A stretch of 64,000 nt of DNA, from contig NZ_CP087176.1 of NCBI RefSeq assembly GCF_024748695.1, positions 1,791,501 through 1,855,500 on the forward strand, read 5' to 3'. This document shows, piece by piece, positions 1-64,000 of this stretch. The stretch comes from Pseudomonas sp. B21-040 (GTDB taxonomy: Bacteria; Pseudomonadota; Gammaproteobacteria; Pseudomonadales; Pseudomonadaceae). A model generated the notes under the pieces. That model had not been told where the DNA came from. It ran no database searches and saw only the letters and a list, made by a program, of their open reading frames with translations. How positions within the stretch are numbered: the stretch's first letter is position 1; the number at the start of each line of letters is the position of its first letter. The translations under genes were made by a program, and so were the position numbers.

Positions 1-386
1 ACCTGATTCCTTACGCCAAACTGATCGGCGTCGAATGTTCGCGGGTAGGGGATGACCTGCTGTTTCGCCTGCCGGCCAACAAGGACAACATTGGCAACCC
101 TTTATTGCCGGCGATTCATGGCGGCGTGATCGCCGGGTTCATGGAACTCTCGGCTGCGCTGCACCTGCTGATTTTTACCGGCTCACCGGGTGTGCCGAAA
201 ATCATCGACTTCTCCCTCGACTACCTGCGCGCCGGGCAGTTTCGCGATACCTGGGCCAAATGTCAGGTTTGCCGGCAGGGGCGCCGGGTCGCCAACGTGG
301 CCGTGACGGCCTGGCAAAGCACCGAATCCGAGCCCATTGCCACGGCCCGCGCGCATTTCAAAATTGAAGAGCCCTTGAAATCCTGA
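1..386 (+). CDS. PaaI-family (hotdog) thioesterase, 5' end cut off
   Basis: The reading frame is open from base 3 to the TGA at 384-386, so only the C-terminal 127 residues or so are present. The visible part carries a hotdog-fold core with the HGGVIAGFME stretch, where the His-Gly-Gly followed by a helix is typical of PaaI/YbgC-like acyl-CoA thioesterases. A second conserved strand (IIDFSLDYLRAG) follows and the protein ends soon after ARAHFKIE. Family knowledge points to hydrolysis of an acyl- or aryl-CoA thioester in the cytoplasm; the substrate cannot be read from the sequence. It lies upstream of htpG in the same direction with an 80-base gap. A short hairpin at about 415-438 lies between them. 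Confidence 0.8.
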   Translation, partial: LIPYAKLIGVECSRVGDDLLFRLPANKDNIGNPLLPAIHGGVIAGFMELSAALHLLIFTGSPGVPKIIDFSLDYLRAGQFRDTWAKCQVCRQGRRVANVAVTAWQSTESEPIATARAHFKIEEPLKS

Positions 387-466
387 ACACAGCCCCCAAC
401 TCTGATGACATCCCGCCGCCGACCCTCAAGGTCGCGGCTTAGCCATCTGATTGGAGTTTGATGACC

Positions 467-2371
467 ATGAGTGTGGAAACTCAAAAGGAAACCCTGGGCT
501 TCCAGACCGAGGTGAAGCAGCTGCTGCACCTCATGATCCATTCGCTGTATTCCAACAAGGAAATTTTCCTTCGCGAATTGATCTCGAACGCCTCTGACGC
601 TGTCGACAAATTACGTTTCGAAGCCCTGTCCAAGCCTGAGTTGCTGGAAGGTGGCGCCGAACTGAAAATCCGTGTGAGCTTCGACAAAGACGCCAAAACC
701 GTCACCCTCGAAGACAACGGCATTGGCATGACCCGCGAAGACGCGATCACCCATCTGGGCACTATCGCTAAATCCGGTACCGCCGATTTCATGAAACACC
801 TGTCCGGCGATCAGAAGAAAGATTCGCACCTGATCGGTCAGTTCGGTGTGGGTTTCTACTCTGCATTCATCGTCGCCGACAAAGTCGACGTGTTCAGCCG
901 TCGTGCCGGTGATGCGGCGAGCGAAGGCGTGCACTGGTCGTCCAAGGGCGAAGGCGATTTCGAAGTCGCCACCGTTGAGAAAGCCGAGCGCGGCACTCGC
1001 ATCGTCCTGCACCTGAAGTCCGGTGAAGACGAATTCGCCGATGGCTGGCGTCTGCGCAACATCATCAAGAAGTACTCCGACCACATCGCGCTGCCGATCG
1101 AGTTGCCCAAGGAAGCGGCCGCCGCAGAAGGCGAAGAGCAGCCAGCCGTTGAGTGGGAAACCGTCAACCGTGCCAGCGCCCTGTGGACTCGTCCTCGCAC
1201 TGAAGTGAAAGACGAGGAATACCAGGAGTTCTACAAACACGTCGCTCACGATTTCGAGAACCCGCTGAGCTGGAGCCACAACAAGGTCGAAGGCAAGCTC
1301 GAATACAGCTCGCTGCTGTACGTGCCGGCCCGTGCTCCGTTCGATCTGTACCAGCGTGAAGCGCCGAAAGGCCTGAAGCTGTACGTGCAACGCGTGTTCG
1401 TGATGGACCAGGCTGAGTCGTTCCTGCCGCTGTATCTGCGCTTCATCAAAGGCGTGGTCGATTCCAACGACCTGTCGCTGAACGTGTCGCGGGAAATCCT
1501 GCAGAAAGACCCGATCATCGATTCGATGAAGTCGGCGCTGACCAAGCGCGTTCTGGACATGCTGGAAAAACTGGCGAAGAACGAGCCTGAGCAATACAAG
1601 AGCTTCTGGAAGAACTTCGGTCAGGTCATGAAAGAAGGCCCGGCAGAAGACTTCGCCAACAAAGAGAAAATCGCTGGCTTGCTGCGTTTCGCCTCGACCA
1701 ATGGTGAGGAAGGCGAGCAAGTGGTTGGCCTGGCCGAATACCTGGCTCGCGCCAAGGAAGGTCAGGACAAGATTTACTACCTGACCGGCGAAACCTACGC
1801 GCAAGTCAAAAACAGCCCGCACCTGGAAGTCTTCCGCAAGAAAGGCATCGAAGTGCTGCTGCTGACCGATCGTATCGACGAGTGGCTGATGAGCTACCTC
1901 AACGACTTCGACGGCAAGAGCTTCGTTGACGTGGCGCGCGGTGACCTCGACCTGGGCAATCTGGACTCGGAAGAGGACAAGAAAGCCGCAGAAGAAGTCG
2001 CCAAGTCCAAAGAAGGTCTGGTTGAGCGTCTGAAAACCGCACTGGGTGACTCGGTTGCTGAAGTACGGGTTTCCCACCGTTTGACCGATTCCCCGGCGAT
2101 TCTGGCCATCGGCGAGCAGGACCTGGGCATGCAAATGCGTCAGATCCTGGAAGCCAGCGGTCAGAAGGTTCCGGACTCGAAGCCGATCTTCGAATTCAAC
2201 CCGGCCCACCCACTGATCGAGAAGCTCGACAACGAGCAGAGCGAGGAGCGTTTCGGCGACCTGTCGCACATTCTCTTCGATCAGGCGGCACTGGCTGCCG
2301 GTGACAGCTTGAAAGACCCGGCCGCCTACGTGCGCCGTCTGAACAAGCTGCTGGTTGAACTGTCGGTTTAA
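467..2371 (+). CDS. htpG: Molecular chaperone HtpG (bacterial Hsp90)
   Basis: ATP-dependent chaperone that acts as a dimer in the cytoplasm on partly folded client proteins. The 634-residue length is the normal one for Pseudomonas HtpG. The N-terminal GHKL ATPase domain shows the helix [14 protein letters not shown] near residue 35, the ADP-binding motif DNGIGM near residue 83, and a glycine-rich lid ([11 protein letters not shown]) near 125. The middle domain and the C-terminal dimerization domain follow without interruption. Two earlier in-frame starts exist (458 TTG, 461 ATG), but the GGAG at 453-456 is best spaced for the ATG at 467, which also gives the conserved MSVETQKET start. A rho-independent terminator follows at once. 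Usually heat-induced; no sigma-32 promoter is evident to me here. Confidence 0.97.
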
Positions 2372-2380
2372 CTGCGTTGT

Positions 2381-2408
2381 AAAAAAACCCGCTTCGGCGG
2401 GTTTTTTT
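2381..2408 (+). terminator. Rho-independent terminator after htpG
   Basis: A-run, then CCCGC-TTCG-GCGGG, a stable stem with a TTCG tetraloop, then seven T. It ends 9 bases after the htpG stop and separates htpG from the next gene. Confidence 0.92.
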
Positions 2409-2438
2409 CATTCTGGTGCCTTTTGCTGGGAGAGAGTC

Positions 2439-3167
2439 ATGAGTCAAATCACTGTTCGTTCAGTCGTTTATCAAATTGATGGCCACTCGTATGAAAGCCG
2501 CCTGGCTTTCGACGCCGACCACAAAGGCCCGCGCCCGGGCTTGCTGATGGCGCCGAACTGGATGGGTGTGAGCGCCGGGGCCGAAGTGATTGCCAAGACG
2601 GTGGCGTCCAAGGGGTACGTGGTGCTGATCGCGGATGTGTACGGTCAGTCGGTTCGCCCGCAGAACGGCGACGAGGCGGGCGCGGCGATGATGCCGCTCA
2701 AACATGACCGTCCGTTGTTGCGCAAGCGCCTGCAGGCGGCGTTTGAACAACTGAAAAATCAGGACGAGGTGGCGGTCGATACCTCGAAACTGGCGGCATT
2801 CGGTTTTTGCTTCGGTGGTTGCTGCGCCCTGGACCTGGCACGCACGGGGGCACCGTTGAAAGCGGCGGTGTCGTTCCATGGCACGCTGGACTCGCCAAAT
2901 CCGGCGGATGCCAAAAACATCAAGGGCTCGGTGCTGGTGCTGCACGGTGCCGCCGATCCATTGGTGCCCAAGGAGCAACTGCCGGCATTCGAAGCGGAAA
3001 TGAATGCGGCGGGTGTGGACTGGCAATTGCTGAGCTACGGCGGGGCGGTGCATTCCTTTACCGATCCGCATGCCAATGTGCCAGGCATGATGATGTACGA
3101 CGCGAAGATCGCTGCACGGGCGTTTACGTCGATGCACAATTTGCTGGATGAAGTGTTTAAAGGCTGA
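2439..3167 (+). CDS. Dienelactone hydrolase family protein
   Basis: An alpha/beta hydrolase of 242 residues, the usual length for this family. The nucleophile is the Cys at residue 124 in GFCFGGCC, replacing the Ser of most hydrolases as in true dienelactone hydrolases. The acid residue is probably the Asp of AADPLVP and the His that of AVHSFTDPH near the C-terminus, which completes the Cys-Asp-His triad. The start at 2439 has a strong GGGAGAGAG ribosome site; the frame is open further upstream but runs through the htpG terminator. Family members open lactones or hydrolyse small esters. No catechol-pathway genes are adjacent, so the natural substrate is unknown. Confidence 0.88.
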   Translation: MSQITVRSVVYQIDGHSYESRLAFDADHKGPRPGLLMAPNWMGVSAGAEVIAKTVASKGYVVLIADVYGQSVRPQNGDEAGAAMMPLKHDRPLLRKRLQAAFEQLKNQDEVAVDTSKLAAFGFCFGGCCALDLARTGAPLKAAVSFHGTLDSPNPADAKNIKGSVLVLHGAADPLVPKEQLPAFEAEMNAAGVDWQLLSYGGAVHSFTDPHANVPGMMMYDAKIAARAFTSMHNLLDEVFKG

Positions 3168-3183
3168 CCACTGATTTTCGGAT

Positions 3184-3298
3184 CGTTCCCACGCTCTGCG
3201 TGGGAACGCCTCTAGGGACGCTCTGCGTCCAGTGACGCGGAGCGTCACGGGCTGCATTCCCACGCAGAGCGTGGGAACGATGATGCGTGGGAACGATC
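3184..3298. repeat. Cluster of REP-like hairpins (GTTCCCACGC type)
   Basis: Four small palindromes follow one another: CGTTCCCACG-CTCTG-CGTGGGAACG (3184-3208), GGACG-CTCTG-CGTCC (3216-3230), GTGACGC-GGA-GCGTCAC (3232-3248) and TTCCCACGC-AGA-GCGTGGGAA (3257-3277), then a further half copy GCGTGGGAACGATC. The first and last are inverted versions of each other. This is a non-coding repeat family widespread in fluorescent pseudomonads. It sits between two convergent genes and may also end transcription. Confidence 0.8.
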
Positions 3299-3304
3299 GA
3301 AAAG

Positions 3305-4165
3305 CTAAGGCAGTTCGATCCGCTCGCTTTCTCCCGGCACTGTCGGCCAATCCCCGGCCGCCCAGCGCCGCCGCGCTTCATCGATGGCCGCCGGATCGCT
3401 GGCCACAAAATTCCAGTTGATCCGCCGTGGCCCGTCCAGCGGCGCGCCGCCGAACAACACGGCGTGGCAGTCGCTTTCGGCGAACAGGGTCATTTCTTCC
3501 CCCGCAGGCAACACCACCAGCGAATTCACCTCCAGCGTGTCGCCATTCAGCTGCGCTTCACCGCTCAAGACATACAACGCACGCTCTTCATGTTCGGTGG
3601 GAATCAGCAGTGTGGTCGCCGTTTGCAGGTTCAATTCCGCGTACAACGTAGGGGACAGCACTGGCACCGGCGACTCCAGGCAAAAGCCTGACCCGGCAAT
3701 CATCCGGATCTTCACGCCAAGGTTATCGCTGACCGGCAAGGTGGCCGCCGGGTGATGGCTGTAGTGGCCTGGACCCTGCTCATGGTCCTTGGGTGAGGCC
3801 AGCCAGATCTGCAAGCCGTGCATCGTAAAGCCGCTGTCCTTCAACGCCTCGGGCGTGCGCTCTACGTGGGCAATTGCGCTGCCGGCAGTCATCCAGCTGA
3901 CATCACCGGCGCTCACCACCTGGTCGGAGCCGAGACTGTCCTTGTGCTGGATTTGCCCTTCGAACAAGTAGGTGAGGGTCGACAGGCCGATGTGCGGATG
4001 TTGTCGGATATTCATGCCTTTGCCCGCCGGATAAACGGTTTCGAGCATGTGGTCAAAAAACACGAAAGGCCCGACACTGCGGCATTTGGCGGACGGCAAC
4101 GGGCGAAATATCGGCTGGCCTTCTACATCTTCGGCGCGGGGGCGGATCACGAGCGGAGTGTTCAT
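3305..4165 (-). CDS. Pirin family protein
   Basis: Bicupin protein of 286 residues, the usual pirin length. The N-terminal cupin shows the metal-binding signature: two His in HPHIG near residue 57 and a His-Glu pair in HVERTPE near residue 102. The C-terminal cupin has the usual pirin ending before a short tail. Bacterial pirins have been described as quercetin dioxygenases or as regulatory proteins; the sequence does not tell which applies. It is convergent with the dienelactone hydrolase gene and lies downstream of the OsmC gene on the same strand with a 61-base gap, so the two could be co-transcribed. Confidence 0.9.
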   Translation of the reverse strand: MNTPLVIRPRAEDVEGQPIFRPLPSAKCRSVGPFVFFDHMLETVYPAGKGMNIRQHPHIGLSTLTYLFEGQIQHKDSLGSDQVVSAGDVSWMTAGSAIAHVERTPEALKDSGFTMHGLQIWLASPKDHEQGPGHYSHHPAATLPVSDNLGVKIRMIAGSGFCLESPVPVLSPTLYAELNLQTATTLLIPTEHEERALYVLSGEAQLNGDTLEVNSLVVLPAGEEMTLFAESDCHAVLFGGAPLDGPRRINWNFVASDPAAIDEARRRWAAGDWPTVPGESERIELP

Positions 4166-4226
4166 GCTGCATTCCAGGCTGAGCGGGTGATGCGTGGAGC
4201 ATAACCCGCTTGCGCAGCCCTTGCCG

Positions 4227-4643
4227 CTATTGGCTGAACGCCCCTTCGGACAAGTGGGTTTCGATGCTGACGTCAGTGGTCGTCATCAGTTTGTGGACCG
4301 GGCAACGGTCGGCCACGCGATGCAGTTCTTCGCGTTGCGCATCGGTGAGCACGCCTTTTAGGGTCAGTTTGACGTGCAGGGCGTATTTGCCTTTCTGCTC
4401 TTCGCTGTTGTCGCGTTTGACCTCGACGGTGACGCCGGTCAATGGGATGTCCTTCTTGTTGGCGTACATCTTCAGGGTCAGGGCTTTGCAGGCACCCAGA
4501 GCGGCATCGAAATAATCGTGGGGTTCTGGCGCCGAGCCCTCGCCGCCGGAAGTGGTCGGCACATCGGCAAACAGTTCATGGTCATCAATCTGCACACTGT
4601 GACGAAAACCTTCGGCGGAAACGGTATTGACGGTAACGGTCAT
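4227..4643 (-). CDS. OsmC family peroxiredoxin-like protein
   Basis: A 138-residue cytoplasmic protein of the OsmC/Ohr superfamily, which reduces organic hydroperoxides with two conserved cysteines. Both are visible: the peroxidatic Cys in GACKALTLKMYA in the middle and the second in RCPVHK near residue 115. The start at 4643 (MTVTVNTV) has a GGGAGG ribosome site; an upstream in-frame ATG at 4742 would add 33 residues with no family likeness. It is transcribed toward the pirin gene and away from the transsulfuration operon. Confidence 0.9.
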   Translation of the reverse strand: MTVTVNTVSAEGFRHSVQIDDHELFADVPTTSGGEGSAPEPHDYFDAALGACKALTLKMYANKKDIPLTGVTVEVKRDNSEEQKGKYALHVKLTLKGVLTDAQREELHRVADRCPVHKLMTTTDVSIETHLSEGAFSQ

Positions 4644-4890
4644 GGAAAGCCTCCCAGGCTGGAAAAGTCGTTCGATCAAAAAAGACTGTGAAGTTATAGA
4701 GCATTGCGCCAGCGGCGCGTTCCACTTTCTTGCGGGGTTCATACGAGCGGGTTACCGGCTGGCCGCGCGCGGTTGCGAATGACGCCATCGCGGCCTATGG
4801 TCCAAGCGAGGTGTTGCCTGCGACTGTCGCATGATGACGCGCCGCAGGTTTGTGTCCATCCAGTACGAATCACTGCAGCGAGGTGACGAC

Positions 4891-6267
4891 ATGCCGAACG
4901 ACTCCCGCCCTGCCGTCCTTGAGCTGATCGGCAATACGCCGCTGGTGCGCGTCAGCCGCTTCGATACCGGCCCGTGTACGCTGTTCCTCAAGCTCGAATC
5001 ACAAAACCCCGGCGGATCGATCAAGGATCGCATCGGCCTGGCGATGATCGACGCCGCCGAGCGCGATGGTCGCCTGCAACCCGGTGGCACCATCGTCGAG
5101 GCCACGGCCGGCAACACCGGCCTGGGCCTGGCCCTTGTCGGCCGCGCCAAGGGTTATCGCGTGGTGTTGGTGGTGCCGGACAAGATGTCGACGGAGAAAG
5201 TCCTGCACCTCAAGGCGATGGGCGCCGAAGTGCACATCACCCGTTCCGATGTCGGCAAGGGCCATCCCGAGTATTACCAGGACGTGGCCGCGCGGCTGGC
5301 CAAGGAAATTCCCGACGCGTTCTTTGCCGATCAATTCAACAATCCGGCCAACCCTCTGGCGCACGAGTGCAGCACCGCGCCGGAGATCTGGGCACAGACC
5401 CAGCATGATGTCGATGCCATCGTCGTCGGCGTCGGTTCAGCCGGCACGCTGACCGGCTTGACCCGGTTCTTTAGCCGCGTGCAGCCAAACCTGGTCATGG
5501 TGCTGGCCGACCCGGTGGGCTCGGTGATGGCCGAATACAGCCGCAGCGGCACCCTTGGGACACCCGGTTCGTGGGCGGTGGAGGGCATTGGCGAAGATTT
5601 CATTCCCTCGATTGCCGACCTGTCCAGCGTGCGCCACGCGTATTCGATCAGCGACGAGGAAAGCTTCGATCATGCCCGCCAGCTGCTGCGCGCCGAAGGC
5701 ATTCTCGGCGGATCATCGACCGGCACGTTGCTGGCGGCGGCGTTGCGTTATTGCCGTGAGCAAACCGAGCCGAAGCGGGTCGTGAGTTTTGTCTGTGACA
5801 CCGGCACCCGCTACCTGTCGAAGGTCTACAACGATCAATGGATGAACGATCAGGGCCTGCTGCAATACAAGCGCTACGGTGATCTTCGCGATTTGATCTC
5901 GCGGCGCTTCGAGGACGGGCGGGTGATCAGCGTCGGCCCGGACGACACGTTGCTCACCGCTTTCCAGCGCATGCGCCTGGCCGATGTGTCGCAACTGCCC
6001 GTGCTGGTAGAGGGGCAGCGTTTGGTCGGCGTCATCGACGAATCCGACATTTTGCTGGGGGTGCACCAAGACCCATCGCACTTCCGCTTGACCGTCGCCA
6101 GCGCCATGACGGGCAAACTGCAAACCTTGCCGGCCGCTGCCAGCCTGGCTGAGCTGCAAGCCGAACTCGACCGTGGGTTGGTGGCGATCATTGCCGATGC
6201 CTCGGGCTTCCATGGCCTGATTACCCGCGTTGACCTACTCAATCATTTACGGAGATCTCTTGCATGA
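4891..6267 (+). CDS. cbs: Cystathionine beta-synthase (PLP domain plus CBS pair)
   Basis: PLP enzyme of fold type II that condenses serine and homocysteine into cystathionine, the first step of reverse transsulfuration. The 458-residue protein has the O-acetylserine-sulfhydrylase-like catalytic domain with the PLP lysine K45 in NPGGSIKDR, the GNTGLGLA loop and the phosphate-binding GGSSTGTL. A C-terminal pair of CBS domains follows (about 330-455). There is no heme-binding N-terminal extension. The start at 4891 has an AGGTGA ribosome site; upstream in-frame starts would add 20 unrelated residues. The stop overlaps the next start by 4 bp, and the partner gene supports a cystathionine beta-synthase rather than a cysteine synthase. 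Confidence 0.9.
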   Translation: MPNDSRPAVLELIGNTPLVRVSRFDTGPCTLFLKLESQNPGGSIKDRIGLAMIDAAERDGRLQPGGTIVEATAGNTGLGLALVGRAKGYRVVLVVPDKMSTEKVLHLKAMGAEVHITRSDVGKGHPEYYQDVAARLAKEIPDAFFADQFNNPANPLAHECSTAPEIWAQTQHDVDAIVVGVGSAGTLTGLTRFFSRVQPNLVMVLADPVGSVMAEYSRSGTLGTPGSWAVEGIGEDFIPSIADLSSVRHAYSISDEESFDHARQLLRAEGILGGSSTGTLLAAALRYCREQTEPKRVVSFVCDTGTRYLSKVYNDQWMNDQGLLQYKRYGDLRDLISRRFEDGRVISVGPDDTLLTAFQRMRLADVSQLPVLVEGQRLVGVIDESDILLGVHQDPSHFRLTVASAMTGKLQTLPAAASLAELQAELDRGLVAIIADASGFHGLITRVDLLNHLRRSLA

Positions 6268-7442
6268 GTCAACACGATGAAAACGCTGCGCCACGTGGGT
6301 TCGCTACTCGGGTGATTCATGCCGGGCAGACGCCGGACCCTTCCACCGGGGCGCTGATGCCGCCGATTTACGCCAATTCCACCTATTTGCAGCAAAGCCC
6401 CGGCGTACACAAAGGCCTCGACTATGGGCGCTCGCACAACCCGACACGTTGGGCGCTGGAGCGCTGCGTGGCGGACCTCGAAGGCGGCACCAAGGCGTTC
6501 GCGTTCGCGTCCGGGCTGGCGGCGATCTCCACCGTGCTCGAATTGCTCGATGCCGACTCGCATATCGTCTCGGGCAATGATTTGTATGGCGGGACGTTTC
6601 GCCTGTTCGACAAAGTACGCCGGCGCAGCGCCGGGCATCGCTTCAGTTTCGTCGACCTGACGGATCTGGCGGCCTTTGAAGCGGCGCTGCAGGAGGACAC
6701 GCGGATGGTCTGCGTCGAGACGCCGAGCAATCCGTTGTTGCGCCTGACTGACCTCGAAGCCATCGCGCGCATCTGTCGCCAGCGCGGCATCATTTGTGTG
6801 GCCGATAATACCTTTGCGAGCCCGTGGATCCAGCGTCCGCTGGAACTGGGCTTCGATATCGTGGTGCATTCGACCACCAAGTATTTGAACGGTCACTCTG
6901 ACGTCATCGGTGGCATTGCGGTGGTCGGGCAGAATGCGGAGCTGGGCGAACGGCTGGGCTTTCTGCAAAACGCCGTGGGCGCTATCGCCGGGCCGTTTGA
7001 CGCCTTCCTCACGTTACGCGGGGTGAAGACCCTGGCGTTGCGCATGGAACGCCACTGCAGCAACGCACTGGCGCTGGCGCAATGGCTGGAGCAACAACCG
7101 CAAGTGGCGCGTGTCTACTACCCAGGCCTGCCGTCACATCCGCAGCACGAACTGGCACAACGACAAATGCGCGGTTTTGGCGGCATGATCTCCCTCGACC
7201 TGAACTGTGACCTGGCCGGCGCCAAGCGCTTCCTTGAGAACGTGCAAATATTTGCGTTGGCGGAGAGTCTGGGCGGGGTGGAAAGCCTGATCGAGCATCC
7301 GGCGATCATGACTCACGCCAGCATCCCCGCCGATACCCGCGCACAACTTGGCATTGGCGATGCGCTGGTGCGGTTGTCCGTGGGCGTTGAGGACGTCGAA
7401 GACTTGCGTGCCGATCTGGCACAAGCGCTGGCGCTGATCTGA
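6264..7442 (+). CDS. Cystathionine gamma-lyase / gamma-synthase family PLP enzyme
   Basis: Cys/Met-metabolism PLP enzyme of 392 residues. The Schiff-base lysine is K206 in HSTTKYLNGHSDV, and the PLP-phosphate motif is seen near the GRSHNPTRWALE and FASGLAAIS stretches. Its start overlaps the cystathionine beta-synthase stop by 4 bp (ATGA), with GGAG at 6251-6254. In this position it most likely cleaves cystathionine to cysteine, oxobutyrate and ammonia, completing reverse transsulfuration from homocysteine to cysteine. Lyase and gamma-synthase cannot be told apart from sequence alone; the operon context favours the lyase. Confidence 0.9.
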   Translation: MSQHDENAAPRGFATRVIHAGQTPDPSTGALMPPIYANSTYLQQSPGVHKGLDYGRSHNPTRWALERCVADLEGGTKAFAFASGLAAISTVLELLDADSHIVSGNDLYGGTFRLFDKVRRRSAGHRFSFVDLTDLAAFEAALQEDTRMVCVETPSNPLLRLTDLEAIARICRQRGIICVADNTFASPWIQRPLELGFDIVVHSTTKYLNGHSDVIGGIAVVGQNAELGERLGFLQNAVGAIAGPFDAFLTLRGVKTLALRMERHCSNALALAQWLEQQPQVARVYYPGLPSHPQHELAQRQMRGFGGMISLDLNCDLAGAKRFLENVQIFALAESLGGVESLIEHPAIMTHASIPADTRAQLGIGDALVRLSVGVEDVEDLRADLAQALALI

Positions 7443-7458
7443 GTTTCAGCGGACAAAA

Positions 7459-7493
7459 AAAATCCGGAACCCTTATCGGATTCCGGATTTTCT
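7459..7493. terminator. Bidirectional terminator between convergent genes
   Basis: AATCCGGAA and TTCCGGATT arms around an 11-base loop, with an A-run on the left and a T-rich tail on the right, so it can work in both directions for the transsulfuration operon and the DUF3108 gene. Confidence 0.85.
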
Positions 7494-7506
7494 TGTCGAT
7501 CCTGGA

Positions 7507-8220
7507 TTAGCTACCCTTGACCGATTTGCCGTTGACCGTGCCGTCGAGGAGCATGATGTTGTACTCCTTGCCGTCGGTTTCAACTTGTTGCAGACGGACC
7601 AGCAGGTAATCCCAGTCCTTGGCAAACCACAGGACGGTGATGCGCTTGTTTTGTGTCGGGTCGCGCACACGCTCGACCTTGATTGCATCGATCTTGCCAG
7701 CCTTGGTGTCTACTTTTTCAGAGCCCAGCACGCGGAAATCATAGGTGTCGACTTCGTTGCCATCGACTACCTGATAGCTCATGCTTTTCTTGCCGGCGGC
7801 GACATCGTGCTGCAAGGCCAACTGGTAAGTGGATTTATCGACCATGCCAGGGTTCAGCGGGACCTTGACTGCGTCACCGCGATCAGTGCCGGTGACCATT
7901 TTGGTGGCCCAGTCGAAATCCAGATCAGACTTCTTGGCTTTGCCCAGGCCGCCACGTTCAAAGTGGTAGGTCTGAGGTAGCAGAGTTTCCTTGTCGACGG
8001 TCAGGGTGCTTTCTTCAGTCAGGCTGGCGATCATCATCGACGCCTTGAAGCTGAGTTTCCAGACGCCGTTGGCTTCCTTGGTCAGGTTGCGTTCAGCCGT
8101 GCCACTCATGGGCAACTGCTTCCAGTCGGCGGTGTAGCTGGCGGAGAAAGGTTGAAGTTCCGAAGCCTGTGCCAGGGGCAGGGCAAACAGAGCGCAAGCG
8201 AAGAGCAGGGCGCGACGCAT
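7507..8220 (-). CDS. DUF3108 domain periplasmic protein
   Basis: A 237-residue protein with a clear Sec signal peptide (MRRALLFACALFALPLAQA, cut before SELQ) and a DUF3108-type beta-rich domain (FSASYTADW, then TYHFERGGLG). The molecular function of the family is not established. It lies 8 bases downstream of purN on the same strand and is probably transcribed with purM and purN. This arrangement next to purMN is common in pseudomonads. It has no catalytic motif that I recognise. Confidence 0.82.
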   Translation of the reverse strand: MRRALLFACALFALPLAQASELQPFSASYTADWKQLPMSGTAERNLTKEANGVWKLSFKASMMIASLTEESTLTVDKETLLPQTYHFERGGLGKAKKSDLDFDWATKMVTGTDRGDAVKVPLNPGMVDKSTYQLALQHDVAAGKKSMSYQVVDGNEVDTYDFRVLGSEKVDTKAGKIDAIKVERVRDPTQNKRITVLWFAKDWDYLLVRLQQVETDGKEYNIMLLDGTVNGKSVKGS

Positions 8221-8228
8221 AATATCTC

Positions 8229-8879
8229 CTAAGTTCGAATCAAGTGGCCGCTGGCCGCGAGTAACTTCCCATCCAGTAAAGCACCTTGTTCGCTGAGTGC
8301 TAAGCGACCTTCGGCAAACCAGCGTACTGCCAACGGGTAGATCAGGTGTTCCTGAACGTGGACTCGCTGCGCCAGGCTTTGCGGCGAATCGTGCAACTCT
8401 ACCGGTATTACTGCCTGTACGACCAGTGGTCCGCCATCGAGTTCCTCGGTGACGAAGTGCACGGAGCAGCCGTGCTCGGTATCGCCGGCCTCCAGCGCGC
8501 GCTGATGAGTGTGTAACCCTTTGTATTTGGGCAGCAGCGACGGGTGGATATTCAACAGGCGACCCGCATAGTGGCGCACGAAGTCAGCGCTGAGAATGCG
8601 CATGAAACCGGCCAGTACCACGAGTTTGGGATTGAAGGCGTCAATCAGCTCGATCAGCGCGGCATCGAAGGCCTCGCGGCCTTCGAAAGCCTTGTGATCC
8701 AGGGCGCGGGTGTCGATACCCGCGTCCTTGGCGCGCTGCAGGCCATAGGCATCGGCGCGGTTGGAAATCACCGCAGCAATGCGGACCGGGCTGTCGCCGG
8801 TCCGCGTGCTGTCGATCAAGGCCTGCAAGTTACTGCCGGTGCCGGAGAGCAGCACCACGACATCACAGGTCTTTGACAT
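8229..8879 (-). CDS. purN: Phosphoribosylglycinamide formyltransferase 1
   Basis: Transfers a formyl group from 10-formyltetrahydrofolate to glycinamide ribonucleotide, the third step of purine synthesis. The 216-residue protein shows the N-terminal LLSGTGSNLQAL phosphate loop, the catalytic region LAGFMRILS and NIHPSLLPKYKG with the conserved Asn-His, and the downstream catalytic Asp in EELDGGPLV. Its start codon shares one base with the purM stop (TGATG), which suggests translational coupling. Confidence 0.96.
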   Translation of the reverse strand: MSKTCDVVVLLSGTGSNLQALIDSTRTGDSPVRIAAVISNRADAYGLQRAKDAGIDTRALDHKAFEGREAFDAALIELIDAFNPKLVVLAGFMRILSADFVRHYAGRLLNIHPSLLPKYKGLHTHQRALEAGDTEHGCSVHFVTEELDGGPLVVQAVIPVELHDSPQSLAQRVHVQEHLIYPLAVRWFAEGRLALSEQGALLDGKLLAASGHLIRT

Positions 8880-9937
8880 CAGTGAGCCTTGAGGTTCTTC
8901 AGTTCAACCTGGGCCGCGCCTTCGGCAGCGGTGGCGATCTGACCGATGACCCAAGGCTGCTCGCCGGCTTCACGCAAAACGTTCAGCGCGGTTTCAACGT
9001 GCTCTTGAGCGACGCAGATGACCATGCCCACGCCGCAGTTCAGCACGCGGTGCATTTCGTTTTCGTCGACGTTGCCTTTCTCTTGCAGCCAGTCGAACAC
9101 GGCTGGGCGGTTCCAGCTCGCCACGTCAACCACGGCTTGTGCGCCTTTTGGCAGAACGCGCGGGATGTTGTCCAGCAGGCCGCCACCGGTGATGTGGGCC
9201 ATGGCTTTGACAGCACCGGTTTCCTTGATCAGCTTGAGCAGCGGCTTCACGTAGATACGGGTCGGGGCCATCAGCAGGTCGGTCAGCGGTTTGCCGTCGA
9301 GCTGGATGTTTTCGATGTCGGCACCCGACACTTCGATGATCTTGCGGATCAGCGAGTAGCCGTTGGAGTGCGGGCCGGAAGACGGCAGGGCGAGCAGGGC
9401 GTCGCCGGCTGCGACTTTGGAACCGTCGATGATCTCGGATTTTTCCACGACGCCGACGCAGAAACCGGCCAGGTCGTAGTCTTCGCCTTCGTACATGCCC
9501 GGCATTTCAGCGGTTTCGCCGCCAACCAGGGAGCAACCGGACAGTTCGCAGCCAGCACCGATGCCGGTGACGACCTGGGTCGCGGTTTCGACGTTGAGTT
9601 TGCCGGTAGCGTAGTAGTCGAGGAAGAACAGTGGCTCGGCGCCGCAGACCACCAGGTCGTTCACGCACATGGCCACCAGGTCGATGCCGATGCTGTCGTG
9701 CTTGTTCAGGTTCAGGGCCAGGCGCAGCTTGGTGCCCACGCCGTCGGTGCCGGAAACCAGCACAGGCTGCTTGTAGCCAGCCGGGATTTCGCAGAGGGCG
9801 CCGAAACCGCCCAGGCCGCCCATGACTTCCGGGCGCGCAGTGCGCTTGGCGACGCTCTTGATGCGTTCGACCAATGCTTCACCGGCGTCGATGTCTACAC
9901 CGGCGTCCTTGTAGCTCAGGGAGGGTTGCTTGCTCAT
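8879..9937 (-). CDS. purM: Phosphoribosylformylglycinamidine cyclo-ligase (AIR synthetase)
   Basis: Closes the imidazole ring of the purine precursor with ATP. The 352-residue protein is full length, with the starting SYKDAGVDI motif, the nucleotide loop GTDGVGTKL, and [12 protein letters not shown]. It is the first gene of a minus-strand unit purM-purN-DUF3108. The 372-base region upstream, between it and the divergent DUF2066 gene, holds its promoter; a TAAAAT that could be a -10 element lies on the minus strand near 10065-10070. No purine riboswitch is visible there. Confidence 0.97.
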
Positions 9938-10309
9938 GATCCAGGCCTTTAGGGGGGATTCAGGGGTAACGACCGAGTCCAGCGGGGGACGCCGAAATCG
10001 ACGGGGGCGATTGCCTCACGCGAAATTCGATGTGCCCGGCTGTTGCCGGTCTGCGAAGGCGCGCGATTTTATCAGGCTTGAGGGGCAGCGGCCATCCTCA
10101 CGCCGACGGCAGGGGCATATCCTATTAAAAAAATTGATATTGAGCGTGTTAGTGGGCTGTATAAGGTAACGCGATTAACCGTCTATCGTTATGACAGTGC
10201 GAAAACTTATCGCGGCCGTGTGAATGTTTTGCACAGGGAAGTGGTCACAGCCCTGTTCGATCGTCTTCATGCGGTCTGTTCCAGCCGCTCTTGTCGTCAG
10301 GAATCTTCC
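9938..10309. promoter_or_regulatory. Divergent intergenic region between purM and the DUF2066 gene
   Basis: 372 bases with no credible gene. It must hold the promoters for the minus-strand purM unit and the plus-strand DUF2066 unit. Weak candidates are a TAAAAT on the minus strand at about 10065-10070 and a TATAAG on the plus strand at 10160-10165. Neither has a good -35 at normal spacing, so these calls are tentative. I see no hairpin or riboswitch. Confidence 0.4.
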
Positions 10310-11371
10310 ATGCGTTTTTTTTCTAAATTGTTGTGTTTGAGCTGTTTTTCCCTGATCAGCCTCACGAGTCATGCCGAAAACGTGAAAGGCCTTTATCAGG
10401 TGCGCGAGCCTGTCACCAGTCAGGCGCCCGCGGAGCGTGATCAAGCGATCCAGCGGGCGCTGGACACGCTGGTGTTGCGTCTGACCGGCGATCCCAAGGC
10501 GGTGCAGAGTCCGGGGTTGGCAGCCCTGCGCAAAGATCCGCAGCAAATCATCAGCCAATTTGGTTTTGACGCGGGCCCTCCAGAAGTACTGAAGGTCGAT
10601 TTTGATCCGAACACTACCGAGCAAGCATTGCGTCGTGCCGGGTTGTCGTTGTGGGGTGCCAATCGACCGTCGATCCTCGGTTGGTGGTTGAACGATGCCA
10701 CCGAGGGTTCAAGTTTGGTGGGCGATGGCCAGGCCGCCGCTACACCGTTGCGTCGAGCGGCGCAGCACCGTGGTTTGCCGCTGCGTTTGCCGCTGGCGGA
10801 CCTGAGTGAGCAACTGGTCGCTACGGCGCCCAACCTGGAAGGCACCGACGCAACGCCACTGCGCGGGGTCTCGGAACGTTACAACGCTGACGCCTTGCTC
10901 GCCGTGCATGCCCGCGAAGAGGGCGGCCAGTGGCAGGCCAAATGGAATTTGTGGATGGGCGACAAGAAGGAAGCGGGCAACGTACAGGGCGCGGATCAGG
11001 CCGCTGTGGCTGACGCTGTGATGCTGGCGGTCAGCGAGCGACTGGCGCCACGGTTTGTTGTCAAGCCGGGCGCTTCTGGCGAGCAATTGCTGGAAGTGCA
11101 GGGCATGAACCTGGAGCGCTATGCGGCGCTGGGGCGATTGCTCGACCCTTTTGGCGCGCGTCTGCAAAGTGTTGACGGTGATCGCATTCTTTATCGGGTT
11201 AACGGCAGCGCCGAGCAATTGCGCTCGCAGTTGTCGCTGGCGAAGTTGCAGGAAATGCCCGCCGGTGAAGTGCCCGCGCCCGTTGCGCCGGTTCAGCCCG
11301 TGGCGCAGGGTGCGACGCCTGCCGTGGCCCCAGCGCCGGCACCGGTGCCGCAATTGCGCTTCCGTTGGTAA
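10310..11371 (+). CDS. DUF2066 exported protein
   Basis: Protein of 353 residues starting with a signal peptide (MRFFSKLLCLSCFSLISLTSHA) and followed by the DUF2066 domain (VREPVTSQAPAERDQAIQRA, VLRLTGDP). The last 40 residues are Pro/Ala-rich and end in RFRW. Function unknown. The start at 10310 has AGGA eight bases upstream and gives the signal peptide; longer in-frame starts would bury it. It is followed by a PerM-type permease and hda, a cluster conserved across many gammaproteobacteria next to purMN. Confidence 0.82.
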   Translation: MRFFSKLLCLSCFSLISLTSHAENVKGLYQVREPVTSQAPAERDQAIQRALDTLVLRLTGDPKAVQSPGLAALRKDPQQIISQFGFDAGPPEVLKVDFDPNTTEQALRRAGLSLWGANRPSILGWWLNDATEGSSLVGDGQAAATPLRRAAQHRGLPLRLPLADLSEQLVATAPNLEGTDATPLRGVSERYNADALLAVHAREEGGQWQAKWNLWMGDKKEAGNVQGADQAAVADAVMLAVSERLAPRFVVKPGASGEQLLEVQGMNLERYAALGRLLDPFGARLQSVDGDRILYRVNGSAEQLRSQLSLAKLQEMPAGEVPAPVAPVQPVAQGATPAVAPAPAPVPQLRFRW

Positions 11372-11409
11372 GGTTTTCTTTCTTTATATAGATGCATATG
11401 GAGTGGTAC

Positions 11410-12477
11410 ATGGCCGATACGCGGCGTTGGTTCTGGTTGGGTGGAGTGGTTCTGCTCTGCGCGTTTATCTGGCTGTTGCATCCGATCCTGACACCTTTCC
11501 TGGTGGCGTTGCTGCTGGCCTATCTGTTCGATCCGCTGGTGGATCGGCTGGAGAAAGCCGGACTTTCAAGGACGTGGGGCGTGGTGGCGGTGTTCGCACT
11601 GTTCACCCTGATTTTCACCACGCTGCTGCTGGTGTTGGTGCCGCTGCTGGCCAGGCAGTTGTTTCGTTTGTATGAGCTGGCGCCGCAAATGCTCGACTGG
11701 CTGCAGCACACCGCATTGCCGTGGGCGCAGTCGAAGTTCGGGTTGTCGGAGGGGTTCTGGAAATTCGACAAGCTCAAGGCCGCGATCAGTGAACACATGG
11801 GGCAGACCAGCGATATTGTCGGTGTGGTGTTGAGCCAGGCCACAGCGTCCGGTCTTGCATTGATTGGCTGGTTGGCCAATCTGGTGTTGATCCCGGTGGT
11901 AAGTTTTTACCTGCTGCGGGACTGGGACCTGATGATGGCAAAAATCCGCAGCCTGCTGCCGCGCGATCGTGAAGAGCGCGTCGTCGAGCTCGCCGGTGAA
12001 TGTCACGAAGTGCTCGGTGCGTTCGTGCGTGGGCAATTGCTGGTGATGGTGGCTTTGGGCGTGATCTACGCGTCGGGCCTGATGCTGGTGGGGCTGGAGT
12101 TGGGGCTGCTGATCGGCCTGATTGCCGGTCTGGCCGCGATCGTGCCGTACATGGGGTTTGTCATCGGGATTGGCGCGGCGTTGATTGCCGGTCTGTTTCA
12201 GTTCGGCGGCGAACTGTATCCCATGCTGGGGATCGTCGCGGTGTTTATGGTCGGGCAGGCGCTGGAGGGTATGGTGCTGACGCCATTGCTGGTTGGCGAC
12301 CGGATTGGCCTGCATCCGGTGGCGGTGATCTTCGCGATTCTGGCAGGGGGAGAATTGTTCGGTTTTACCGGCGTGTTGCTGGCACTGCCGGTGGCGGCGG
12401 TGATCATGGTGCTGGTGCGCCATGTACAAGATTTGTATAGGGATTCAGATATGTACGGTGGTGTCGACAAACCTTGA
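11410..12477 (+). CDS. AI-2E family (PerM-type) inner-membrane permease
   Basis: A 355-residue integral membrane protein with two N-terminal transmembrane segments (residues 8-50), another near 65-85, a soluble stretch, and then several hydrophobic helices up to residue 345, the standard layout of the AI-2E/PerM family. Members are putative exporters; the best-studied ones export autoinducer-2 or act as Na+/H+ antiporters, so the substrate is open. The ATG at 11410 has GGAG six bases upstream; ATGs at 11392 and 11398 lack a site. Probably co-transcribed with the DUF2066 gene. Confidence 0.87.
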   Translation: MADTRRWFWLGGVVLLCAFIWLLHPILTPFLVALLLAYLFDPLVDRLEKAGLSRTWGVVAVFALFTLIFTTLLLVLVPLLARQLFRLYELAPQMLDWLQHTALPWAQSKFGLSEGFWKFDKLKAAISEHMGQTSDIVGVVLSQATASGLALIGWLANLVLIPVVSFYLLRDWDLMMAKIRSLLPRDREERVVELAGECHEVLGAFVRGQLLVMVALGVIYASGLMLVGLELGLLIGLIAGLAAIVPYMGFVIGIGAALIAGLFQFGGELYPMLGIVAVFMVGQALEGMVLTPLLVGDRIGLHPVAVIFAILAGGELFGFTGVLLALPVAAVIMVLVRHVQDLYRDSDMYGGVDKP

Positions 12478-12713
12478 TTGCAACGGTTGTCGACGGTTCA
12501 CAGAGGTCGGCCTGTTTTCGTGCCAGGTCGGCCTGCATCCCGGGTGTGCCAGAGGCCGGTGCTGTCAAAGAAACTGTCATAAAACCGGTGCGTCAACGCA
12601 AACCTTTGATTTTGCTTGTGGTCTGTCGCATTGTGCGACCAGCGTCACGGGTATAAACTTCGCAAACTTTACACAGAGGCCACTAACGGTTCCTTTGGAA
12701 CTGTTCAGTCAGC

Positions 12714-13418
12714 ATGAAACCGATTCAGCTGCCCCTAGGTGTGCGTCTGCGTGATGACGCTACCTTTATCAATTACTACCCTGGCGCCAATGCCGCAGCA
12801 CTCGGCTATGTCGAGCGGCTATGCGAAGCCGACGCCGGCTGGACCGAAAGCCTGATTTATCTCTGGGGCAAGGACGGGGTAGGGCGTACGCATTTGTTGC
12901 AGGCGGCCTGCCTGCGCTTCGAGCAGTTGGGGGAGCCGGCGGTGTACCTGCCGTTGGCCGAGCTGCTGGATCGTGGCATCTCGATTCTCGATAACCTCGA
13001 ACAATACGAACTGGTCTGCCTGGATGATTTGCAGGCGGTTGCCGGCCGGGCGGATTGGGAAGAGGCGCTGTTCCATCTGTTCAATCGGTTGCGTGACAGT
13101 GGTCGGCGCTTGCTGATCGCCGCGTCGACATCCCCGCGTGAACTGCCGGTGAAGCTGGCAGACTTGAAGTCCCGCTTGACCCTGGCGCTGATCTTTCAGA
13201 TGCGTCCACTCTCCGACGAAGACAAATTGCGCGCCTTGCAATTGCGTGCGTCGCGTCGCGGCCTACACCTGACCGATGAAGTCGGCCATTTTATTTTGAC
13301 TCGCGGTACTCGCAGCATGAGTGCGCTTTTCGAGCTGCTTGAACGTCTCGATCAGGCCTCTCTTCAAGCTCAGCGCAAGCTGACAATCCCCTTCCTGAAG
13401 GAAACGCTGGGCTGGTAA
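12714..13418 (+). CDS. hda: DnaA regulatory inactivator Hda
   Basis: AAA+ protein of 234 residues, homologous to the middle of DnaA. With the DNA-loaded sliding clamp it stimulates ATP hydrolysis by DnaA and so prevents re-initiation of replication. Visible motifs: the N-terminal clamp-binding stretch MKPIQLPLGV, a Walker A variant GKDGVGRTHLLQ near residue 50, Walker B VCLDDLQAV, and the sensor/arginine-finger region around KSRLTLALIF. A 236-base gap upstream suggests its own promoter. Two DnaA-box palindromes lie elsewhere in this window (32231 and 50975). Confidence 0.93.
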   Translation: MKPIQLPLGVRLRDDATFINYYPGANAAALGYVERLCEADAGWTESLIYLWGKDGVGRTHLLQAACLRFEQLGEPAVYLPLAELLDRGISILDNLEQYELVCLDDLQAVAGRADWEEALFHLFNRLRDSGRRLLIAASTSPRELPVKLADLKSRLTLALIFQMRPLSDEDKLRALQLRASRRGLHLTDEVGHFILTRGTRSMSALFELLERLDQASLQAQRKLTIPFLKETLGW

Positions 13419-13632
13419 AACCAAAGCCTGGCAGGGGTTTCGGCATATTTCAGGCGCCAGGAAATCCGCTTTCCTACAGAGCTGCAGGCTGCGCAAGCGT
13501 TTAAAATGGGCTTAAGCGCTTAGATGTTAACGAGAAACCGATAAGTCACATAAAGTTCGATTGAATTTGCAAATGAGGATGATAGCGGGCATAGTCTCGA
13601 CTTCTTTACAACTATCAGCCACGGTCGTGCCC

Positions 13633-14259
13633 ATGCTAAAGCGCTTCGCACCCCTCGTGCCTCTCGCACTCGTCACCCTGTTGTTCGGTTGCGCTGCTCA
13701 CTCTCCAGTGTCCCAGCAAGAGCAACAACAGCAGGCTAAAAATTCAGTTACCGCACAATCTTCTTCCGTTCTTTTCCAGGAAGAACTGGCCACCGATAAA
13801 GAACTGGCCGACTTTGCCGACGGCAAGGCCTACCAGCTACCGGTTCTGGCCGACAGCATTCTTGAGCGTGGCATGTCCCTGATCGGTACCCGTTACCGTT
13901 TCGGCGGCACTTCTGAAGCCGGTTTTGATTGCAGCGGCTTCATCGGTTACCTGTTCCGTGAGGAAGCGGGCATGAACCTGCCTCGTTCTACTCGCGAAAT
14001 GATCAACGTGGACGCTCCTCTGGTGGCTCGCAGCGCGCTGAAGCCAGGCGATCTGCTGTTCTTCGCGACCAATGGTCGTCGTGGTCGCGTCAGTCACGCC
14101 GGGATCTACCTGGGTGACAACCAGTTCATCCACTCCAGCAGCCGCAAAAGCGGTGGCGTCCGGGTCGACAGCCTGGGTGACAGCTACTGGAGCAAGACCT
14201 TTATCGAAGCCAAGCGCGCCCTCGCGATGGCACCGACAGTGGTCACCGCTCGCAAGTAA
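13633..14259 (+). CDS. NlpC/P60 family lipoprotein (cell-wall peptidase)
   Basis: A 208-residue lipoprotein with a signal peptide ending in the lipobox LLFGC. The NlpC/P60 domain fills the C-terminal half: catalytic Cys C100 in DCSGF, catalytic His H155 in SHAGIYLG, and a polar third residue near FIHSS. Such enzymes cut D-gamma-glutamyl bonds in peptidoglycan stem peptides. The start at 13633 is chosen because it gives the lipoprotein signal; an upstream in-frame ATG at 13561 would place 24 residues before it. No strong ribosome site is visible. It has a close neighbour paralogue and its own terminator. Confidence 0.88.
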   Translation: MLKRFAPLVPLALVTLLFGCAAHSPVSQQEQQQQAKNSVTAQSSSVLFQEELATDKELADFADGKAYQLPVLADSILERGMSLIGTRYRFGGTSEAGFDCSGFIGYLFREEAGMNLPRSTREMINVDAPLVARSALKPGDLLFFATNGRRGRVSHAGIYLGDNQFIHSSSRKSGGVRVDSLGDSYWSKTFIEAKRALAMAPTVVTARK

Positions 14260-14340
14260 ACGTACAAGTTGTAAGGCGAAGTTAAAGTCTTACTTGAAGT
14301 TTGCTGCGTAGGCGCTAGAATTCTGATCTTAATGATGGCA

Positions 14341-14372
14341 AACCGCCTGCGTCACGCGCAGGCGGTTTTCTT
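14341..14372 (+). terminator. Rho-independent terminator
   Basis: AACCGCCTGCG-TCACG-CGCAGGCGGTT followed by a T-rich tail. It separates the two NlpC/P60 genes, so they are not a simple operon. Confidence 0.9.
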
Positions 14373-14423
14373 TTCTGCACTCCCAGCAGGAAAAAGCCGC
14401 AGCCAGATCAGGATGCTCTGCTT

Positions 14424-14960
14424 ATGACGATGTCGGCCCGCCTTGCACTCATGTTCTTCGCAGCGCTGCTCAGCGCCTGCGCCAGCCGCACACCGCCTCC
14501 TGCGCCGGTGAATCGCGCGCCGATCGTCTTTGGTTCCTCCCAGGCATCTTCCCCTGAAGCAGAAGAGGTGCTCTTTCGCGCGTTGGGCCTGGTGGGCACG
14601 CCTTACCGTTGGGGCGGCAATACGCCGGACTCCGGTTTTGATTGCAGTGGGTTAATCGGCTTTGTCTATCGTGATGCCGCCGGCATTTCCCTGCCGCGTA
14701 CCACGCACGAGATGATCAGCATGCAAGCCGCCAATGTGGGCAAGGAAGGTCTGCAAACCGGTGATCTCATCTTCTTCGCTACCAATGGCGGTTCTCAGGT
14801 GAGCCATGCCGGGATTTACGTGGGCGAGGGCCGCTTCGTTCATGCACCCGCCACGGGCGGCACGGTGAAGCTCGACAGCTTGTCCAAAGCCTATTGGCAA
14901 CGGGCTTACCTGAGCGCCAAGCGCGTTCTGCAACCCGAGCACTTGGCGCGCAATCCCTAG
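14424..14960 (+). CDS. NlpC/P60 family lipoprotein, second copy
   Basis: A 178-residue lipoprotein (lipobox LLSAC) with the same architecture as its upstream neighbour but a shorter linker. Catalytic Cys C74 in DCSGL and His H128 in SHAGIYVG are conserved, and the YRWGGNTPDSGFDCSG stretch matches typical endopeptidases of the Spr/MepS kind. It is expected to act in the periplasm on peptidoglycan cross-links during growth. AGGA lies ten bases before the ATG. The two genes look like an old tandem duplication. Confidence 0.88.
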   Translation: MTMSARLALMFFAALLSACASRTPPPAPVNRAPIVFGSSQASSPEAEEVLFRALGLVGTPYRWGGNTPDSGFDCSGLIGFVYRDAAGISLPRTTHEMISMQAANVGKEGLQTGDLIFFATNGGSQVSHAGIYVGEGRFVHAPATGGTVKLDSLSKAYWQRAYLSAKRVLQPEHLARNP

Positions 14961-14976
14961 TCACGCTGCTGCCCCG

Positions 14977-15065
14977 TGTAGGAGTGAGCCTGCTCGCGAT
15001 AGCGTTGGGTCAGTCAATATCGATGTGACTGTCCCAACGCTATCGCGAGCAGGCTCACTCCTACA
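14977..15065. repeat. Inverted REP doublet (REPIN-like)
   Basis: A TGTAGGAGTGAGCCTGCTCG unit on the left is matched by its reverse complement ending in CACTCCTACA on the right. The match extends through GATAGCGTTGGG, so the element forms one long hairpin of about 89 bases. It lies between convergent genes. Confidence 0.9.
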
Positions 15066-15081
15066 GGGGGTTGGGGGGCGG

Positions 15082-16395
15082 TTACTTAGCGGCTGACACG
15101 CGCCACACCTTGTTCCCGACATCATCCGCCACCAGCAAGCCACCCTGCTGGTCGATCACGACGCCTACCGGCCGACCCATGGCCTCTTCGTCTTTATTGA
15201 GAAAATCGGTCAGTACATCGACCGGTTTCCCGGTCGGTTTGCCGCCTGCGAATGGCACGAAGATCACTTTGTAGCCGCTGTGCGGTTTGCGGTTCCACGA
15301 GCCGTGCTGGCCGATAAAGGCGCCTTCCTTGAATTGCGCGGGCAGGCTGGTGCCTTCGGCGAACGTCAACCCCAGCGATGCCGTGTGCGGACCCACTGCG
15401 TAGTCCGGCGCAATGGCCTTGGCCACCAGGTCCGGGTTTTGTGGCTCGACACGAATGTCGACATGTTGACCGTAGTCGCTGAACGGCCAGCCGTAGAACC
15501 CGCCATCCTTGACCGAGGTGATGTAGTCCGGCACCAGGTCGCTGCCGATTTCGTCCCGCTCATTGACCGCCGTCCACAGTGCGCCACTGCGGGGCTCCCA
15601 GGCCAACCCGTTTGGATTGCGAATGCCTGAAGCGAATATCCGGTGGTTGCCGGTGGCGCGGTCCACTTCCCAGATCGCTGCGCGACCTTCCTCTTGATCC
15701 AGGCCGTTTTCACCGACGTTGCTGTTGGAGCCCACCGTGACGTACAGCTTGCGGCCGTCCTTGCTGGCGATGACGTTTTTGGTCCAGTGATGATTCAGAG
15801 TGCCTCCCGGCAGATCGACCACCTTGGTCGGCGGTGACTTGATCGCGGTATCACCGTTTTTATAGTGAAAGCGCAGCAAACGGTCGGTGTCGGCCACGTA
15901 CAGGTCATTGCCGACCAGCGTCATGCCGAAGGGCGAATTGAGGTTTTCCAGGAACACCGTGCGGGTTTCGGCGACGCCGTCGTGGTCCTTGTCACGCAGC
16001 AGGGTGATGCGGTTCGGGCTCGGTACTTTGGCGCCGGCACGGCCCATGGCTTTGCCCATGACCCAGCCACGAATGCCTTTGCCGTCATCGGGTTTGGGTG
16101 GCGCGCTGGTTTCGGCTACCAGCACGTCGCCGTTGGGTAGCACGTAGAGCCAGCGCGGGTGATCGAGGCCTTCGGCGAAGGCGGCCACTTGAGTGCCGGC
16201 AGCGGCAGTAGGTTTCGCGCCCTTCGGCCAGCCGATCGCCGGGGCGATATTCACCGTCGGGATCAGGGTTTTGTTGGGTTCAGGCAGCTTGGGTGACGGG
16301 CCGGTGCCGTCGGAGACTTGCAGTATGGAGGTCTCACCACAGGCGGCAAGCCCTCCGGCGAGCACTATGACGATAGCGAGCGGGGACTTGCGCAT
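15082..16395 (-). CDS. PQQ-dependent sugar dehydrogenase (sorbosone dehydrogenase-like) lipoprotein
   Basis: A 437-residue lipoprotein (lipobox LAAC) with a six-bladed beta-propeller of the glucose/sorbosone dehydrogenase family. Repeated blade motifs include [50 protein letters not shown] and [14 protein letters not shown], all typical. Members oxidise sugars or related compounds in the periplasm with bound PQQ; the substrate is unknown. It ends next to a REP doublet, and the start at 16395 follows a short intergenic stretch. No sugar-utilization genes are nearby. Confidence 0.86.
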
Positions 16396-16462
16396 GCTGG
16401 TCTTCCCTATGATTGCTCTGACTTAATCATAGAGAAGCTTCAGCGTGCGATGGTTCCGTCGA

Positions 16463-17047
16463 TTAGCCGCGGGCTTCCTTGAACAACACGGCAACGCCTG
16501 GGTGATAGTTGCCGGCTTCGTTGCGCAACTTGCGATAGGCGTAGGGGAAATACCAGGCGACGGCACAGCAGTGTTCTTTTTGCAGATCGTCGACCATGTC
16601 CTGAAGTTCTTCAGGGGTGGCGCTTTGCTGGGCTTTTTGCGGGGCAACGAACAGGCAACCAAGTTTCAGGTCGCTGGCGTAGCTGATTCGTTTGGCATCG
16701 CTGGTGATGTCCTGCAGTGCCTGCGTCAGGTTCAGGCTGTTGACCTTGGGCCAGCGTTGAGTGGCCTGAAGGTAGGCGCGCTCTTCGGCGGTTGCGATAA
16801 ACAGATCGGCGCGGGCGTTGCGCTCGCCTTCTTCGTTCTGTTTGCGCGTCGACGTGTTTGGCAGCGTGACCATTTCCGCCATCCAGGCTGCTGCGGAGAG
16901 CAGGCCGAGGTTGGCTTTTTCATCGTGCCAATAAGGCGAGTCGTTATCACCGCGCACCGTGTTGTAGCGGTCGATACAGTCAAACCAGCGCTCCAGCACC
17001 GGCCGCAGGAATTCCAGCTTCGGATTGCTGATGATCATGCCTTGCAT
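16463..17047 (-). CDS. Conserved hypothetical protein
   Basis: A 194-residue soluble protein that I do not recognise. The start at 17047 (ATG, MQGMIISNPK) has GGTGAG just upstream; a GTG at 17056 is possible but overlaps that site. It has no signal peptide or membrane segment, is rich in aromatic residues and has a mid-region (YWHDEKANLGLLSAAAWMAE) that looks like a conserved core. It lies 67 bases upstream of the sugar dehydrogenase gene on the same strand and is divergent from the cobalamin operon. It could be a stress or regulatory protein of unknown type; no function is claimed. Confidence 0.65.
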   Translation of the reverse strand: MQGMIISNPKLEFLRPVLERWFDCIDRYNTVRGDNDSPYWHDEKANLGLLSAAAWMAEMVTLPNTSTRKQNEEGERNARADLFIATAEERAYLQATQRWPKVNSLNLTQALQDITSDAKRISYASDLKLGCLFVAPQKAQQSATPEELQDMVDDLQKEHCCAVAWYFPYAYRKLRNEAGNYHPGVAVLFKEARG

Positions 17048-17209
17048 GTTGCTCACCCTTGTAATTGTGTTGTTGGGTTTTGTGGCGCTTTGATATCACT
17101 GCTGACAGTGTGGTGCAAGATTGGCGTCAGTAAATTGATCGGCGGCAGTATATCGCTCGCCGCAGCTTTGTCTTCATTTGACGCTCCACCCCCAACCCTC
17201 TAACCTTCG

Positions 17210-17425
17210 CGGCTTGTTTCAGGTGCTCTGTGGCAGTGGCCGACAGAGTGAAACAGGGAAGCCGGTGAGTGACTATCGTAAAACGACGAAACGTCACGAT
17301 CCCGGCGCTGCCCCCGCAACGGTAAATGAGTGAAAACTGCGCCTTGAGCCACTGTGTCTATTGTCGACATGGGAAGGCGCGCAGTCCGGCATCACGCCGC
17401 TCATGAGCCCGGAGACCGGCCTGAT
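17210..17425 (+). ncRNA. Cobalamin riboswitch
   Basis: All hallmark elements occur in order: GGTGC near 17222, the GAAACAGGGAAGCCGGTGAG block (17249-17268), GCTGCCCCCGCAACGGTAAA (17307-17326), CCACTG near 17349, GGGAAGGC near 17371, and the B12 box AGCCCGGAGACCGGCCTG (17406-17423). A further hairpin (GGCATC...GATGCC, 17435-17455) lies between it and the cobO ribosome site. Family knowledge says adenosylcobalamin binding represses the downstream genes, most often at translation in Gram-negatives. Confidence 0.95.
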
Positions 17426-17519
17426 TCATCCAGCGGCATCACGGTGGGCGATGCCAGGCTTCTTGCCGTCTATTCTTGTGCCCGCCCGCCGTTATCCAGC
17501 CTCAACGGAGAGCTCCCCC

Positions 17520-18131
17520 ATGACCGATACCCCTGATCGTGACGAACGCCATTTGGCGCGCATGCAGCGAAAAAAAGCCGTGATCGACGAACGCATTGCC
17601 AATTCTCCCAACGAGTGCGGTTTGTTGCTGGTGCTGACCGGCAATGGCAAAGGCAAGAGCAGTTCGGCATTCGGCATGCTTGCCCGGTCCATGGGGCACG
17701 GCATGCAGTGCGGCGTGGTGCAATTCATCAAGGGGCGCAACAGCACCGGCGAGGAGCTGTTCTTCCGACGCTTCCCGGAGCAAGTGCGTTTCCATGTCAT
17801 GGGCGAAGGCTTTACCTGGGAAACCCAGGACCGCCAGCGTGACATTGCCGCCGCCGAAGCTGCCTGGGCGGTGTCCCGCGAATTGCTCAGCGATCCGTCC
17901 ATTGGTCTGGTGGTGCTGGATGAGCTGAACATCGCGCTCAAGCACGGTTATCTCGATCTCGATCAAGTGCTCAGCGACTTGCAGGCCCGTCCTCCGATGC
18001 AACACGTGGTGGTCACCGGTCGCGGTGCCAAGCCGGAAATGATCGAACTGGCCGACACCGTCACCGAAATGGGTGTGATCAAGCACGCGTTCCAGGCCGG
18101 GATCAAAGCGCAAAAAGGCGTCGAGCTGTGA
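17520..18131 (+). CDS. cobO: Cob(I)yrinic acid a,c-diamide adenosyltransferase
   Basis: Transfers the 5'-deoxyadenosyl group from ATP to cob(I)yrinic diamide. The protein has 203 residues, with a P-loop-like LTGNGKGKSSSA at about residues 37-48, QFIKGRNSTGEE, and the Walker B VVLDELNIAL near residue 125. GGAG lies nine bases before the ATG at 17520; in-frame starts further upstream fall inside the riboswitch. It is the first gene behind the cobalamin riboswitch, and its stop overlaps cobB by 4 bp (GTGA). Confidence 0.95.
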   Translation: MTDTPDRDERHLARMQRKKAVIDERIANSPNECGLLLVLTGNGKGKSSSAFGMLARSMGHGMQCGVVQFIKGRNSTGEELFFRRFPEQVRFHVMGEGFTWETQDRQRDIAAAEAAWAVSRELLSDPSIGLVVLDELNIALKHGYLDLDQVLSDLQARPPMQHVVVTGRGAKPEMIELADTVTEMGVIKHAFQAGIKAQKGVEL

Positions 18132-19456
18132 ATCAGCCACGTTGTTGCCCGGCGGTACTGATTGCCGCCCCGGCTTCCGGTCAGGGCAAGACCACCGTCA
18201 CTGCCGCGCTGGCCCGTTTGCATCGCAATCAGGGGCGCAAGGTGCGTGTGTTCAAATGCGGTCCGGACTTTCTTGACCCGATGATCCTCGAGCGCGCCAG
18301 CGGTGCGCCGGTGTATCAATTGGACATGTGGATGGTCGGCGAGCAGGAAAGTCGGCGACTGCTGTGGGAAGCCGCTGCTGAAGCCGACTTGATCCTGATC
18401 GAAGGTGTCATGGGGCTGTTCGACGGCACGCCGTCCAGCGCCGACCTGGCGCGGCACTTCGGAGTGCCGGTGCTCGCGGTGATCGACGGCACTGCCATGG
18501 CGCAGACCTTCGGTGCACTGGCGTTAGGGCTGGCGCGCTATCAAGCGGATTTGCCGTTTGCCGGTGTATTGGCCAACCGCGTGGGCACGCTGCGCCATGC
18601 GCAATTGCTTGAAGGCAGCCTGACCGAAGGCTTGCGTTGGTACGGTGCGTTGTCGCGGGAAACCGGGATCGAGTTGCCGAGCCGTCATCTGGGGCTGGTG
18701 CAGGCCAGCGAGTTGAATGATTTGGACTTGCGTCTCGACGCGGCAGCCGATGCGCTGGCCAGCAGCTGTGAAGTGGCATTGCCGCCGGCGGTAGAGTTTG
18801 CCGCCCCGGATGTGATTGTTGCCGAGCCGTTGCTCGCGGGCGTGCGCATTGCGGTAGCCCGTGACGAAGCGTTCGCCTTCACTTACGGCGCGAGCCTGGA
18901 TTTGCTGCGAGTCATGGGCGCCGAGCTGTCGTTCTTCTCGCCGATCCGCGACCGCCAATTACCGGACGCCGACAGCCTCTACCTGCCGGGCGGTTATCCC
19001 GAATTGCATCATGTCGCACTGTCACAGAACACCCCGATGCTCAACGCAATCCGTGCGCACCATGCGGCCGGTAAACCGTTGTTGGCCGAGTGCGGCGGCA
19101 TGCTGTACTTGCTCGACTCGTTGACCGATGTCGAGGGCACTCGTGCAGAGCTGGTCGGTTTGTTGAAAGGGGACGCGGTGATGCAAAAGCGTCTGGCCGC
19201 GTTGGCTTTGCAAGCGGTCGAGCTGCCGGAAGGTTCGCTGCGCGGCCACACGTATCACCACTCCCTGACCAGCACCGAGCTTGACCCTATCGCGCGCGGC
19301 CTCAGTCCGAACGGCGGTCGCGGCGCCGAGGCGGTTTATCGTGAGGGGCGGATGACCGCGTCGTACGTGCACTTCTATTTTCCATCCAATCCATCGGCCA
19401 TTGCCGCGCTGTTTGCGCCGGACCTTGAGGCCGACTTGCTCGCGAAGCGGCCATGA
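18128..19456 (+). CDS. cobB: Cobyrinate / hydrogenobyrinate a,c-diamide synthase
   Basis: Glutamine- and ATP-dependent amidation of the a and c side chains of the corrin ring. The 442-residue protein begins with the dethiobiotin-synthetase-like P-loop APASGQGKTTVTAAL and ends in a class I glutamine amidotransferase domain with nucleophile C322 in ECGGMLYL and a late His in YVHFYF. It starts with GTG overlapping the cobO stop and overlaps bluB by 4 bp. Confidence 0.95.
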   Translation: MNQPRCCPAVLIAAPASGQGKTTVTAALARLHRNQGRKVRVFKCGPDFLDPMILERASGAPVYQLDMWMVGEQESRRLLWEAAAEADLILIEGVMGLFDGTPSSADLARHFGVPVLAVIDGTAMAQTFGALALGLARYQADLPFAGVLANRVGTLRHAQLLEGSLTEGLRWYGALSRETGIELPSRHLGLVQASELNDLDLRLDAAADALASSCEVALPPAVEFAAPDVIVAEPLLAGVRIAVARDEAFAFTYGASLDLLRVMGAELSFFSPIRDRQLPDADSLYLPGGYPELHHVALSQNTPMLNAIRAHHAAGKPLLAECGGMLYLLDSLTDVEGTRAELVGLLKGDAVMQKRLAALALQAVELPEGSLRGHTYHHSLTSTELDPIARGLSPNGGRGAEAVYREGRMTASYVHFYFPSNPSAIAALFAPDLEADLLAKRP

Positions 19457-20103
19457 GCGACAACGCTTTTTCAGATGCCGAACGCGCAGCGGTCTATCGC
19501 GCCATCGGCGAACGCCGCGACATGCGTCACTTCAGTGGCGGCACGGTCGAGCCCGAGCTGCTGCGACGCCTGCTCGAAGCGGCGCATCAGGCCCCTAGTG
19601 TCGGCCTGATGCAGCCCTGGCGTTTCATCCGCATCAGCGACCGAGACGTGCGCGACAAGATCCAGTTGCTGGTGGAAGAAGAGCGCGTGCGCACCGCCGA
19701 AGCCCTCGGCGAGCGCACCGACGAATTCATGAAGCTCAAGGTCGAAGGCATCAATGACTGTGCCGAAGTGCTGGTCGCCGCGCTGATGGACGATCGCGAG
19801 CGCCACATCTTCGGGCGTCGCACCTTGCCGGAAATGGACATGGCCTCGCTGTCCTGCGCCATCCAGAACTTATGGCTGGCTTCGCGCGCGGAAGGTCTGG
19901 GCATGGGCTGGGTGTCGCTGTTCGAGCCGCAAGCGCTGGCGGACCTGCTGGGTCTGCCGGCCGGGGCCAAGCCGCTGGCGGTTCTTTGTCTGGGGCCGGT
20001 CAAGGAATTCTATCCGGCGCCGATGCTGGTACTCGAAGGTTGGGCGCAAGCGCGTCCGCTGAGTGAGTTGCTGTATGAAAATTATTGGGGAGTGAGTCAA
20101 TGA
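19453..20103 (+). CDS. bluB: 5,6-dimethylbenzimidazole synthase BluB
   Basis: Nitroreductase-fold flavoenzyme of 216 residues that cleaves reduced FMN with oxygen to make 5,6-dimethylbenzimidazole, the lower ligand of B12. Recognisable stretches are [10 protein letters not shown] near the start, [14 protein letters not shown], the middle [18 protein letters not shown], and EGLGMGWVS. It overlaps the genes on both sides by 4 bp. Its presence means this strain can make DMB aerobically and pairs with cobT downstream. Confidence 0.94.
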
Positions 20104-21008
20104 GTGTGGCGTTATTGAGTGTCGCCGCGGTTGCGCTGGACGCGCTGCTGGGTGAACCCAAACGCTGGCATCCGCTGGTGGCGTTCGGTCGTTTTGCCGA
20201 TCGCATCGAGCAACGTTTCAATTCCGCCGGGCGCGGCTGGCGCAGTCATGGCGTCACGGCGTGGGTGATGGCTGTGTTGCCGCTGACCTTGCTGGCGACG
20301 GCATTGTCCTGGGCGCCTTATATTGGCTGGGTCGTCGAGATTCTTGCGTTGTATTGTGCCCTTGGTCTGCGCAGCCTCGGTGAACACGTCGAGCCGGTGG
20401 CCAAAGCGCTGCGCAGTGATGATCTGGAAGAGGCGCGCAAGCGTGTCGGGTATCTGGTCAGCCGCCAGACCAGTGAACTGGATAAGACTGAAGTCGCCCG
20501 CGCGGCCACCGAATCGGTGCTGGAGAACGGCAGCGATGCGGTGTTCGCCGCGTTGTTCTGGTTTGCCGTGGCCGGCGCACCGGGCGTGGTGCTCTACCGT
20601 TTGAGCAATACGCTGGACGCGATGTGGGGTTATCGCAATGAACGCTTTGAACGATTCGGCTGGGCGGCGGCGAAGATCGACGACATCCTCAACTACATTC
20701 CGGCACGTCTGGTGGCGTTGACCTACGCGCTGCTGGGTAAAACCCGTCTGGCGTTGAAATGCTGGCGCACGCAAGGCCCTACCTGGGACAGCCCGAATGC
20801 CGGCCCGGTCATGGCGGCGGGTGCTGGTGCATTGGGTGTCGAGTTGGGCGGAGCGGCGATTTATCACGGTGAACTGCATCAGCGTCCGCAACTGGGCGAA
20901 GGTGTGCCGGCGGATGCCGACTCCATTGACCGTGGCTGGCAATTGGTCCAGCGCGGGGTATGGTTGTGGTTACTGATTCTCTGCGTGGGGGCTGAATTCT
21001 ATGCTTGA
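20100..21008 (+). CDS. cobD: Adenosylcobinamide-phosphate synthase (CbiB/CobD)
   Basis: Integral membrane enzyme of 302 residues that attaches aminopropanol phosphate to adenosylcobyric acid. The N-terminus [18 protein letters not shown] with the conserved HP and the motif [17 protein letters not shown] are family signatures. Several hydrophobic helices are visible (residues 55-90 and the last 20). The ATG at 20100 overlaps the bluB stop; the frame is open 15 bases further but lacks a better start. It overlaps cobC by 8 bp. Confidence 0.95.
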
Positions 21009-21993
21009 GCACGGCGGCCGGTTGCGCAAGGCGGCGCTCGAATACGGCATCGCGGAAACCGATTGGCTCGACCTGTCCACCGGTCTGGCGCCGTGGCCTT
21101 TTCCGATCCCGGATATCGAGCCGCGCGCCTGGGCCCGTTTACCGGAAAACGATGACGGCCTGGAGCAGGCGGCCTGCGACTATTACAGTGCAGCGCACGC
21201 GCTGCCGGTGGCTGGTTCGCAAATGGCTATCCAACTGCTGCCGCGTTTGCGCCGTGCCGGTAAGGTCGGGGTGCTGTCGCCGTGTTACGCCGAGCACGCC
21301 GAAGCCTGGCGGCGCTGCGGCTATATCGTGCGCGAAGTGCTGGAGCAGGAAGTCGACTTCTTTCTCGACAGCCTTGACGTGCTGGTAGTGGTCAACCCCA
21401 ACAACCCGACTGGCCTGAGCCTGACGCCAGGCCGTCTGCTCGACTGGCACACTCGACTGGCGTCGCGCGGTGGTTGGCTGGTGGTGGACGAAGCGTTCAT
21501 GGACAACACGCCGCAGCTGAGCCTGGCACCGTTTACTCATCAGGTTGGCTTGATCGTGTTGCGTTCATTCGGCAAGTTTTTTGGTCTGGCCGGTGTGCGG
21601 CTGGGGTTTGTGCTGGCAGAACGCAAGTTGCTCAAATTGCTCGCCGAGCAAGTCGGGCCCTGGGCCGTCAGTGGACCAACCCGGGTGATTGGCCGAGCGT
21701 GTTTGCTGGACACCGAAGGGCACGCCCGCCAGCGCCATCGCAGCGAGGAGGCCAGCGAGCGTCTGGCGCGGCTGCTTGAACAGCAGGGCTTTAAATCTCA
21801 GGGGGGATGCGCTTTGTTTCAGTGGTTGATCACCGAACAGGCTGAGCAACTGCATGAGTTCATGGCGCGGCAGGGCATTTTGCTGCGGTTGTTTGCTCAC
21901 AACAGCAGCCTGCGTTTTGGCTTGCCCGCCGACGAAGCGGACTGGGCGCGCCTCAAGCAAGCCTTCGAAGCCTACGCCAAGGAAACAAAATGA
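21001..21993 (+). CDS. cobC: Threonine-phosphate decarboxylase
   Basis: PLP-dependent aminotransferase-fold enzyme (330 residues) that makes (R)-1-amino-2-propanol O-phosphate from threonine phosphate for the corrin side chain. The N-terminus MLEHGGRL and [10 protein letters not shown] are typical, VVNPNNPTG is the cofactor-contact motif, and the Schiff-base lysine is K192 in [15 protein letters not shown]. Its product is the substrate of the enzyme encoded just upstream. Confidence 0.94.
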
Positions 21994-23441
21994 CGACGTT
22001 GATGGTGCAGGGCACCACGTCCGACGCCGGTAAAAGCACGCTGGTGACGGCGCTGTGTCGCTGGGTGACCCGCCACGGCGTGCGCGTCGTGCCGTTCAAG
22101 CCGCAGAACATGGCGCTCAATAGCGCGGTGACCGCTGACGGTGGCGAAATCGGTCGCGCGCAAGCCGTGCAAGCCCAGGCCGCCAACCTCGAACCCCACA
22201 CCGACATGAACCCGGTGCTGCTCAAACCCAACAGCGACACCGGCGCCCAAGTGATCATCCATGGTCGCGCCGTCACCACGATGAACGCGGTCGCCTATCA
22301 CGACTACAAAACCATCGCCATGCAAGCGGTGCTGGCTTCTCACGAACGCTTGAGTGCGGCGTATCCGGTGGTGATGGTCGAAGGCGCGGGCTCGCCGGCC
22401 GAGATCAATCTGCGTGCCGGCGATATCGCCAACATGGGCTTCGCCGAAGCGGTGGATTGCCCGGTGGTGCTGATTGCCGACATCAATCGCGGCGGGGTTT
22501 TCGCGCATCTGGTGGGCACGCTGGAACTGCTGTCACCGACTGAACAGGCGCGGGTCAAAGGTTTCATCATCAACCGTTTTCGTGGCGACCTCGCCTTGCT
22601 GCAGCCGGGGTTGGACTGGCTGGAAGCGCGCACCGGCAAACCGGTGATCGGCGTGCTGCCCTACGTGATGGACTTGCACCTGGAGGCTGAAGACGGCATC
22701 GATCAGCGCCAGACCGACAAGGCTGACCATGTGCTCAAAGTGGTGGTGCCGGTGCTACCGCGCATCAGCAACCACACCGATTTCGATCCGTTGCGCCTGC
22801 ATCCGCAAGTGGACCTGCAATTCATCGGCCCCGGCCAGGCGATTCCACCGGCCGACCTGATCATCCTGCCGGGCTCGAAAAGCGTACGCAGCGACCTCGC
22901 GTACCTGCGGGCCAATGGCTGGGAAACGGCGATCCGTCGTCATCTGCGTTACGGCGGTAAAGTGCTGGGGATTTGCGGAGGACTGCAAATGCTCGGTGAA
23001 CAGGTGCATGACCCGCTGGGCCTTGAAGGCGCACCGGGCTCCAGCGCTGGCCTGGGGTTGCTGGCGTTCCAGACCCAACTCGAAGAAGAGAAACAATTGC
23101 GCAATGTGCGCGGTCGCCTGGCCCTGGAAGATGCAGTGGTCAGCGGCTATGAAATCCATGCGGGCGTAACCACCGGGCCGGCGTTGGAAAACGCGGCCGT
23201 GCAGTTGGACGATGGTCGCTGCGATGGCGCGCAAAGTGCCGATGGACAGATTTTCGGCACCTACCTGCATGGCCTGTTTGAATCGCCGGCAGCGTGCGGT
23301 GCGTTGTTGCGTTGGGCCGGTTTGCAGCAGGTGCAGGACGTCGATTACCACGCCTTGCGCGAGCGCGATATCGAACGGCTGGCGGATCTGGTGGAGAAGC
23401 ATCTGGATACCGGGCTGTTGCGAGAGCTCTGCGGGTTTTGA
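21990..23441 (+). CDS. cobQ: Cobyric acid synthase
   Basis: Amidates the b, d, e and g side chains of adenosylcobyrinic diamide using glutamine and ATP. The 483-residue protein has the N-terminal P-loop [15 protein letters not shown], the motif [11 protein letters not shown], and a C-terminal glutamine amidotransferase domain with nucleophile C329 in GICGGLQML and a His in YLHGLFES. It overlaps cobC by 4 bp. A REP doublet lies between it and cobU. Confidence 0.96.
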
Positions 23442-23450
23442 GCTGAGTTA

Positions 23451-23557
23451 GAGGCCGCCATCGCGGGCAAGCCCGCTCCCACAGGTTGTGTGGGAGGGCA
23501 AGAAATCTGCGAACAGGCTCGATCCTTGTGGGAGCGGGCTTGCCCGCGATGAGGCCC
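23451..23557. repeat. Inverted REP doublet inside the cobalamin cluster
   Basis: ATCGCGGGCAAGCCCGCTCC on the left and its inverse GGAGCGGGCTTGCCCGCGAT on the right, with a spacer of about 55 bases. It fills the only long gap (about 147 bases) in the cluster, between cobQ and cobU. Confidence 0.9.
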
Positions 23558-23588
23558 CCAACGACACCGATGATTTAAAGGAATGAAC

Positions 23589-24110
23589 ATGCTGCAACTA
23601 ATCCTCGGCGGCGCCCGCTCCGGCAAGAGCCGTCTGGCTGAAAAACTGGCGACAGACAGCCAACTGGCCGTGACCTACATCGCCACCAGCCAACCACTGG
23701 ACGGCGAAATGAACGACCGCGTCGCCCATCACCGTGCCCGTCGTCCCGCCGAATGGGCCTTGATCGAAGAACCGGTCGAACTCGCCCGCGTCCTGCGCGA
23801 AACCGCCAGTGCCAACCGTTGCCTGCTGGTGGATTGCCTGACGCTGTGGATGACCAATCTGCTGATGCTCGACGACGCCGAACGTCTCAACGCTGAACGC
23901 GAAGCCCTGTTGGACTGCCTGGCCTCGTTGCCGGGTGAAATCATTTTTGTCAGCAACGAAACCGGAATGGGTGTCGTGCCGCTGGGCGAATTGACTCGCC
24001 GCTACGTCGATGAAGCCGGTTGGCTGCATCAAGCTCTGGCCGAGCGCTGCCAACGTGTCGTCCTGACCGTCGCCGGCCTGCCCCTGACTCTGAAAGGAAC
24101 TGCGTTATGA
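23589..24110 (+). CDS. cobU: Adenosylcobinamide kinase / guanylyltransferase
   Basis: Bifunctional enzyme (also named CobP) that phosphorylates adenosylcobinamide and adds GMP to give AdoCbi-GDP. The 173-residue protein shows the P-loop [15 protein letters not shown], the HRARRPAEW motif with its catalytic His, and the [11 protein letters not shown] and [11 protein letters not shown] stretches. The ATG at 23589 is six bases after AGGA; an ATG at 23583 is too close. Overlaps cobT by 4 bp. Confidence 0.95.
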
Positions 24111-25162
24111 CTCAATCCTGGTGGCTGAACCCGTGCAAGTCGATCGATGCGCACGCCATCGAACAGGCTGTGGCGCGTCAACAGCAGCTGACCAAACCGG
24201 CCGGCTCGCTTGGCCGACTGGAATCGGTGGCGGTGCAATTGGCCGGATTGCAGGGGCAGCTCAAACCCAGTCTGGATCAACTGTGGATCGCGATTTTTGC
24301 CGGTGACCATGGTGTCGTGGCGGAAGGCGTGTCGGCGTTTCCTCAGGAAGTCACCGGGCAAATGCTCCACAACTTCGTCACCGGTGGCGCAGCGATCAGC
24401 GTGTTGGCGCGGCAATTGGGCGCGTCCCTGGAAGTGGTTGATCTGGGTACGGTGACGCCGACGCTGAATCTGTCGGGTGTGCGTCATCTGAACATTGGCC
24501 CCGGTACGGCGAATTTCGTCAATGGCCCGGCCATGACCGCAGCCCAGGGTGAACTCGCCTTGCACGCCGGTCGTGACAGCGTGCAGCGCGCCCTCGCGGC
24601 AGGAGCGCAGTTGTTCATCGGCGGCGAAATGGGCATTGGCAACACCACCGCAGCCAGTGCGTTGGCCTGTGCCTTGCTCGATTGCCCGGTAGCGCATCTG
24701 GCCGGGCCGGGCACCGGTCTGGACGCGGCGGGTGTCAATCACAAAGCCCAGGTTATCGAGCGTGCGTTGGCGCTTCACAGTGCTCAGCGCGGGGACGTTT
24801 TGCAGACGTTGTTCAATCTGGGCGGCTTTGAAATAGCCGCGCTGGTGGGGGCGTACCTGGCGTGTGCGCAAGAAGGTGTGGCCGTGCTGGTAGACGGATT
24901 CATTTGCAGCGTCGCGGCATTGGTGGCGGTGCGTTTGAACCCCGAGTGTCGGCCGTGGTTGTTGTTTGGCCATCGGGGTGCCGAGCCGGGCCATCGCCAT
25001 GTACTGGAAAGCCTGAACGCCGAACCTCTGTTGGACCTGGGCCTGCGACTGGGCGAGGGTAGCGGTGCCGCGTTGGCCGTGCCGTTGTTGCGTCTGGCTT
25101 GCGATCTGCACGGGCAAATGGCGACCTTCGCCGAAGCGGCGGTTGCGGATCGTCCGGTATGA
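24107..25162 (+). CDS. cobT: Nicotinate-nucleotide--dimethylbenzimidazole phosphoribosyltransferase
   Basis: Makes alpha-ribazole phosphate from nicotinate mononucleotide and DMB, so it uses the product of BluB in the same operon. The 351-residue protein starts at 24107, overlapping cobU. It shows [10 protein letters not shown] near the N-terminus, [35 protein letters not shown], and GHRGAEPGH with a late catalytic Glu region. Also called CobU in the P. denitrificans scheme. Confidence 0.95.
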
Positions 25163-25734
25163 CGTTGCGTCTGGACGTGTTGCGCCATGGTGAGACCGAA
25201 CTCGGTGGCGGGTTGCGCGGCAGTCTCGACGACGCGCTGACCGCCAAGGGCTGGGAGCAGATGCGCGCGGCGGTGATCGAGCAGGGGCCGTGGGATCGAT
25301 TGGTCAGTTCGCCGTTGCAGCGTTGTGCTCGGTTTGCGCAAGAGCTCGGTGCGCAACTGGGTTTGCCGGTGCAATTGGAGAAAGACCTGCAAGAACTGCA
25401 CTTCGGTTCATGGGAAGGGCAGAGCGCAGCGGCGTTGATGGAAACCGATGCCGAGGCGTTGGGGCTGTTCTGGGCTGATCCCTATTCGTTTACACCGCCG
25501 GATGGCGAGCGGGTGGCAGATTTTTCCGTTCGGGTATTGGCGGCCATCGAACGCCTGTCCGTGGCCTACGCTGGCGAGCGGATTCTGTTGATCAGCCATG
25601 GTGGCGTCATGCGTTTGTTGCTGGCTCAGGCGCGGGGGTTGCCGCGTGAGCAGTTGCTCGATGTCGAAGTCGCTCACGGCGCGTTGTTTTCGTTGAGTGT
25701 CGAGGCCGGCGTCATTCTCAAGGAAGCGAACTGA
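25159..25734 (+). CDS. cobC: Alpha-ribazole phosphatase (histidine phosphatase family)
   Basis: A 191-residue member of the histidine phosphatase superfamily. The nucleophilic His is in the N-terminal LRHGETE, and the second catalytic His is in [11 protein letters not shown]. An early Arg-Cys pair in [10 protein letters not shown] is also typical. In this context it should remove the phosphate of alpha-ribazole phosphate or of the nearly finished cobalamin. Its start overlaps cobT. The name cobC is also used for the decarboxylase upstream in another naming system. Confidence 0.88.
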
Positions 25735-25736
25735 AC

Positions 25737-26468
25737 ATGCTGCCGTTCTGGATCGCCCTGCAATTTTTGAGCAGTCTGCCGATTCGTCTGCCCGGCATGC
25801 CGACGCCAGAGGAATTGGGGCGGTCGCTGCTGTTTTATCCGTTGGTGGGGCTGCTGTTCGGTGTGGTTCTGTGGGCATTGAACTGGCTGTTGCTGGGCAC
25901 GCCATTATTGCTGCATGCCGCGTTGTTGCTGACCGTTTGGGTATTGCTCAGCGGCGGGTTGCACCTGGACGGTCTGGCCGATAGCGCCGACGCATGGCTG
26001 GGTGGCTTCGGTGACCGTGAGCGCACACTGACGATTATGAAGGACCCGCGCAGCGGCCCGATTGCCGTGGTGACGCTGGTGTTGGTGCTGCTGCTGAAGT
26101 TCGCCGCATTGCTGGCGTTGATCGAGCAGCCGCACAGTATTTTCCTGGTCATCGTTCCGCTAATCGGCCGCAGCGCGATGCTGGGTTTATTCCTGACCAC
26201 GCCGTACGTGCGCGCTGGCGGGTTGGGGCAAGCGCTGGCCGATCATCTGCCGCGATTGGCCGGTAAGCAGGTGTTGGCGGTCAGCGCATTGGCCTGTGTA
26301 TTGATCGCGGGTCTGAGCGGTGTCGTCGCGGTAGTTTTAGCGGCGGTGGTGTTCGCCTGCTTACGGCGGCAAATGGTGCGGCGATTGGGTGGTACGACTG
26401 GCGACACCGCCGGCGCACTCCTGGAATTGCTGGAAGTGGCGGTGCTGGTGGGCTTGGCGATCTTCTAA
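25737..26468 (+). CDS. cobS: Cobalamin synthase (adenosylcobinamide-GDP ribazoletransferase)
   Basis: Integral membrane enzyme (243 residues) that joins AdoCbi-GDP and alpha-ribazole to finish the cofactor. The conserved acidic motif LHLDGLADSADAWLGG lies after two N-terminal helices, and MKDPRSGPIAVV follows. Several more hydrophobic helices end in the last residues. It begins 2 bases after the phosphatase stop. It is the last gene of the operon; the next gene has its own promoter. Confidence 0.95.
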   Translation: MLPFWIALQFLSSLPIRLPGMPTPEELGRSLLFYPLVGLLFGVVLWALNWLLLGTPLLLHAALLLTVWVLLSGGLHLDGLADSADAWLGGFGDRERTLTIMKDPRSGPIAVVTLVLVLLLKFAALLALIEQPHSIFLVIVPLIGRSAMLGLFLTTPYVRAGGLGQALADHLPRLAGKQVLAVSALACVLIAGLSGVVAVVLAAVVFACLRRQMVRRLGGTTGDTAGALLELLEVAVLVGLAIF

Positions 26469-26487
26469 TCTTCCCACATCATGTAAC

Positions 26488-26518
26488 TTGATTTAACACA
26501 ACCACGGGTATATACACG
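26488..26518 (+). promoter_or_regulatory. marR promoter with overlapping operator-like site
   Basis: A good sigma-70 promoter: TTGATT at 26488-26493, 17-base spacer, TATACA at 26511-26516. The motif CGGGTATATACACG (26505-26518) covers the -10 and resembles the perfect palindrome found before the MFS gene. The expected start of transcription falls at or next to the A of the ATG. Confidence 0.7.
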
Positions 26519-26522
26519 CACC

Positions 26523-26927
26523 ATGCTCGACTCCCAATGTTTATGCATCAACCTGCGTCGCGCCGCCCGTGGCGTCAGCAGGCATTACGACGGCGCTCTG
26601 GACGGCTTCGGAATCAACGTTGCCCAGTATTCTTTGCTGTGTAATTTGCAACGACTGGATCAACCGAGTATTTCCACCCTGGCCGAGGCCATGGGCCTGG
26701 ACCGCAGCACCTTGGGGCGCAATTTGCGCGTGCTTGAAGGCGAAGGGCTGGTAGCGCTGGCCGAAGGCGAGGACATGCGCAATCGCATTGTTCGCCTGAC
26801 CGAGGCCGGTGCCGAACGTCTGAAGGCCGCCTTGCCCGCCTGGGAGGCCGCGCAACAGCGGTTGGTGGACCGCCTGGGGGCCGAGAAACGTGAAACCTTG
26901 CTGCGACTGCTGGACGAACTGGCGTAA
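26523..26927 (+). CDS. MarR family transcriptional regulator
   Basis: A 134-residue winged-helix protein. The recognition helix lies around SISTLAEAMGLDRSTLGRNL (residues 50-70) and the wing around EGLVALAEGEDMRNRIVRLT. MarR proteins bind as dimers to palindromes of about 16 bases and are released by small ligands. It lies 53 bases before an MFS exporter. Similar sites precede both genes, which suggests that it represses itself and the exporter. No ribosome site is visible before the ATG. Confidence 0.9.
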   Translation: MLDSQCLCINLRRAARGVSRHYDGALDGFGINVAQYSLLCNLQRLDQPSISTLAEAMGLDRSTLGRNLRVLEGEGLVALAEGEDMRNRIVRLTEAGAERLKAALPAWEAAQQRLVDRLGAEKRETLLRLLDELA

Positions 26928-26948
26928 GGCCGGTTTTTCCGATCTTAA

Positions 26949-26964
26949 GCGGGTATATACCCGC
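26949..26964 (+). promoter_or_regulatory. Perfect palindrome, probable MarR operator
   Basis: GCGGGTATATACCCGC is a perfect 16-base palindrome that contains a TATATA -10-like core, 17 bases before the MFS start codon at 26981. The same GGGTATATAC core lies in the marR promoter. A good -35 is not seen, so the promoter call is weaker than the operator call. Confidence 0.7.
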
Positions 26965-26980
26965 TACCGGAGAATAAGAA

Positions 26981-28189
26981 ATGACATCGATGTGGCGTAC
27001 TTGCGGTTGGGTGTTATTGGGGAGTGCGCTGATCCTTGCGTTGTCTTTGGGCGTGCGGCACGGCTTCGGACTGTTTCTGGCGCCGATGAGCGCGGAGTTC
27101 GGCTGGGGGCGTGAGACATTTGCGTTTGCCATCGCCTTGCAAAATCTGATCTGGGGCCTGGCGCAGCCCTTCACCGGCGCGCTGGCCGACCGTTTTGGCG
27201 CGGCGAAAGTGGTGCTGGTCGGTGGCGTGCTGTATGCGCTGGGCCTGGTGTTCATGGGCTTGTCCGATTCCGCCGTGACCCTGTCCCTGAGCGCCGGCCT
27301 GCTGATCGGCATCGGTCTGTCGGGCACCTCGTTCTCGGTGATCCTCGGCGTGGTGGGGCGTGCGGTGCCGCCCGAGAAGCGCAGCATGGGCATGGGTATC
27401 GCCAGTGCCGCCGGTTCGTTCGGTCAGTTCGCGATGTTGCCGGGCACGCTGGGCTTGATCGGCTGGCTCGGCTGGTCCGCCGCGTTGCTGGTGCTCGGCC
27501 TGTTGGTGGCGTTGATCGTGCCGCTGGTGAGCATGCTCAAGGACAAGCCGCTGCCGACGCTCGGTCATGAACAAACCCTCAGCGAAGCGCTGCGTGAAGC
27601 CTGTTCCCATTCTGGTTTCTGGCTGCTGGCGTTCGGCTTTTTCGTTTGCGGTTTCCAGGTGGTGTTCATCGGCGTGCATTTGCCGGCGTATCTGGTGGAT
27701 CAGCACCTGCCGGCGACGGTCGGCACGACGGTGCTGGCGCTGATCGGGTTGTTCAACATCTTCGGCACCTACACCGCAGGCTGGCTTGGCGGGCGCATGT
27801 CAAAACCGCGCTTGCTCACCGGTTTGTACTTGCTGCGGGCGGTGGTGATTGCGCTGTTCCTGTGGGCGCCGGTCACCACGACCACGGCATACCTGTTCGG
27901 CATGGCCATGGGTTTCCTGTGGTTGTCGACCGTGCCGTTGACCAACGGCACCGTGGCGACCTTGTTCGGTGTCCGAAATCTGTCCATGCTCGGCGGGATT
28001 GTTTTCCTGTTTCACCAGCTCGGCTCGTTTCTGGGCGGCTGGTTGGGCGGGGTGGTGTACGACCGAACCGGGAGTTACGACTTGATCTGGCAAGTGGCAA
28101 TTCTTTTGAGCCTGCTGGCCGCTGCCCTCAACTGGCCAGTGCGTGAGCGGCCGGTAGCGCGGTTGCAATCACAAATGAGTGCGATATGA
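26981..28189 (+). CDS. MFS transporter
   Basis: A 402-residue major facilitator protein with 12 hydrophobic segments. The loop between helices 2 and 3 carries the family signature GALADRFGAAKVVL near residue 70. A second related loop (AGWLGGRMSKPRL) in the second half shows the internal duplication. The closest described group is the oxalate/formate or monocarboxylate-like branch, but the substrate is unknown. GGAG lies before the ATG. The upstream palindrome and the adjacent MarR gene suggest ligand-induced expression. Its stop overlaps a 40-residue membrane peptide gene. Confidence 0.9.
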   Translation: MTSMWRTCGWVLLGSALILALSLGVRHGFGLFLAPMSAEFGWGRETFAFAIALQNLIWGLAQPFTGALADRFGAAKVVLVGGVLYALGLVFMGLSDSAVTLSLSAGLLIGIGLSGTSFSVILGVVGRAVPPEKRSMGMGIASAAGSFGQFAMLPGTLGLIGWLGWSAALLVLGLLVALIVPLVSMLKDKPLPTLGHEQTLSEALREACSHSGFWLLAFGFFVCGFQVVFIGVHLPAYLVDQHLPATVGTTVLALIGLFNIFGTYTAGWLGGRMSKPRLLTGLYLLRAVVIALFLWAPVTTTTAYLFGMAMGFLWLSTVPLTNGTVATLFGVRNLSMLGGIVFLFHQLGSFLGGWLGGVVYDRTGSYDLIWQVAILLSLLAAALNWPVRERPVARLQSQMSAI

Positions 28190-28308
28190 ACAGTCTGTGG
28201 CCGCGGATCGCTGTAGCGGCCGTCTGCGCCTTATTGCTGGCGTTGTCATGGTGGGGCTGGCATCAGGGCGGGCTCGCGTTGATGCAGTTGGGCATGGGTG
28301 CTTGCTAG
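28186..28308 (+). CDS. Small membrane peptide (40 residues)
   Basis: The ATG at 28186 overlaps the MFS stop codon (ATGA) and reads 40 codons to TAG at 28306-28308. After a short basic start (MNSLWPRIA) the peptide is almost wholly hydrophobic, with one helix of about 18 residues ([17 protein letters not shown]). It has no recognised family. The 4-base overlap and membrane nature suggest that it is translated together with the transporter and may bind to it. It could also be a chance reading frame. Confidence 0.5.
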
Positions 28309-28363
28309 CGAACGGCGAGGGCGAGTAACGTCGTTTTTGACGACTTATCAAGGATGCACCGAC

Positions 28364-28915
28364 ATGCTGATGCGCTGGATTGCAGTCCCCGTGTTACTGG
28401 TGACATCTGCCGGGCTGGCCTGTGCGGCCGAGTGCCCGGAGCTGTTGCAAGGATCATTGCAAAAGCTGCGCGCCAAGGAATCCATCGACCTGTGCCAACG
28501 GTTTGAAGGCAAGCCGTTGGTAGTGGTCAATACCGCGAGCTTCTGCGGTTTCGCCCCGCAGTTCAAAAGCCTCGAGGCGCTGAATCAGCGTTATAAAGGG
28601 CAGGGACTGGAAGTGCTGGGTGTTCCGTCCAATGACTTCAAGCAGGAGTCCAAGGACGGGGCCGAGACTGCCAAGGTCTGCTATGTGAATTACGGCGTGA
28701 CCTTCACCATGACCGAACCGCAGTCAGTACGTGGCGCTGACGCGACCCACCTGTTCAAAGTGCTGGCCGAGCAGAGCAGTGCGCCGAAATGGAATTTCTA
28801 CAAATACGTGGTTGATCGCAAAGGCAACGTCATCGCCAACTTTTCTAGCCTGACCAAACCCGACGATCCCGAGTTCATCGCCGCGGTGGAGCAAGCCCTG
28901 GCTTCCCAACCCTGA
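28364..28915 (+). CDS. Glutathione peroxidase family protein, exported
   Basis: A 183-residue thiol peroxidase with a Sec signal peptide (cut near CAAEC). The active-site Cys C61 lies in NTASFCGF, where mammalian enzymes have selenocysteine; here the codon is TGC. The Gln of the catalytic set lies downstream in the [11 protein letters not shown] region, and the conserved Trp is in WNFYKYVVD. The start at 28364 has AAGGA nine bases upstream. It is expected to reduce hydroperoxides in the periplasm. Confidence 0.9.
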
Positions 28916-28929
28916 TCGGCGCCCAGTAA

Positions 28930-28967
28930 AAAGCCCCGCCTCTGTTACCAGAGAGCGGGGCTTTTTT
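28930..28967. terminator. Bidirectional terminator
   Basis: AAAAAGCCCCGC and GCGGGGCTTTTTT arms with inner CTCTG/CAGAG pairing around a TTAC loop. It serves the peroxidase gene and the convergent porin gene. Confidence 0.9.
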
Positions 28968-29005
28968 GATTCAGCCGGCGAGTGATTCAGGTTCGCCGTG
29001 AATCA

Positions 29006-30277
29006 TCAGAAGCGGTAGGTCGCGCCGAGACCGAAACCGTTTGCACTGTTTTCGTACTTGGCGTTGTAGGTCTGGCCACGGTCGTTGGAGTTGTTGATCT
29101 TGACCGACTCTTCACGCAGGTACGAATACGCCACGTCGATGGTCAGGTCGTTGGTTGGGCTCCAGCCAGCGCCCAGGCTGAACGCCTTGCGATCGCCCGT
29201 CGGGATGCGTGGGGAACGGTCGGCGTTGTTGGTCGGTGCCTGGTCAACGGACAGACCGCCACGCAGTACCCATTCCTTGTTCAGCTGGTAGGACGCGCCG
29301 ATGGCGGAAGCCCAGGTGTCGTGCCAGTTCTGTTCTTCGGTGATGGTACCGAATTGGCCGTTCAGAACGGTTGGAACACCACTGTTTTCGACGGTGATGT
29401 CTTTCAGGCGGCTCCAGCGAGTCCAGGTGCTGCCTGCGTACAGAGTCCACTTGTCGTCGAGCTGGTGAGTAACCGAGAAGTCCACCGATTCAGGCGTGGT
29501 CACGTCCAGCGAAGCGTCGTATTTCTGATTCGGGTTCTGGCCGATCAGGCCCAGCACGCCGTAGTTGACCTTGGTGTTGCCTTCGAGCTTGTACTTCACT
29601 TTCGAGTGGTAAGTCAGGCCGACGCGCGTGCTGTCGGTGGCTTGAACCAGCACGCCGATGTTGTAGCCCAGCGCGGTGTCGTCACCGGTGATCTTGACCT
29701 TGCCGTCTGGTGCAGCCTGGGTGATCGACAGGTTCGATTCCAGGGTGCCGTCGATGCGGTTGATGGTCGGGCCGAAACCGATGGAAACCTTGTCGTTGAA
29801 GGCGTAACTGACAGTCGGTTGCAGAGTGGCGATTTTTACTTCGCTCTTGCTACCGAAGTAACGACCGGCAAAGTTGTTTTCGTAGTCGGTTACCAGACCG
29901 AACGGTGCGTACACGCCAATACCGAAGGCCCAGTGGTCGTCGATTGGCTTGACGTAGTAGCCCATAGGTACGGCGATGAACGGTACCATGTCGCCGTCGT
30001 TGCTGCCGCCGTTCGGGAAGGAGCTTGCGTGGCTGATGTCAGTGTGTGCGTCGATCATCGCAACACCACCAGTGACTTGTTCACGCTTGATGCGGGACAT
30101 GCCGGCAGGGTTGCCAAAAATTGTACTTGCGTCATCGGCAGCGGAAGATCGCCCGGCAAAACCTGTACCCATCCCGCTAATGCTTTGTTCGTTAATGGCG
30201 AAGCCACTTGCAAAGATCTGGGTGGATGCCAGGGTAACGGCGAGGCTAAGGGTAGTTTTGAGCATTACTTTTTTCAT
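29006..30277 (-). CDS. FadL/OmpP1 family outer membrane porin
   Basis: A 423-residue outer membrane protein with a signal peptide cut near FASGF. The mature N-terminus GFAINEQSISGMGTGFAG and the following DDASTIFGNPAGM form the plug (hatch) motif of FadL channels. The C-terminus ends in a beta-strand with terminal Phe (GLGATYRF). These porins pass long-chain fatty acids and other hydrophobic compounds. AGGAG precedes the ATG. It ends at the shared terminator. Confidence 0.92.
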   Translation of the reverse strand: MKKVMLKTTLSLAVTLASTQIFASGFAINEQSISGMGTGFAGRSSAADDASTIFGNPAGMSRIKREQVTGGVAMIDAHTDISHASSFPNGGSNDGDMVPFIAVPMGYYVKPIDDHWAFGIGVYAPFGLVTDYENNFAGRYFGSKSEVKIATLQPTVSYAFNDKVSIGFGPTINRIDGTLESNLSITQAAPDGKVKITGDDTALGYNIGVLVQATDSTRVGLTYHSKVKYKLEGNTKVNYGVLGLIGQNPNQKYDASLDVTTPESVDFSVTHQLDDKWTLYAGSTWTRWSRLKDITVENSGVPTVLNGQFGTITEEQNWHDTWASAIGASYQLNKEWVLRGGLSVDQAPTNNADRSPRIPTGDRKAFSLGAGWSPTNDLTIDVAYSYLREESVKINNSNDRGQTYNAKYENSANGFGLGATYRF

Positions 30278-30423
30278 TATTAGAACTCCTGGTGATCACC
30301 GGGGCGAAAACTACCAACATTTTCGTCCCAGCGCTATAGGCTGTATGGCTTGAGTTAGAGCGGTTTTGTAGGACAATCCGACCAGATTCGCGACCGGTTG
30401 CACGATCTTTCAGAACTGGTGGG

Positions 30424-30906
30424 TCAGCAAGCGACCTGATTCAGTGGTGAAACACAAGTTTGCCAGGCGCAGGTGAAGTCGCGCAGGCGTCCTTGAGGCT
30501 GAAAGGTCTGACGCCAGATGCGGGCCATGCCCAACAAGTCATCGGCGGCGGGGAGGGGCGTGTTCTGTTCTTCTACCAGCAGCCAGGCGATGGCGGTGGC
30601 GTAACGCAGGTTAACGGTCAATTCCAGGTGCGGCCCACTGAGAAAGGCATGTTGGCTGGCCAGGCCGCGCACGAGGCTCGCGCGTTCGGGGTCCAGGGCC
30701 AGGTAATGATCCCAGAGTGCCTGGTGGCGGGGTTCGGCGATTCGGTAGAGGCCGTGGCCACGGCGGTCATGCAGGGCGGAACCAAGGGCAGACTGGCTGG
30801 CGGCAATGCCCAGCAGCAGGGATTCGGCAGTTGCGCTATGGCGTCCGAGGTAAATCAGTGTCGGACGAATCACATAACGGCACAGTTCGCTGGCAGCGAT
30901 ACCCAT
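30424..30906 (-). CDS. Conserved hypothetical protein
   Basis: A 160-residue protein with no family that I recognise. The ATG at 30906 (MGIAASELCRYVIRPTL) is preceded by a GAGGG; another in-frame ATG at 30951 would add 15 unlike residues. The sequence is helical and rich in Leu and Ala (ESLLLGIAASQSALGSALHD), without a signal peptide. The N-terminal part looks like proteins found next to FadL porin genes in other pseudomonads, as I recall, but no function is known. Confidence 0.7.
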   Translation of the reverse strand: MGIAASELCRYVIRPTLIYLGRHSATAESLLLGIAASQSALGSALHDRRGHGLYRIAEPRHQALWDHYLALDPERASLVRGLASQHAFLSGPHLELTVNLRYATAIAWLLVEEQNTPLPAADDLLGMARIWRQTFQPQGRLRDFTCAWQTCVSPLNQVAC

Positions 30907-31128
30907 AAAGCCCTCGAAACATGAAGTGGGCGGCGATACCTGAAGGGGCATTGGCAGCGGTGGATCGAATCAGGCTCGCCGGAAGCGGATCACGCCGCTT
31001 GAGTTGAAGTGTAGTGTCATATTCGCGTTGTAAAGGACTGTTTTTAAAATATTTCCAGCTTCGAGTTATAACCGTTATATCGGTTAGTGCTTAGCCGCTG
31101 GGGGTGAAAAGAGAAATAACGGGTAATA

Positions 31129-31158
31129 AAAAGCCCCGCTTTTTGAGCAGGGCTTTTC
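31129..31158. terminator. Probable terminator of the 31182-31406 gene
   Basis: AAAAGCCC and GGGCTTTT arms with a short GC-containing loop, followed on the minus strand by TTTTTATTA. It lies 24 bases past the stop of the minus-strand gene. Confidence 0.8.
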
Positions 31159-31181
31159 GGTTTTTCAGTCTTTCTGGCGTC

Positions 31182-31406
31182 TCAGGCGATCAATGCCTGG
31201 CGGGTACGCTCGATCACGGCCTGCAGCGGCTCTGCGCTGGAGTATTGATCGGGGTACAGGCGTTCGCTGTGACGAGCGATGCCGTGTTCGTTGACCAGGG
31301 TGAAACTGAAGCAGCCTTTGCGAGCGGCCATGATCAGGCAGTTCATTGGTGCAAAAGCGTTGGTTAGGGTGCGGATGGCATCCTGAGTGTGGATTTGAGT
31401 AGACAT
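31182..31406 (-). CDS. Small conserved hypothetical protein
   Basis: A 74-residue soluble protein with no recognised domain. It has a regular composition (MSTQIHTQDAIRTLTNAFAP at the start, RTRQALIA at the end) and good codon use, and a terminator directly after the stop, all of which support a real gene. No signal peptide. Neighbours give no clue to function. It could belong to a Pseudomonas-specific family. Confidence 0.62.
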   Translation of the reverse strand: MSTQIHTQDAIRTLTNAFAPMNCLIMAARKGCFSFTLVNEHGIARHSERLYPDQYSSAEPLQAVIERTRQALIA

Positions 31407-32358
31407 AGTGTTGGTGTTCCTACAAGCGACACGGATAAGAGCCGTGCAAAATTAAAACGTTCCAGTGACGACGACCACCGTTGGTCGAACGAAGAACCCG
31501 ACTGGAACAAAGCAGCCAGTTTGAAGCGCTGATAATTGGCGCGCTTGGGCTGGCAGGTAGGTACTTAGGAGGGCAGGCAACACATCAAGGGCAAAGGTTC
31601 TGGGCCCGGGGTGAAGATCCTGATCAATTTGCAGGCTGGTTCGGTCAGAGTAAGTGAGCTTCGCAACACCCTTCGCTTTTGTTCGAAGGCTGTGTTGGCG
31701 CAAGGTTTACCTGGAAACCATCGAGGTGGTCGATCCTGTTTTGTCGGTGGAGGCTTCTCTTGAGGGAAGGCTGACCGCGAGGATTTGTTCGACCAGAATT
31801 GACTTTCAGCTTGGTACTAACGCCGCGGATACTAACGGATTGAATTTCAGAAAGGAAGTGTGTTAGCAAAAAGAATTCGTGAGGTCGGACGATGTGCCCC
31901 GCAATCGTCCACATTCCGACCGGTGGTGGCGGTCGTTCATCGGGCCGCGATCTGCCTGGATCAAGGGTTTTCCCGGTTTATCCCCAGAAGCCAGGCAAAT
32001 ATGCGCCGAAAAAGGGCAGCGATATAACCGCCTCGTAGGTACTTGTGCACATAAGTTGCGCAGACTGTAACCCCACTGTCATCCACGCCTCAGTCGCAGT
32101 GGGTGCCTGTGTTGAAAATTTAAGTCAATGAAAAACATCGCTTTTTTTTACTGGTGAAAAAATCGTCAGTTTGACTGCGAGCCCCATTCCACAAGGCTTT
32201 GCGCGAGTTCAAGGGCGGTTGTCCACTGAGTTATCCACAGCTTCTGTGGATTGTCCCGAGCGCTTGCTCTAGCACGGGCGTGCCGGGTTTTTTTGGGCTT
32301 TACCTGTAAGAAAAAAAGAGTAAAGTTGCGCGCCTTCGGATTTGCCCTGCAGTGCTTT
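31407..32358. other. Gene-free stretch of about 950 bases
   Basis: I find no convincing gene here; the ORFs of 60-90 residues have irregular composition and no family. What it holds: a strong stem-loop at 31663-31700 (CAACAC and CCTTCG against CGAAGG and GTGTTG); a DnaA-box palindrome at 32231-32251; and A/T-rich runs near 32130-32160. The GC content seems lower than in the neighbours. It may contain a small RNA or an eroded gene. Confidence 0.5.
32231..32251. promoter_or_regulatory. DnaA box within an inverted repeat
   Basis: TTATCCACA (32231-32239) is a perfect DnaA box; ATCCACAG-CTT-CTGTGGAT (32233-32251) forms a perfect palindrome around it, so a second, weaker half box faces it. It lies about 110 bases before the Sel1 gene. 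A similar, more perfect site lies at 50975. Confidence 0.55.
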
Positions 32359-32682
32359 ATGAAGTTTCGCTCAGTATCAAACCCTGCTACCTCAACGCCC
32401 TCAAGTGTTACCCCGCCCAAGCGCTTTTCAATGCGCGTGGCAGAGTGGTTGCTGGACAGTCCACGCCTTGGGGATAACCCCAACATCAAGCACTTCGCCG
32501 GGCGTTTGCTTAAACAGCCTGCCCGTGAAGGCGTCGTGGCCGCGCAAAGCCGTCTCGGGCAATTGATGTGCCGCGAATGCGGCAATGCCCGTGATCGCCG
32601 CATCGGCCAGGACCTGTTGCGCCAAGCCGCGCGAGCAGGAGATACACGCGCCCTACAGGAACTGGGCCTGATCGAAGACTGA
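32359..32682 (+). CDS. Sel1-like repeat protein
   Basis: A 107-residue protein whose C-terminal half contains Sel1/TPR-like helices (ARDRRIGQDLLRQAARAGDT and ALQELGLIED). The sel1 signature of small residues at the helix crossings is clear. The start at 32359 (MKFRSVSNPA) is a choice among several; no strong ribosome site is seen, and an internal ATG (MRVAEWLL) is also possible. It lies 60 bases before rmuC on the same strand. Sel1 proteins usually bind partners; no specific role is known. Confidence 0.68.
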   Translation: MKFRSVSNPATSTPSSVTPPKRFSMRVAEWLLDSPRLGDNPNIKHFAGRLLKQPAREGVVAAQSRLGQLMCRECGNARDRRIGQDLLRQAARAGDTRALQELGLIED

Positions 32683-32743
32683 GCTGTCCAAGTCCGGTTG
32701 CCTTGGTTAACCTTCAAGCTTTATCTCATCAGCAGGAATCTCT

Positions 32744-34222
32744 ATGGCTATGGACTTGACCAGCCTATTACTCGGTCTGGCGGGCGCTGGCCTGCCATTG
32801 CTGGTACTGGCTTGGCAAATTCAGCGCCGTGCGAGCTCCTCACAGGCCGAGGTTGCACTGCTGGAAGAACGGCTGGCCATGGCCCAACTGGCGCAGGACG
32901 GCTTGAACGCCCAACTCGATGCGTGTCGCGATGAAGTCGCTGATCTGAGCCAGGCTAACGCCGCCAGACAAGCAGACCTCGCCGCCGCGCGCCGTGAAGT
33001 CGAACTGCTGCAAATCGAGCGCGACGACGCCCGAGATGCGGCCCATGCCTGGAACATTGAGCGCTCCGGCAAAGAGGCTGAGTTGCGTCGCCTGGACACC
33101 CAGGCGGCGTCCCTCAAGGCCGAGTTGCGTGAGCAGCAGGAAAGCCATCAGCAGCGCCTCAGTGACCTGCAAGGTTCGCGAGATGAGCTGCGGGCGCAGT
33201 TTGCAGAACTGGCGGGCAAGATTTTCGACGAGCGCGAGCAACGCTTTGCCGAAACCAGCCAGCAGCGATTGGGACAGTTGCTTGATCCTCTGAAGGAACG
33301 CATTCAGTCCTTCGAAAAACGCGTCGAGGAAAGTTATCAGGCCGAAGCCCGCGAGCGTTTCTCGCTCGCCAAGGAGCTGGAGCGCCTGCAGCAGCTGAAC
33401 CTGCGCCTGAGCGACGAAGCCACCAACCTCACTCGTGCGCTCAAAGGGCAGAAAACCCAAGGCAACTGGGGCGAGCTGATTCTCGAGCGAGTGCTGGAAC
33501 ACGCGGGCCTGGAGAAGGGCCGTGAGTACCAGACCCAGGTCAACCTCAAGGGCCCGGACGGGGAGCGTTTCCAGCCGGATGTGATTATTTACCTTCCGGG
33601 CGACAAGCAGGTGGTGGTCGACTCCAAGGTCAGCCTTACGGCCTATCAGCAATACGTGGCGGCTGAAGATGACGCCATCGGCCAGATCGCCATCAAGCAG
33701 CATGTCCTGTCGCTGCGCAATCACGTCAAAGGCCTGGCCGGCAAGGATTACAAACGGCTCGACGGCTTGCACAGCCTGGATTTCGTTTTGCTCTTCGTAC
33801 CGATCGAGGCCGCGTTCTCCGCCGCCTTGCAGGCCGAGCCGACACTGTTCCAGGAAGCCTTCGACCGCAACATTGTGATCGTCAGCCCCACCACGTTGTT
33901 GGCCACGCTGCGGGTCATCGACAGCCTGTGGAAGCAGGAACGGCAAAGTCAGAACGCCCGTGAAATCGCCGAGCGAGCGGGGTGGCTGTACGACAAGTTC
34001 GTGTTGTTCATCCAGGACCTGGACGAAGTCGGCAATCGCTTGCAGCAACTGGACAAAGCCTACAGCTCTGCGCGCAACAAGCTGACAGAGGGGCGCGGTA
34101 ACCTGGTTAGTCGCAGCGAACAATTGAAGTTGCTCGGCGCGCGAGCCAGCAAGAGTTTGCCGGCCGATTTGCTGGAGCGGGCGATGACCGATGTGGATGG
34201 CCTGGTCGAGTTGCCCGAGTAA
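32744..34222 (+). CDS. rmuC: DNA recombination protein RmuC
   Basis: A 492-residue protein with an N-terminal hydrophobic anchor (residues 6-24), a long coiled coil (about 30-210) and the C-terminal RmuC domain. Motifs include GNWGELILERVLEHAGL, the PD-(D/E)XK-like stretch RFQPDVIIYLPGDKQVVVDSKVSL with the conserved Asp and Lys, and KDYKRLDGLHSLDFVLLFVP. It limits inversions at short inverted repeats in E. coli and is probably a nuclease-like protein. AGGA lies eight bases before the ATG. Confidence 0.93.
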   Translation: MAMDLTSLLLGLAGAGLPLLVLAWQIQRRASSSQAEVALLEERLAMAQLAQDGLNAQLDACRDEVADLSQANAARQADLAAARREVELLQIERDDARDAAHAWNIERSGKEAELRRLDTQAASLKAELREQQESHQQRLSDLQGSRDELRAQFAELAGKIFDEREQRFAETSQQRLGQLLDPLKERIQSFEKRVEESYQAEARERFSLAKELERLQQLNLRLSDEATNLTRALKGQKTQGNWGELILERVLEHAGLEKGREYQTQVNLKGPDGERFQPDVIIYLPGDKQVVVDSKVSLTAYQQYVAAEDDAIGQIAIKQHVLSLRNHVKGLAGKDYKRLDGLHSLDFVLLFVPIEAAFSAALQAEPTLFQEAFDRNIVIVSPTTLLATLRVIDSLWKQERQSQNAREIAERAGWLYDKFVLFIQDLDEVGNRLQQLDKAYSSARNKLTEGRGNLVSRSEQLKLLGARASKSLPADLLERAMTDVDGLVELPE

Positions 34223-34250
34223 ATTTTCAGTTAGGGCGCGGCCTGCCGCG

Positions 34251-37200
34251 CTACAACGGCAAATGCCGACTCAGCAGCGCCCGTAATGCCGCCGGTTTCA
34301 CCGGTTTGGCCAAGTAATCCAGCCCCGCCGCATGCACTTGCGCCACCATCTCCGGCCGGCCATCGGCACTGATCACCACGCCAGGCACCGGCTCTCCCAT
34401 TTGGGTGCGCAGCCACGCCATCAGCTCCGTCCCGGTGTCGCCATGATCGAGGTGGTAATCCACCAGTGCCAGTTGCGGGCGCACGCCGTCTTCGAGCAGC
34501 GCTGCGCATTCATCCCGATTGCGCGCGGTCCAGACCTGGCAACCCCAGCGCGTCAGCAGGCTGTTCATGCCGATCAGGATGCTGTCTTCATTGTCGATGC
34601 ACAGCACCTGCGCGCCGCTCAACACATGGCCGTTGAGTTCAGCGGTCGGCGTCGCCACGACGGTTTGCGCCCGGGCCAGCGGCACGCTGACGCTGAATAC
34701 ACTGCCACGCCCCGGCCAGGAGCGAACGCGCAGCGTGTGACCCAGCACGCGACACAGACCATCGGCAATCGCCAGACCCAACCCCAGGCCTTTCTCCGCG
34801 CGAGTCTGGTGACTGTCGAGACGTTTGAATTCTTCGAAAATCACCTGCAGTTTGTCTGGCGCAATGCCCGGTCCCCGATCCCAGACCTCCAGGCACAACT
34901 CGCCCTTGCGCCGGCGAACGCCGAGCAGCACGGGCCCTTTGGCGTAGCGAAATGCATTCGTCAGGAAGTTTTGCAGAATTCGTCGCAGCAGTTTGATGTC
35001 ACTGTCGACCCGCAATGCGCTACTGCGAACGTTGAACGTCAGCCCTTGTTCCTGAGCCTGCGCCTTGAACTCGGCGCCGAGCGTGTCGAACAGTTCGTTG
35101 AGCGCGAATGGCTTGATGTCAGGGTTGATCTTGCCGTTTTCCAGACGGGAAATGTCCAGCAGGTCACTGATCAAATCTTCGGCAGAGCGCAATGAGCTGT
35201 CCAGGTGATGGACCAGCTTCTGTGCCTCAGCGGACAAGCCATCGTCCTGGTGGGACAGGGCGGCGGAGAACAGGCGCGCGGCGTTCAGTGGTTGCATCAA
35301 GTCGTGGCTGACGGCTGCGAGAAAACGGGTTTTCGATTGGTTGGCGGACTCGGCGGTGCCCTTGGCTTCGGTCAACGCGACGTTGAGTTGCGACAGTTCG
35401 TGGGTGCGCTCGGTCACCCGCTGCTCCAGGCCTTCATTGGCTTCGGTCAGCGCCTGTTCGGCTTCGCGGAACGCGGTGATGTCGGTGAAACTCATGACGA
35501 AACCACCACCGGGCATCGGGTTGCCGATCAGCTCGATTACCCGCCCGTTGGGGAACAGTCGTTCAGAGGTATGGGCGCGCCCCTGGCGCATCCAGTGCAG
35601 ACGGCGGGCAACGTGCACCTCGGCTTCGCCGGGGCCGCATAAACCGCGCTCGGCGTTGTAGCGAATGATGTCGGCAATCGGCCGGCCGACGCTGATCAGT
35701 CCATCCGGGTAATTGAACAGCTCCAGATAGCGCCGGTTCCAGGCCACCAGTTTCAGCGACTGATCGACCACGCTGATGCCCTGGGTAATGTTTTCGATGG
35801 CGCCTTGCAGCAGGGCGCGGTTGAACTGCAGCACTTCCGACGCCTCGTCGGCGATCCGCACGACGTCCTCAAGCTGCATTTCCCGACCTTCGATGGCGGC
35901 TTTTACCACTGCGCGTGTCGAGGAGGCACCGAGTACACCCGCCAGCAAACGTTCGGTGTGGGCGATCCATTCACTGTCGGCGTTTTGATTCGGGTTGAAG
36001 CCTTTGCCCTGACGGTAGGCGAATCGGATGAAGCTCTGGCGCGCCCGTTCTTCGCCGACGAAACGCGCCGCCAGTTGCAGCAAATCGTCGATCTGCACCG
36101 CCAGCATCGAACGGGCGCTGGGGCGTGCGCTGATTTCCTGGCCGATGAAACGACCGGCCTGCCAGTGCTCCGACACCCGTGTACGCGACAACACCGACAC
36201 CCAGGCAAATAACGTGAAATTACCGGCCAGCGACAGCACCACGCCTTGGGTTAGCGGGGTGATCGGCAGGTTCATCGGGTTGCTGTGCAACCAGGCCAAG
36301 CCCGGAAAGCTCTCCAGCGGCCAGCCGAGGCCACGGGCCGCAATCGGCAAGATCAGCGTGTAAAACCACAGGAATGTCCCGGCAGCGAGGCCGGCAAATA
36401 CACCGCGGCGGTTGGCCTGTTTCCAGTACAGCGCGCCGAGCATGGCCGGTGCCAGTTGTGTCACGGCAGCAAAGGCAATCTGGCCGATGGTTGCCAGGCT
36501 GGCGGTCGAACCCAGCAAGCGATAACTGACGTAGGCCAGGAGCAAAATCACCACGATGCTCACGCGGCGCACCGAGAGCATCCACTGGCGGAACACTTCG
36601 AACGGCCGCTCGGCATTATTGCGTCGCAGCAACCATGGCAACAGCATGTCGTTGGACACCATGGTCGACAGTGCCACGCTGGCGACGATCACCATGCCGG
36701 TTGCCGCCGAAGCGCCACCGATAAACGCCAGCAAGGCAAGGGCGGGGTGAGCCTGCGCCAGGGGCAGGCTGATGACGAAGGAGTCCGGCAACACCGAGCT
36801 GGGCAGCAGCATCTGGCCGGCGAGGGCGATGGGTACTACAAACAATGCCGCCAACGCCAGGTAGGCCGGGAACACCCATTTGGCCAGGCGCAGATCCTGA
36901 GGATCAATGTTTTCCACCACCGTCACATGGAACTGCCGGGGCAGGCAGATGATCGCCATCATCGCCACGCCGGTCTGCACCACCATCGAGGGCCAATTGA
37001 CGGTTTCCTTCCAGTATTGCTCCAGGCGCGGTGCGAGCATGGCCTGGTTGAACAGATCGTCGAAACCGTCGTACAGACCAAACGTGACAAAAGCGCCGAC
37101 GGCAAGAAAGGCGAACAGCTTGACCAGTGATTCAAATGCAATCGCCAGCACCATGCCACGGTGGTGTTCCGTGGCATCGAGGTTGCGGGTACCGAAGACA

Positions 37201-37721
37201 ATGGTGAACAGCGCCAGCACCAGCGACACAATCAGCGCCGTGTCCTGAGCGCGAACCCCCATGGCGTCGGCGCCCGCGCCAATCAGCAGGTTCACGCCAA
37301 GCACGATGCCCTTGAGCTGCAGCGCGATGTAGGGCAGCACGCCCACCAGGCAAATCAGCGCCACCACCACCGCCAACGACTGAGATTTGCCGTAACGGGC
37401 GGCGATAAAGTCGGCGATGGAGGTGATGTTTTCCTGCTTGCTGATCATCACCATTTTTTGCAGGACCCAGGGCGCGCCCACTAACAGCAGGATCGGCCCG
37501 AGGTAAATCGGCAGGAACGACCAGAGCTGTTCCGCCGCCTGGCCCACGGCGCCAAAGAAGGTCCAACTGGTGCAATAAACGGCCAGCGACAGGCTGTACA
37601 CCCAAGCGCGCACTCGCGGCGGCAACGGTGTGCTGCGACGGTCACCGTAAAAGGCGATGGCGAACATGATGGCCATATAGGCCAGGGCGACGGCGGCGAT
37701 CAGCCCGCTGGACAGCGACAT
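34251..37721 (-). CDS. Hybrid sensor histidine kinase with sodium/solute symporter domain
   Basis: A 1156-residue protein. The first 500 residues or so are a sodium/solute symporter (SSS) fold with about 13 transmembrane helices, as in CbrA. A PAS domain follows (about 635-745), then a coiled coil, the H-box with phospho-acceptor His H806 in AVSHDLMQPLNAARL, the ATPase domain with DRGPGIAPDKL and GLGLGLAIAD, and a C-terminal receiver with phospho-acceptor Asp D1088 in ALVDYHLDHG. The ATG at 37721 has GGAG upstream. No output regulator is adjacent, so it must signal to a response regulator elsewhere. Confidence 0.92.
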   Translation of the reverse strand: MSLSSGLIAAVALAYMAIMFAIAFYGDRRSTPLPPRVRAWVYSLSLAVYCTSWTFFGAVGQAAEQLWSFLPIYLGPILLLVGAPWVLQKMVMISKQENITSIADFIAARYGKSQSLAVVVALICLVGVLPYIALQLKGIVLGVNLLIGAGADAMGVRAQDTALIVSLVLALFTIVFGTRNLDATEHHRGMVLAIAFESLVKLFAFLAVGAFVTFGLYDGFDDLFNQAMLAPRLEQYWKETVNWPSMVVQTGVAMMAIICLPRQFHVTVVENIDPQDLRLAKWVFPAYLALAALFVVPIALAGQMLLPSSVLPDSFVISLPLAQAHPALALLAFIGGASAATGMVIVASVALSTMVSNDMLLPWLLRRNNAERPFEVFRQWMLSVRRVSIVVILLLAYVSYRLLGSTASLATIGQIAFAAVTQLAPAMLGALYWKQANRRGVFAGLAAGTFLWFYTLILPIAARGLGWPLESFPGLAWLHSNPMNLPITPLTQGVVLSLAGNFTLFAWVSVLSRTRVSEHWQAGRFIGQEISARPSARSMLAVQIDDLLQLAARFVGEERARQSFIRFAYRQGKGFNPNQNADSEWIAHTERLLAGVLGASSTRAVVKAAIEGREMQLEDVVRIADEASEVLQFNRALLQGAIENITQGISVVDQSLKLVAWNRRYLELFNYPDGLISVGRPIADIIRYNAERGLCGPGEAEVHVARRLHWMRQGRAHTSERLFPNGRVIELIGNPMPGGGFVMSFTDITAFREAEQALTEANEGLEQRVTERTHELSQLNVALTEAKGTAESANQSKTRFLAAVSHDLMQPLNAARLFSAALSHQDDGLSAEAQKLVHHLDSSLRSAEDLISDLLDISRLENGKINPDIKPFALNELFDTLGAEFKAQAQEQGLTFNVRSSALRVDSDIKLLRRILQNFLTNAFRYAKGPVLLGVRRRKGELCLEVWDRGPGIAPDKLQVIFEEFKRLDSHQTRAEKGLGLGLAIADGLCRVLGHTLRVRSWPGRGSVFSVSVPLARAQTVVATPTAELNGHVLSGAQVLCIDNEDSILIGMNSLLTRWGCQVWTARNRDECAALLEDGVRPQLALVDYHLDHGDTGTELMAWLRTQMGEPVPGVVISADGRPEMVAQVHAAGLDYLAKPVKPAALRALLSRHLPL

Positions 37722-37874
37722 GGGAACTCCAGACAAAAGACAGCCGGGACTCCCGCCCGGTCAGACAGTCTCGCACGACCGCCCCGGTTAGTCAGTGTCG
37801 ACCAAGGTCGAGACTTGGCGCGGGGGCGCAGGGGGATCAAGGGTGTATTTTCGGGTCCCTTTGCGAGCAAGCCC

Positions 37875-38411
37875 TTACTGGTTCAACGCAATCGCGATCA
37901 ACCGATGCAGCTCCTCAACCTCCAGCGGCGCCTGCGCAAACAGGATACGAAACACAATGGGCGCCGCCACCATGTTGATCAGCCGATCGACATCCGGTTT
38001 GGGCTCATTCGGGTAGCGATCCAGAATCAGCTGTAACTGTCCGCCAATGATCGTCGCGCAATAACTGGGTTTGAGGCTTGATTGCACGTCGCGCAGCATG
38101 TTGCGACCGGGTTCGGAGCTCATCTCGTCCAGATACTGTTCCGCCCAGGCCTGCACATCACCCGAGAGGCTGCCGGTATTGGCCGACTCGGTTTCCGGTT
38201 GCATTCGGGCGAGCGCGACGTCCGCCAGCAGCGCTGACAAATCCCCCCAGCGTCGATAGATGGTGGACGGCGTAACCCCTGCGCGCGCTGCGATTTGCGG
38301 CACGGTCACGCTGGCGCGGTCCTGCTCTTCGAGCAGTGCGTGCACGGCTTTGTGAATTGATTCCTGCACCCGGGCGCTTCGGCCGCCGGGACGTAAAGTG
38401 GGGCCTGTCAT
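37875..38411 (-). CDS. TetR family transcriptional regulator
   Basis: A 178-residue repressor. The N-terminal DNA-binding domain has the helix-turn-helix VTVPQIAARAGVTPSTIYRRW (about residues 35-55). The rest is the ligand-binding, dimer-forming helical domain. It is divergent from an MFS exporter with a 151-base gap. It most likely represses the exporter gene, and a ligand releases it. A 14-base inverted repeat next to the MFS start could be its operator or part of a hairpin. Confidence 0.9.
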   Translation of the reverse strand: MTGPTLRPGGRSARVQESIHKAVHALLEEQDRASVTVPQIAARAGVTPSTIYRRWGDLSALLADVALARMQPETESANTGSLSGDVQAWAEQYLDEMSSEPGRNMLRDVQSSLKPSYCATIIGGQLQLILDRYPNEPKPDVDRLINMVAAPIVFRILFAQAPLEVEELHRLIAIALNQ

Positions 38412-38518
38412 TGCGTGTTTCCTGTTCTCGCCGCAACCCGCTGACTAGCTGGGCATCGGTGGTAAAAGCCATGCAGCGGACCTTAACACAAAGAATTTGC
38501 TTTAAGCCTTGGTCGGTA

Positions 38519-38560
38519 GCACACTCCGCAAAGCAAAAAATTAGCTTTTGCGGAGTGTGC
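38519..38560 (+). promoter_or_regulatory. Inverted repeat covering the ribosome site of the MFS gene
   Basis: GCACACTCCGCAAA (38519-38532) is repeated inverted at 38547-38560 with a 14-base spacer. The right arm contains the GGAG (38552-38555) that serves the ATG at 38563. It could form a hairpin in the mRNA that hides the ribosome site, or be a TetR operator pair. Confidence 0.6.
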
Positions 38561-38562
38561 TG

Positions 38563-39756
38563 ATGTCCAGTTCCCATTCAAACCGTGCCAGCCTGTGGTT
38601 CCTGGCGATCACTTTACTCAGTTTTCTGGCGGCTTCCACGGCGCCGACGCCGTTGTATCGCTTGTACCAGGAGCAGATGCATTTTTCGGCGGCCACCCTG
38701 ACCCTGATTTTCGGCGTCTATGCCTTGAGCCTGCTGGCCGCGCTGCTGACGGTCGGGTCGCTGTCGGATTACCTCGGGCGCAAACCGGTGATTTTCACCG
38801 CTGTCGTGCTGAATGCTCTGGCGATGTTGCTGTTTATCTACGCTGACAGCGTCACGTGGCTGATCAGCGCGCGGGTGCTGCAAGGGTTTGCCACCGGCAT
38901 GGCAACCGCGGTGCTCAGTGCCACGCTGCTGGACACTGACCGCCAGCAAGGGCCGTTGATCAATAGCGTTGCGCCGTTGATCGGCATGGCCCTCGGCGGT
39001 ATGGGCTGCGGCTTACTGGCAGAATTTGCCCCGGCGCCGCTGCACTTGACCTACTGGCTGCTGCTGGTTCTGTTTGCGTTGCAGGCGTTGTACAGCTGGC
39101 GTTTACCGGAAAGTGTCTCGCGACAGGCCGGGGCATGGGCGTCATTGCGACCGACCCTGCATGTGCCGGTTCAGGCGCGCCCCACCTTGTGGCGGGTGTT
39201 GCCGCTCAACACCGCGACGTGGGCGCTCGGTGGTTTTTATGCGTCCCTGGCGCCTTCGTTGGTACGCGCGGCCACCGGTTCCACCTCGAACCTGATTGCC
39301 GGCTCGACCGTTGCCGCGCTGACACTCACCGGGGCATTGATGATTTTCACCCTGCGCAATCGACCTGCCGCCCTGGCGCTACGGTTGGGGGCGAGTCTGC
39401 TGCCGATGGGCATTGTCCTGGTGTTACTGGGCGTGCACAGCGCCAGCCTGTCGCTGTTTTTCCTGGGTACGCTTGTCGCTGGATGTGGCTTCGGTGCCGG
39501 TTTTCTGGGGGCCGTGCGCAGTCTGGTGCCGTTGGCTTTACCCCATGAGCGCGCAGGGTTGATGTCGGCGTTTTATGTGCTCAGTTACCTGGCGTTCTGT
39601 TTGCCATCGTTGCTGGCGGGGAATCTGATCCGAGCCTTCGGGTTGGTCGCAACAACCGATGGGTATGGCCTGATTTTGATTGTGTTGTCCGTTGGCGCGT
39701 TACTGGCCTTGATGCTTCAGCGCTCATTGAAAGTCTGTGGCGCTGATGTGCGTTGA
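38563..39756 (+). CDS. MFS transporter
   Basis: A 397-residue protein with 12 transmembrane helices, of the drug-exporter branch. The loop GSLSDYLGRKPVIFTA (residues 67-82) carries the MFS signature. It is divergent from a TetR gene, the standard layout of regulated exporters. The start at 38563 has GGAG seven bases upstream; an in-frame ATG at 38548 overlaps the inverted repeat. Substrate unknown. Confidence 0.9.
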   Translation: MSSSHSNRASLWFLAITLLSFLAASTAPTPLYRLYQEQMHFSAATLTLIFGVYALSLLAALLTVGSLSDYLGRKPVIFTAVVLNALAMLLFIYADSVTWLISARVLQGFATGMATAVLSATLLDTDRQQGPLINSVAPLIGMALGGMGCGLLAEFAPAPLHLTYWLLLVLFALQALYSWRLPESVSRQAGAWASLRPTLHVPVQARPTLWRVLPLNTATWALGGFYASLAPSLVRAATGSTSNLIAGSTVAALTLTGALMIFTLRNRPAALALRLGASLLPMGIVLVLLGVHSASLSLFFLGTLVAGCGFGAGFLGAVRSLVPLALPHERAGLMSAFYVLSYLAFCLPSLLAGNLIRAFGLVATTDGYGLILIVLSVGALLALMLQRSLKVCGADVR

Positions 39757-39798
39757 TCGTTAGCCTAGGCCTCGCCACTCATTCGACGGACCGCCCCG

Positions 39799-40110
39799 AT
39801 GAAAATCATCCGCAGCAAATCCTTCACCGCTGACCGTGCTTGGGGGGCGCTGGACATCGCCAACATGAACGGCATCACCACGCGTTTGCACTGGACCGAT
39901 CAGCCTTATAAATGGCACGTCAACGATGGCCAGGAAGTGTTCGTGGTGCTGGATGGGCAGGTGCAGATGCGTTACCGCGAAGAGGGCATCGAGAAGGCAG
40001 CGCTGCTCGACGTCGGCGACATTTTTTATGCGTCCGTCGGCACCGAGCATGTGGCCCATCCGCAGGGCGCGGCACGGATATTGGTGATCGAATCAGAAGG
40101 CAGTATTTGA
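39799..40110 (+). CDS. Cupin domain protein
   Basis: A 103-residue single-domain cupin. The metal-binding set is visible: two His in LHWTDQPYKWHVN, Glu in QEVFVVLDG, and a late His in GTEHVAHP. Small cupins of this kind are often isomerases or storage-like proteins; no substrate is known. It is 42 bases after the MFS gene in the same direction and could be in the same transcript. Confidence 0.82.
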   Translation: MKIIRSKSFTADRAWGALDIANMNGITTRLHWTDQPYKWHVNDGQEVFVVLDGQVQMRYREEGIEKAALLDVGDIFYASVGTEHVAHPQGAARILVIESEGSI

Positions 40111-40215
40111 CTCTATATCTGCAAAACAGATAACAGTTAGAGATATTACCCGTTATATAGATATTCTATTCGGTTCTACCATGGGCTCTACCTCATCAGA
40201 GGACAGGAGTTCGCC

Positions 40216-41367
40216 ATGACATGCCCCAATAGCGTCAAAACCGGTTTCAAACCCTTAAGCCATTTGCAGCACCCGCGTGAAGTCATCCGTCAGTTCACAC
40301 CCAACTGGTTTGCCGCGACCATGGGCACCGGCGTGCTCGCGTTGGCGCTGGCGCAATTGCCCGTCGCCATACCCGGCTTGCGCGCGCTCGCCGAAGGCCT
40401 GTGGCTGTTCAATATTTTGTTGTTCGTGTTGTTCAGCGTCATGTACGCGGCCCGCTGGGTACTGTTCTTCGACGAAGCCCGGCGCATTTTCGGCCACTCC
40501 ACCGTGTCGATGTTTTTCGGCACCATCCCGATGGGCCTCGCGACCATCATCAATGGCTTCCTGGTGTTTGGCCTGCCGCGCTGGGGCGACGGTGTGATTC
40601 ATGTCGCCGAAATGCTCTGGTGGCTGGATGTGGCGATGTCGCTCGCGTGCGGCGTACTGATTCCTTACATGATGTTCACTCGTCAGGAACACAGCATCGA
40701 CCAGATGACCGCCGTTTGGCTGTTGCCGGTGGTGGCCGCAGAAGTCGCTGCGGCCAGCGGTGGTTTGCTGGCGCCGCACTTGGCGGACGCTCATTCGCAA
40801 CTGGTGGTGCTGGTGACGAGCTACGTGCTGTGGGCCTTTTCCTTGCCGGTCGCGTTCAGCATTCTGACGATCCTGTTGTTGCGCATGGCGCTGCATAAAC
40901 TGCCCCACGAAAACATGGCTGCTTCGAGCTGGCTGGCGCTGGGCCCGATTGGTACCGGGGCACTGGGCATGTTGCTGCTGGGGGCCGACGCACCGGCAAT
41001 CTTCGCCGCCAACGGTCTGCCGGGCATAGGGGAAGTCGCCGCCGGCCTGGGGCTGGTGGCCGGGATCACGCTGTGGGGGCTTGGCTTGTGGTGGATGCTG
41101 ATCGCGGTGCTGATCACCGTGCGCTACCTGCGCGACGGCATTCCGTTCAACCTCGGCTGGTGGGGGTTTACTTTCCCGTTGGGTGTTTACTCGCTGACGA
41201 CGTTGAAACTGGCCAGCACCTTGAACCTGACGTTCTTCAGTGTCTTTGGCTGCGTGCTGGTGGCCCTGCTGGTGGTGATGTGGATGATCGTTGCCCAACG
41301 CACGCTGAAAGGCGCCTGGCGCGGTGAGCTGTTTGTCTCGCCATGCATTGCAGGATTAAAGAAATAA
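40216..41367 (+). CDS. TDT family transporter (TehA/SSU1-like)
   Basis: A 383-residue protein with about ten transmembrane segments. The N-terminal FTPNWFAATMGTGVLALAL is the family signature (FxPxWF, MGTG). Relatives export sulfite (SSU1), carry C4-dicarboxylates (Mae1), or are the anion channel TehA/SLAC1. The substrate is not clear here; sulfite export is one possible role. A good GAGGACAGGAG ribosome site precedes the ATG. The upstream 100 bases are AT-rich with repeated AGATATT motifs. Confidence 0.86.
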   Translation: MTCPNSVKTGFKPLSHLQHPREVIRQFTPNWFAATMGTGVLALALAQLPVAIPGLRALAEGLWLFNILLFVLFSVMYAARWVLFFDEARRIFGHSTVSMFFGTIPMGLATIINGFLVFGLPRWGDGVIHVAEMLWWLDVAMSLACGVLIPYMMFTRQEHSIDQMTAVWLLPVVAAEVAAASGGLLAPHLADAHSQLVVLVTSYVLWAFSLPVAFSILTILLLRMALHKLPHENMAASSWLALGPIGTGALGMLLLGADAPAIFAANGLPGIGEVAAGLGLVAGITLWGLGLWWMLIAVLITVRYLRDGIPFNLGWWGFTFPLGVYSLTTLKLASTLNLTFFSVFGCVLVALLVVMWMIVAQRTLKGAWRGELFVSPCIAGLKK

Positions 41368-41465
41368 CCTGCAAAGATTAGGTAATGTGTGGCCTGGATC
41401 GACGTTCGACATTCCAATAACCGTATCCACGCCACTCGCTACCTAACATCAGGGACACATGGAAG

Positions 41466-43340
41466 ATGAGTCACCCCTCACAGTTCACCTTGCTCCGCAC
41501 CCGGCGTTTCCTGCCGTTTTTCGTGACGCAGTCCCTCGGGGCGTTCAACGACAATATCTTCAAGCAGTCGTTGATCCTGGCCATTTTGTACAAACTGACC
41601 ATCGACGGTGACCGCTCGATCTACGTCAACCTCTGTGCGCTGTTGTTCATCCTTCCGTTTTTTCTGTTTTCGGCGCTGGCCGGGCAGTTCGGCGAGAAGT
41701 TCGCCAAGGACCGTTTGATCCGTCTGATCAAGCTCGGCGAAATCGTCATCATGGCGGTCGGTGCAGTCGGTTTTCTCTTCGATCATCTGTCATTGATGCT
41801 GGTCGCGCTGTTTGCCATGGGCACCCACTCGGCGCTGTTCGGGCCGGTGAAATACTCGATCTTGCCCCAGGCCCTGCGCGAAGAAGAACTGGTCGGCGGT
41901 AACGGGCTGGTGGAAATGGGGACCTTCCTGGCCATTCTCGCCGGGACCATCGGCGCCGGCATCATGATGTCGTCCAGTCACTACGCGCCGATCGTCTCCA
42001 GCGCGATCATTGGCGTTGCGGTGCTCGGTTACCTGGCCAGTCGCAGCATTCCACGGGCGGCGGCGGCTTCACCGCAAATGCGCCTGAACTGGAACATCTT
42101 CAGTCAATCCTGGGCCACCTTGAAACTGGGCCTGGGGCAGACCCCGGCAGTGTCGCGTTCGATCGTCGGCAACTCGTGGTTCTGGTTTGTCGGGGCGATT
42201 TATCTGACGCAAATTCCGGCCTATGCCAAGGAATGGATGCACGGCGACGAAACCGTGGTGACCCTGATTCTGACGGTGTTTTCGGTCGGTATCGCGCTCG
42301 GCTCGATGCTGTGCGAAAAGCTCTCCGGGCGCAAAGTCGAGATAGGCCTGGTGCCGTTCGGCTCGTTTGGCCTGACCGTGTTTGGCCTGCTGCTGTGGTG
42401 GCATTCCGGTGGAATTGCGGACAGCGTGACGGGCCATGGCTGGGTCGAAATCCTCGGGTTTGGCCACACCTGGCTGGTGCTGATCGACATCCTGGGTCTG
42501 GGGATCTTTGGCGGTTTCTACATCGTGCCGCTGTATGCGCTGATCCAGTCGCGCACCGCCGAGAATGAACGGGCACGAGTGATTGCCGCCAACAACATTC
42601 TCAACGCGCTGTTTATGGTGGTGTCGGCGATTGTCTCGATCGTGTTGTTGAGCATGGTCAAACTGTCGATTCCGCAGCTGTTCCTGGTGGTGTCGCTGCT
42701 GAACATCGGCGTCAACGCCTACATCTTCAAAATCGTCCCTGAATTCAGCATGCGTTTCATGATCTGGTTGCTCAGTCACTCCATGTACCGCGTGGAGCAT
42801 CGCAATCTTGATCTGATTCCCGATGAGGGCGCGGCGTTGCTGGTGTGCAATCACGTGTCCTTTGTCGATGCACTTCTGATTGGCGGCGCAGTGCGTCGGC
42901 CGATTCGCTTTGTGATGTATTACAAAATCTACAACTTGCCGGTGCTGAACTTTATCTTCCGCACGGCCGGGACAATTCCCATAGCGGGTCGTCAGGAAGA
43001 CATTCAAATCTACGAAAGAGCCTTCAAGCGGATAGCGCAGTATCTGAAGGATGGCGAGTTGGTGTGCATCTTCCCGGAAGGCAAATTGACTGCGGATGGG
43101 GAGATCAACGAATTCAAGGGCGGGTTGGCGCGGATTCTCGAAGAGACACCGGTGCCGGTGATTCCGCTGGCGTTGCAGGGCTTGTGGGGGAGTTTCTTCA
43201 GCCGTGATCCGGGCAAAGGCGTGTTTCACCGGTTGTGGTCGCGGGTGACGTTGGTGGCGGGGCCGGCGGTGGCCGTTGAGGCGGCGCAGCCGGCGGCGTT
43301 GCAGGCGATGGTCGGCGAGTTGCGCGGCACCGTTAGATAG
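41466..43340 (+). CDS. MFS transporter fused to a 1-acylglycerol-3-phosphate acyltransferase
   Basis: A 624-residue fusion. Residues 1-420 form a 12-helix MFS domain like the lysophospholipid flippase LplT (start RRFLPFFVTQSLGAFNDNIF). Residues 440-615 form a PlsC acyltransferase domain with the NHVSFVD box (N462, H463, D468), the FPEGKLTADG box, and GTIPIAGRQ. There is no third acyl-ACP synthetase domain, unlike the LplT-Aas fusions. It likely returns and re-acylates lysophospholipids at the inner membrane. Confidence 0.9.
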   Translation: MSHPSQFTLLRTRRFLPFFVTQSLGAFNDNIFKQSLILAILYKLTIDGDRSIYVNLCALLFILPFFLFSALAGQFGEKFAKDRLIRLIKLGEIVIMAVGAVGFLFDHLSLMLVALFAMGTHSALFGPVKYSILPQALREEELVGGNGLVEMGTFLAILAGTIGAGIMMSSSHYAPIVSSAIIGVAVLGYLASRSIPRAAAASPQMRLNWNIFSQSWATLKLGLGQTPAVSRSIVGNSWFWFVGAIYLTQIPAYAKEWMHGDETVVTLILTVFSVGIALGSMLCEKLSGRKVEIGLVPFGSFGLTVFGLLLWWHSGGIADSVTGHGWVEILGFGHTWLVLIDILGLGIFGGFYIVPLYALIQSRTAENERARVIAANNILNALFMVVSAIVSIVLLSMVKLSIPQLFLVVSLLNIGVNAYIFKIVPEFSMRFMIWLLSHSMYRVEHRNLDLIPDEGAALLVCNHVSFVDALLIGGAVRRPIRFVMYYKIYNLPVLNFIFRTAGTIPIAGRQEDIQIYERAFKRIAQYLKDGELVCIFPEGKLTADGEINEFKGGLARILEETPVPVIPLALQGLWGSFFSRDPGKGVFHRLWSRVTLVAGPAVAVEAAQPAALQAMVGELRGTVR

Positions 43341-43358
43341 TGGGTGAATGTACCGGAC

Positions 43359-43457
43359 TCATCGCGGGCAAGCCCGGCTCCCACAGGTTTTGTGTTGTGC
43401 CACAGATTTTAGGCGCTCCAAGGACCCTGTAGGAGCCGGGCTTGCCCGCGATGGCGT
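43359..43457. repeat. Inverted REP doublet
   Basis: ATCGCGGGCAAGCCCGGCTCC on the left and the inverse ending in TTGCCCGCGATGG on the right, with a 45-base spacer. It lies between the fusion gene and the convergent sugE. Confidence 0.9.
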
Positions 43458-43464
43458 CAGTGGC

Positions 43465-43779
43465 CTAAGCGCTAACCTTTAGGCCGATCAACCCGGCAAT
43501 GATCAACGCCACACTGGCCAGCCGAAACAACGCCATCGACTCACCAAACAGAATGATCCCCGCGATCACCGTGCCCACGGCACCCACGCCCGTCCAGATC
43601 GCATAGGCCGTACCCAGCGGCAATTCCTTCATGGCAAGGCCCAGCAAACCAAGGCTGATGGCCATGGCTGCAACGGTCAAAGCGGTGGGCAGGGGACGGC
43701 TGAAACCGTCGGTGTACTTCAGGCCGACGGCCCAGCCGACTTCGAACAGGCCGGCGAAAAACAGGATGATCCAGGACAT
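43465..43779 (-). CDS. sugE: Guanidinium exporter SugE/Gdx (SMR family)
   Basis: A 104-residue small multidrug resistance protein with four transmembrane helices. The essential Glu is at residue 13 (LFEVGW). The Gdx subfamily exports guanidinium in exchange for protons as a dual-topology dimer. The presence of a guanidine-II riboswitch directly upstream makes the Gdx assignment nearly certain. GGAGG lies six bases before the ATG. It lies downstream of the BASS transporter gene but has its own control element. Confidence 0.96.
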
Positions 43780-43794
43780 GAAAGACCTCCATCG

Positions 43795-43855
43795 ATTGAC
43801 GGGGTCGTCCCCAGATTAATGACTCGATCGAGCCGCGAGGTCGTCCTCGCAATGC
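43795..43855 (-). ncRNA. Guanidine-II riboswitch (mini-ykkC)
   Basis: On the minus strand two hairpins with identical ACGA loops: GCGAGG-ACGA-CCTCGC (43850-43835) and GGGG-ACGA-CCCC (43812-43801), joined by a 22-base linker. The ribosome site GGAGG is 10 bases further on, before sugE. This is the textbook form; free guanidine joins the two loops and frees the ribosome site. Confidence 0.95.
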
Positions 43856-43897
43856 GCCATAGAGTGCCAATCATTAATCCGGGGATCAAGTTGTGGC

Positions 43898-44863
43898 TCA
43901 GTCGGCGACGGGCCGTGCCGCCAGTTTTCGATCTTCTTTCTCGCTCATGCGACGGAAATACGTTGAGAGCAGCGCCCCGGAAATGTTGTGCCACACGCTG
44001 AACAAAGCGCTCGGCACCGCCGCCAGCGGGGAGAAGTGGGCACTGGCCAACGCAGCGCCCAAACCGGAGTTTTGCATGCCGACTTCCAGCGCGAGGGATT
44101 TGCGTTGCGCCAGTGGTAGCTTGAACAGGCGCCCGGTGAAGTAACCCAGCAGATACCCGAAGCTGTTGTGCAGCATCACCACCGCCATGATCAGCAGGCC
44201 GGACTCGGCGATCTTCGCCTGGCTGGCGGCCACCACGGCGGTGACGATGATCACGATGCTCACCACCGAAATCAGCGGCAAGACTTCCTCGGCATGACGC
44301 ACCTTGGCGCCGAGCACGCGTTGAGCCACCACGCCAAGAATGATCGGCAACAGCACCACTTGCAGAATCGACCAGAACAGCTCCATGAAGGACACCGGCA
44401 ACCAGGCCGACGCCAGCAGCCAGATCAGTGTCGGGGTCAGCAGTGGGGCGAGGAGGGTGGTGACGGCGGCGATGGCCACTGACAGCGCCAGATCGCCGCG
44501 CGCCAGCCAGGTCATCACGTTCGACGAGGTACCGCTTGGGCAGCAACCGACCAGGATAACGCCGACGGCGATTTCCGGTGGCAGGTGGAACGCCTGGCAG
44601 AGCAACCACGCCACACCGGGCATGATCACGAAATGGGCAACCACGCCCAAGGCCACGCGCCACGGATGGCGGGCGACTTCGGCGAAGTCTTCAAGTTTGA
44701 GGGTCAGGCCCATGCCGAACATCACCAACCCCAGCAGCGGCACGATCGCGCCTTTGAGGCCGATGAACCAGGCCGGTTGCAGGAACGCCACGACTGCAAA
44801 AATCAGTACCCAGTAAGCAAAAGTGTTGCCGACAAAACGACTCAATGCAGCCAGTGCGCGCAT
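43898..44863 (-). CDS. Bile acid:sodium symporter (BASS) family transporter
   Basis: A 321-residue protein with about ten transmembrane helices. Family motifs are VGCCPSGTSSNVMTWLARGD (crossover region with conserved GCCPGG-like stretch) and EVGMQNSGLGAALA. Family members carry bile acids, pyruvate, pantoate or other organic acids with sodium; the substrate is not defined. The ATG at 44863 has AAGGA eight bases upstream; an ATG at 44908 would add 15 residues without a site. It lies upstream of sugE on the same strand. Confidence 0.9.
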   Translation of the reverse strand: MRALAALSRFVGNTFAYWVLIFAVVAFLQPAWFIGLKGAIVPLLGLVMFGMGLTLKLEDFAEVARHPWRVALGVVAHFVIMPGVAWLLCQAFHLPPEIAVGVILVGCCPSGTSSNVMTWLARGDLALSVAIAAVTTLLAPLLTPTLIWLLASAWLPVSFMELFWSILQVVLLPIILGVVAQRVLGAKVRHAEEVLPLISVVSIVIIVTAVVAASQAKIAESGLLIMAVVMLHNSFGYLLGYFTGRLFKLPLAQRKSLALEVGMQNSGLGAALASAHFSPLAAVPSALFSVWHNISGALLSTYFRRMSEKEDRKLAARPVAD

Positions 44864-44911
44864 GGCTTGATCCTTATTATTCAGTAGCAATCCCAGGGTG
44901 GAATTCAATCA

Positions 44912-45004
44912 TTGTGGGAGCCGGGCTTGCCCGCGATAGCGGTGTATCAGTCAGCCGATTGATAGCTGACTGATCGCCATCGCGGGCAAGCCCGGCTCCC
45001 ACAA
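44912..45004. repeat. Inverted REP doublet
   Basis: TTGTGGGAGCCGGGCTTGCC at the left end is the exact inverse complement of the right end (GGCAAGCCCGGCTCCCACAA). The middle also pairs (GTCAGC and GCTGAC), so the whole forms one long hairpin. Confidence 0.92.
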
Positions 45005-45038
45005 TTAGTTCGGTTTCGTTAGTAGAAACCGGTTGTTA

Positions 45039-45959
45039 TCAGATCCCCTGCGGCGTCTCTTCGCCGCCCAGCGCTTCTACCAGTGCCGGCAGGAAGTCAC
45101 CGAAAGTCAGCATCATCAACGTGAAACTGGCGTCCAGTTGACCCAGGGCCTCTTCGCCGCCGTCCTGTTCGGCCTGGTCTTGCAGCAGGTCTTCGAACTT
45201 CAGGCGCTTGACCACCATCTTGTCGTCGAGCACGAAAGACAGTTTGTCCTGCCAGGCCAGCGACAACTGAGTGACCACTTTGCCGGTGCTCAGGTGCAGC
45301 TGGATTTCTTCGCTGGTCAGGTCTTGACGCTTGCAGCGCACGATGCCGCCGTCTTCGTGGGTATCACGCAGCTCGCATTCGTCCAGCACGAAGAAATCGT
45401 CCGCCGCTTTCTGCGTGGTGACCCATTCGGTCATGGTGGCGGTCGGCGACATTTTTACGGTCAGTGGACGTACTGGCAGGGTGCCGATCACTTCGCGCAG
45501 GGTGGACAGCAGGTCTTCGGCACGTTTCGGACTGGCCGAGTTGACGAGGATCAGGCCCTGCTTCGGTGCAATGGCGGCGAACGTCGAGGAGCGGCGAATA
45601 AAGGCACGAGGCAGGAAAGCCTGGATGATTTCATCCTTGATCTGGTCGCGTTCTTTTTTGTAGACCTTGCGCATTTGCTCGGCTTCGATCTCGTCGACCT
45701 TTTCCTTCACAGCGTCGCGCACGACGCTGCCCGGCAAAATGCGTTCTTCTTTACGCGCCGAGACCAGCAGGAAGTCGCCGCTGACGTGAACCAGCGGCGC
45801 ATCTTCGCCTTTACCGAATGGCGCGACGAAACCGTAGGTGGTCAACTCCTGGCTTGCACATGGACGCGCCAGTTTGGTGGCCAGTGCAGTTTCCAACGCC
45901 TCGGCATCAACAGGCAGATCTTGGGTCAGGCGATAGATAAGCAGGTTTTTGAACCACAT
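45039..45959 (-). CDS. rdgC: Recombination-associated protein RdgC
   Basis: A 306-residue nucleoid-associated, ring-forming DNA-binding protein that modulates RecA. The N-terminus [12 protein letters not shown], the motif KYFFIRR-like region ([17 protein letters not shown]), and [12 protein letters not shown] are typical. Full length. It is close to tRNA genes in the same arrangement as in other pseudomonads. A small hairpin (CGGTTTC...GAAACCG, 45011-45031) lies after its stop and may end transcription. Confidence 0.95.
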
Positions 45960-46070
45960 GGGGTAAGTCTCTCCTTATATACAAAGGTGGGCATTATTCT
46001 CTTAGCGGCGCCATAGGCCAACCCTTCGCTAAGCCTTTGGAAGGCCTGAGAAAATTATTTAAAAAAGTGC

Positions 46071-46099
46071 TTGCCAGAGGTGAGGTCGCTCCGTAGAAT
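46071..46099 (+). promoter_or_regulatory. Sigma-70 promoter of the first tRNA pair
   Basis: TTGCCA (46071-46076), 17-base spacer, TAGAAT (46094-46099). The tRNA-Val starts 22 bases after the -10. Just upstream lies an A/T-rich stretch that could act as an UP element. Confidence 0.8.
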
Positions 46100-46120
46100 G
46101 CGCGCCACACCGAACGTGAA

Positions 46121-46196
46121 GGGTGATTAGCTCAGCTGGGAGAGCGTCTGCCTTACAAGCAGAATGTCGGCGGTTCGATCCCGTCATCACCCACCA
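46121..46196 (+). tRNA. tRNA-Val (anticodon TAC)
   Basis: A 76-base cloverleaf. The acceptor stem GGGTGAT pairs with ATCACCC, the anticodon loop CTTACAA has TAC, the T-loop is TTCGATC, and CCA is encoded. First copy of the duplicated pair. Confidence 0.97.
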
Positions 46197-46215
46197 TTCG
46201 CATTCAGTGTTACGC

Positions 46216-46292
46216 GCAGCGGTAGTTCAGTCGGTTAGAATACCGGCCTGTCACGCCGGGGGTCGCGGGTTCGAGTCCCGTCCGCTGCGCCA
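46216..46292 (+). tRNA. tRNA-Asp (anticodon GTC)
   Basis: A 77-base cloverleaf. Acceptor GCAGCGG pairs with CCGCTGC, the anticodon loop CTGTCAC has GTC, the T-loop is TTCGAGT, and CCA is encoded. Lies 19 bases after tRNA-Val. Confidence 0.97.
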
Positions 46293-46334
46293 TATTCGGT
46301 AACCTGGAACGCTGAACGCCAGGTCACCACGGAA

Positions 46335-46358
46335 AAGCCCGCTAACGCGGGTTTTTTT
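46335..46358 (+). terminator. Terminator after the first tRNA pair
   Basis: AGCCCGC-TAA-CGCGGGT-type stem followed by seven T. Ends the first tRNA transcript. Confidence 0.88.
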
Positions 46359-46491
46359 CTGTCTGAAGTTTGCATGTTGTTCCTGTGGGTTGCGTCGTTT
46401 CACTGGTTTTTAGATTTATTTGAAAAATTATTCAATTAAATCAACACTTTACGAAAACCTGTGGCATAATGTGCCCCGCAACGAAGGTAAA

Positions 46492-46567
46492 GGGTGATTA
46501 GCTCAGCTGGGAGAGCGTCTGCCTTACAAGCAGAATGTCGGCGGTTCGATCCCGTCATCACCCACCA
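46492..46567 (+). tRNA. tRNA-Val (anticodon TAC), second copy
   Basis: Identical in sequence to the copy at 46121. It follows its own promoter-like CATAAT (46465-46470). Confidence 0.97.
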
Positions 46568-46582
46568 CTTTCAACGCTACGC

Positions 46583-46659
46583 GCAGCGGTAGTTCAGTCG
46601 GTTAGAATACCGGCCTGTCACGCCGGGGGTCGCGGGTTCGAGTCCCGTCCGCTGCGCCA
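46583..46659 (+). tRNA. tRNA-Asp (anticodon GTC), second copy
   Basis: Identical to the copy at 46216. Spacing to tRNA-Val is 15 bases rather than 19. Confidence 0.97.
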
Positions 46660-46701
46660 TATTCGGTAACCTGGAACACTGAACGCCAGGTCACCACACA
46701 G

Positions 46702-46726
46702 AAAGCCCGCTTAATGCGGGCTTTTT
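46702..46726 (+). terminator. Terminator after the second tRNA pair
   Basis: AAAGCCCGC-TTAAT-GCGGGCTTT followed by TT. Ends the second tRNA transcript. Confidence 0.88.
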
Positions 46727-46762
46727 GCTGTCCGGGGTTTGGCAATTGCCGGGCCTCCACAA

Positions 46763-46790
46763 AAAAAGCGACCTGTCCGGGTCGCTTTTT
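46763..46790. terminator. Terminator of the catalase-like gene
   Basis: AAAAAGCGACC-TGTCC-GGGTCGCTTTTT; works on the minus strand 14 bases after the gene, and also on the plus strand as a second stop for the tRNA transcript. Confidence 0.85.
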
Positions 46791-46803
46791 CGTTTCTATC
46801 GGC

Positions 46804-47937
46804 TTATTGCTCAGCGTTGCGACTGTGCCGGTAGTCGCTCACGGCTTCATACACCGCCTTACGCAGACGGTTGATGCCGCCAATCGGCCGATGAGCCTCC
46901 AGGCCAAACCACGGATTGAACGACTGGTTGTCGCATTGCAGGTTCAGCGCTGGCGTGTCGAAGTCCTGCGCGGGGACTTTGATCCGCGCCACGGTCTGGA
47001 ACGGCGCCTCGTTTTCACTCCATTCGATGCTGGTGTCTTCGATGGGCATGTAGTGGCTTGGGTCCTGGCGCTGAATCTGCAAGACGAAACAGGCCGGCAC
47101 CCGATCCGTAGATAATTGCTGGTTCAGCGCGTTGCGCAGAAAGTTCGGCAATTTCTGGTTTTGCGCGGGCAGGGTGTAGGCCGGGCAGCTATCCGGGTCC
47201 GGTATCACCCGGAACTTGGCATTGGCTTCACCAAACTTGTAGGGCGACACCGAAAAGTAGGTGGTCCGGGTTGGACTTTCCGGAGCAGGCGACAAGGTCG
47301 CCAACGCGATAAACAGATGGCGAACCTGCCAACTGCGCGGGTCCCACCCCGGAAAAAACGCCATCAGCTTCTTGCCGTCAGCCTGAGCCGCCACATTCTG
47401 ACGATACTCGGCGACATCGCTGACGAAAAAATTCGGGTGACTGAACATCACGAAGTCCTGTTCGGCGCGACGCTGTTGGTCGGCGAGCAGCTGTTTACCA
47501 GGCACATCAAGCAATTTGATCGCCATGCCCCGGGCATCGCGAATACTGTCGAACTGCGGATACGCATTGCCGTTGGACAAGCGCATCGTCGCTTGCCAGG
47601 TTTTGCCGGGCTCGCTGAACACACCTTGGCGCATCTCTCCAGCCAGGTCCGGCAACACCTGAACTTCGGCTTTCACGCAGCCATGGGCCTTGGCATGGGC
47701 GTCGCGCAGGTAGCGGGTGGGCTCGCGGTGTTGATCGACAATGCGCACGGCCGTCTGAATCACGTCCTGGGTCATCGCGGCTTCGCCTTCCGGAATCAAT
47801 TCATCTGCCGAAACCGGGCCACTGTGCTGCCAGGCAAACCACGCCGTGGCCAGCGCCCAGGCGAGCACGCCAAGACCCAGCAGCCACAGAAGGGTTTTGC
47901 CGAGAAAAGCGCCCAAGCGCATCCAAAGTGTGCTCAT
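46804..47937 (-). CDS. Membrane-anchored catalase-like heme protein
   Basis: A 377-residue protein with an N-terminal transmembrane anchor (residues 12-36) and a catalase-like fold: RYLRDAHAKAHGCVKAEVQV has the likely distal His, followed by RLSNGNAYPQFDSIRDARGMAIKLL, a catalase-core stretch. It is shorter than true catalases and lacks much of the usual C-terminal part, like the y4iL-type catalase-related group. It is expected to face the periplasm. Its start overlaps by 4 bp the stop of the cytochrome c gene upstream, so both are in one operon. Catalytic activity is uncertain. Confidence 0.82.
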   Translation of the reverse strand: MSTLWMRLGAFLGKTLLWLLGLGVLAWALATAWFAWQHSGPVSADELIPEGEAAMTQDVIQTAVRIVDQHREPTRYLRDAHAKAHGCVKAEVQVLPDLAGEMRQGVFSEPGKTWQATMRLSNGNAYPQFDSIRDARGMAIKLLDVPGKQLLADQQRRAEQDFVMFSHPNFFVSDVAEYRQNVAAQADGKKLMAFFPGWDPRSWQVRHLFIALATLSPAPESPTRTTYFSVSPYKFGEANAKFRVIPDPDSCPAYTLPAQNQKLPNFLRNALNQQLSTDRVPACFVLQIQRQDPSHYMPIEDTSIEWSENEAPFQTVARIKVPAQDFDTPALNLQCDNQSFNPWFGLEAHRPIGGINRLRKAVYEAVSDYRHSRNAEQ

Positions 47938-49742
47938 GGCAATTGTGTCTCCAGCGGGCCGCCCAATACTTTCAGGTATTCCAGCAGCGCCCAGCGTTCC
48001 TCTGGCAGCAGCAGACGACCAATCACGCCATTGCCGCGCTGGCCGGCACGGAACTCGTGGCCGCTGTTGTGATTGCCGGTGATGCGTGTGTCGAACACAA
48101 AGCCATCGGTAAAGGCCTCGGTGCGATAACCAAGGTGTTGGGGGTCGTACTCGAACGTACCTTTATAGAAGGTGGTGGCGCGTTCATCCTGAGGCGAGAG
48201 CAATTGATAAATGCTCGGTACTGAGCCGTTGTGCAGAAAGGGCGCCGTCGCCCAGACACCCGCCAACGGTCGTGCCTTGTAGGCGCGCAATTCCCGCACA
48301 CCAATCGGCAGGCCGAAACCATTCATGGCAGGTTGTTCCTCCGTGGGAATTTTCGCGTCGCGGTAGGCGCGGTTGCCAACGAAAGCGGTGATGTAGGCCA
48401 ACCCTTTGGCCGACGACAGCTTGCTCAAGTCCAGCGGTTCAGTGGGTGTCGGCTGTAGGTGAACGTCCAGTTGTTTCAGCTCAGTCACATCCCATTGCAA
48501 GGCGCTCAAGTCAAAACGATGGTCGGCAATGTTGTTGGCGGCCCCCGGGTCTGTGCCAATGACATCCACCGGCAGCATTTTCAGATGCTGCACCCAGCGT
48601 CCGTCACTTTCGACCGAGCGCGGTATATGGCAACCGGCGCAATTTTCACTGAACAACTCGCGACCCTTGGCGGCCAGGGGCTTGTCGACAGCACCGAGCA
48701 ATGCTTCAGGCCAGGCCGGTGGTTTGAGTCGTTGCAGGGTTTGTTCGATCTGGTGCAGGTCGCGCAGTCGGACACTCGACGGGTAGCGCTCATCGCCTTT
48801 AAGCGGCTGGCCGCTGGCATCGAAGAAGCTCAGGGTGGCGCCCACGCCCAACGATTCGCCGATGTTGCGGGCCATGGGTTGTTGCGCCGAACCGTTCCAT
48901 TGCACCCAATTGAACGTCCACATGTCCCACAGCTGCGGGTAGTCCACCGGGGCGTTAGCCACGCGGTAGTTGTCGGCGGAAATCGCATCGCCGAAGGCCG
49001 CATTGGCGATGCGCCCGAAGGCGTCGGTGCGGCCCGGTCCTTCCTCGGTGGGGTAGAGCCCACGGTGGGTGTCGTTCCAGGCAACTTTGACGAAGGTCAG
49101 GAGAGACGCCCTGAAGTCATTGCGCAGCTGTTGATGTCGGGCGTCGTAGTCCTCGCCCAGCACGTTGCGGGCGAAGCGCTCGAATTTCCAGGGGTTGAGG
49201 TAAGTCGAGGTCAGACTGGCGACCAGCGCTTGTCCGAAACTGCCCCCTTTCAATGTAGGCACACTGGAAGGCAACACATGCTGTGCCGAGCCACCGTCAA
49301 TGCGAATCGCCTGGCCTTTGAAGCGCAATTCGCCCGTATGGCAGGCCGCGCACGTGATGTCGAGAAACTCGTCCTGACTGCCGGGGTTTTTGTGACGGGC
49401 AAACCCGACGGGCAGATTGCCGGGGTTGTCGGGTGTGGCTTTCAGGCCAGGGTCGATCAGGAAACCAAAGCGTGCGAGGTAGTCCGGCGAAGCGAATCGT
49501 TGCTGCGAGAAGGGCAGCTCGAGGGCGTTGAACCAGTCATAGTGCAAGCCTTTGACCTGAGTGCCTTGAGGGGTGAAATAGTAAGTCTGGCGGTCCTCTG
49601 CGCTCCATTGCTCCAGGTAATGCACCTGTTGAGCGGGCGACCAGCTCGGTAACTTGGGGTTGGCGACGTAGTACAACGCTACGGTCAGGCCAAGACCCAG
49701 CAATACAGCGACCAGCATTAAGAGGCGAGATAAGAGGCGCAA
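47934..49742 (-). CDS. Di-heme cytochrome c (peroxidase-like), membrane-anchored
   Basis: A 602-residue protein with an N-terminal anchor (residues 5-27). Two heme-binding motifs are visible: CAACH (C131, C134, H135) and CAGCH (C368, C371, H372). The spacing and the C-terminal GVWATAPFLHNGSVPSIYQLLSP stretch fit the di-heme cytochrome c peroxidase / RoxA-like group. It is the first gene of an operon with the catalase-like protein. The pair could serve peroxide removal or oxidation of a periplasmic substrate. Confidence 0.85.
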   Translation of the reverse strand: MRLLSRLLMLVAVLLGLGLTVALYYVANPKLPSWSPAQQVHYLEQWSAEDRQTYYFTPQGTQVKGLHYDWFNALELPFSQQRFASPDYLARFGFLIDPGLKATPDNPGNLPVGFARHKNPGSQDEFLDITCAACHTGELRFKGQAIRIDGGSAQHVLPSSVPTLKGGSFGQALVASLTSTYLNPWKFERFARNVLGEDYDARHQQLRNDFRASLLTFVKVAWNDTHRGLYPTEEGPGRTDAFGRIANAAFGDAISADNYRVANAPVDYPQLWDMWTFNWVQWNGSAQQPMARNIGESLGVGATLSFFDASGQPLKGDERYPSSVRLRDLHQIEQTLQRLKPPAWPEALLGAVDKPLAAKGRELFSENCAGCHIPRSVESDGRWVQHLKMLPVDVIGTDPGAANNIADHRFDLSALQWDVTELKQLDVHLQPTPTEPLDLSKLSSAKGLAYITAFVGNRAYRDAKIPTEEQPAMNGFGLPIGVRELRAYKARPLAGVWATAPFLHNGSVPSIYQLLSPQDERATTFYKGTFEYDPQHLGYRTEAFTDGFVFDTRITGNHNSGHEFRAGQRGNGVIGRLLLPEERWALLEYLKVLGGPLETQLP

Positions 49743-50009
49743 GATGAACTTCCTTGTCGAGTTGTAGCTCTCTTATGCCTCAGTGTCTGAGGTGCGGCAA
49801 GTGGCCATTACGCCATGTTATGGGATCCGGGATCAGTGTCTGTAGGAGTCAGATGACAGAAGCTTCATCATCCCATTGCTCAAATGGGTTAAAACACCTG
49901 AACTTATCAGAAGTTTCCCGCTCTCATGCCGGTAGCCATTGGTCGTGGCCGCCTGATAAGCTCGCGGCTTTACTCGATTGCCCTTTAGGCGCATGAACAA
50001 GGAAATAGC

Positions 50010-50723
50010 ATGAAACAGCATCGGTTGGCGGCGGCGGTAGCCCTGGTTAGCCTGGTACTCGCGGGTTGTGATTCGCAGACCAGCGTAGAGCTGAAAACTC
50101 CGGCGCAAAAAGCTTCCTACGGCATTGGCCTGAACATGGGCAAAAGCCTGGCTCAGGAAGGCATGGATGACCTGGATTCCAAGGCCGTAGCCCAGGGCAT
50201 CGAAGATGCCGTCGGCAAGAAAGAGCAGAAACTCAAAGACGAGGAGCTGGTCGAAGCCTTCGCCGCGCTGCAAAAGCGTGCTGAAGAGCGTATGGCCAAG
50301 ATGAGCGAAGAGTCGGCCGCTGCCGGCAAGAAGTTCCTCGAAGAAAACGCCAAGAAGGCCGGCGTAGTGACCACCGCTTCGGGCTTGCAATACGAAGTGG
50401 AAAAGAAAGCCGATGGCGCACAGCCTAAGCCGACTGATGTAGTGACCGTTCACTACACCGGCAAGCTGACCAACGGCACCGTTTTCGACAGCTCCGTCGA
50501 GCGCGGTAGCCCGATCGATCTGCCGGTCAGCGGTGTGATCCCGGGTTGGGTCGAAGGCCTGCAACTGATGCACGTTGGCGAGAAGTACAAACTGTACATC
50601 CCTAGCGAACTGGCTTACGGCGCCCAAAGCCCAAGCCCGGCAATTCCAGCCAACTCGGTGCTGGTGTTTGACCTGGAACTGCTGGCGATCAAAGATCCAG
50701 CCAAAGAAGACGCCGCCAAGTAA
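50010..50723 (+). CDS. FKBP-type peptidyl-prolyl isomerase lipoprotein (Mip/FklB-like)
   Basis: A 237-residue lipoprotein (lipobox LAGC). The N-terminal part (residues 25-115) is a helical dimerization domain (ASYGIGLNMGKSLAQEG). The C-terminal FKBP domain (about 125-230) shows VTVHYTGKLTNGTVFDSS and IPGWVEGLQLMHVGEKYKLYIPSELAYG with the conserved active-site residues. It helps fold periplasmic proteins. A ribosome site AAGGA precedes the ATG. The 267-base gap upstream holds its promoter. Confidence 0.93.
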   Translation: MKQHRLAAAVALVSLVLAGCDSQTSVELKTPAQKASYGIGLNMGKSLAQEGMDDLDSKAVAQGIEDAVGKKEQKLKDEELVEAFAALQKRAEERMAKMSEESAAAGKKFLEENAKKAGVVTTASGLQYEVEKKADGAQPKPTDVVTVHYTGKLTNGTVFDSSVERGSPIDLPVSGVIPGWVEGLQLMHVGEKYKLYIPSELAYGAQSPSPAIPANSVLVFDLELLAIKDPAKEDAAK

Positions 50724-50739
50724 TCTGCGTCTGCTTTGA

Positions 50740-50772
50740 CAACAACGCCTCGCTTAATGCGGGGCGTTGTTG
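50740..50772 (+). terminator. Hairpin terminator after the FKBP gene
   Basis: AACAACGCCTCGC-TTAAT-GCGGGGCGTTGTT; a strong stem, with only a short T-rich tail. Confidence 0.75.
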
Positions 50773-50974
50773 CATCTGGCGTTTAGCGAAGGTAAACAAA
50801 GCGAACGGTTGCTGTACGCTGGAGTCATAGCCATTGAAGAGGCCCGTGCTAGCGGTGCCGGCGCTCCAAGTCAATGAAATCTTGGGTTTTTTTATGTGAG
50901 TAAAAAACGCCCGATCTGAGCGAGACCCTTATGAAACGGGGGTTTCAGCCGTGAAATGCAGCTCTGTTCACAAG

Positions 50975-50999
50975 GTTATCCACAATTTGTGTGGATAAC
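50975..50999. promoter_or_regulatory. Perfect palindrome of two DnaA boxes
   Basis: GTTATCCACA-ATTTG-TGTGGATAAC is a perfect 10-base inverted repeat with a 5-base spacer. Each arm holds a consensus DnaA box TTATCCACA (50976-50984 and 50990-50998, facing each other). It ends eight bases before the GGGAGG ribosome site of the YkvA-like gene. Confidence 0.75.
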
Positions 51000-51017
51000 A
51001 TTTCAGTGGGAGGAATG

Positions 51018-51473
51018 ATGAAAGCACCCTGGAGTTTCGCTCGATTCTTGCCACTCGCCGGGCGCCTGCTCGCACGCGGGCGTTTGCCGACGCTGCTGTT
51101 CGCTGTCGCCAGCAAAGGTGCCAGCCAGGGTAATCGCCTGGGCAAGGTCAAAGACGATTTGCGCTTGTTGCAGGCACTGTGCCTGGCCTACTGGCGTGGG
51201 GAGTACCGTGCCATCAGCCCGAAGGCGCTGATCTCGGTGGTCGCAGGCCTGATGTATTTCCTCAGTCCGGTGGATGCCATTCCGGATTTCCTTCCCGTGT
51301 TCGGCATGCTCGATGACATCGCAGTGCTGGCCTGGCTGATGAAAGTGCTCGACGACGAACTCAACGCCTTCCGCCTCTGGCGCAAACGTCAGGTGCCGGA
51401 AAAGCTGGCGGTGGTCGAGCGTCTGCCTGACACCCCGGAAAAACTTCAGCTTCAGGGCCCGAGAAAACACTGA
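51018..51473 (+). CDS. YkvA/DUF1232 family membrane-associated protein
   Basis: A 151-residue protein with the DUF1232 core SVVAGLMYFLSPVDAIPDFLPVFGMLDD (around residues 70-100), a single hydrophobic hairpin with the conserved SPVDAIPD motif. Function unknown. Two adjacent ATG codons (51015, 51018) follow GGGAGG; 51018 is better spaced. A perfect palindrome of DnaA boxes lies just upstream. Confidence 0.82.
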   Translation: MKAPWSFARFLPLAGRLLARGRLPTLLFAVASKGASQGNRLGKVKDDLRLLQALCLAYWRGEYRAISPKALISVVAGLMYFLSPVDAIPDFLPVFGMLDDIAVLAWLMKVLDDELNAFRLWRKRQVPEKLAVVERLPDTPEKLQLQGPRKH

Positions 51474-51587
51474 ACTGATTGAGAATCCCCCTTTATTCAT
51501 ACCCCCGCGCGACCTTGGCCGCTGTTAGGATTACACTTCTAGGGAAAAGTGCCGACTCGCTAAGTGTCGTTGTCCTACGGGGAAGTC

Positions 51588-51929
51588 ATGGATATTCAGA
51601 TAATCACACGCGAAGGCGAGCCCGAGTATGCAGTTTTACCGTGGGCTCAATATCAGGCTCTACTGAAAGCAGCAGGCATCAACGAGCAACCGCCACGCGA
51701 AGCGCCAGTGCCTCACGTGGCAACACCAGAACCGATTCTTCCCGGTCTGGATCAACTACGCAGTTTGCGCGAAGGGAAGGGCATCGCCATTGAAGCGTTG
51801 GCCCGCACGGTAGGCATCAGCCCGTCTTATCTGGCCTTGATCGAAAGTGGCGAGCGTCAACCCGACGCTGCGATTCGCCGCAGCCTGGCCTGGGAATTGA
51901 CGGTGCCAGGGTGGAGGGATGAATCGTGA
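51588..51929 (+). CDS. Helix-turn-helix (XRE-like) protein
   Basis: A 113-residue protein. The N-terminal part (MDIQIITREGEPEYAVLPWAQYQAL) looks like the phd/prevent-host-death or antitoxin type of domain, and the C-terminal part (about 55-110) is an XRE-type HTH with ALARTVGISPSYLALIESGERQPD. A clear ribosome site GGGGAA precedes the ATG at 51588. The stop overlaps the next gene by 4 bp (GTGA). It is likely the regulator of its operon. Confidence 0.84.
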   Translation: MDIQIITREGEPEYAVLPWAQYQALLKAAGINEQPPREAPVPHVATPEPILPGLDQLRSLREGKGIAIEALARTVGISPSYLALIESGERQPDAAIRRSLAWELTVPGWRDES

Positions 51930-52297
51930 GCGTACGCATCAGTCGTCAACATTGGGACGGATTGCTTGGGGAGCTGGATCAGGCGCGACGTCAGCGCCAT
52001 CTCTTGACGTATCGAGCGTTGCTGGAGCGTTTGCAATTGCCCACGCCGGCCATGCAAACCCTGACGGCAGCCCTTGAACATCTGGCCGCACTGGATGCCA
52101 GGGCCGAACAGCCGTTGCGCAGTTCGCTGGTAATCAGCCAGGGTGCCAGCCGTCTGCCGCGCACCGGCTTCTTCGAATGTGTCGAGCGTCTGGGGCGTTT
52201 TTCCGGACCGTCTGACGGTGTCGCCGCCGCGTCCTGGCATGCATCGGAAGTGGTGCGAGTGTTCGAATACGAATACCCCGAATCGGCAGAGGCCTGA
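51926..52297 (+). CDS. Hypothetical protein in the HTH operon
   Basis: A 123-residue soluble protein that I do not recognise. It begins with GTG overlapping the HTH gene stop and ends directly at the next gene start. The sequence is regular in composition (RRQRHLLTYRALLERLQLPTPAMQTL) with a helical N-terminal half and an acidic C-terminus (RVFEYEYPESAEA). The tight coupling to the HTH gene suggests a common role. Confidence 0.7.
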   Translation: MSVRISRQHWDGLLGELDQARRQRHLLTYRALLERLQLPTPAMQTLTAALEHLAALDARAEQPLRSSLVISQGASRLPRTGFFECVERLGRFSGPSDGVAAASWHASEVVRVFEYEYPESAEA

Positions 52298-52705
52298 GTG
52301 TTTTTAAAGCTCAAGGCGCGGGCTGGTTACTGGCTGGCTCGCCGTTTGTTTCATTGGTCATGGTTTGTGCGCCAGCCGCGGGGCTGGCACTGGCTGGAAG
52401 GCCAGTTCGCACGCATGGCGAACCTGGGTGACGTTGGCGCTCAGAGCTTCTATGGCCACATTTTGACCTTTCGCGGTGTCGGGCTGGGTGCTCGTGAAGA
52501 GGGCGTTCGACTGCTGCGCCTGGCGGCGTTGGCGGGTGACGGCAAGGCCGCCTACCAGGTCGGTGTGATCAGCCTGGCCGGCACGCCGAGCAAGGCGCCG
52601 GACCCACTTGAAGCCGCGCGCTGGTGGGGCATGGCCGCCAAGGCCGGGCATCCATTGGCCGAGCTCAAATTGAAAGAGCTGGCGTCTCGCGGTCCTACAC
52701 AGTAA
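52298..52705 (+). CDS. Sel1-repeat protein
   Basis: A 135-residue protein with about three Sel1/TPR-like repeats (GAREEGVRLLRLAALAGDGKA and DPLEAARWWGMAAKAGHPLA). It starts with GTG directly after the previous stop. The N-terminus (ARRLFHWSWFVRQPRGWHWL) is rich in Trp and Arg and may bind membranes or a partner. It ends the three-gene operon with a terminator. It resembles the small Sel1 gene at 32359. Confidence 0.8.
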   Translation: MFLKLKARAGYWLARRLFHWSWFVRQPRGWHWLEGQFARMANLGDVGAQSFYGHILTFRGVGLGAREEGVRLLRLAALAGDGKAAYQVGVISLAGTPSKAPDPLEAARWWGMAAKAGHPLAELKLKELASRGPTQ

Positions 52706-52730
52706 CTCCCAAAAAATTGTTTGATAAATG

Positions 52731-52765
52731 AACGTGGCGTGAGGGCGAACTCACGCCACGTTTTT
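52731..52765 (+). terminator. Strong terminator after the HTH operon
   Basis: AACGTGGCGTGAG and CTCACGCCACGTT arms around a 6-base loop, followed by a T-run. Confidence 0.92.
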
Positions 52766-52899
52766 GTTTGTGCCTGTCTGGCGTTTTGTGAGGGCGAATT
52801 AGAGATTTGCCCTACGGCCATTGCCTACTTCCCTGACTTCTTTCCGGTTTGATCCCCGGCAAAGTCTCGCGCGCCCATTTTCTGCGCGAGGGATTGCCC

Positions 52900-55800
52900 A
52901 TGATTGACCCGATTGTTCACCCGCACATCGCCCGCATCGAGCAGGAACTCGACAGTTTTCCAGACACGCTTTCGCTATACCGCGAGCAGCTCAAGCGCTG
53001 GTTTAACCGAACGGCGGACACGGCCAGTCACGCCGTGGATATGCCTGCGCTGATGGGTATGGAACGGCTGATCAAACTGGGCAATACCACGACGGCGGTG
53101 AGCAGTGGCGATGCGGATTTTCTGTCCAGTGTGGCGCAGTGTCCGGCAGGCGGCATTCTGCAGATCGAGAGCAAGTTCGAGTCGGTTTATGACATCCCGT
53201 TGGGGAATATTTCGGTGGATGTGATTGCCAAGGATGGCGGCGAGATTAAATCGGTCAAGCTCGATGAAAACGGTAAAGGGCAGTTCGAAGGGATACCCGG
53301 CAAGTTCTACCGCGTGCATGTTCAGAGCGAGGTCACGCCTGAGCAAATTGATGAGCTTTTTGCCTCCTATGACGGCCTGAGCAAAGAGCTGGACGGGTGG
53401 CTGCGCAGCGAGTGGCAAGGGTTCAAACCGCAGTGGTCGCAATCGGCTTTTGCTGCGGCGGGCAACGGCATGCTCGCCGGGAGTTGGGCGGCGGTGGTCG
53501 GGGTGTGGGACAGCATCAGCCTGCTGTCGGACATTCTTAAGGATCCTCGCAAGTTCGCTGAGCGGTTGGGCAGTGGTGCCGATCACTTGGTCGAACTGGC
53601 TGAACAATTTCCGGCCACGATGGAGAAGGTTCAGTTGCTGGCCAGCGACGAAGCGGCGCTGTGTTTGCTGCTGCGCACAGCCAGCTTGTGGTTGGAGATG
53701 CTGCCGCCGAGTGTGGTTGCGGGTGAATCGACAAAGATCACCAGCCATGTGATTGCCTCATTACTGATCGACCTGTTGATCGCTTCTGCGCTGGTGTCCA
53801 CGCGAGTCGGAATACCCGTCGCCAAAGCCTATTTAACCTCCCGCGGACTTCATTACGGAAAGGTTCTGTCCGGTCTCGCGATACGTTTTGTCGAGGCCAC
53901 CTTCAACATCCTCAACCGCTTCATGAAGTACGTCGACCACTACAAAACCGTCGCCGCCCGCGGCGGCGCGGCCGGCCTGAAAAAGGGCCGGATGCAGCTG
54001 CGCTGGGAGCCCAAACGCAACACCACCCTCAAGCAAAACGAACTCCACGACGACGCCTCAAAACAAGCCACCAACCCCAACGGCGACAGTGCCGATTCCG
54101 CTGCCAACACCGCCACCAACAAATGCCCGGTGTCGATGGTCACCGGCGAAGAACTGCTGACCCTCACTGACGGTACGCTGGACGGCCTCCTGCCGTTCGA
54201 CTTCACCCGGCTCTACCGCACCAGCGCTGCCGAGCTCGATAGCGGCCTCGGTTTCGGCTGGAGTCATTCCTTATCCCATCGACTGGAAATCGATGGCGAC
54301 AGCGTCATCTGGATTGACCACGAAAACCGTCGCAGCGCTTTCCCACTGCCGAGCAGCGAGCGTCCGGCCATCCACAACAGCCTGTCGCGTGCGGCGATTT
54401 ACCTCGGTACTGAACCGCAAGAACTGATCCTCGCCCAGGCCGGCGACGACACGCGCTTTTACCATTTTCACCACGGCCAACTCACGGCGATCAGTGACGC
54501 CTACGCCAACCGCTTGCGCATCACCCGCGACCGCCAGGCGCGCATTCAGCGCCTCGACAACGGTGCCGGTCGCGCCTTGCTGTTGCGTTATGAACGCAAT
54601 CATCTGGTCGCCGTCGACTATCAGGTATTTGCCCCGACGCAGACCCTCGAAGCGTCCTGGCAGACCGAGCAAACATTGGTCAGTTACACCTACGACGAAC
54701 GCGCACAGCTTATCGAAGCGACCAACGCCGCCGACGAAAGCGAGCGCTACGACTACGACGACCAGCACGTCATCCTCCAGCGGCAACTGGCCGGCGGGGC
54801 GAGTTTTTTCTGGGAGTGGGAGCGCTCCGGCAAGGCGGCACGCTGCATCCGCCACTGGGCCTCGTTTGCGCAGATGGACGCGCGCTACGTCTGGGATGAC
54901 GCCGGTAGCGTCACCGTCCACAACATCGATGGCAGCGAAGAAGTTTACGTCCACGACGAGCGTGCGCGGCTGGTGCGCAAGGTCGACCTGGACGGTGGCG
55001 AACAGCTCAAGGCCTACGACGAGCAAGGGCGGCTGATCGCCGAGCAGGATGCGCTCGGCGCCGTCACCGAATACCGCTATGACGAAGTCGGACGCCTGGT
55101 GGCGCTGATTCCGCCAGAAGACGAGCCAACGGCCTACGAGTACCGCAACGGTTTCCTGCATGCGCGCTATCGCGGCCAAGCCATTTGGAAGTACCACCGT
55201 AACGCTCAGGGCGACGTCACTGAAGCGACCGACCCCGATGGCCAAAGCACCCATTACCACTACGATGCCCAAGGACGTTTGCTGTCGATCCGCTACCCGG
55301 ACACCAGCCGCCATGTATTCGTCTGGAATGCCTTGGGGCAATTGCTCGAAGAGACCTTGCCGGACGGTGGTCAACGGCGCTTTTCCTACGATGCCTTGGG
55401 GCGGCAGCTTACCCGTCAGGACGAACATGGCGCCGTCACGAAGTACCAATGGGACGCCGTCGGTCGACTGATCCAGACGACCCTGCCGACAGGCGCCAGT
55501 CGCGCCTATAGCTACAACGCCTACGGAAAAGTCACCGCCGAACGCGACGAACTGGGGCGCGTCACGCGTTACGAGTACGTCGACGATCTGCACCTGGTCA
55601 GCCGCCGTCTCAACGCCGATGGCACTCAGCTGAAATATCGCTACGACAACGCGCAGCTGTTACTCACGGAAATCGAGAACGAATCCGGTGAAAAATATCA
55701 GCTGGACTACACGCCCAGCGGCCTGATCCGACAGGAAACCGGCTTCGACGGCCAACGCACCGCGTATGCCTACGACCTCAACGGGCATCTGCTGGAGAAA

Positions 55801-57573
55801 ACCGAGTTCGGCGCTGATGGTTCGCAGCTCGTTACCGCCTATGAACGGGATGCGGCCGGGCGCTTGCTCGTCAAAACGCTGCCTGACGGCATCCGGGTCG
55901 AGTACCGCTACGACCGACTCGGTCGGCTGATTAGCGTCGACGACGGCCACGACCACCCGCTGGAATTCGAGTACGACCGACAGGACCGGCTGATCACCGA
56001 ACATCAGGGCTGGGGCACGCTGCGTTATGCCTACGACGCCTGCGGCCTGCTCACGCGCCTGCGCCTGCCGGACAACAGCAAACTCGACTACCACCACGCC
56101 AAGGGCGGTACGCTGACCGCCGTCGACCTCAACGACACGCGGCTCACCAGCCATCAGTTTGCCTTCGGTCGCGAGCAGCGTCGCCAGCAAGGCCAGTTGC
56201 TCAGCGAATATGCCTACGACGATCAGGGTCGTTTGCAGGCTCACGCTGTCAGCCAACGGCAGAAATCGCTGTATCGACGCGATTTTGCCTACAGCGCCAA
56301 CGGCAATCTCGACAGCATTGCCGACACCCGCCACGGCCAGCGCAATTACCAATACGACCCGCTCAACCGCCTGACGGGCGTGCGCCACACTCGCGACGAC
56401 CCACCGGAAAGCTTCGCCCACGACCCGGCCGGCAACCTGCTGATGCAGGACCGACCCGGCGCCGCCAAAGTGCAGGGCAATCGCCTGCTCCTGCAAGGCG
56501 ACCGCCACTACGATTACGACGCCTTCGGCAACCTGATCCGCGCACGTCGCGGCACCGCACAGAAACTCGTCACCGACTACCGCTACGACTGCCAGCACCG
56601 GCTCATCGGCGTCACCACCCCGGATGGACGCAACTCAAGTTATCGCTACGACGCCTTCGGCCGCCGCATCGCCAAAACCGTCGAAGGCCACACCACCGAA
56701 TTCTTCTGGCAAGGCGATAACCTCATCGCCGAAAGCAGCCGCGAACACTACCGCAGCTACATCTACGAACCCGGCAGCTTCCGCCCGCTGGCGATGCTCG
56801 ACGGCAAAGGCCCACACAAAGCTTGCCCGTTCTACTACCAACTCGACCACCTCGGCACACCGCAGGAACTGACCGATTTTGGCGGCGAAATCGTCTGGTC
56901 GGCGAAGTACAACGCCTACGGCAAAGTCACGCGCCTGGCGTTCGGCGGAGGCGAGCAGCTTGAGCAGCCGCTACGGTTTCAGGGGCAATACTTCGACGCC
57001 GAGAGCGGCCTGCACTACAACCGGCATCGGTACTATGATCCGGATGTTGGACGGTACCTGACGCCGGACCCGATCAAGTTGGCGGGTGGGCTGAACCAGT
57101 ACCAGTACACGCCGAATCCGACGGGATGGGTTGATCCGTTGGGGTTGAGCGGGAACTGCCCGCCGCCGAATAAGCCTGGGTGTTCGGCGCCGGATGATAC
57201 GACTGGCGCTAGGGTGGATGAGGGTGAACCGGCGCTTCCTACAATAATCAGCGGAGTAGATCCAGGCAGTTTAAAAAGAACTCATTCAATAGAGGGTAAA
57301 ACTTCCACCAAGCAAGTAGAAGCTATAGCTGGAAAAATGCAAAAAAAAGGATATGACGACGATTGGCCAATTGATGTTGTGGAACATAATGGAAACCGCT
57401 ATATAGTCGATGGGCACCATAGGGCTTCTGCGGCCAGACAAACCCACACTAAAGTCAGTATCGTATTGATTAAAGATATTGTAAGCCATCACAGTATTTT
57501 CAATAGTATCGATGAAGTTAAAGAGTCTGCCGATAATGTAGGGCATGATAGATTGGTGAGGGCAAGAAGATGA
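52900..57573 (+). CDS. Rhs-family polymorphic toxin with ParB/sulfiredoxin-like C-terminal tip
   Basis: A 1557-residue protein. Residues 1-400 are a variable N-terminal region with hydrophobic segments around 283-320 and no PAAR motif. At about 408-440 the DUF6531-like stretch (MVTGEELLTLTDGTLDGLLP) begins the Rhs cage, followed by many YD repeats to about residue 1380. The core ends in the classical boundary DPLGLSG (about 1411-1417). The last 140 residues are an AT-rich tip with WPIDVVEHNGNRYIVDGHHR; the DGHHR at 1504-1508 resembles ParB/sulfiredoxin catalytic motifs. It is probably a toxin of the type VI secretion system. GAGGGA precedes the ATG. No VgrG, PAAR or Eag chaperone gene is near. 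Confidence 0.9.
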   Translation: MIDPIVHPHIARIEQELDSFPDTLSLYREQLKRWFNRTADTASHAVDMPALMGMERLIKLGNTTTAVSSGDADFLSSVAQCPAGGILQIESKFESVYDIPLGNISVDVIAKDGGEIKSVKLDENGKGQFEGIPGKFYRVHVQSEVTPEQIDELFASYDGLSKELDGWLRSEWQGFKPQWSQSAFAAAGNGMLAGSWAAVVGVWDSISLLSDILKDPRKFAERLGSGADHLVELAEQFPATMEKVQLLASDEAALCLLLRTASLWLEMLPPSVVAGESTKITSHVIASLLIDLLIASALVSTRVGIPVAKAYLTSRGLHYGKVLSGLAIRFVEATFNILNRFMKYVDHYKTVAARGGAAGLKKGRMQLRWEPKRNTTLKQNELHDDASKQATNPNGDSADSAANTATNKCPVSMVTGEELLTLTDGTLDGLLPFDFTRLYRTSAAELDSGLGFGWSHSLSHRLEIDGDSVIWIDHENRRSAFPLPSSERPAIHNSLSRAAIYLGTEPQELILAQAGDDTRFYHFHHGQLTAISDAYANRLRITRDRQARIQRLDNGAGRALLLRYERNHLVAVDYQVFAPTQTLEASWQTEQTLVSYTYDERAQLIEATNAADESERYDYDDQHVILQRQLAGGASFFWEWERSGKAARCIRHWASFAQMDARYVWDDAGSVTVHNIDGSEEVYVHDERARLVRKVDLDGGEQLKAYDEQGRLIAEQDALGAVTEYRYDEVGRLVALIPPEDEPTAYEYRNGFLHARYRGQAIWKYHRNAQGDVTEATDPDGQSTHYHYDAQGRLLSIRYPDTSRHVFVWNALGQLLEETLPDGGQRRFSYDALGRQLTRQDEHGAVTKYQWDAVGRLIQTTLPTGASRAYSYNAYGKVTAERDELGRVTRYEYVDDLHLVSRRLNADGTQLKYRYDNAQLLLTEIENESGEKYQLDYTPSGLIRQETGFDGQRTAYAYDLNGHLLEKTEFGADGSQLVTAYERDAAGRLLVKTLPDGIRVEYRYDRLGRLISVDDGHDHPLEFEYDRQDRLITEHQGWGTLRYAYDACGLLTRLRLPDNSKLDYHHAKGGTLTAVDLNDTRLTSHQFAFGREQRRQQGQLLSEYAYDDQGRLQAHAVSQRQKSLYRRDFAYSANGNLDSIADTRHGQRNYQYDPLNRLTGVRHTRDDPPESFAHDPAGNLLMQDRPGAAKVQGNRLLLQGDRHYDYDAFGNLIRARRGTAQKLVTDYRYDCQHRLIGVTTPDGRNSSYRYDAFGRRIAKTVEGHTTEFFWQGDNLIAESSREHYRSYIYEPGSFRPLAMLDGKGPHKACPFYYQLDHLGTPQELTDFGGEIVWSAKYNAYGKVTRLAFGGGEQLEQPLRFQGQYFDAESGLHYNRHRYYDPDVGRYLTPDPIKLAGGLNQYQYTPNPTGWVDPLGLSGNCPPPNKPGCSAPDDTTGARVDEGEPALPTIISGVDPGSLKRTHSIEGKTSTKQVEAIAGKMQKKGYDDDWPIDVVEHNGNRYIVDGHHRASAARQTHTKVSIVLIKDIVSHHSIFNSIDEVKESADNVGHDRLVRARR

Positions 57574-57989
57574 AAAACGAAGATTTAGAATGTTTGATTG
57601 ATGACTTTCTGGCTCAGGTAGAAAAAGCTACAGACTTGCTTGAGGAACGATTTGGTAAAAAATGTATTCTGCGGCTGTGGCGAGCAAATGAAATTCCGCA
57701 GCGAGGTGAAATTTTAGATGGCATAAATTACGAATTGCATGGTGTTGGTTGTAGGGTGTATTTTCCGGAGATATGCGTTGATTTCGATTACGGGCCAGGC
57801 GAACGAGTCGATGGATTTGATGTGTGGAGACTATACATTTACGCATGTGAAGTTCCTCTGCTACACCCTAAATACATAGATCAGGATGCGGTGAAGCGAG
57901 ACCTCAATGAATATATCAGTCTTGGAAAGGTAGAGAGGGTTTCTGGCTCTATGTCGAATCTCTACTTTAAGAGCGCAGTTAATTGGTGA
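57570..57989 (+). CDS. Probable immunity protein of the Rhs toxin
   Basis: A 139-residue, acidic, soluble protein whose ATG overlaps the Rhs stop codon by 4 bp. This position is standard for immunity proteins. A core GVGCRVYFPEICVDFDYGPGERVDGFD is probably of the DUF6896-like kind, as I recall, but I am not certain. GC content is low like the toxin tip, so both came together. It should bind and block the toxin tip. Not verified. Confidence 0.75.
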   Translation: MKNEDLECLIDDFLAQVEKATDLLEERFGKKCILRLWRANEIPQRGEILDGINYELHGVGCRVYFPEICVDFDYGPGERVDGFDVWRLYIYACEVPLLHPKYIDQDAVKRDLNEYISLGKVERVSGSMSNLYFKSAVNW

Positions 57990-58048
57990 GGATGTGTTTT
58001 TTATCTAGAATATCGATTTTGATGGTTTGTCGCGATAAGTAGCGGAGT

Positions 58049-58176
58049 AAAGGGGGGCGGATTATTTTTGCTGTCAGCTTCGAAGGTATTGGTAGCATTA
58101 ATAAGAGCAACAAACAAATCCGTCCTCTTTTTGGTCCCGTTCTAAGTAATAGATACATCCGTCCCCTTTGTGGTCC
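58049..58176. repeat. Three degenerate copies of a GGGGACGGAT-like motif
   Basis: AAAGGGGGGCGGATTATTTT (58049-58068), then in the other orientation ACAAATCCGTCCTCTTTTTG (58114-58133) and ATCCGTCCCCTTTGTGGTCC (58157-58176). They resemble the AAAGGGGACGGATTTATT motif found at many bacterial mobile or repeat elements. They lie between the immunity gene and the orphan ORF and are probably an eroded element. Confidence 0.5.
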
Positions 58177-58206
58177 TTTGTGAAAAATATTTAACGGGCT
58201 TCTACT

Positions 58207-58506
58207 TTGAAGATAGTGAAATCTACTCGATTTGATGATGTCGACCACGAAGTTGGATATGAGTACCGTGGTTGTAACTACGAAATACAGAACGAAGTGG
58301 ATTTGTTTCTGATCAGAATTTACGATGATGAACCCGGACAGGCAACGGTAGTACGTCCGACTACGATATCTAAAAACGGTAATCTTAGAAAGATTGTTGA
58401 GTTTTTACAATCCGAGCTAGGAGTTTCCAAGATCAATCTCTACAAGGGCGAATTGGGGAGCTACGCCAAGATCGATCTTGATAGCTTGGCGTTCTGCTCC
58501 GTCTGA
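58207..58506 (+). CDS. Orphan small protein, possibly a second immunity gene
   Basis: A 99-residue frame starting with TTG (58207) or GTG (58216), with no strong ribosome site. Composition is protein-like and acidic (VDHEVGYEYRGCNYEIQNEV, FLQSELGVSKINLYKGELG). GC content is low, as in the Rhs tip. It may be an immunity gene left from an earlier toxin tip, or a truncated relic. No family recognised. Confidence 0.5.
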   Translation: MKIVKSTRFDDVDHEVGYEYRGCNYEIQNEVDLFLIRIYDDEPGQATVVRPTTISKNGNLRKIVEFLQSELGVSKINLYKGELGSYAKIDLDSLAFCSV

Positions 58507-58989
58507 AGTCGGTAGCAAGAGAGTGGCAGGCGTTTTTACACACTCTGGGCCGCATTCTGTCGTTGCTGAGCGGCAGCTATAGGTGGTGGATTCAACAGGT
58601 GGCGAAATCAAGCCAAGCTGCAGTGGAGCCTTTCGCCACGTTTGCTTTTTTGAGCGAAATTTCTGGGCAAGCCCGTCGGAAGTTTCCTTCAACTCGTATC
58701 GGTTTCCATGAACTGGTGTGAATCGAATTCAACCGATAGCCTTTGATGGTCACTGAAAATTCAGTGGTGGGGTGTAGGAACCCTTCATAGCATCGGTAGC
58801 GCTGTAAGCGTTCGAAACTTGATTTGCGGCCGTCAATGCACGTCCGTAACATCTGTTACGGCGGCTGTGCGCGGGCACGTTTCGGCGTGGTCGAGTTTCC
58901 GATGCTCGGTATTCCTACCCCGCGTATAGCTGCCACCCAAGCCTGTAGGAAGGCTTTTGGCAGCTCCTATTTTCATCGGAAGGTCTTAA
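58507..58989. other. Non-coding stretch after the Rhs island
   Basis: 483 bases without a convincing gene. The first part holds TGAGCGGCAGCTATAGG, which resembles a non-coding Pseudomonas repeat. From about 58820 to 58985 a leader-like region precedes the gene at 58990; it includes a small Arg/Cys-rich frame (58824-59009, 61 codons) that overlaps that gene in another frame. Confidence 0.45.
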
Positions 58990-59316
58990 ATGCCAACACT
59001 ACATCCTGATCCACCCTACGAAAAACCAATCCCGCATCCCAAAAATCGCTTCATGGCGCTCACCAGCAACTGCACCAACATGCCTACGCTGTTCGTCGAT
59101 ACCCACGCCCCGCTCGATGTTTTATACGACGCCGCCAACTATCGAATTCGCGCCGTTACACAGGTGCTGGAGAACATGTCGATGCGCGGATCGGTTGAGT
59201 GTGAATCCTTTATCCTCAGCGACTTTGCCTTACTCTGTGCCATTCCATTGCGCGATGGCTGTGACGTGCTTGATGTGCTGGGGCGGCGGTTGCGGGCTCG
59301 ATTTTCTGAGGTTTAG
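58990..59316 (+). CDS. Small Pseudomonas protein (DUF3077/DUF6124-like)
   Basis: A 108-residue protein. The pattern THAPLDVLYDAANYRIRAVT followed by a middle helix fits the small DUF3077/DUF6124-type proteins found in many copies in fluorescent pseudomonads; this is from memory and moderate in certainty. GGAAGG at 58977-58982 precedes the ATG. Function unknown. Confidence 0.65.
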   Translation: MPTLHPDPPYEKPIPHPKNRFMALTSNCTNMPTLFVDTHAPLDVLYDAANYRIRAVTQVLENMSMRGSVECESFILSDFALLCAIPLRDGCDVLDVLGRRLRARFSEV

Positions 59317-59359
59317 AAATTGAGGATCAGGCTCAAAATTTGGTCAGTCTGATTGGGCC

Positions 59360-59449
59360 TCTTCGCGGGCAAGCCCGCTCCTACATTTAACCGAGTATTT
59401 CCAGAAGTAAGCGGTTAATGTAGGAGCGAGCCTGCTCGCTATGGCGTCA
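59360..59449. repeat. Inverted REP doublet
   Basis: TCGCGGGCAAGCCCGCTCCT and, inverted, AGGAGCGAGCCTGCTCGCTA with a 40-base spacer; the spacer also pairs in part (TTAACCG and CGGTTAA). Lies between convergent genes. Confidence 0.88.
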
Positions 59450-59455
59450 GATCAT

Positions 59456-61246
59456 TCAGCGCTGCCCTTCAAACAGTGCGTCCTCATTTTCTGGCACCGC
59501 CAAACTATCAATCACATGCACGCTATACCCCTGCACATTCTTCGCATGGTGTTTAGCCTGCGATGCCATCTCCGCCAACTGGCTCGCATCGAGTTGTCCA
59601 CAGGCCCGCGGATGCAGGTGCACTACGCCAATCGACAGTGACAGCAGCGCAAATTCCTGGCGCACTCCCTGACGATTGGGGGCGATGAAGCAGCCGGCTT
59701 CCAGGTGTTCGCTGCGGTAGAAGCGTCGGCATTGGCTGTGGAAGTCGTCCAGCAGTTGGTTCAAGCGTTTTCGCCAGTCTTCCGGGCCGAGCACCAGCAG
59801 GAAGTCGTCGCCGCCGATATGGCCGACGAAGTCGCGGGAAGGGTCGACGCGATCGTTCAGGCATTGCGCCAGGCACAACAGGACTTCGTCGCCACGGCCG
59901 TAGCCGTAGATGTCGTTGAAGGGTTTGAAGCTGTCGATGTCGACGTAGCAGATGATCGACTCGCGCTCCTGTTGCAGCAACCGTGTCAGGCATTGCTGGA
60001 TCGGTACGTTGCCGGGCAACAGGGTCAGCGGGTTGGCGTAGCGGGCTTGCTGGATTTTTAGTTCGGTAATCAGTTTGAGTACATCAATGACCCGACCCAG
60101 TCCCAGGTAGCTGCCGTTGAGGGTGATGATGAAATCTTCTTCGATGCGCTGGCGGGCGCGGCTGGTGATCAGGCGGCTGACCTGTTGCAGCGACTGGCTC
60201 ATTTCCACGGCCAGAAAGTCGTCGTTCATCAAGCGACTGATCGGTTTGCGCGCGAACAGGTCGGTGGCAAACGGCTTGAGTAGCGCGTCTGAGAGCGAAT
60301 GCCGGTGAACGATGCCGCAGGGGTGGCCTTGCTCGTCGAGCACCGCCAGGGAGTTCAGGTTGGCCTGGCGGCGGAACGCTTCCAGCACGGTGGCGGTCGG
60401 CGTGTCGCGCGACACGGCCGGTTGGTCGTTGAGCAGGGCACTGAGGTCGCTGCCTTCGTCGTTAAGCGCGACGGCGGTGCTGTCGTGTTTGGGCATCAGG
60501 TTACGTGCATCCCGGGGCGGGTGCTCCTGAGGACGGCACAGCAAATAGCCCTGGACCAGGTCGACGCCCATCTCGGTCAACACCGCGAGCTCTTCCGGCA
60601 ATTCGATACCTTCGGCAATCACTTGGGCCCGCGAGGCTTTGGCGATTTGCAGGATCGAGCCGACAAATTCGCGTTTGAGCGCGTCCTGGTGAATCCCGTC
60701 GATGAAATGGCGATCAATCTTCACGTAATCCGGACGCAGCTCGGACCACAATCGCAAGCTTGAATACCCCGCCCCCAGATCATCCAGTGCGATGGAAAAG
60801 CCCATCGCCCGATAGTGATGCAGCGCGTTTTGCAGCAACTGGAAATCGTCGGTCGGGGTCTGTTCAGTGAGTTCGATGACCACCTGACTCGGTGGAATGC
60901 CGAAATCCTGCAGCAGTTGCAGGGTGCGCCCAGGCTGGTGGGCGGCTTCGAGCAGGGATTCCGGGGAGACGTTGAGAAACAGCTTGCCTGGCAGTTGCTG
61001 TTCGTTGAAACGTCGGCAAGCACTTTCACGGCAAGCGATTTCCAGCTCGCTCAAGCGACCGGCCTGGCGCGCCACGGAGAACAAGGCAATGGGGGAGTGC
61101 AGCGGGCTGTTCGAAGGGCCGCGAGTAAGGGCTTCATAGCCGACAATGCATCGCTCGGAGAGGGAAATGATCGGTTGGAACAGGCTGTGCAAGCCGCTTT
61201 GAGCCAGTATGGAACTCAAGGCACTCAGCTGTTCTGTCATGGTCAT
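59456..61246 (-). CDS. EAL-CBS-GGDEF cyclic di-GMP protein
   Basis: A 596-residue cytoplasmic protein. Residues 15-245 form an EAL phosphodiesterase domain with EALTR (near 38), a DDLGAGYSS catalytic loop and QGYLLCRP. Residues 265-400 hold a pair of CBS domains. Residues 415-590 form a GGDEF domain with GGDDF (478-482) in place of GGDEF. The EAL residues look intact, so phosphodiesterase activity is likely; the cyclase may be active or only bind GTP. Start at 61246 (MTMTEQ); a second ATG six bases on is also possible. It is next to prc as in P. aeruginosa. Confidence 0.9.
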   Translation of the reverse strand: MTMTEQLSALSSILAQSGLHSLFQPIISLSERCIVGYEALTRGPSNSPLHSPIALFSVARQAGRLSELEIACRESACRRFNEQQLPGKLFLNVSPESLLEAAHQPGRTLQLLQDFGIPPSQVVIELTEQTPTDDFQLLQNALHHYRAMGFSIALDDLGAGYSSLRLWSELRPDYVKIDRHFIDGIHQDALKREFVGSILQIAKASRAQVIAEGIELPEELAVLTEMGVDLVQGYLLCRPQEHPPRDARNLMPKHDSTAVALNDEGSDLSALLNDQPAVSRDTPTATVLEAFRRQANLNSLAVLDEQGHPCGIVHRHSLSDALLKPFATDLFARKPISRLMNDDFLAVEMSQSLQQVSRLITSRARQRIEEDFIITLNGSYLGLGRVIDVLKLITELKIQQARYANPLTLLPGNVPIQQCLTRLLQQERESIICYVDIDSFKPFNDIYGYGRGDEVLLCLAQCLNDRVDPSRDFVGHIGGDDFLLVLGPEDWRKRLNQLLDDFHSQCRRFYRSEHLEAGCFIAPNRQGVRQEFALLSLSIGVVHLHPRACGQLDASQLAEMASQAKHHAKNVQGYSVHVIDSLAVPENEDALFEGQR

Positions 61247-61263
61247 GGCAATCTCGGGGCGAT

Positions 61264-61314
61264 AAAAAAGGACTGGGAGCAGCCTCTTGTCAGAGGTGCT
61301 CCCAGTCCCTTATT
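61264..61314 (-). terminator. Terminator of prc
   Basis: On the minus strand GGACTGGGAGCA and TGCTCCCAGTCC arms with an inner pair CCTCTG/AAGAGG, ending in TTTTTT. A second hairpin (TGACGCTCC-GGAGCGTCA, 61340-61359) lies closer to the prc stop. Confidence 0.88.
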
Positions 61315-61392
61315 TCACGACAGAATGATGACTGTTTGATGACGCTCCGGGGAGCGTCAGCATTAAATTGCCATCATCGTGATTGTATCAAC

Positions 61393-63474
61393 TTAGTGCT
61401 TGGCGACCGCGCTGTTGAGTTTCAGGTAGTCCAGCAGGATCCGACCGGTCTCGCTCAAGTAGGCGTCGTCTTCTGGCTTGGTCTTGTCCGGCTCGGCCGC
61501 GATGGCGTCTTCGTCTTCTTTCTTCAGCTCTTTGAGCGGCTCTTCGCCCTTGGCCTTGCGACGGATGTTTTCCATGGCCAGTTGTTTGGCTTCGATATCG
61601 GTGTGTTGTGCACGACGATCCGCTTCATTGAGGCTAACGGTTTTTTCTGCCATCAGTTTCTGCGCCAGGGCCAGTTTGTCGCGGATAAACACGAACTCCG
61701 CGTCTTTGGCCGAACGCACGTCATGCTCGGACTTGAGTTGCGAGAGGTACGGTTTGAACGGGTCGACCGCAGGCTTGATGGCCGCATGGATGGTGTCCCA
61801 CGGCATGGCTTCCGGCAGGGCGCTTTCGCCGATTTCCTTGGTGTCGATAATCGACGGGTAATCGATGTCCGGCAGTACGCCCTGATGCTGGGTGCTCTGG
61901 CCGGAAACCCGGTAGAACTTGGCCAGGGTCAGTTTCAGTTCGCCGTGGTTCAGCGGCTGAATGGTCTGCACGGTGCCTTTGCCGAAGGTCTGGCCGCCGA
62001 TGATCAACGCGCGGTGGTAGTCCTGCATGGCGCCGGCAAAAATCTCCGAAGCCGAGGCGGACAAGCGGTTGACCAGCAACGCCATCGGGCCTTTGTAGAA
62101 CGCGCCCGGGTTTTCGTCTTCCAGCACGTCGACACGGCCGTCGGCATTACGCACCAGAACAGTAGGGCCCTTGTCGATGAACAGGCTGGTCAGTTCGGTG
62201 GCTTCCTGCAGGGAACCGCCGCCGTTGTTACGCAGGTCAATGACCACGCCGTCGACTTTTTCCTTCTGCAGCTCGGTCAGCAGTTTCTTGACGTCGCGCG
62301 TGGTGCTCTTGTAGTCCGGATCACCGGCACGGAAGGCTTTGAAGTCGAGGTAGAAGGCCGGAATCTCGATGACGCCGAGCTTGTAGTCCTTGCCGTCCTG
62401 TTTCAGGTTCAGCACGGACTTCTTCACGGCCTGGTCTTCAAGCTTCACCGCTTCGCGGGTGATCGGCACGATCTTGGAAGTCTGGTCGTTAGGCGCATTG
62501 CTGGCCGGAATGACTTCCAGGCGCACCACGGTGCCTTTCGGGCCGCGGATCAGCTTGACCACTTCGTCGAGACGCCAGCCGACCACGTCGACCATCTCTT
62601 TGTTGCCTTGGGCAACACCAATGATCTTGTCGGCCGGAGCAACCAGTTTGGTTTTGTCGGCCGGGCCTGCCGGCACCAGACGCACGACTTTCACCTGGTC
62701 GTTATCGCTCTGCAACACAGCGCCGATGCCCTCCAGGGACAGGCTCATGTTGATGTCGAAGTTCTCCGCGTTATCCGGCGACAGATAGTTGGTGTGCGGG
62801 TCGTAGGACATGGCGAAGGTGTTGATGTACGCCTGGAAGATGTCTTCCGCGCGGGTCTGGTCCAGGCGCGCCAACTGGTTCTTGTAGCGCTTGGTCAGGG
62901 TTTCCTGGATTTGCTTGGAGTCCTTGCCTGCGATCTTCTGGCGCAGCACTTCGTCCTTGACGCGTTTGCGCCACAGGTCGTCGAGTTCGGCGGTGGACTT
63001 GAGCCAAGGCGCGTCCTTGCGGTCGATCAGCAAGGTTTCCTTGGTGGTGAAATCGATCTTGTCGACGCCTTTGTTCAACTCGGCAAGGGCGAAGTCCAGA
63101 CGCGCCTTGACGCGGTCCAGGTAGCGCTTGTAGATGGTGAACCCGGCGTTCAGGTCGCCGCTTTTGAGGAAGTCGTCAAACTGGGTTTTCCATTTGTCGA
63201 ATTCCGCGATGTCGCTGGCCATGAAGTAGCTGCGCGACGGGTCCAGCAGCTTGAGGTAGCTGTCGTAGATGATCACGGAGCGCGCGTCATCGAGCGGCGG
63301 TTTGCTGTAGTGATGGCGCTTGAGCAATTCGACGACGTTCAGACTGGCGATTACTTCGTCACGATCAGGCTGAAGCTTGTCCCAGCTATTGGCTGCAAAC
63401 GTATTGGTCGATAGCGGCAACAGGCCGATACCGATGAATAGGGCTAGGGCGGTGCCAGGAAAAAAATGCTTCAT
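61393..63474 (-). CDS. prc: Carboxy-terminal (tail-specific) protease Prc
   Basis: A periplasmic serine protease of 693 residues. After a signal peptide (MKHFFPGTALALFIGIG) come the N-terminal helical domain, a PDZ domain (around 240-330) and the protease domain with the Ser region NRLSASASEIFAGA and the catalytic Lys K499 in TFGKGTVQ, then a C-terminal helical domain (after about 560) rich in Lys and Glu. It degrades proteins with certain C-termini and helps to control MucA and peptidoglycan enzymes. Start 63474 is favoured by the signal peptide; 63507 is an alternative. Confidence 0.94.
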   Translation of the reverse strand: MKHFFPGTALALFIGIGLLPLSTNTFAANSWDKLQPDRDEVIASLNVVELLKRHHYSKPPLDDARSVIIYDSYLKLLDPSRSYFMASDIAEFDKWKTQFDDFLKSGDLNAGFTIYKRYLDRVKARLDFALAELNKGVDKIDFTTKETLLIDRKDAPWLKSTAELDDLWRKRVKDEVLRQKIAGKDSKQIQETLTKRYKNQLARLDQTRAEDIFQAYINTFAMSYDPHTNYLSPDNAENFDINMSLSLEGIGAVLQSDNDQVKVVRLVPAGPADKTKLVAPADKIIGVAQGNKEMVDVVGWRLDEVVKLIRGPKGTVVRLEVIPASNAPNDQTSKIVPITREAVKLEDQAVKKSVLNLKQDGKDYKLGVIEIPAFYLDFKAFRAGDPDYKSTTRDVKKLLTELQKEKVDGVVIDLRNNGGGSLQEATELTSLFIDKGPTVLVRNADGRVDVLEDENPGAFYKGPMALLVNRLSASASEIFAGAMQDYHRALIIGGQTFGKGTVQTIQPLNHGELKLTLAKFYRVSGQSTQHQGVLPDIDYPSIIDTKEIGESALPEAMPWDTIHAAIKPAVDPFKPYLSQLKSEHDVRSAKDAEFVFIRDKLALAQKLMAEKTVSLNEADRRAQHTDIEAKQLAMENIRRKAKGEEPLKELKKEDEDAIAAEPDKTKPEDDAYLSETGRILLDYLKLNSAVAKH

Positions 63475-63613
63475 GCTGATTCGACGCGGGGACAATTGAT
63501 CACGCATATTAGGCCGTCTTTGAAGTCGCCGGATCCACAAGGGCCGGTCGCATAATGCAAGAAAGCCCGAGGCTACAGCTACGGGCTCAGTCCAGACTCA
63601 CTATGGAGGCACT

Positions 63614-64000
63614 GTGAAAGCATTGCAAGGCGTTGACGGTCAAGTGGAGTGGCTTGAAGAGCCCAGTCCTACATGCGATGTAGGACAAGTTCGCATTCGC
63701 GTGGCGGCTGCGGGTCTCAATCGCGCCGATTTGTTACAGAAAGCGGGTCTGTATCCGCCGCCGCCCGGGGCCAGTCAAGTACTGGGTCTTGAGTGTTCAG
63801 GGGTGATCAGCGAGGTCGGCCCGGGGTCTTCCTGGCAGGTCGGAGATCGGGTTTGCGCCTTGCTGGCCGGGGGCGGGATGGCCGAAGAGGTAGTTGTCGA
63901 CGGACGGCATGTGTTGCCAGTGCCAGACGGTTTGTCACTGGTCGAGGCGGCAGCACTGCCCGAAGTGTATGCAACCGTCTGGCTGAATTTGTATCAACTC
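63614..64000 (+). CDS. NAD(P)H quinone oxidoreductase (PIG3 family), 3' end cut off
   Basis: A GTG start at 63614 with GGAGG a few bases upstream. The frame is open to the window end (about 129 residues). The N-terminal GroES-like part shows VAAAGLNRADLLQKAGLYPPPPG and LGLECSGVISEVG, characteristic of zinc-free medium-chain oxidoreductases of the quinone reductase type. The nucleotide-binding domain lies beyond the window. Divergent from prc. Confidence 0.88.
   Translation, partial: MKALQGVDGQVEWLEEPSPTCDVGQVRIRVAAAGLNRADLLQKAGLYPPPPGASQVLGLECSGVISEVGPGSSWQVGDRVCALLAGGGMAEEVVVDGRHVLPVPDGLSLVEAAALPEVYATVWLNLYQL

Follow-up and report, generated by a model that had tools for sequence, protein, structure and literature searches.

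The 64,000-nucleotide stretch of the Pseudomonas sp. B21-040 genome analyzed here (the window; the genome around it is a single 6.75 Mb contig) contains an Rhs gene that is overlapped at its 3' end by a small gene, and the locus raises the question of what activity the C-terminal tip of the Rhs protein carries and whether the small gene encodes its antidote. The Rhs gene starts with an ATG at position 52906 and its stop codon ends at 57573, so as to encode 1555 amino acids (the reading frame is open from a TTG at 52849, which would yield 1574 residues); a database protein of the same length, P0001, shares 100% identity with the window in its tip region. In Pfam, the protein matches RHS_repeat (E = 6.6e-71), DUF6531 (4.8e-21) and RHS (9.6e-17), and it is also matched by TIGR03696 (1.3e-26). 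All three hallmarks of Rhs polymorphic toxins are present, namely RHS repeats, the Rhs core and a C-terminal tip that varies. The gene pair is best explained as encoding a polymorphic effector of the Rhs class together with its immunity protein, an explanation that extends to the fold and activity proposed below for the tip and that, taken as a whole, we hold with evenly balanced confidence. The locus is organized as follows:

52906-57228, forward strand: Rhs scaffold composed of DUF6531, RHS/YD repeats, the Rhs core and a GC-rich linker (Pfam, TIGR03696)
57133-57153, forward strand: DPLGLSG boundary motif of the Rhs core (read from the sequence)
57228-58653, no strand assigned: exchanged cassette, flanked on both sides by sequence homologous to a paralogous Rhs locus (blastn against L178)
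57229-57570, forward strand: putative toxin tip of 114 residues, a ParB/sulfiredoxin-type domain by profile matches to sulfiredoxin, SbnI, ParB and SerK structures
57283-57285, forward strand: tip His19, candidate second active-site position (His, Glu, Gln or Asp in relatives)
57304-57351, forward strand: helix and loop S26-G41, presumed Box I (C motif) of the ParB fold (position in alignments; box definition from PMC12704722)
57409-57423, forward strand: DGHHR, which fits the GxxR phosphate motif (Box II) and is conserved in relatives
57538-57555, forward strand: VGHDRL, C-terminal motif of most tips paired with DUF6896 (alignment of paired rows)
57570-57573, forward strand: ATGA overlap of the tip stop and the start of the likely immunity gene (read from the sequence)
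57570-57989, forward strand: DUF6896 (PF21837) protein of 139 residues, likely immunity protein (Pfam; pairing)
58207-58506, forward strand: AT-rich reading frame of 99 codons in the exchanged cassette (relatives in genomes of the genus)

A preliminary description of this DNA had placed a change to AT-rich composition behind the DPLGLSG motif. The tip is indeed AT-rich, with a GC content of 0.407 over positions 57232-57570 as compared to 0.613 in the core and 0.419 in the downstream gene, but the shift does not occur at DPLGLSG, as the linker at 57145-57231 still has a GC content of 0.644. The GC content at third codon positions (GC3) falls from 0.758 to 0.319, an AT content as high as that of the tip is reached by 0.7% of 339-bp segments (one sampled per 50 bases), and of the 25 such segments with the lowest GC content, 24 start within 57151-58301. 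Both DPLGLSG and DGHHR are present, as had been read, and the PIDVVEHNGNRYIVDGHHRASAA stretch starts at 57367. The GC content drops where the homology to a paralogous Rhs gene ends; the alignment with that gene reaches up to 57227. The same genome contains ten Rhs core matches, and the paralogue (L161/L178) is 90.8% identical to the window over 52725-57227 but carries another tip beyond the common linker; this linker ends ...DDTTGARVDEGE, and the tip of the paralogue is thereafter unrelated. When compared to L178 by blastn, the window contains two blocks of homology, 52725-57227 (90.8%) and 58654-59495 (77.1%), and the cassette between them holds the tip, the gene of 139 codons and the 99-codon reading frame. 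A paralogue with the same linker and a different tip points to cassette exchange, which bears out the earlier expectation that the tip is exchangeable. Within the genus, 19 of the 249 genomes contain relatives of the 99-residue protein, whose gene is probably an immunity gene left over from another tip.

To which family does the tip belong? Its proposed kinship with ParB and sulfiredoxin is supported by profiles from four sources (PDB, Pfam ParBc_2, PHROGs and NCBIfam), whereas a plain phmmer search of the tip against the PDB returned nothing useful and profiles were needed. As a single sequence, the 114-residue tip matches ParBc_2 (1.7e-4) and DUF1015 (3.8e-3) in Pfam, both under the cut-off, and parB_part alone (0.074) in NCBIfam; a 144-residue version of the tip has several ParB-like matches in PHROGs, the best among those named ParB at 1.9e-4, and no match in NCBIfam at E <= 1. 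A profile was built from 40 tips (alignment A2), comprising that of the window and 39 from the 80 loci kept out of 93 found, with near copies, broken or short tips, and archaeal and other relatives unlike toxin ends excluded. In the PDB, this profile matches sulfiredoxin (2.2e-7), SbnI (3.3e-6), ParB (2.8e-4) and SerK (1.6e-3). The profile of the 26 tips that have a DUF6896 gene downstream (alignment A4; the window and 25 others) still matches sulfiredoxin (2.3e-6), ParB (1e-3) and SbnI (7.1e-3), and the value for SerK drops to 0.059. Among these 26 paired tips, NCBIfam matches at E <= 0.1 were obtained with parB_part for 15 (best 3.9e-5), SerK for 12 (best 6.8e-8) and SbnI for 3, and every match displayed individually (10 of the 26 tips) lies under its family cut-off. 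Since the SerK and ParB models match the tips about equally, with a nucleoid-occlusion (Noc) model matching 6 of 26, the profiles do not choose between a kinase and a ParB-like function. A match to some other toxin family lacking the ParB fold, an outcome that the preliminary description had named as refuting, did not occur. Membership of the tip in the ParB/sulfiredoxin superfamily is therefore well supported at the level of sequence profiles, and adoption of the fold itself shares the evenly balanced confidence that we attach to the explanation as a whole.

Within this superfamily, the nearest named class is Tox-ParB, and the class itself is not new: Zhang et al. (2012; PMC3482391) described the Tox-ParB domains of RHS and filamentous toxins and noted their DGHHR motif. 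The window tip resembles them in being a C-terminal toxin domain behind RHS repeats that belongs to the ParB superfamily and contains the conserved DGHHR, and HINT and filamentous scaffolds occur as well. However, the partners given for Tox-ParB in that account are Imm20, Imm27 and Imm-SuFu, with DUF6896 not among the partners shown, and most of the tips paired with DUF6896 have a longer C-terminus with a VGxDxL motif. Several closer identities are not supported. The tip shares with SerK, the ADP-dependent free serine kinase of archaea, and with SbnI the superfamily, the DGHHR (SerK) or DGVHR (SbnI) motif and an alignable helix before it, but at 114 residues it is far shorter than SerK (about 242), it has no clear counterpart of Glu30, and the best-scoring paired tip (from L047) reaches 32 bits against the SerK (NF053625) cut-off of 380 bits. 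Sulfiredoxin is the best profile match in the PDB, and the GHHR of the tip aligns with its GCHR motif, but the cysteine of that motif, which we take to be catalytic, is replaced by histidine. The predicted fold and the GxxR Box II are shared with the ParB and Noc CTPases, whereas the tip matches the ParB N-domain only, contains GHHR instead of GERR, and has neither the HTH nor the dimerization domain of a partition protein; ParA was absent from the short list of five proteins scanned with Pfam. Matches to VapB (PF23719) and DUF1015 were discarded, being weak and confined to the same GHHR stretch, and PADLOC gave one weak match, PD-Lambda-5_A at 0.0033.

The preliminary description had made conservation of DGHHR a touchstone, and the motif is indeed conserved. 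It occurs in all 12 full-length Rhs relatives recovered when the whole Rhs protein was used as query, one of which has a tip identical to that of the window. D61, G62, H63, H64 and R65 are invariant in 26/26 paired rows, and among the 120 proteins listed of the 261 obtained by a tip profile search (8000 candidates scored), 113 contain DGHHR and 7 contain NGHHR; the last two counts are biased, as these sets were partly found via words or patterns that hold the motif (the pattern YI[VIL]DGHHR was one of two seeds of the species scan). A second position of interest is tip residue 19, which is His in 28, Glu in 28, Gln in 20, Asp in one and Val in one of the 78 listed relatives (of 120) that have a letter there, so that 77/78 have His, Glu, Gln or Asp; the two Streptomyces rows have Glu at this position. 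When three SerK-type sequences, two of which score above the cut-off of that family, are aligned jointly with the tips by MAFFT, His19 comes to lie opposite Glu30, a residue that we presume to be catalytic in SerK, whereas HMMER pairs Glu30 with the profile column of the non-conserved tip residue Glu22, and the register is thus uncertain. DGHHR is letter-identical in three SerK-type sequences. Near the C-terminus, the aspartate of VGHDRL is present in 23 of the 26 paired rows and falls in a gap in the other three, and no motif of this type is found in the aligned tip rows that lack DUF6896. Box II of the ParB fold has the form GxxR and is one of the P motifs, which touch phosphate and Mg (PMC12704722); the GHHR of the tip fits this pattern, and S26-G41 would correspond to Box I by its position.

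These features suggest how the tip could act. Judging from the Rhs class, the Rhs shell would carry the 114-residue tip at its C-terminus and the tip would be released into a competing bacterium. Its GHHR is predicted to lie where the ParB/sulfiredoxin fold holds nucleotide phosphates. DGHHR may bind ATP, ADP or another NTP, and His19, or the Glu, Gln or Asp that takes its place in relatives, would act on the substrate. The tip would then transfer a phosphate to a molecule of the victim, much as SerK, SbnI and sulfiredoxin transfer phosphate, or drain a nucleotide pool, and the DUF6896 protein encoded by the overlapping gene would neutralize it in the producer. A nucleotide-dependent phosphotransferase is favored here, with the evenly balanced confidence stated above, because DGHHR is the exact SerK motif and because SerK, SbnI and sulfiredoxin use the fold as an ATP-binding module for enzymatic work (PMC12704722), with SerK taking ADP as the phosphate donor (PMC5120207). 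The nucleotide chosen by a ParB fold cannot be reliably predicted from sequence (PMC12704722). As to delivery, no secretion locus was found beside the Rhs gene of the window and no PAAR domain was matched by Pfam in the proteins scanned; the same genome contains two VipB places and 11 VgrG places, 9 of which are over the cut-off (one only together with a neighbor in frame), all of them away from this gene.

The reading with which phosphotransfer has to compete most directly is that the tip is a metal-dependent ParB-fold nuclease that uses DGHHR as its metal site and cuts the DNA or RNA of the victim. Zhang et al. (2012; PMC3482391) considered such toxins to be mostly nucleases and predicted DGHHR to be part of a metal-binding site, and Iyer et al. 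(2017) note ParB-like DNases in conflict systems, polymorphic toxins among them; however, the former authors also state that the original claim of nuclease activity for ParB was based on wrong assumptions. The history of SerK is a further argument for phosphotransfer, as this archaeal protein was formerly annotated as ParB, and a Pyrococcus homologue was reported as a nuclease before the kinase activity was found (PMC5120207). Outside DGHHR, moreover, no histidine or acidic residue is invariant across the 26 paired rows, which also speaks against a metal-dependent nuclease, and we regard this activity as possible but distinctly less probable than phosphotransfer. It is more doubtful still that the tip merely binds or hydrolyzes a nucleotide, depleting it or blocking a partner, with no phosphate passed on to a particular substrate. 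The fold is often an NTP-binding or NTP-hydrolyzing module with varied nucleotide choice (PMC12704722), which is what such a reading would lead one to expect, but the restriction of position 19 to His, Glu, Gln or Asp suggests chemistry beyond binding.

The gene that overlaps the tip had been proposed as its immunity gene. As described at the outset, it starts within the tip's stop codon (the ATG at 57570-57572 overlaps the TGA at 57571-57573), and the encoded 139-residue protein matches Pfam DUF6896 with 102.2 bits (cut-off 27). All 58 rows of an alignment of its family (A3; the window, 49 of 120 listed proteins and 8 loci) match DUF6896 at E <= 0.01, and His57, Gly60, Asp84 and Arg87 are invariant in them. 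No related structure was found in the PDB (best E 0.47), and DUF6896 is named by no paper in the literature searched. A narrow profile built from close relatives of the 139-residue protein was applied to the loci of the species scan. In the 40 top-listed loci (L004-L043), the tip is followed by a DUF6896 gene at a distance of no more than about 330 bases in 40/40 cases, including two (L040 and L041) in which the tip is broken across frames. Altogether, DUF6896 follows the tip in at least 44 of the 80 loci (adding L046, L047, L079 and L083), with none detected by the narrow profile at the other 36; this count is a lower bound, as the profile missed a partner at L118 that is confirmed by Pfam. 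In 398 genomes of the genus, with 11 initial candidates per genome scored, there are 45 tip places (two are pieces of one tip), and in 40 of these DUF6896 lies 15-139 bases downstream; the five without it are weak tip matches (1.1e-8 to 5.1e-5). Species overlap between L004-L043 and L084-L113, so these counts are not independent. The pairing also extends to distant loci, where 8/8 partners exceed the Pfam cut-off and the tips are borne by other scaffolds: a HINT pretoxin in Streptomyces (L042, L043) and Parabeggiatoa (L036), a VENN pretoxin in a genome of the same class (L118), and RHS repeats in a Clostridiales MAG (L047), with no scaffold family matched at L037 and L079. The adjacent gene thus travels with the tip, and mainly because the pairing recurs across scaffolds and phyla, DUF6896 is likely the immunity family of this tip subfamily; that it would neutralize the tip is suggested by the constant adjacency.

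We considered it very unlikely that DUF6896 is a passenger and that another gene, such as the 99-codon reading frame at 58207, is the true antidote. This frame does lie within the same exchanged cassette, and 31 of the 70 DUF6896 places in the genus have no tip upstream (39 do), but relatives of the 99-residue protein occur behind Rhs genes with other tips at two of the five loci inspected (L191 and L192), and the passenger reading is hard to reconcile with the 40/40 top-listed loci and the outlying phyla and scaffolds described above. The tip-less places led us to drop the notion that DUF6896 is exclusive to the tip, and the family may have another role as well. Thirteen of the 31 were inspected, one of which (L135) has an Rhs core among the reading frames displayed. 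An E. coli control gave a DUF6896 signal, which prompted a look at the five rhs genes of E. coli K-12; the narrow profile found no DUF6896 gene beside them, and the copy behind the signal was not traced.

A tree of 72 tip rows, built from few columns and used solely for the separation of paired and unpaired tips, sets a group of 50 rows paired with DUF6896 (support 99/93) apart from a group of 14 rows without it (93/88). The DUF6896 label changes three times on this tree and a single origin is possible; the placement of the outlying paired rows (Streptomyces, L047, L079 and L118) is not firm, and the label 'no' of L118 is wrong owing to the partner missed by the narrow profile.

The preliminary description had called the ParB-like toxins little studied, which is fair, although the class was described with its DGHHR motif in 2012. 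Literature searches on Tox-ParB or DGHHR returned Zhang et al. (2012) alone, and among papers on ParB and toxins no title or abstract opening concerned an experimental study of such a toxin, in a coverage that leaves out most subscription journals. In the main text of a 2025 survey of the ParB fold, no word starts with 'toxin' or 'Rhs' (PMC12704722). The new part appears to be the pairing of the tip with DUF6896. A tip of 114 residues with a probable one-gene antidote, distributed across phyla, offers a compact system for telling nuclease, NTPase and kinase apart. DUF6896 gains a likely function in immunity, and some of its solitary copies would then be orphan immunity genes. More speculatively, Tox-ParB tips might be injected phosphotransferases, drawn from a common stock with free serine kinase and sulfiredoxin, that phosphorylate a small metabolite or protein of the victim and do not cut nucleic acid, and DUF6896, with its four invariant residues, might be a dedicated antidote, maybe an enzyme that reverses the damage, which many Pseudomonas retain as a solitary guard gene; we put this forward tentatively. 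Relatives from IMG/VR were found at 12 loci, and among plasmid records, 2 contain relatives of the tip and 34 contain relatives of DUF6896.

Within the exchanged cassette, behind the DUF6896 (PF21837) gene that likely confers immunity to the ParB/sulfiredoxin-type Rhs tip, lies an AT-rich ORF of 99 residues:

Window 58207-58506, + strand: AT-rich 99-aa ORF
Window about 58117-58180: two copies of the short near-repeat ATCCGTCC.CTTT.TGGTCC, read from the sequence

The 99-aa ORF has no match in Pfam. Its relatives are present in 19 of the 249 genomes of the genus, and at two of the five loci examined (L191 and L192) they are positioned downstream of Rhs genes that carry other tips; the ORF is likely a displaced immunity gene. 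Both copies of the near-repeat fall inside the AT-rich stretch downstream of the immunity gene.

DUF6896 proteins are also encoded away from the tip, including at a second site in the strain's own genome (contig C1, which carries the window):

C1:1919093-1919449, - strand: second DUF6896 gene, 125-aa ORF (locus L003 / L179)
L117:889-1890, - strand: 334-aa ORF with an N-terminal DUF6896 domain

The 125-residue product is shorter than its relatives, and its gene was probably retained as an immunity gene following a tip swap. The tip of the Rhs protein encoded upstream resembles an ADP-ribosyltransferase, as judged by eye. A second type of DUF6896 protein, marked by HGYGCAV...FDFG, is encoded at loci L114, L115, L130, L132, L136, L140-L143, L150 and L153, where the Rhs core is absent among the surrounding ORFs listed; this type may be an orphan guard or serve another function. 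At L117, the C-terminal half of the 334-aa ORF differs from DUF6896. A distant DUF6896 relative (<60% identity) is encoded on 34 plasmid records, whose hosts are Providencia, Proteus, Morganella, Caballeronia and Hymenobacter.

The strain's own genome also contains a run of Rhs cores:

C1:2652685-2658000: three consecutive Rhs core matches (L157-L159)

All three cores carry different tips, and a VgrG gene is located close by, at 2663206.

Thermococcales-type proteins of about 136-155 residues that contain DGHHR are encoded at L060, L061, L062, L064, L065, L071, L073, L077 and L082. Among the genomes searched, the model of SerK, the archaeal ADP-dependent free serine kinase, gave short matches.
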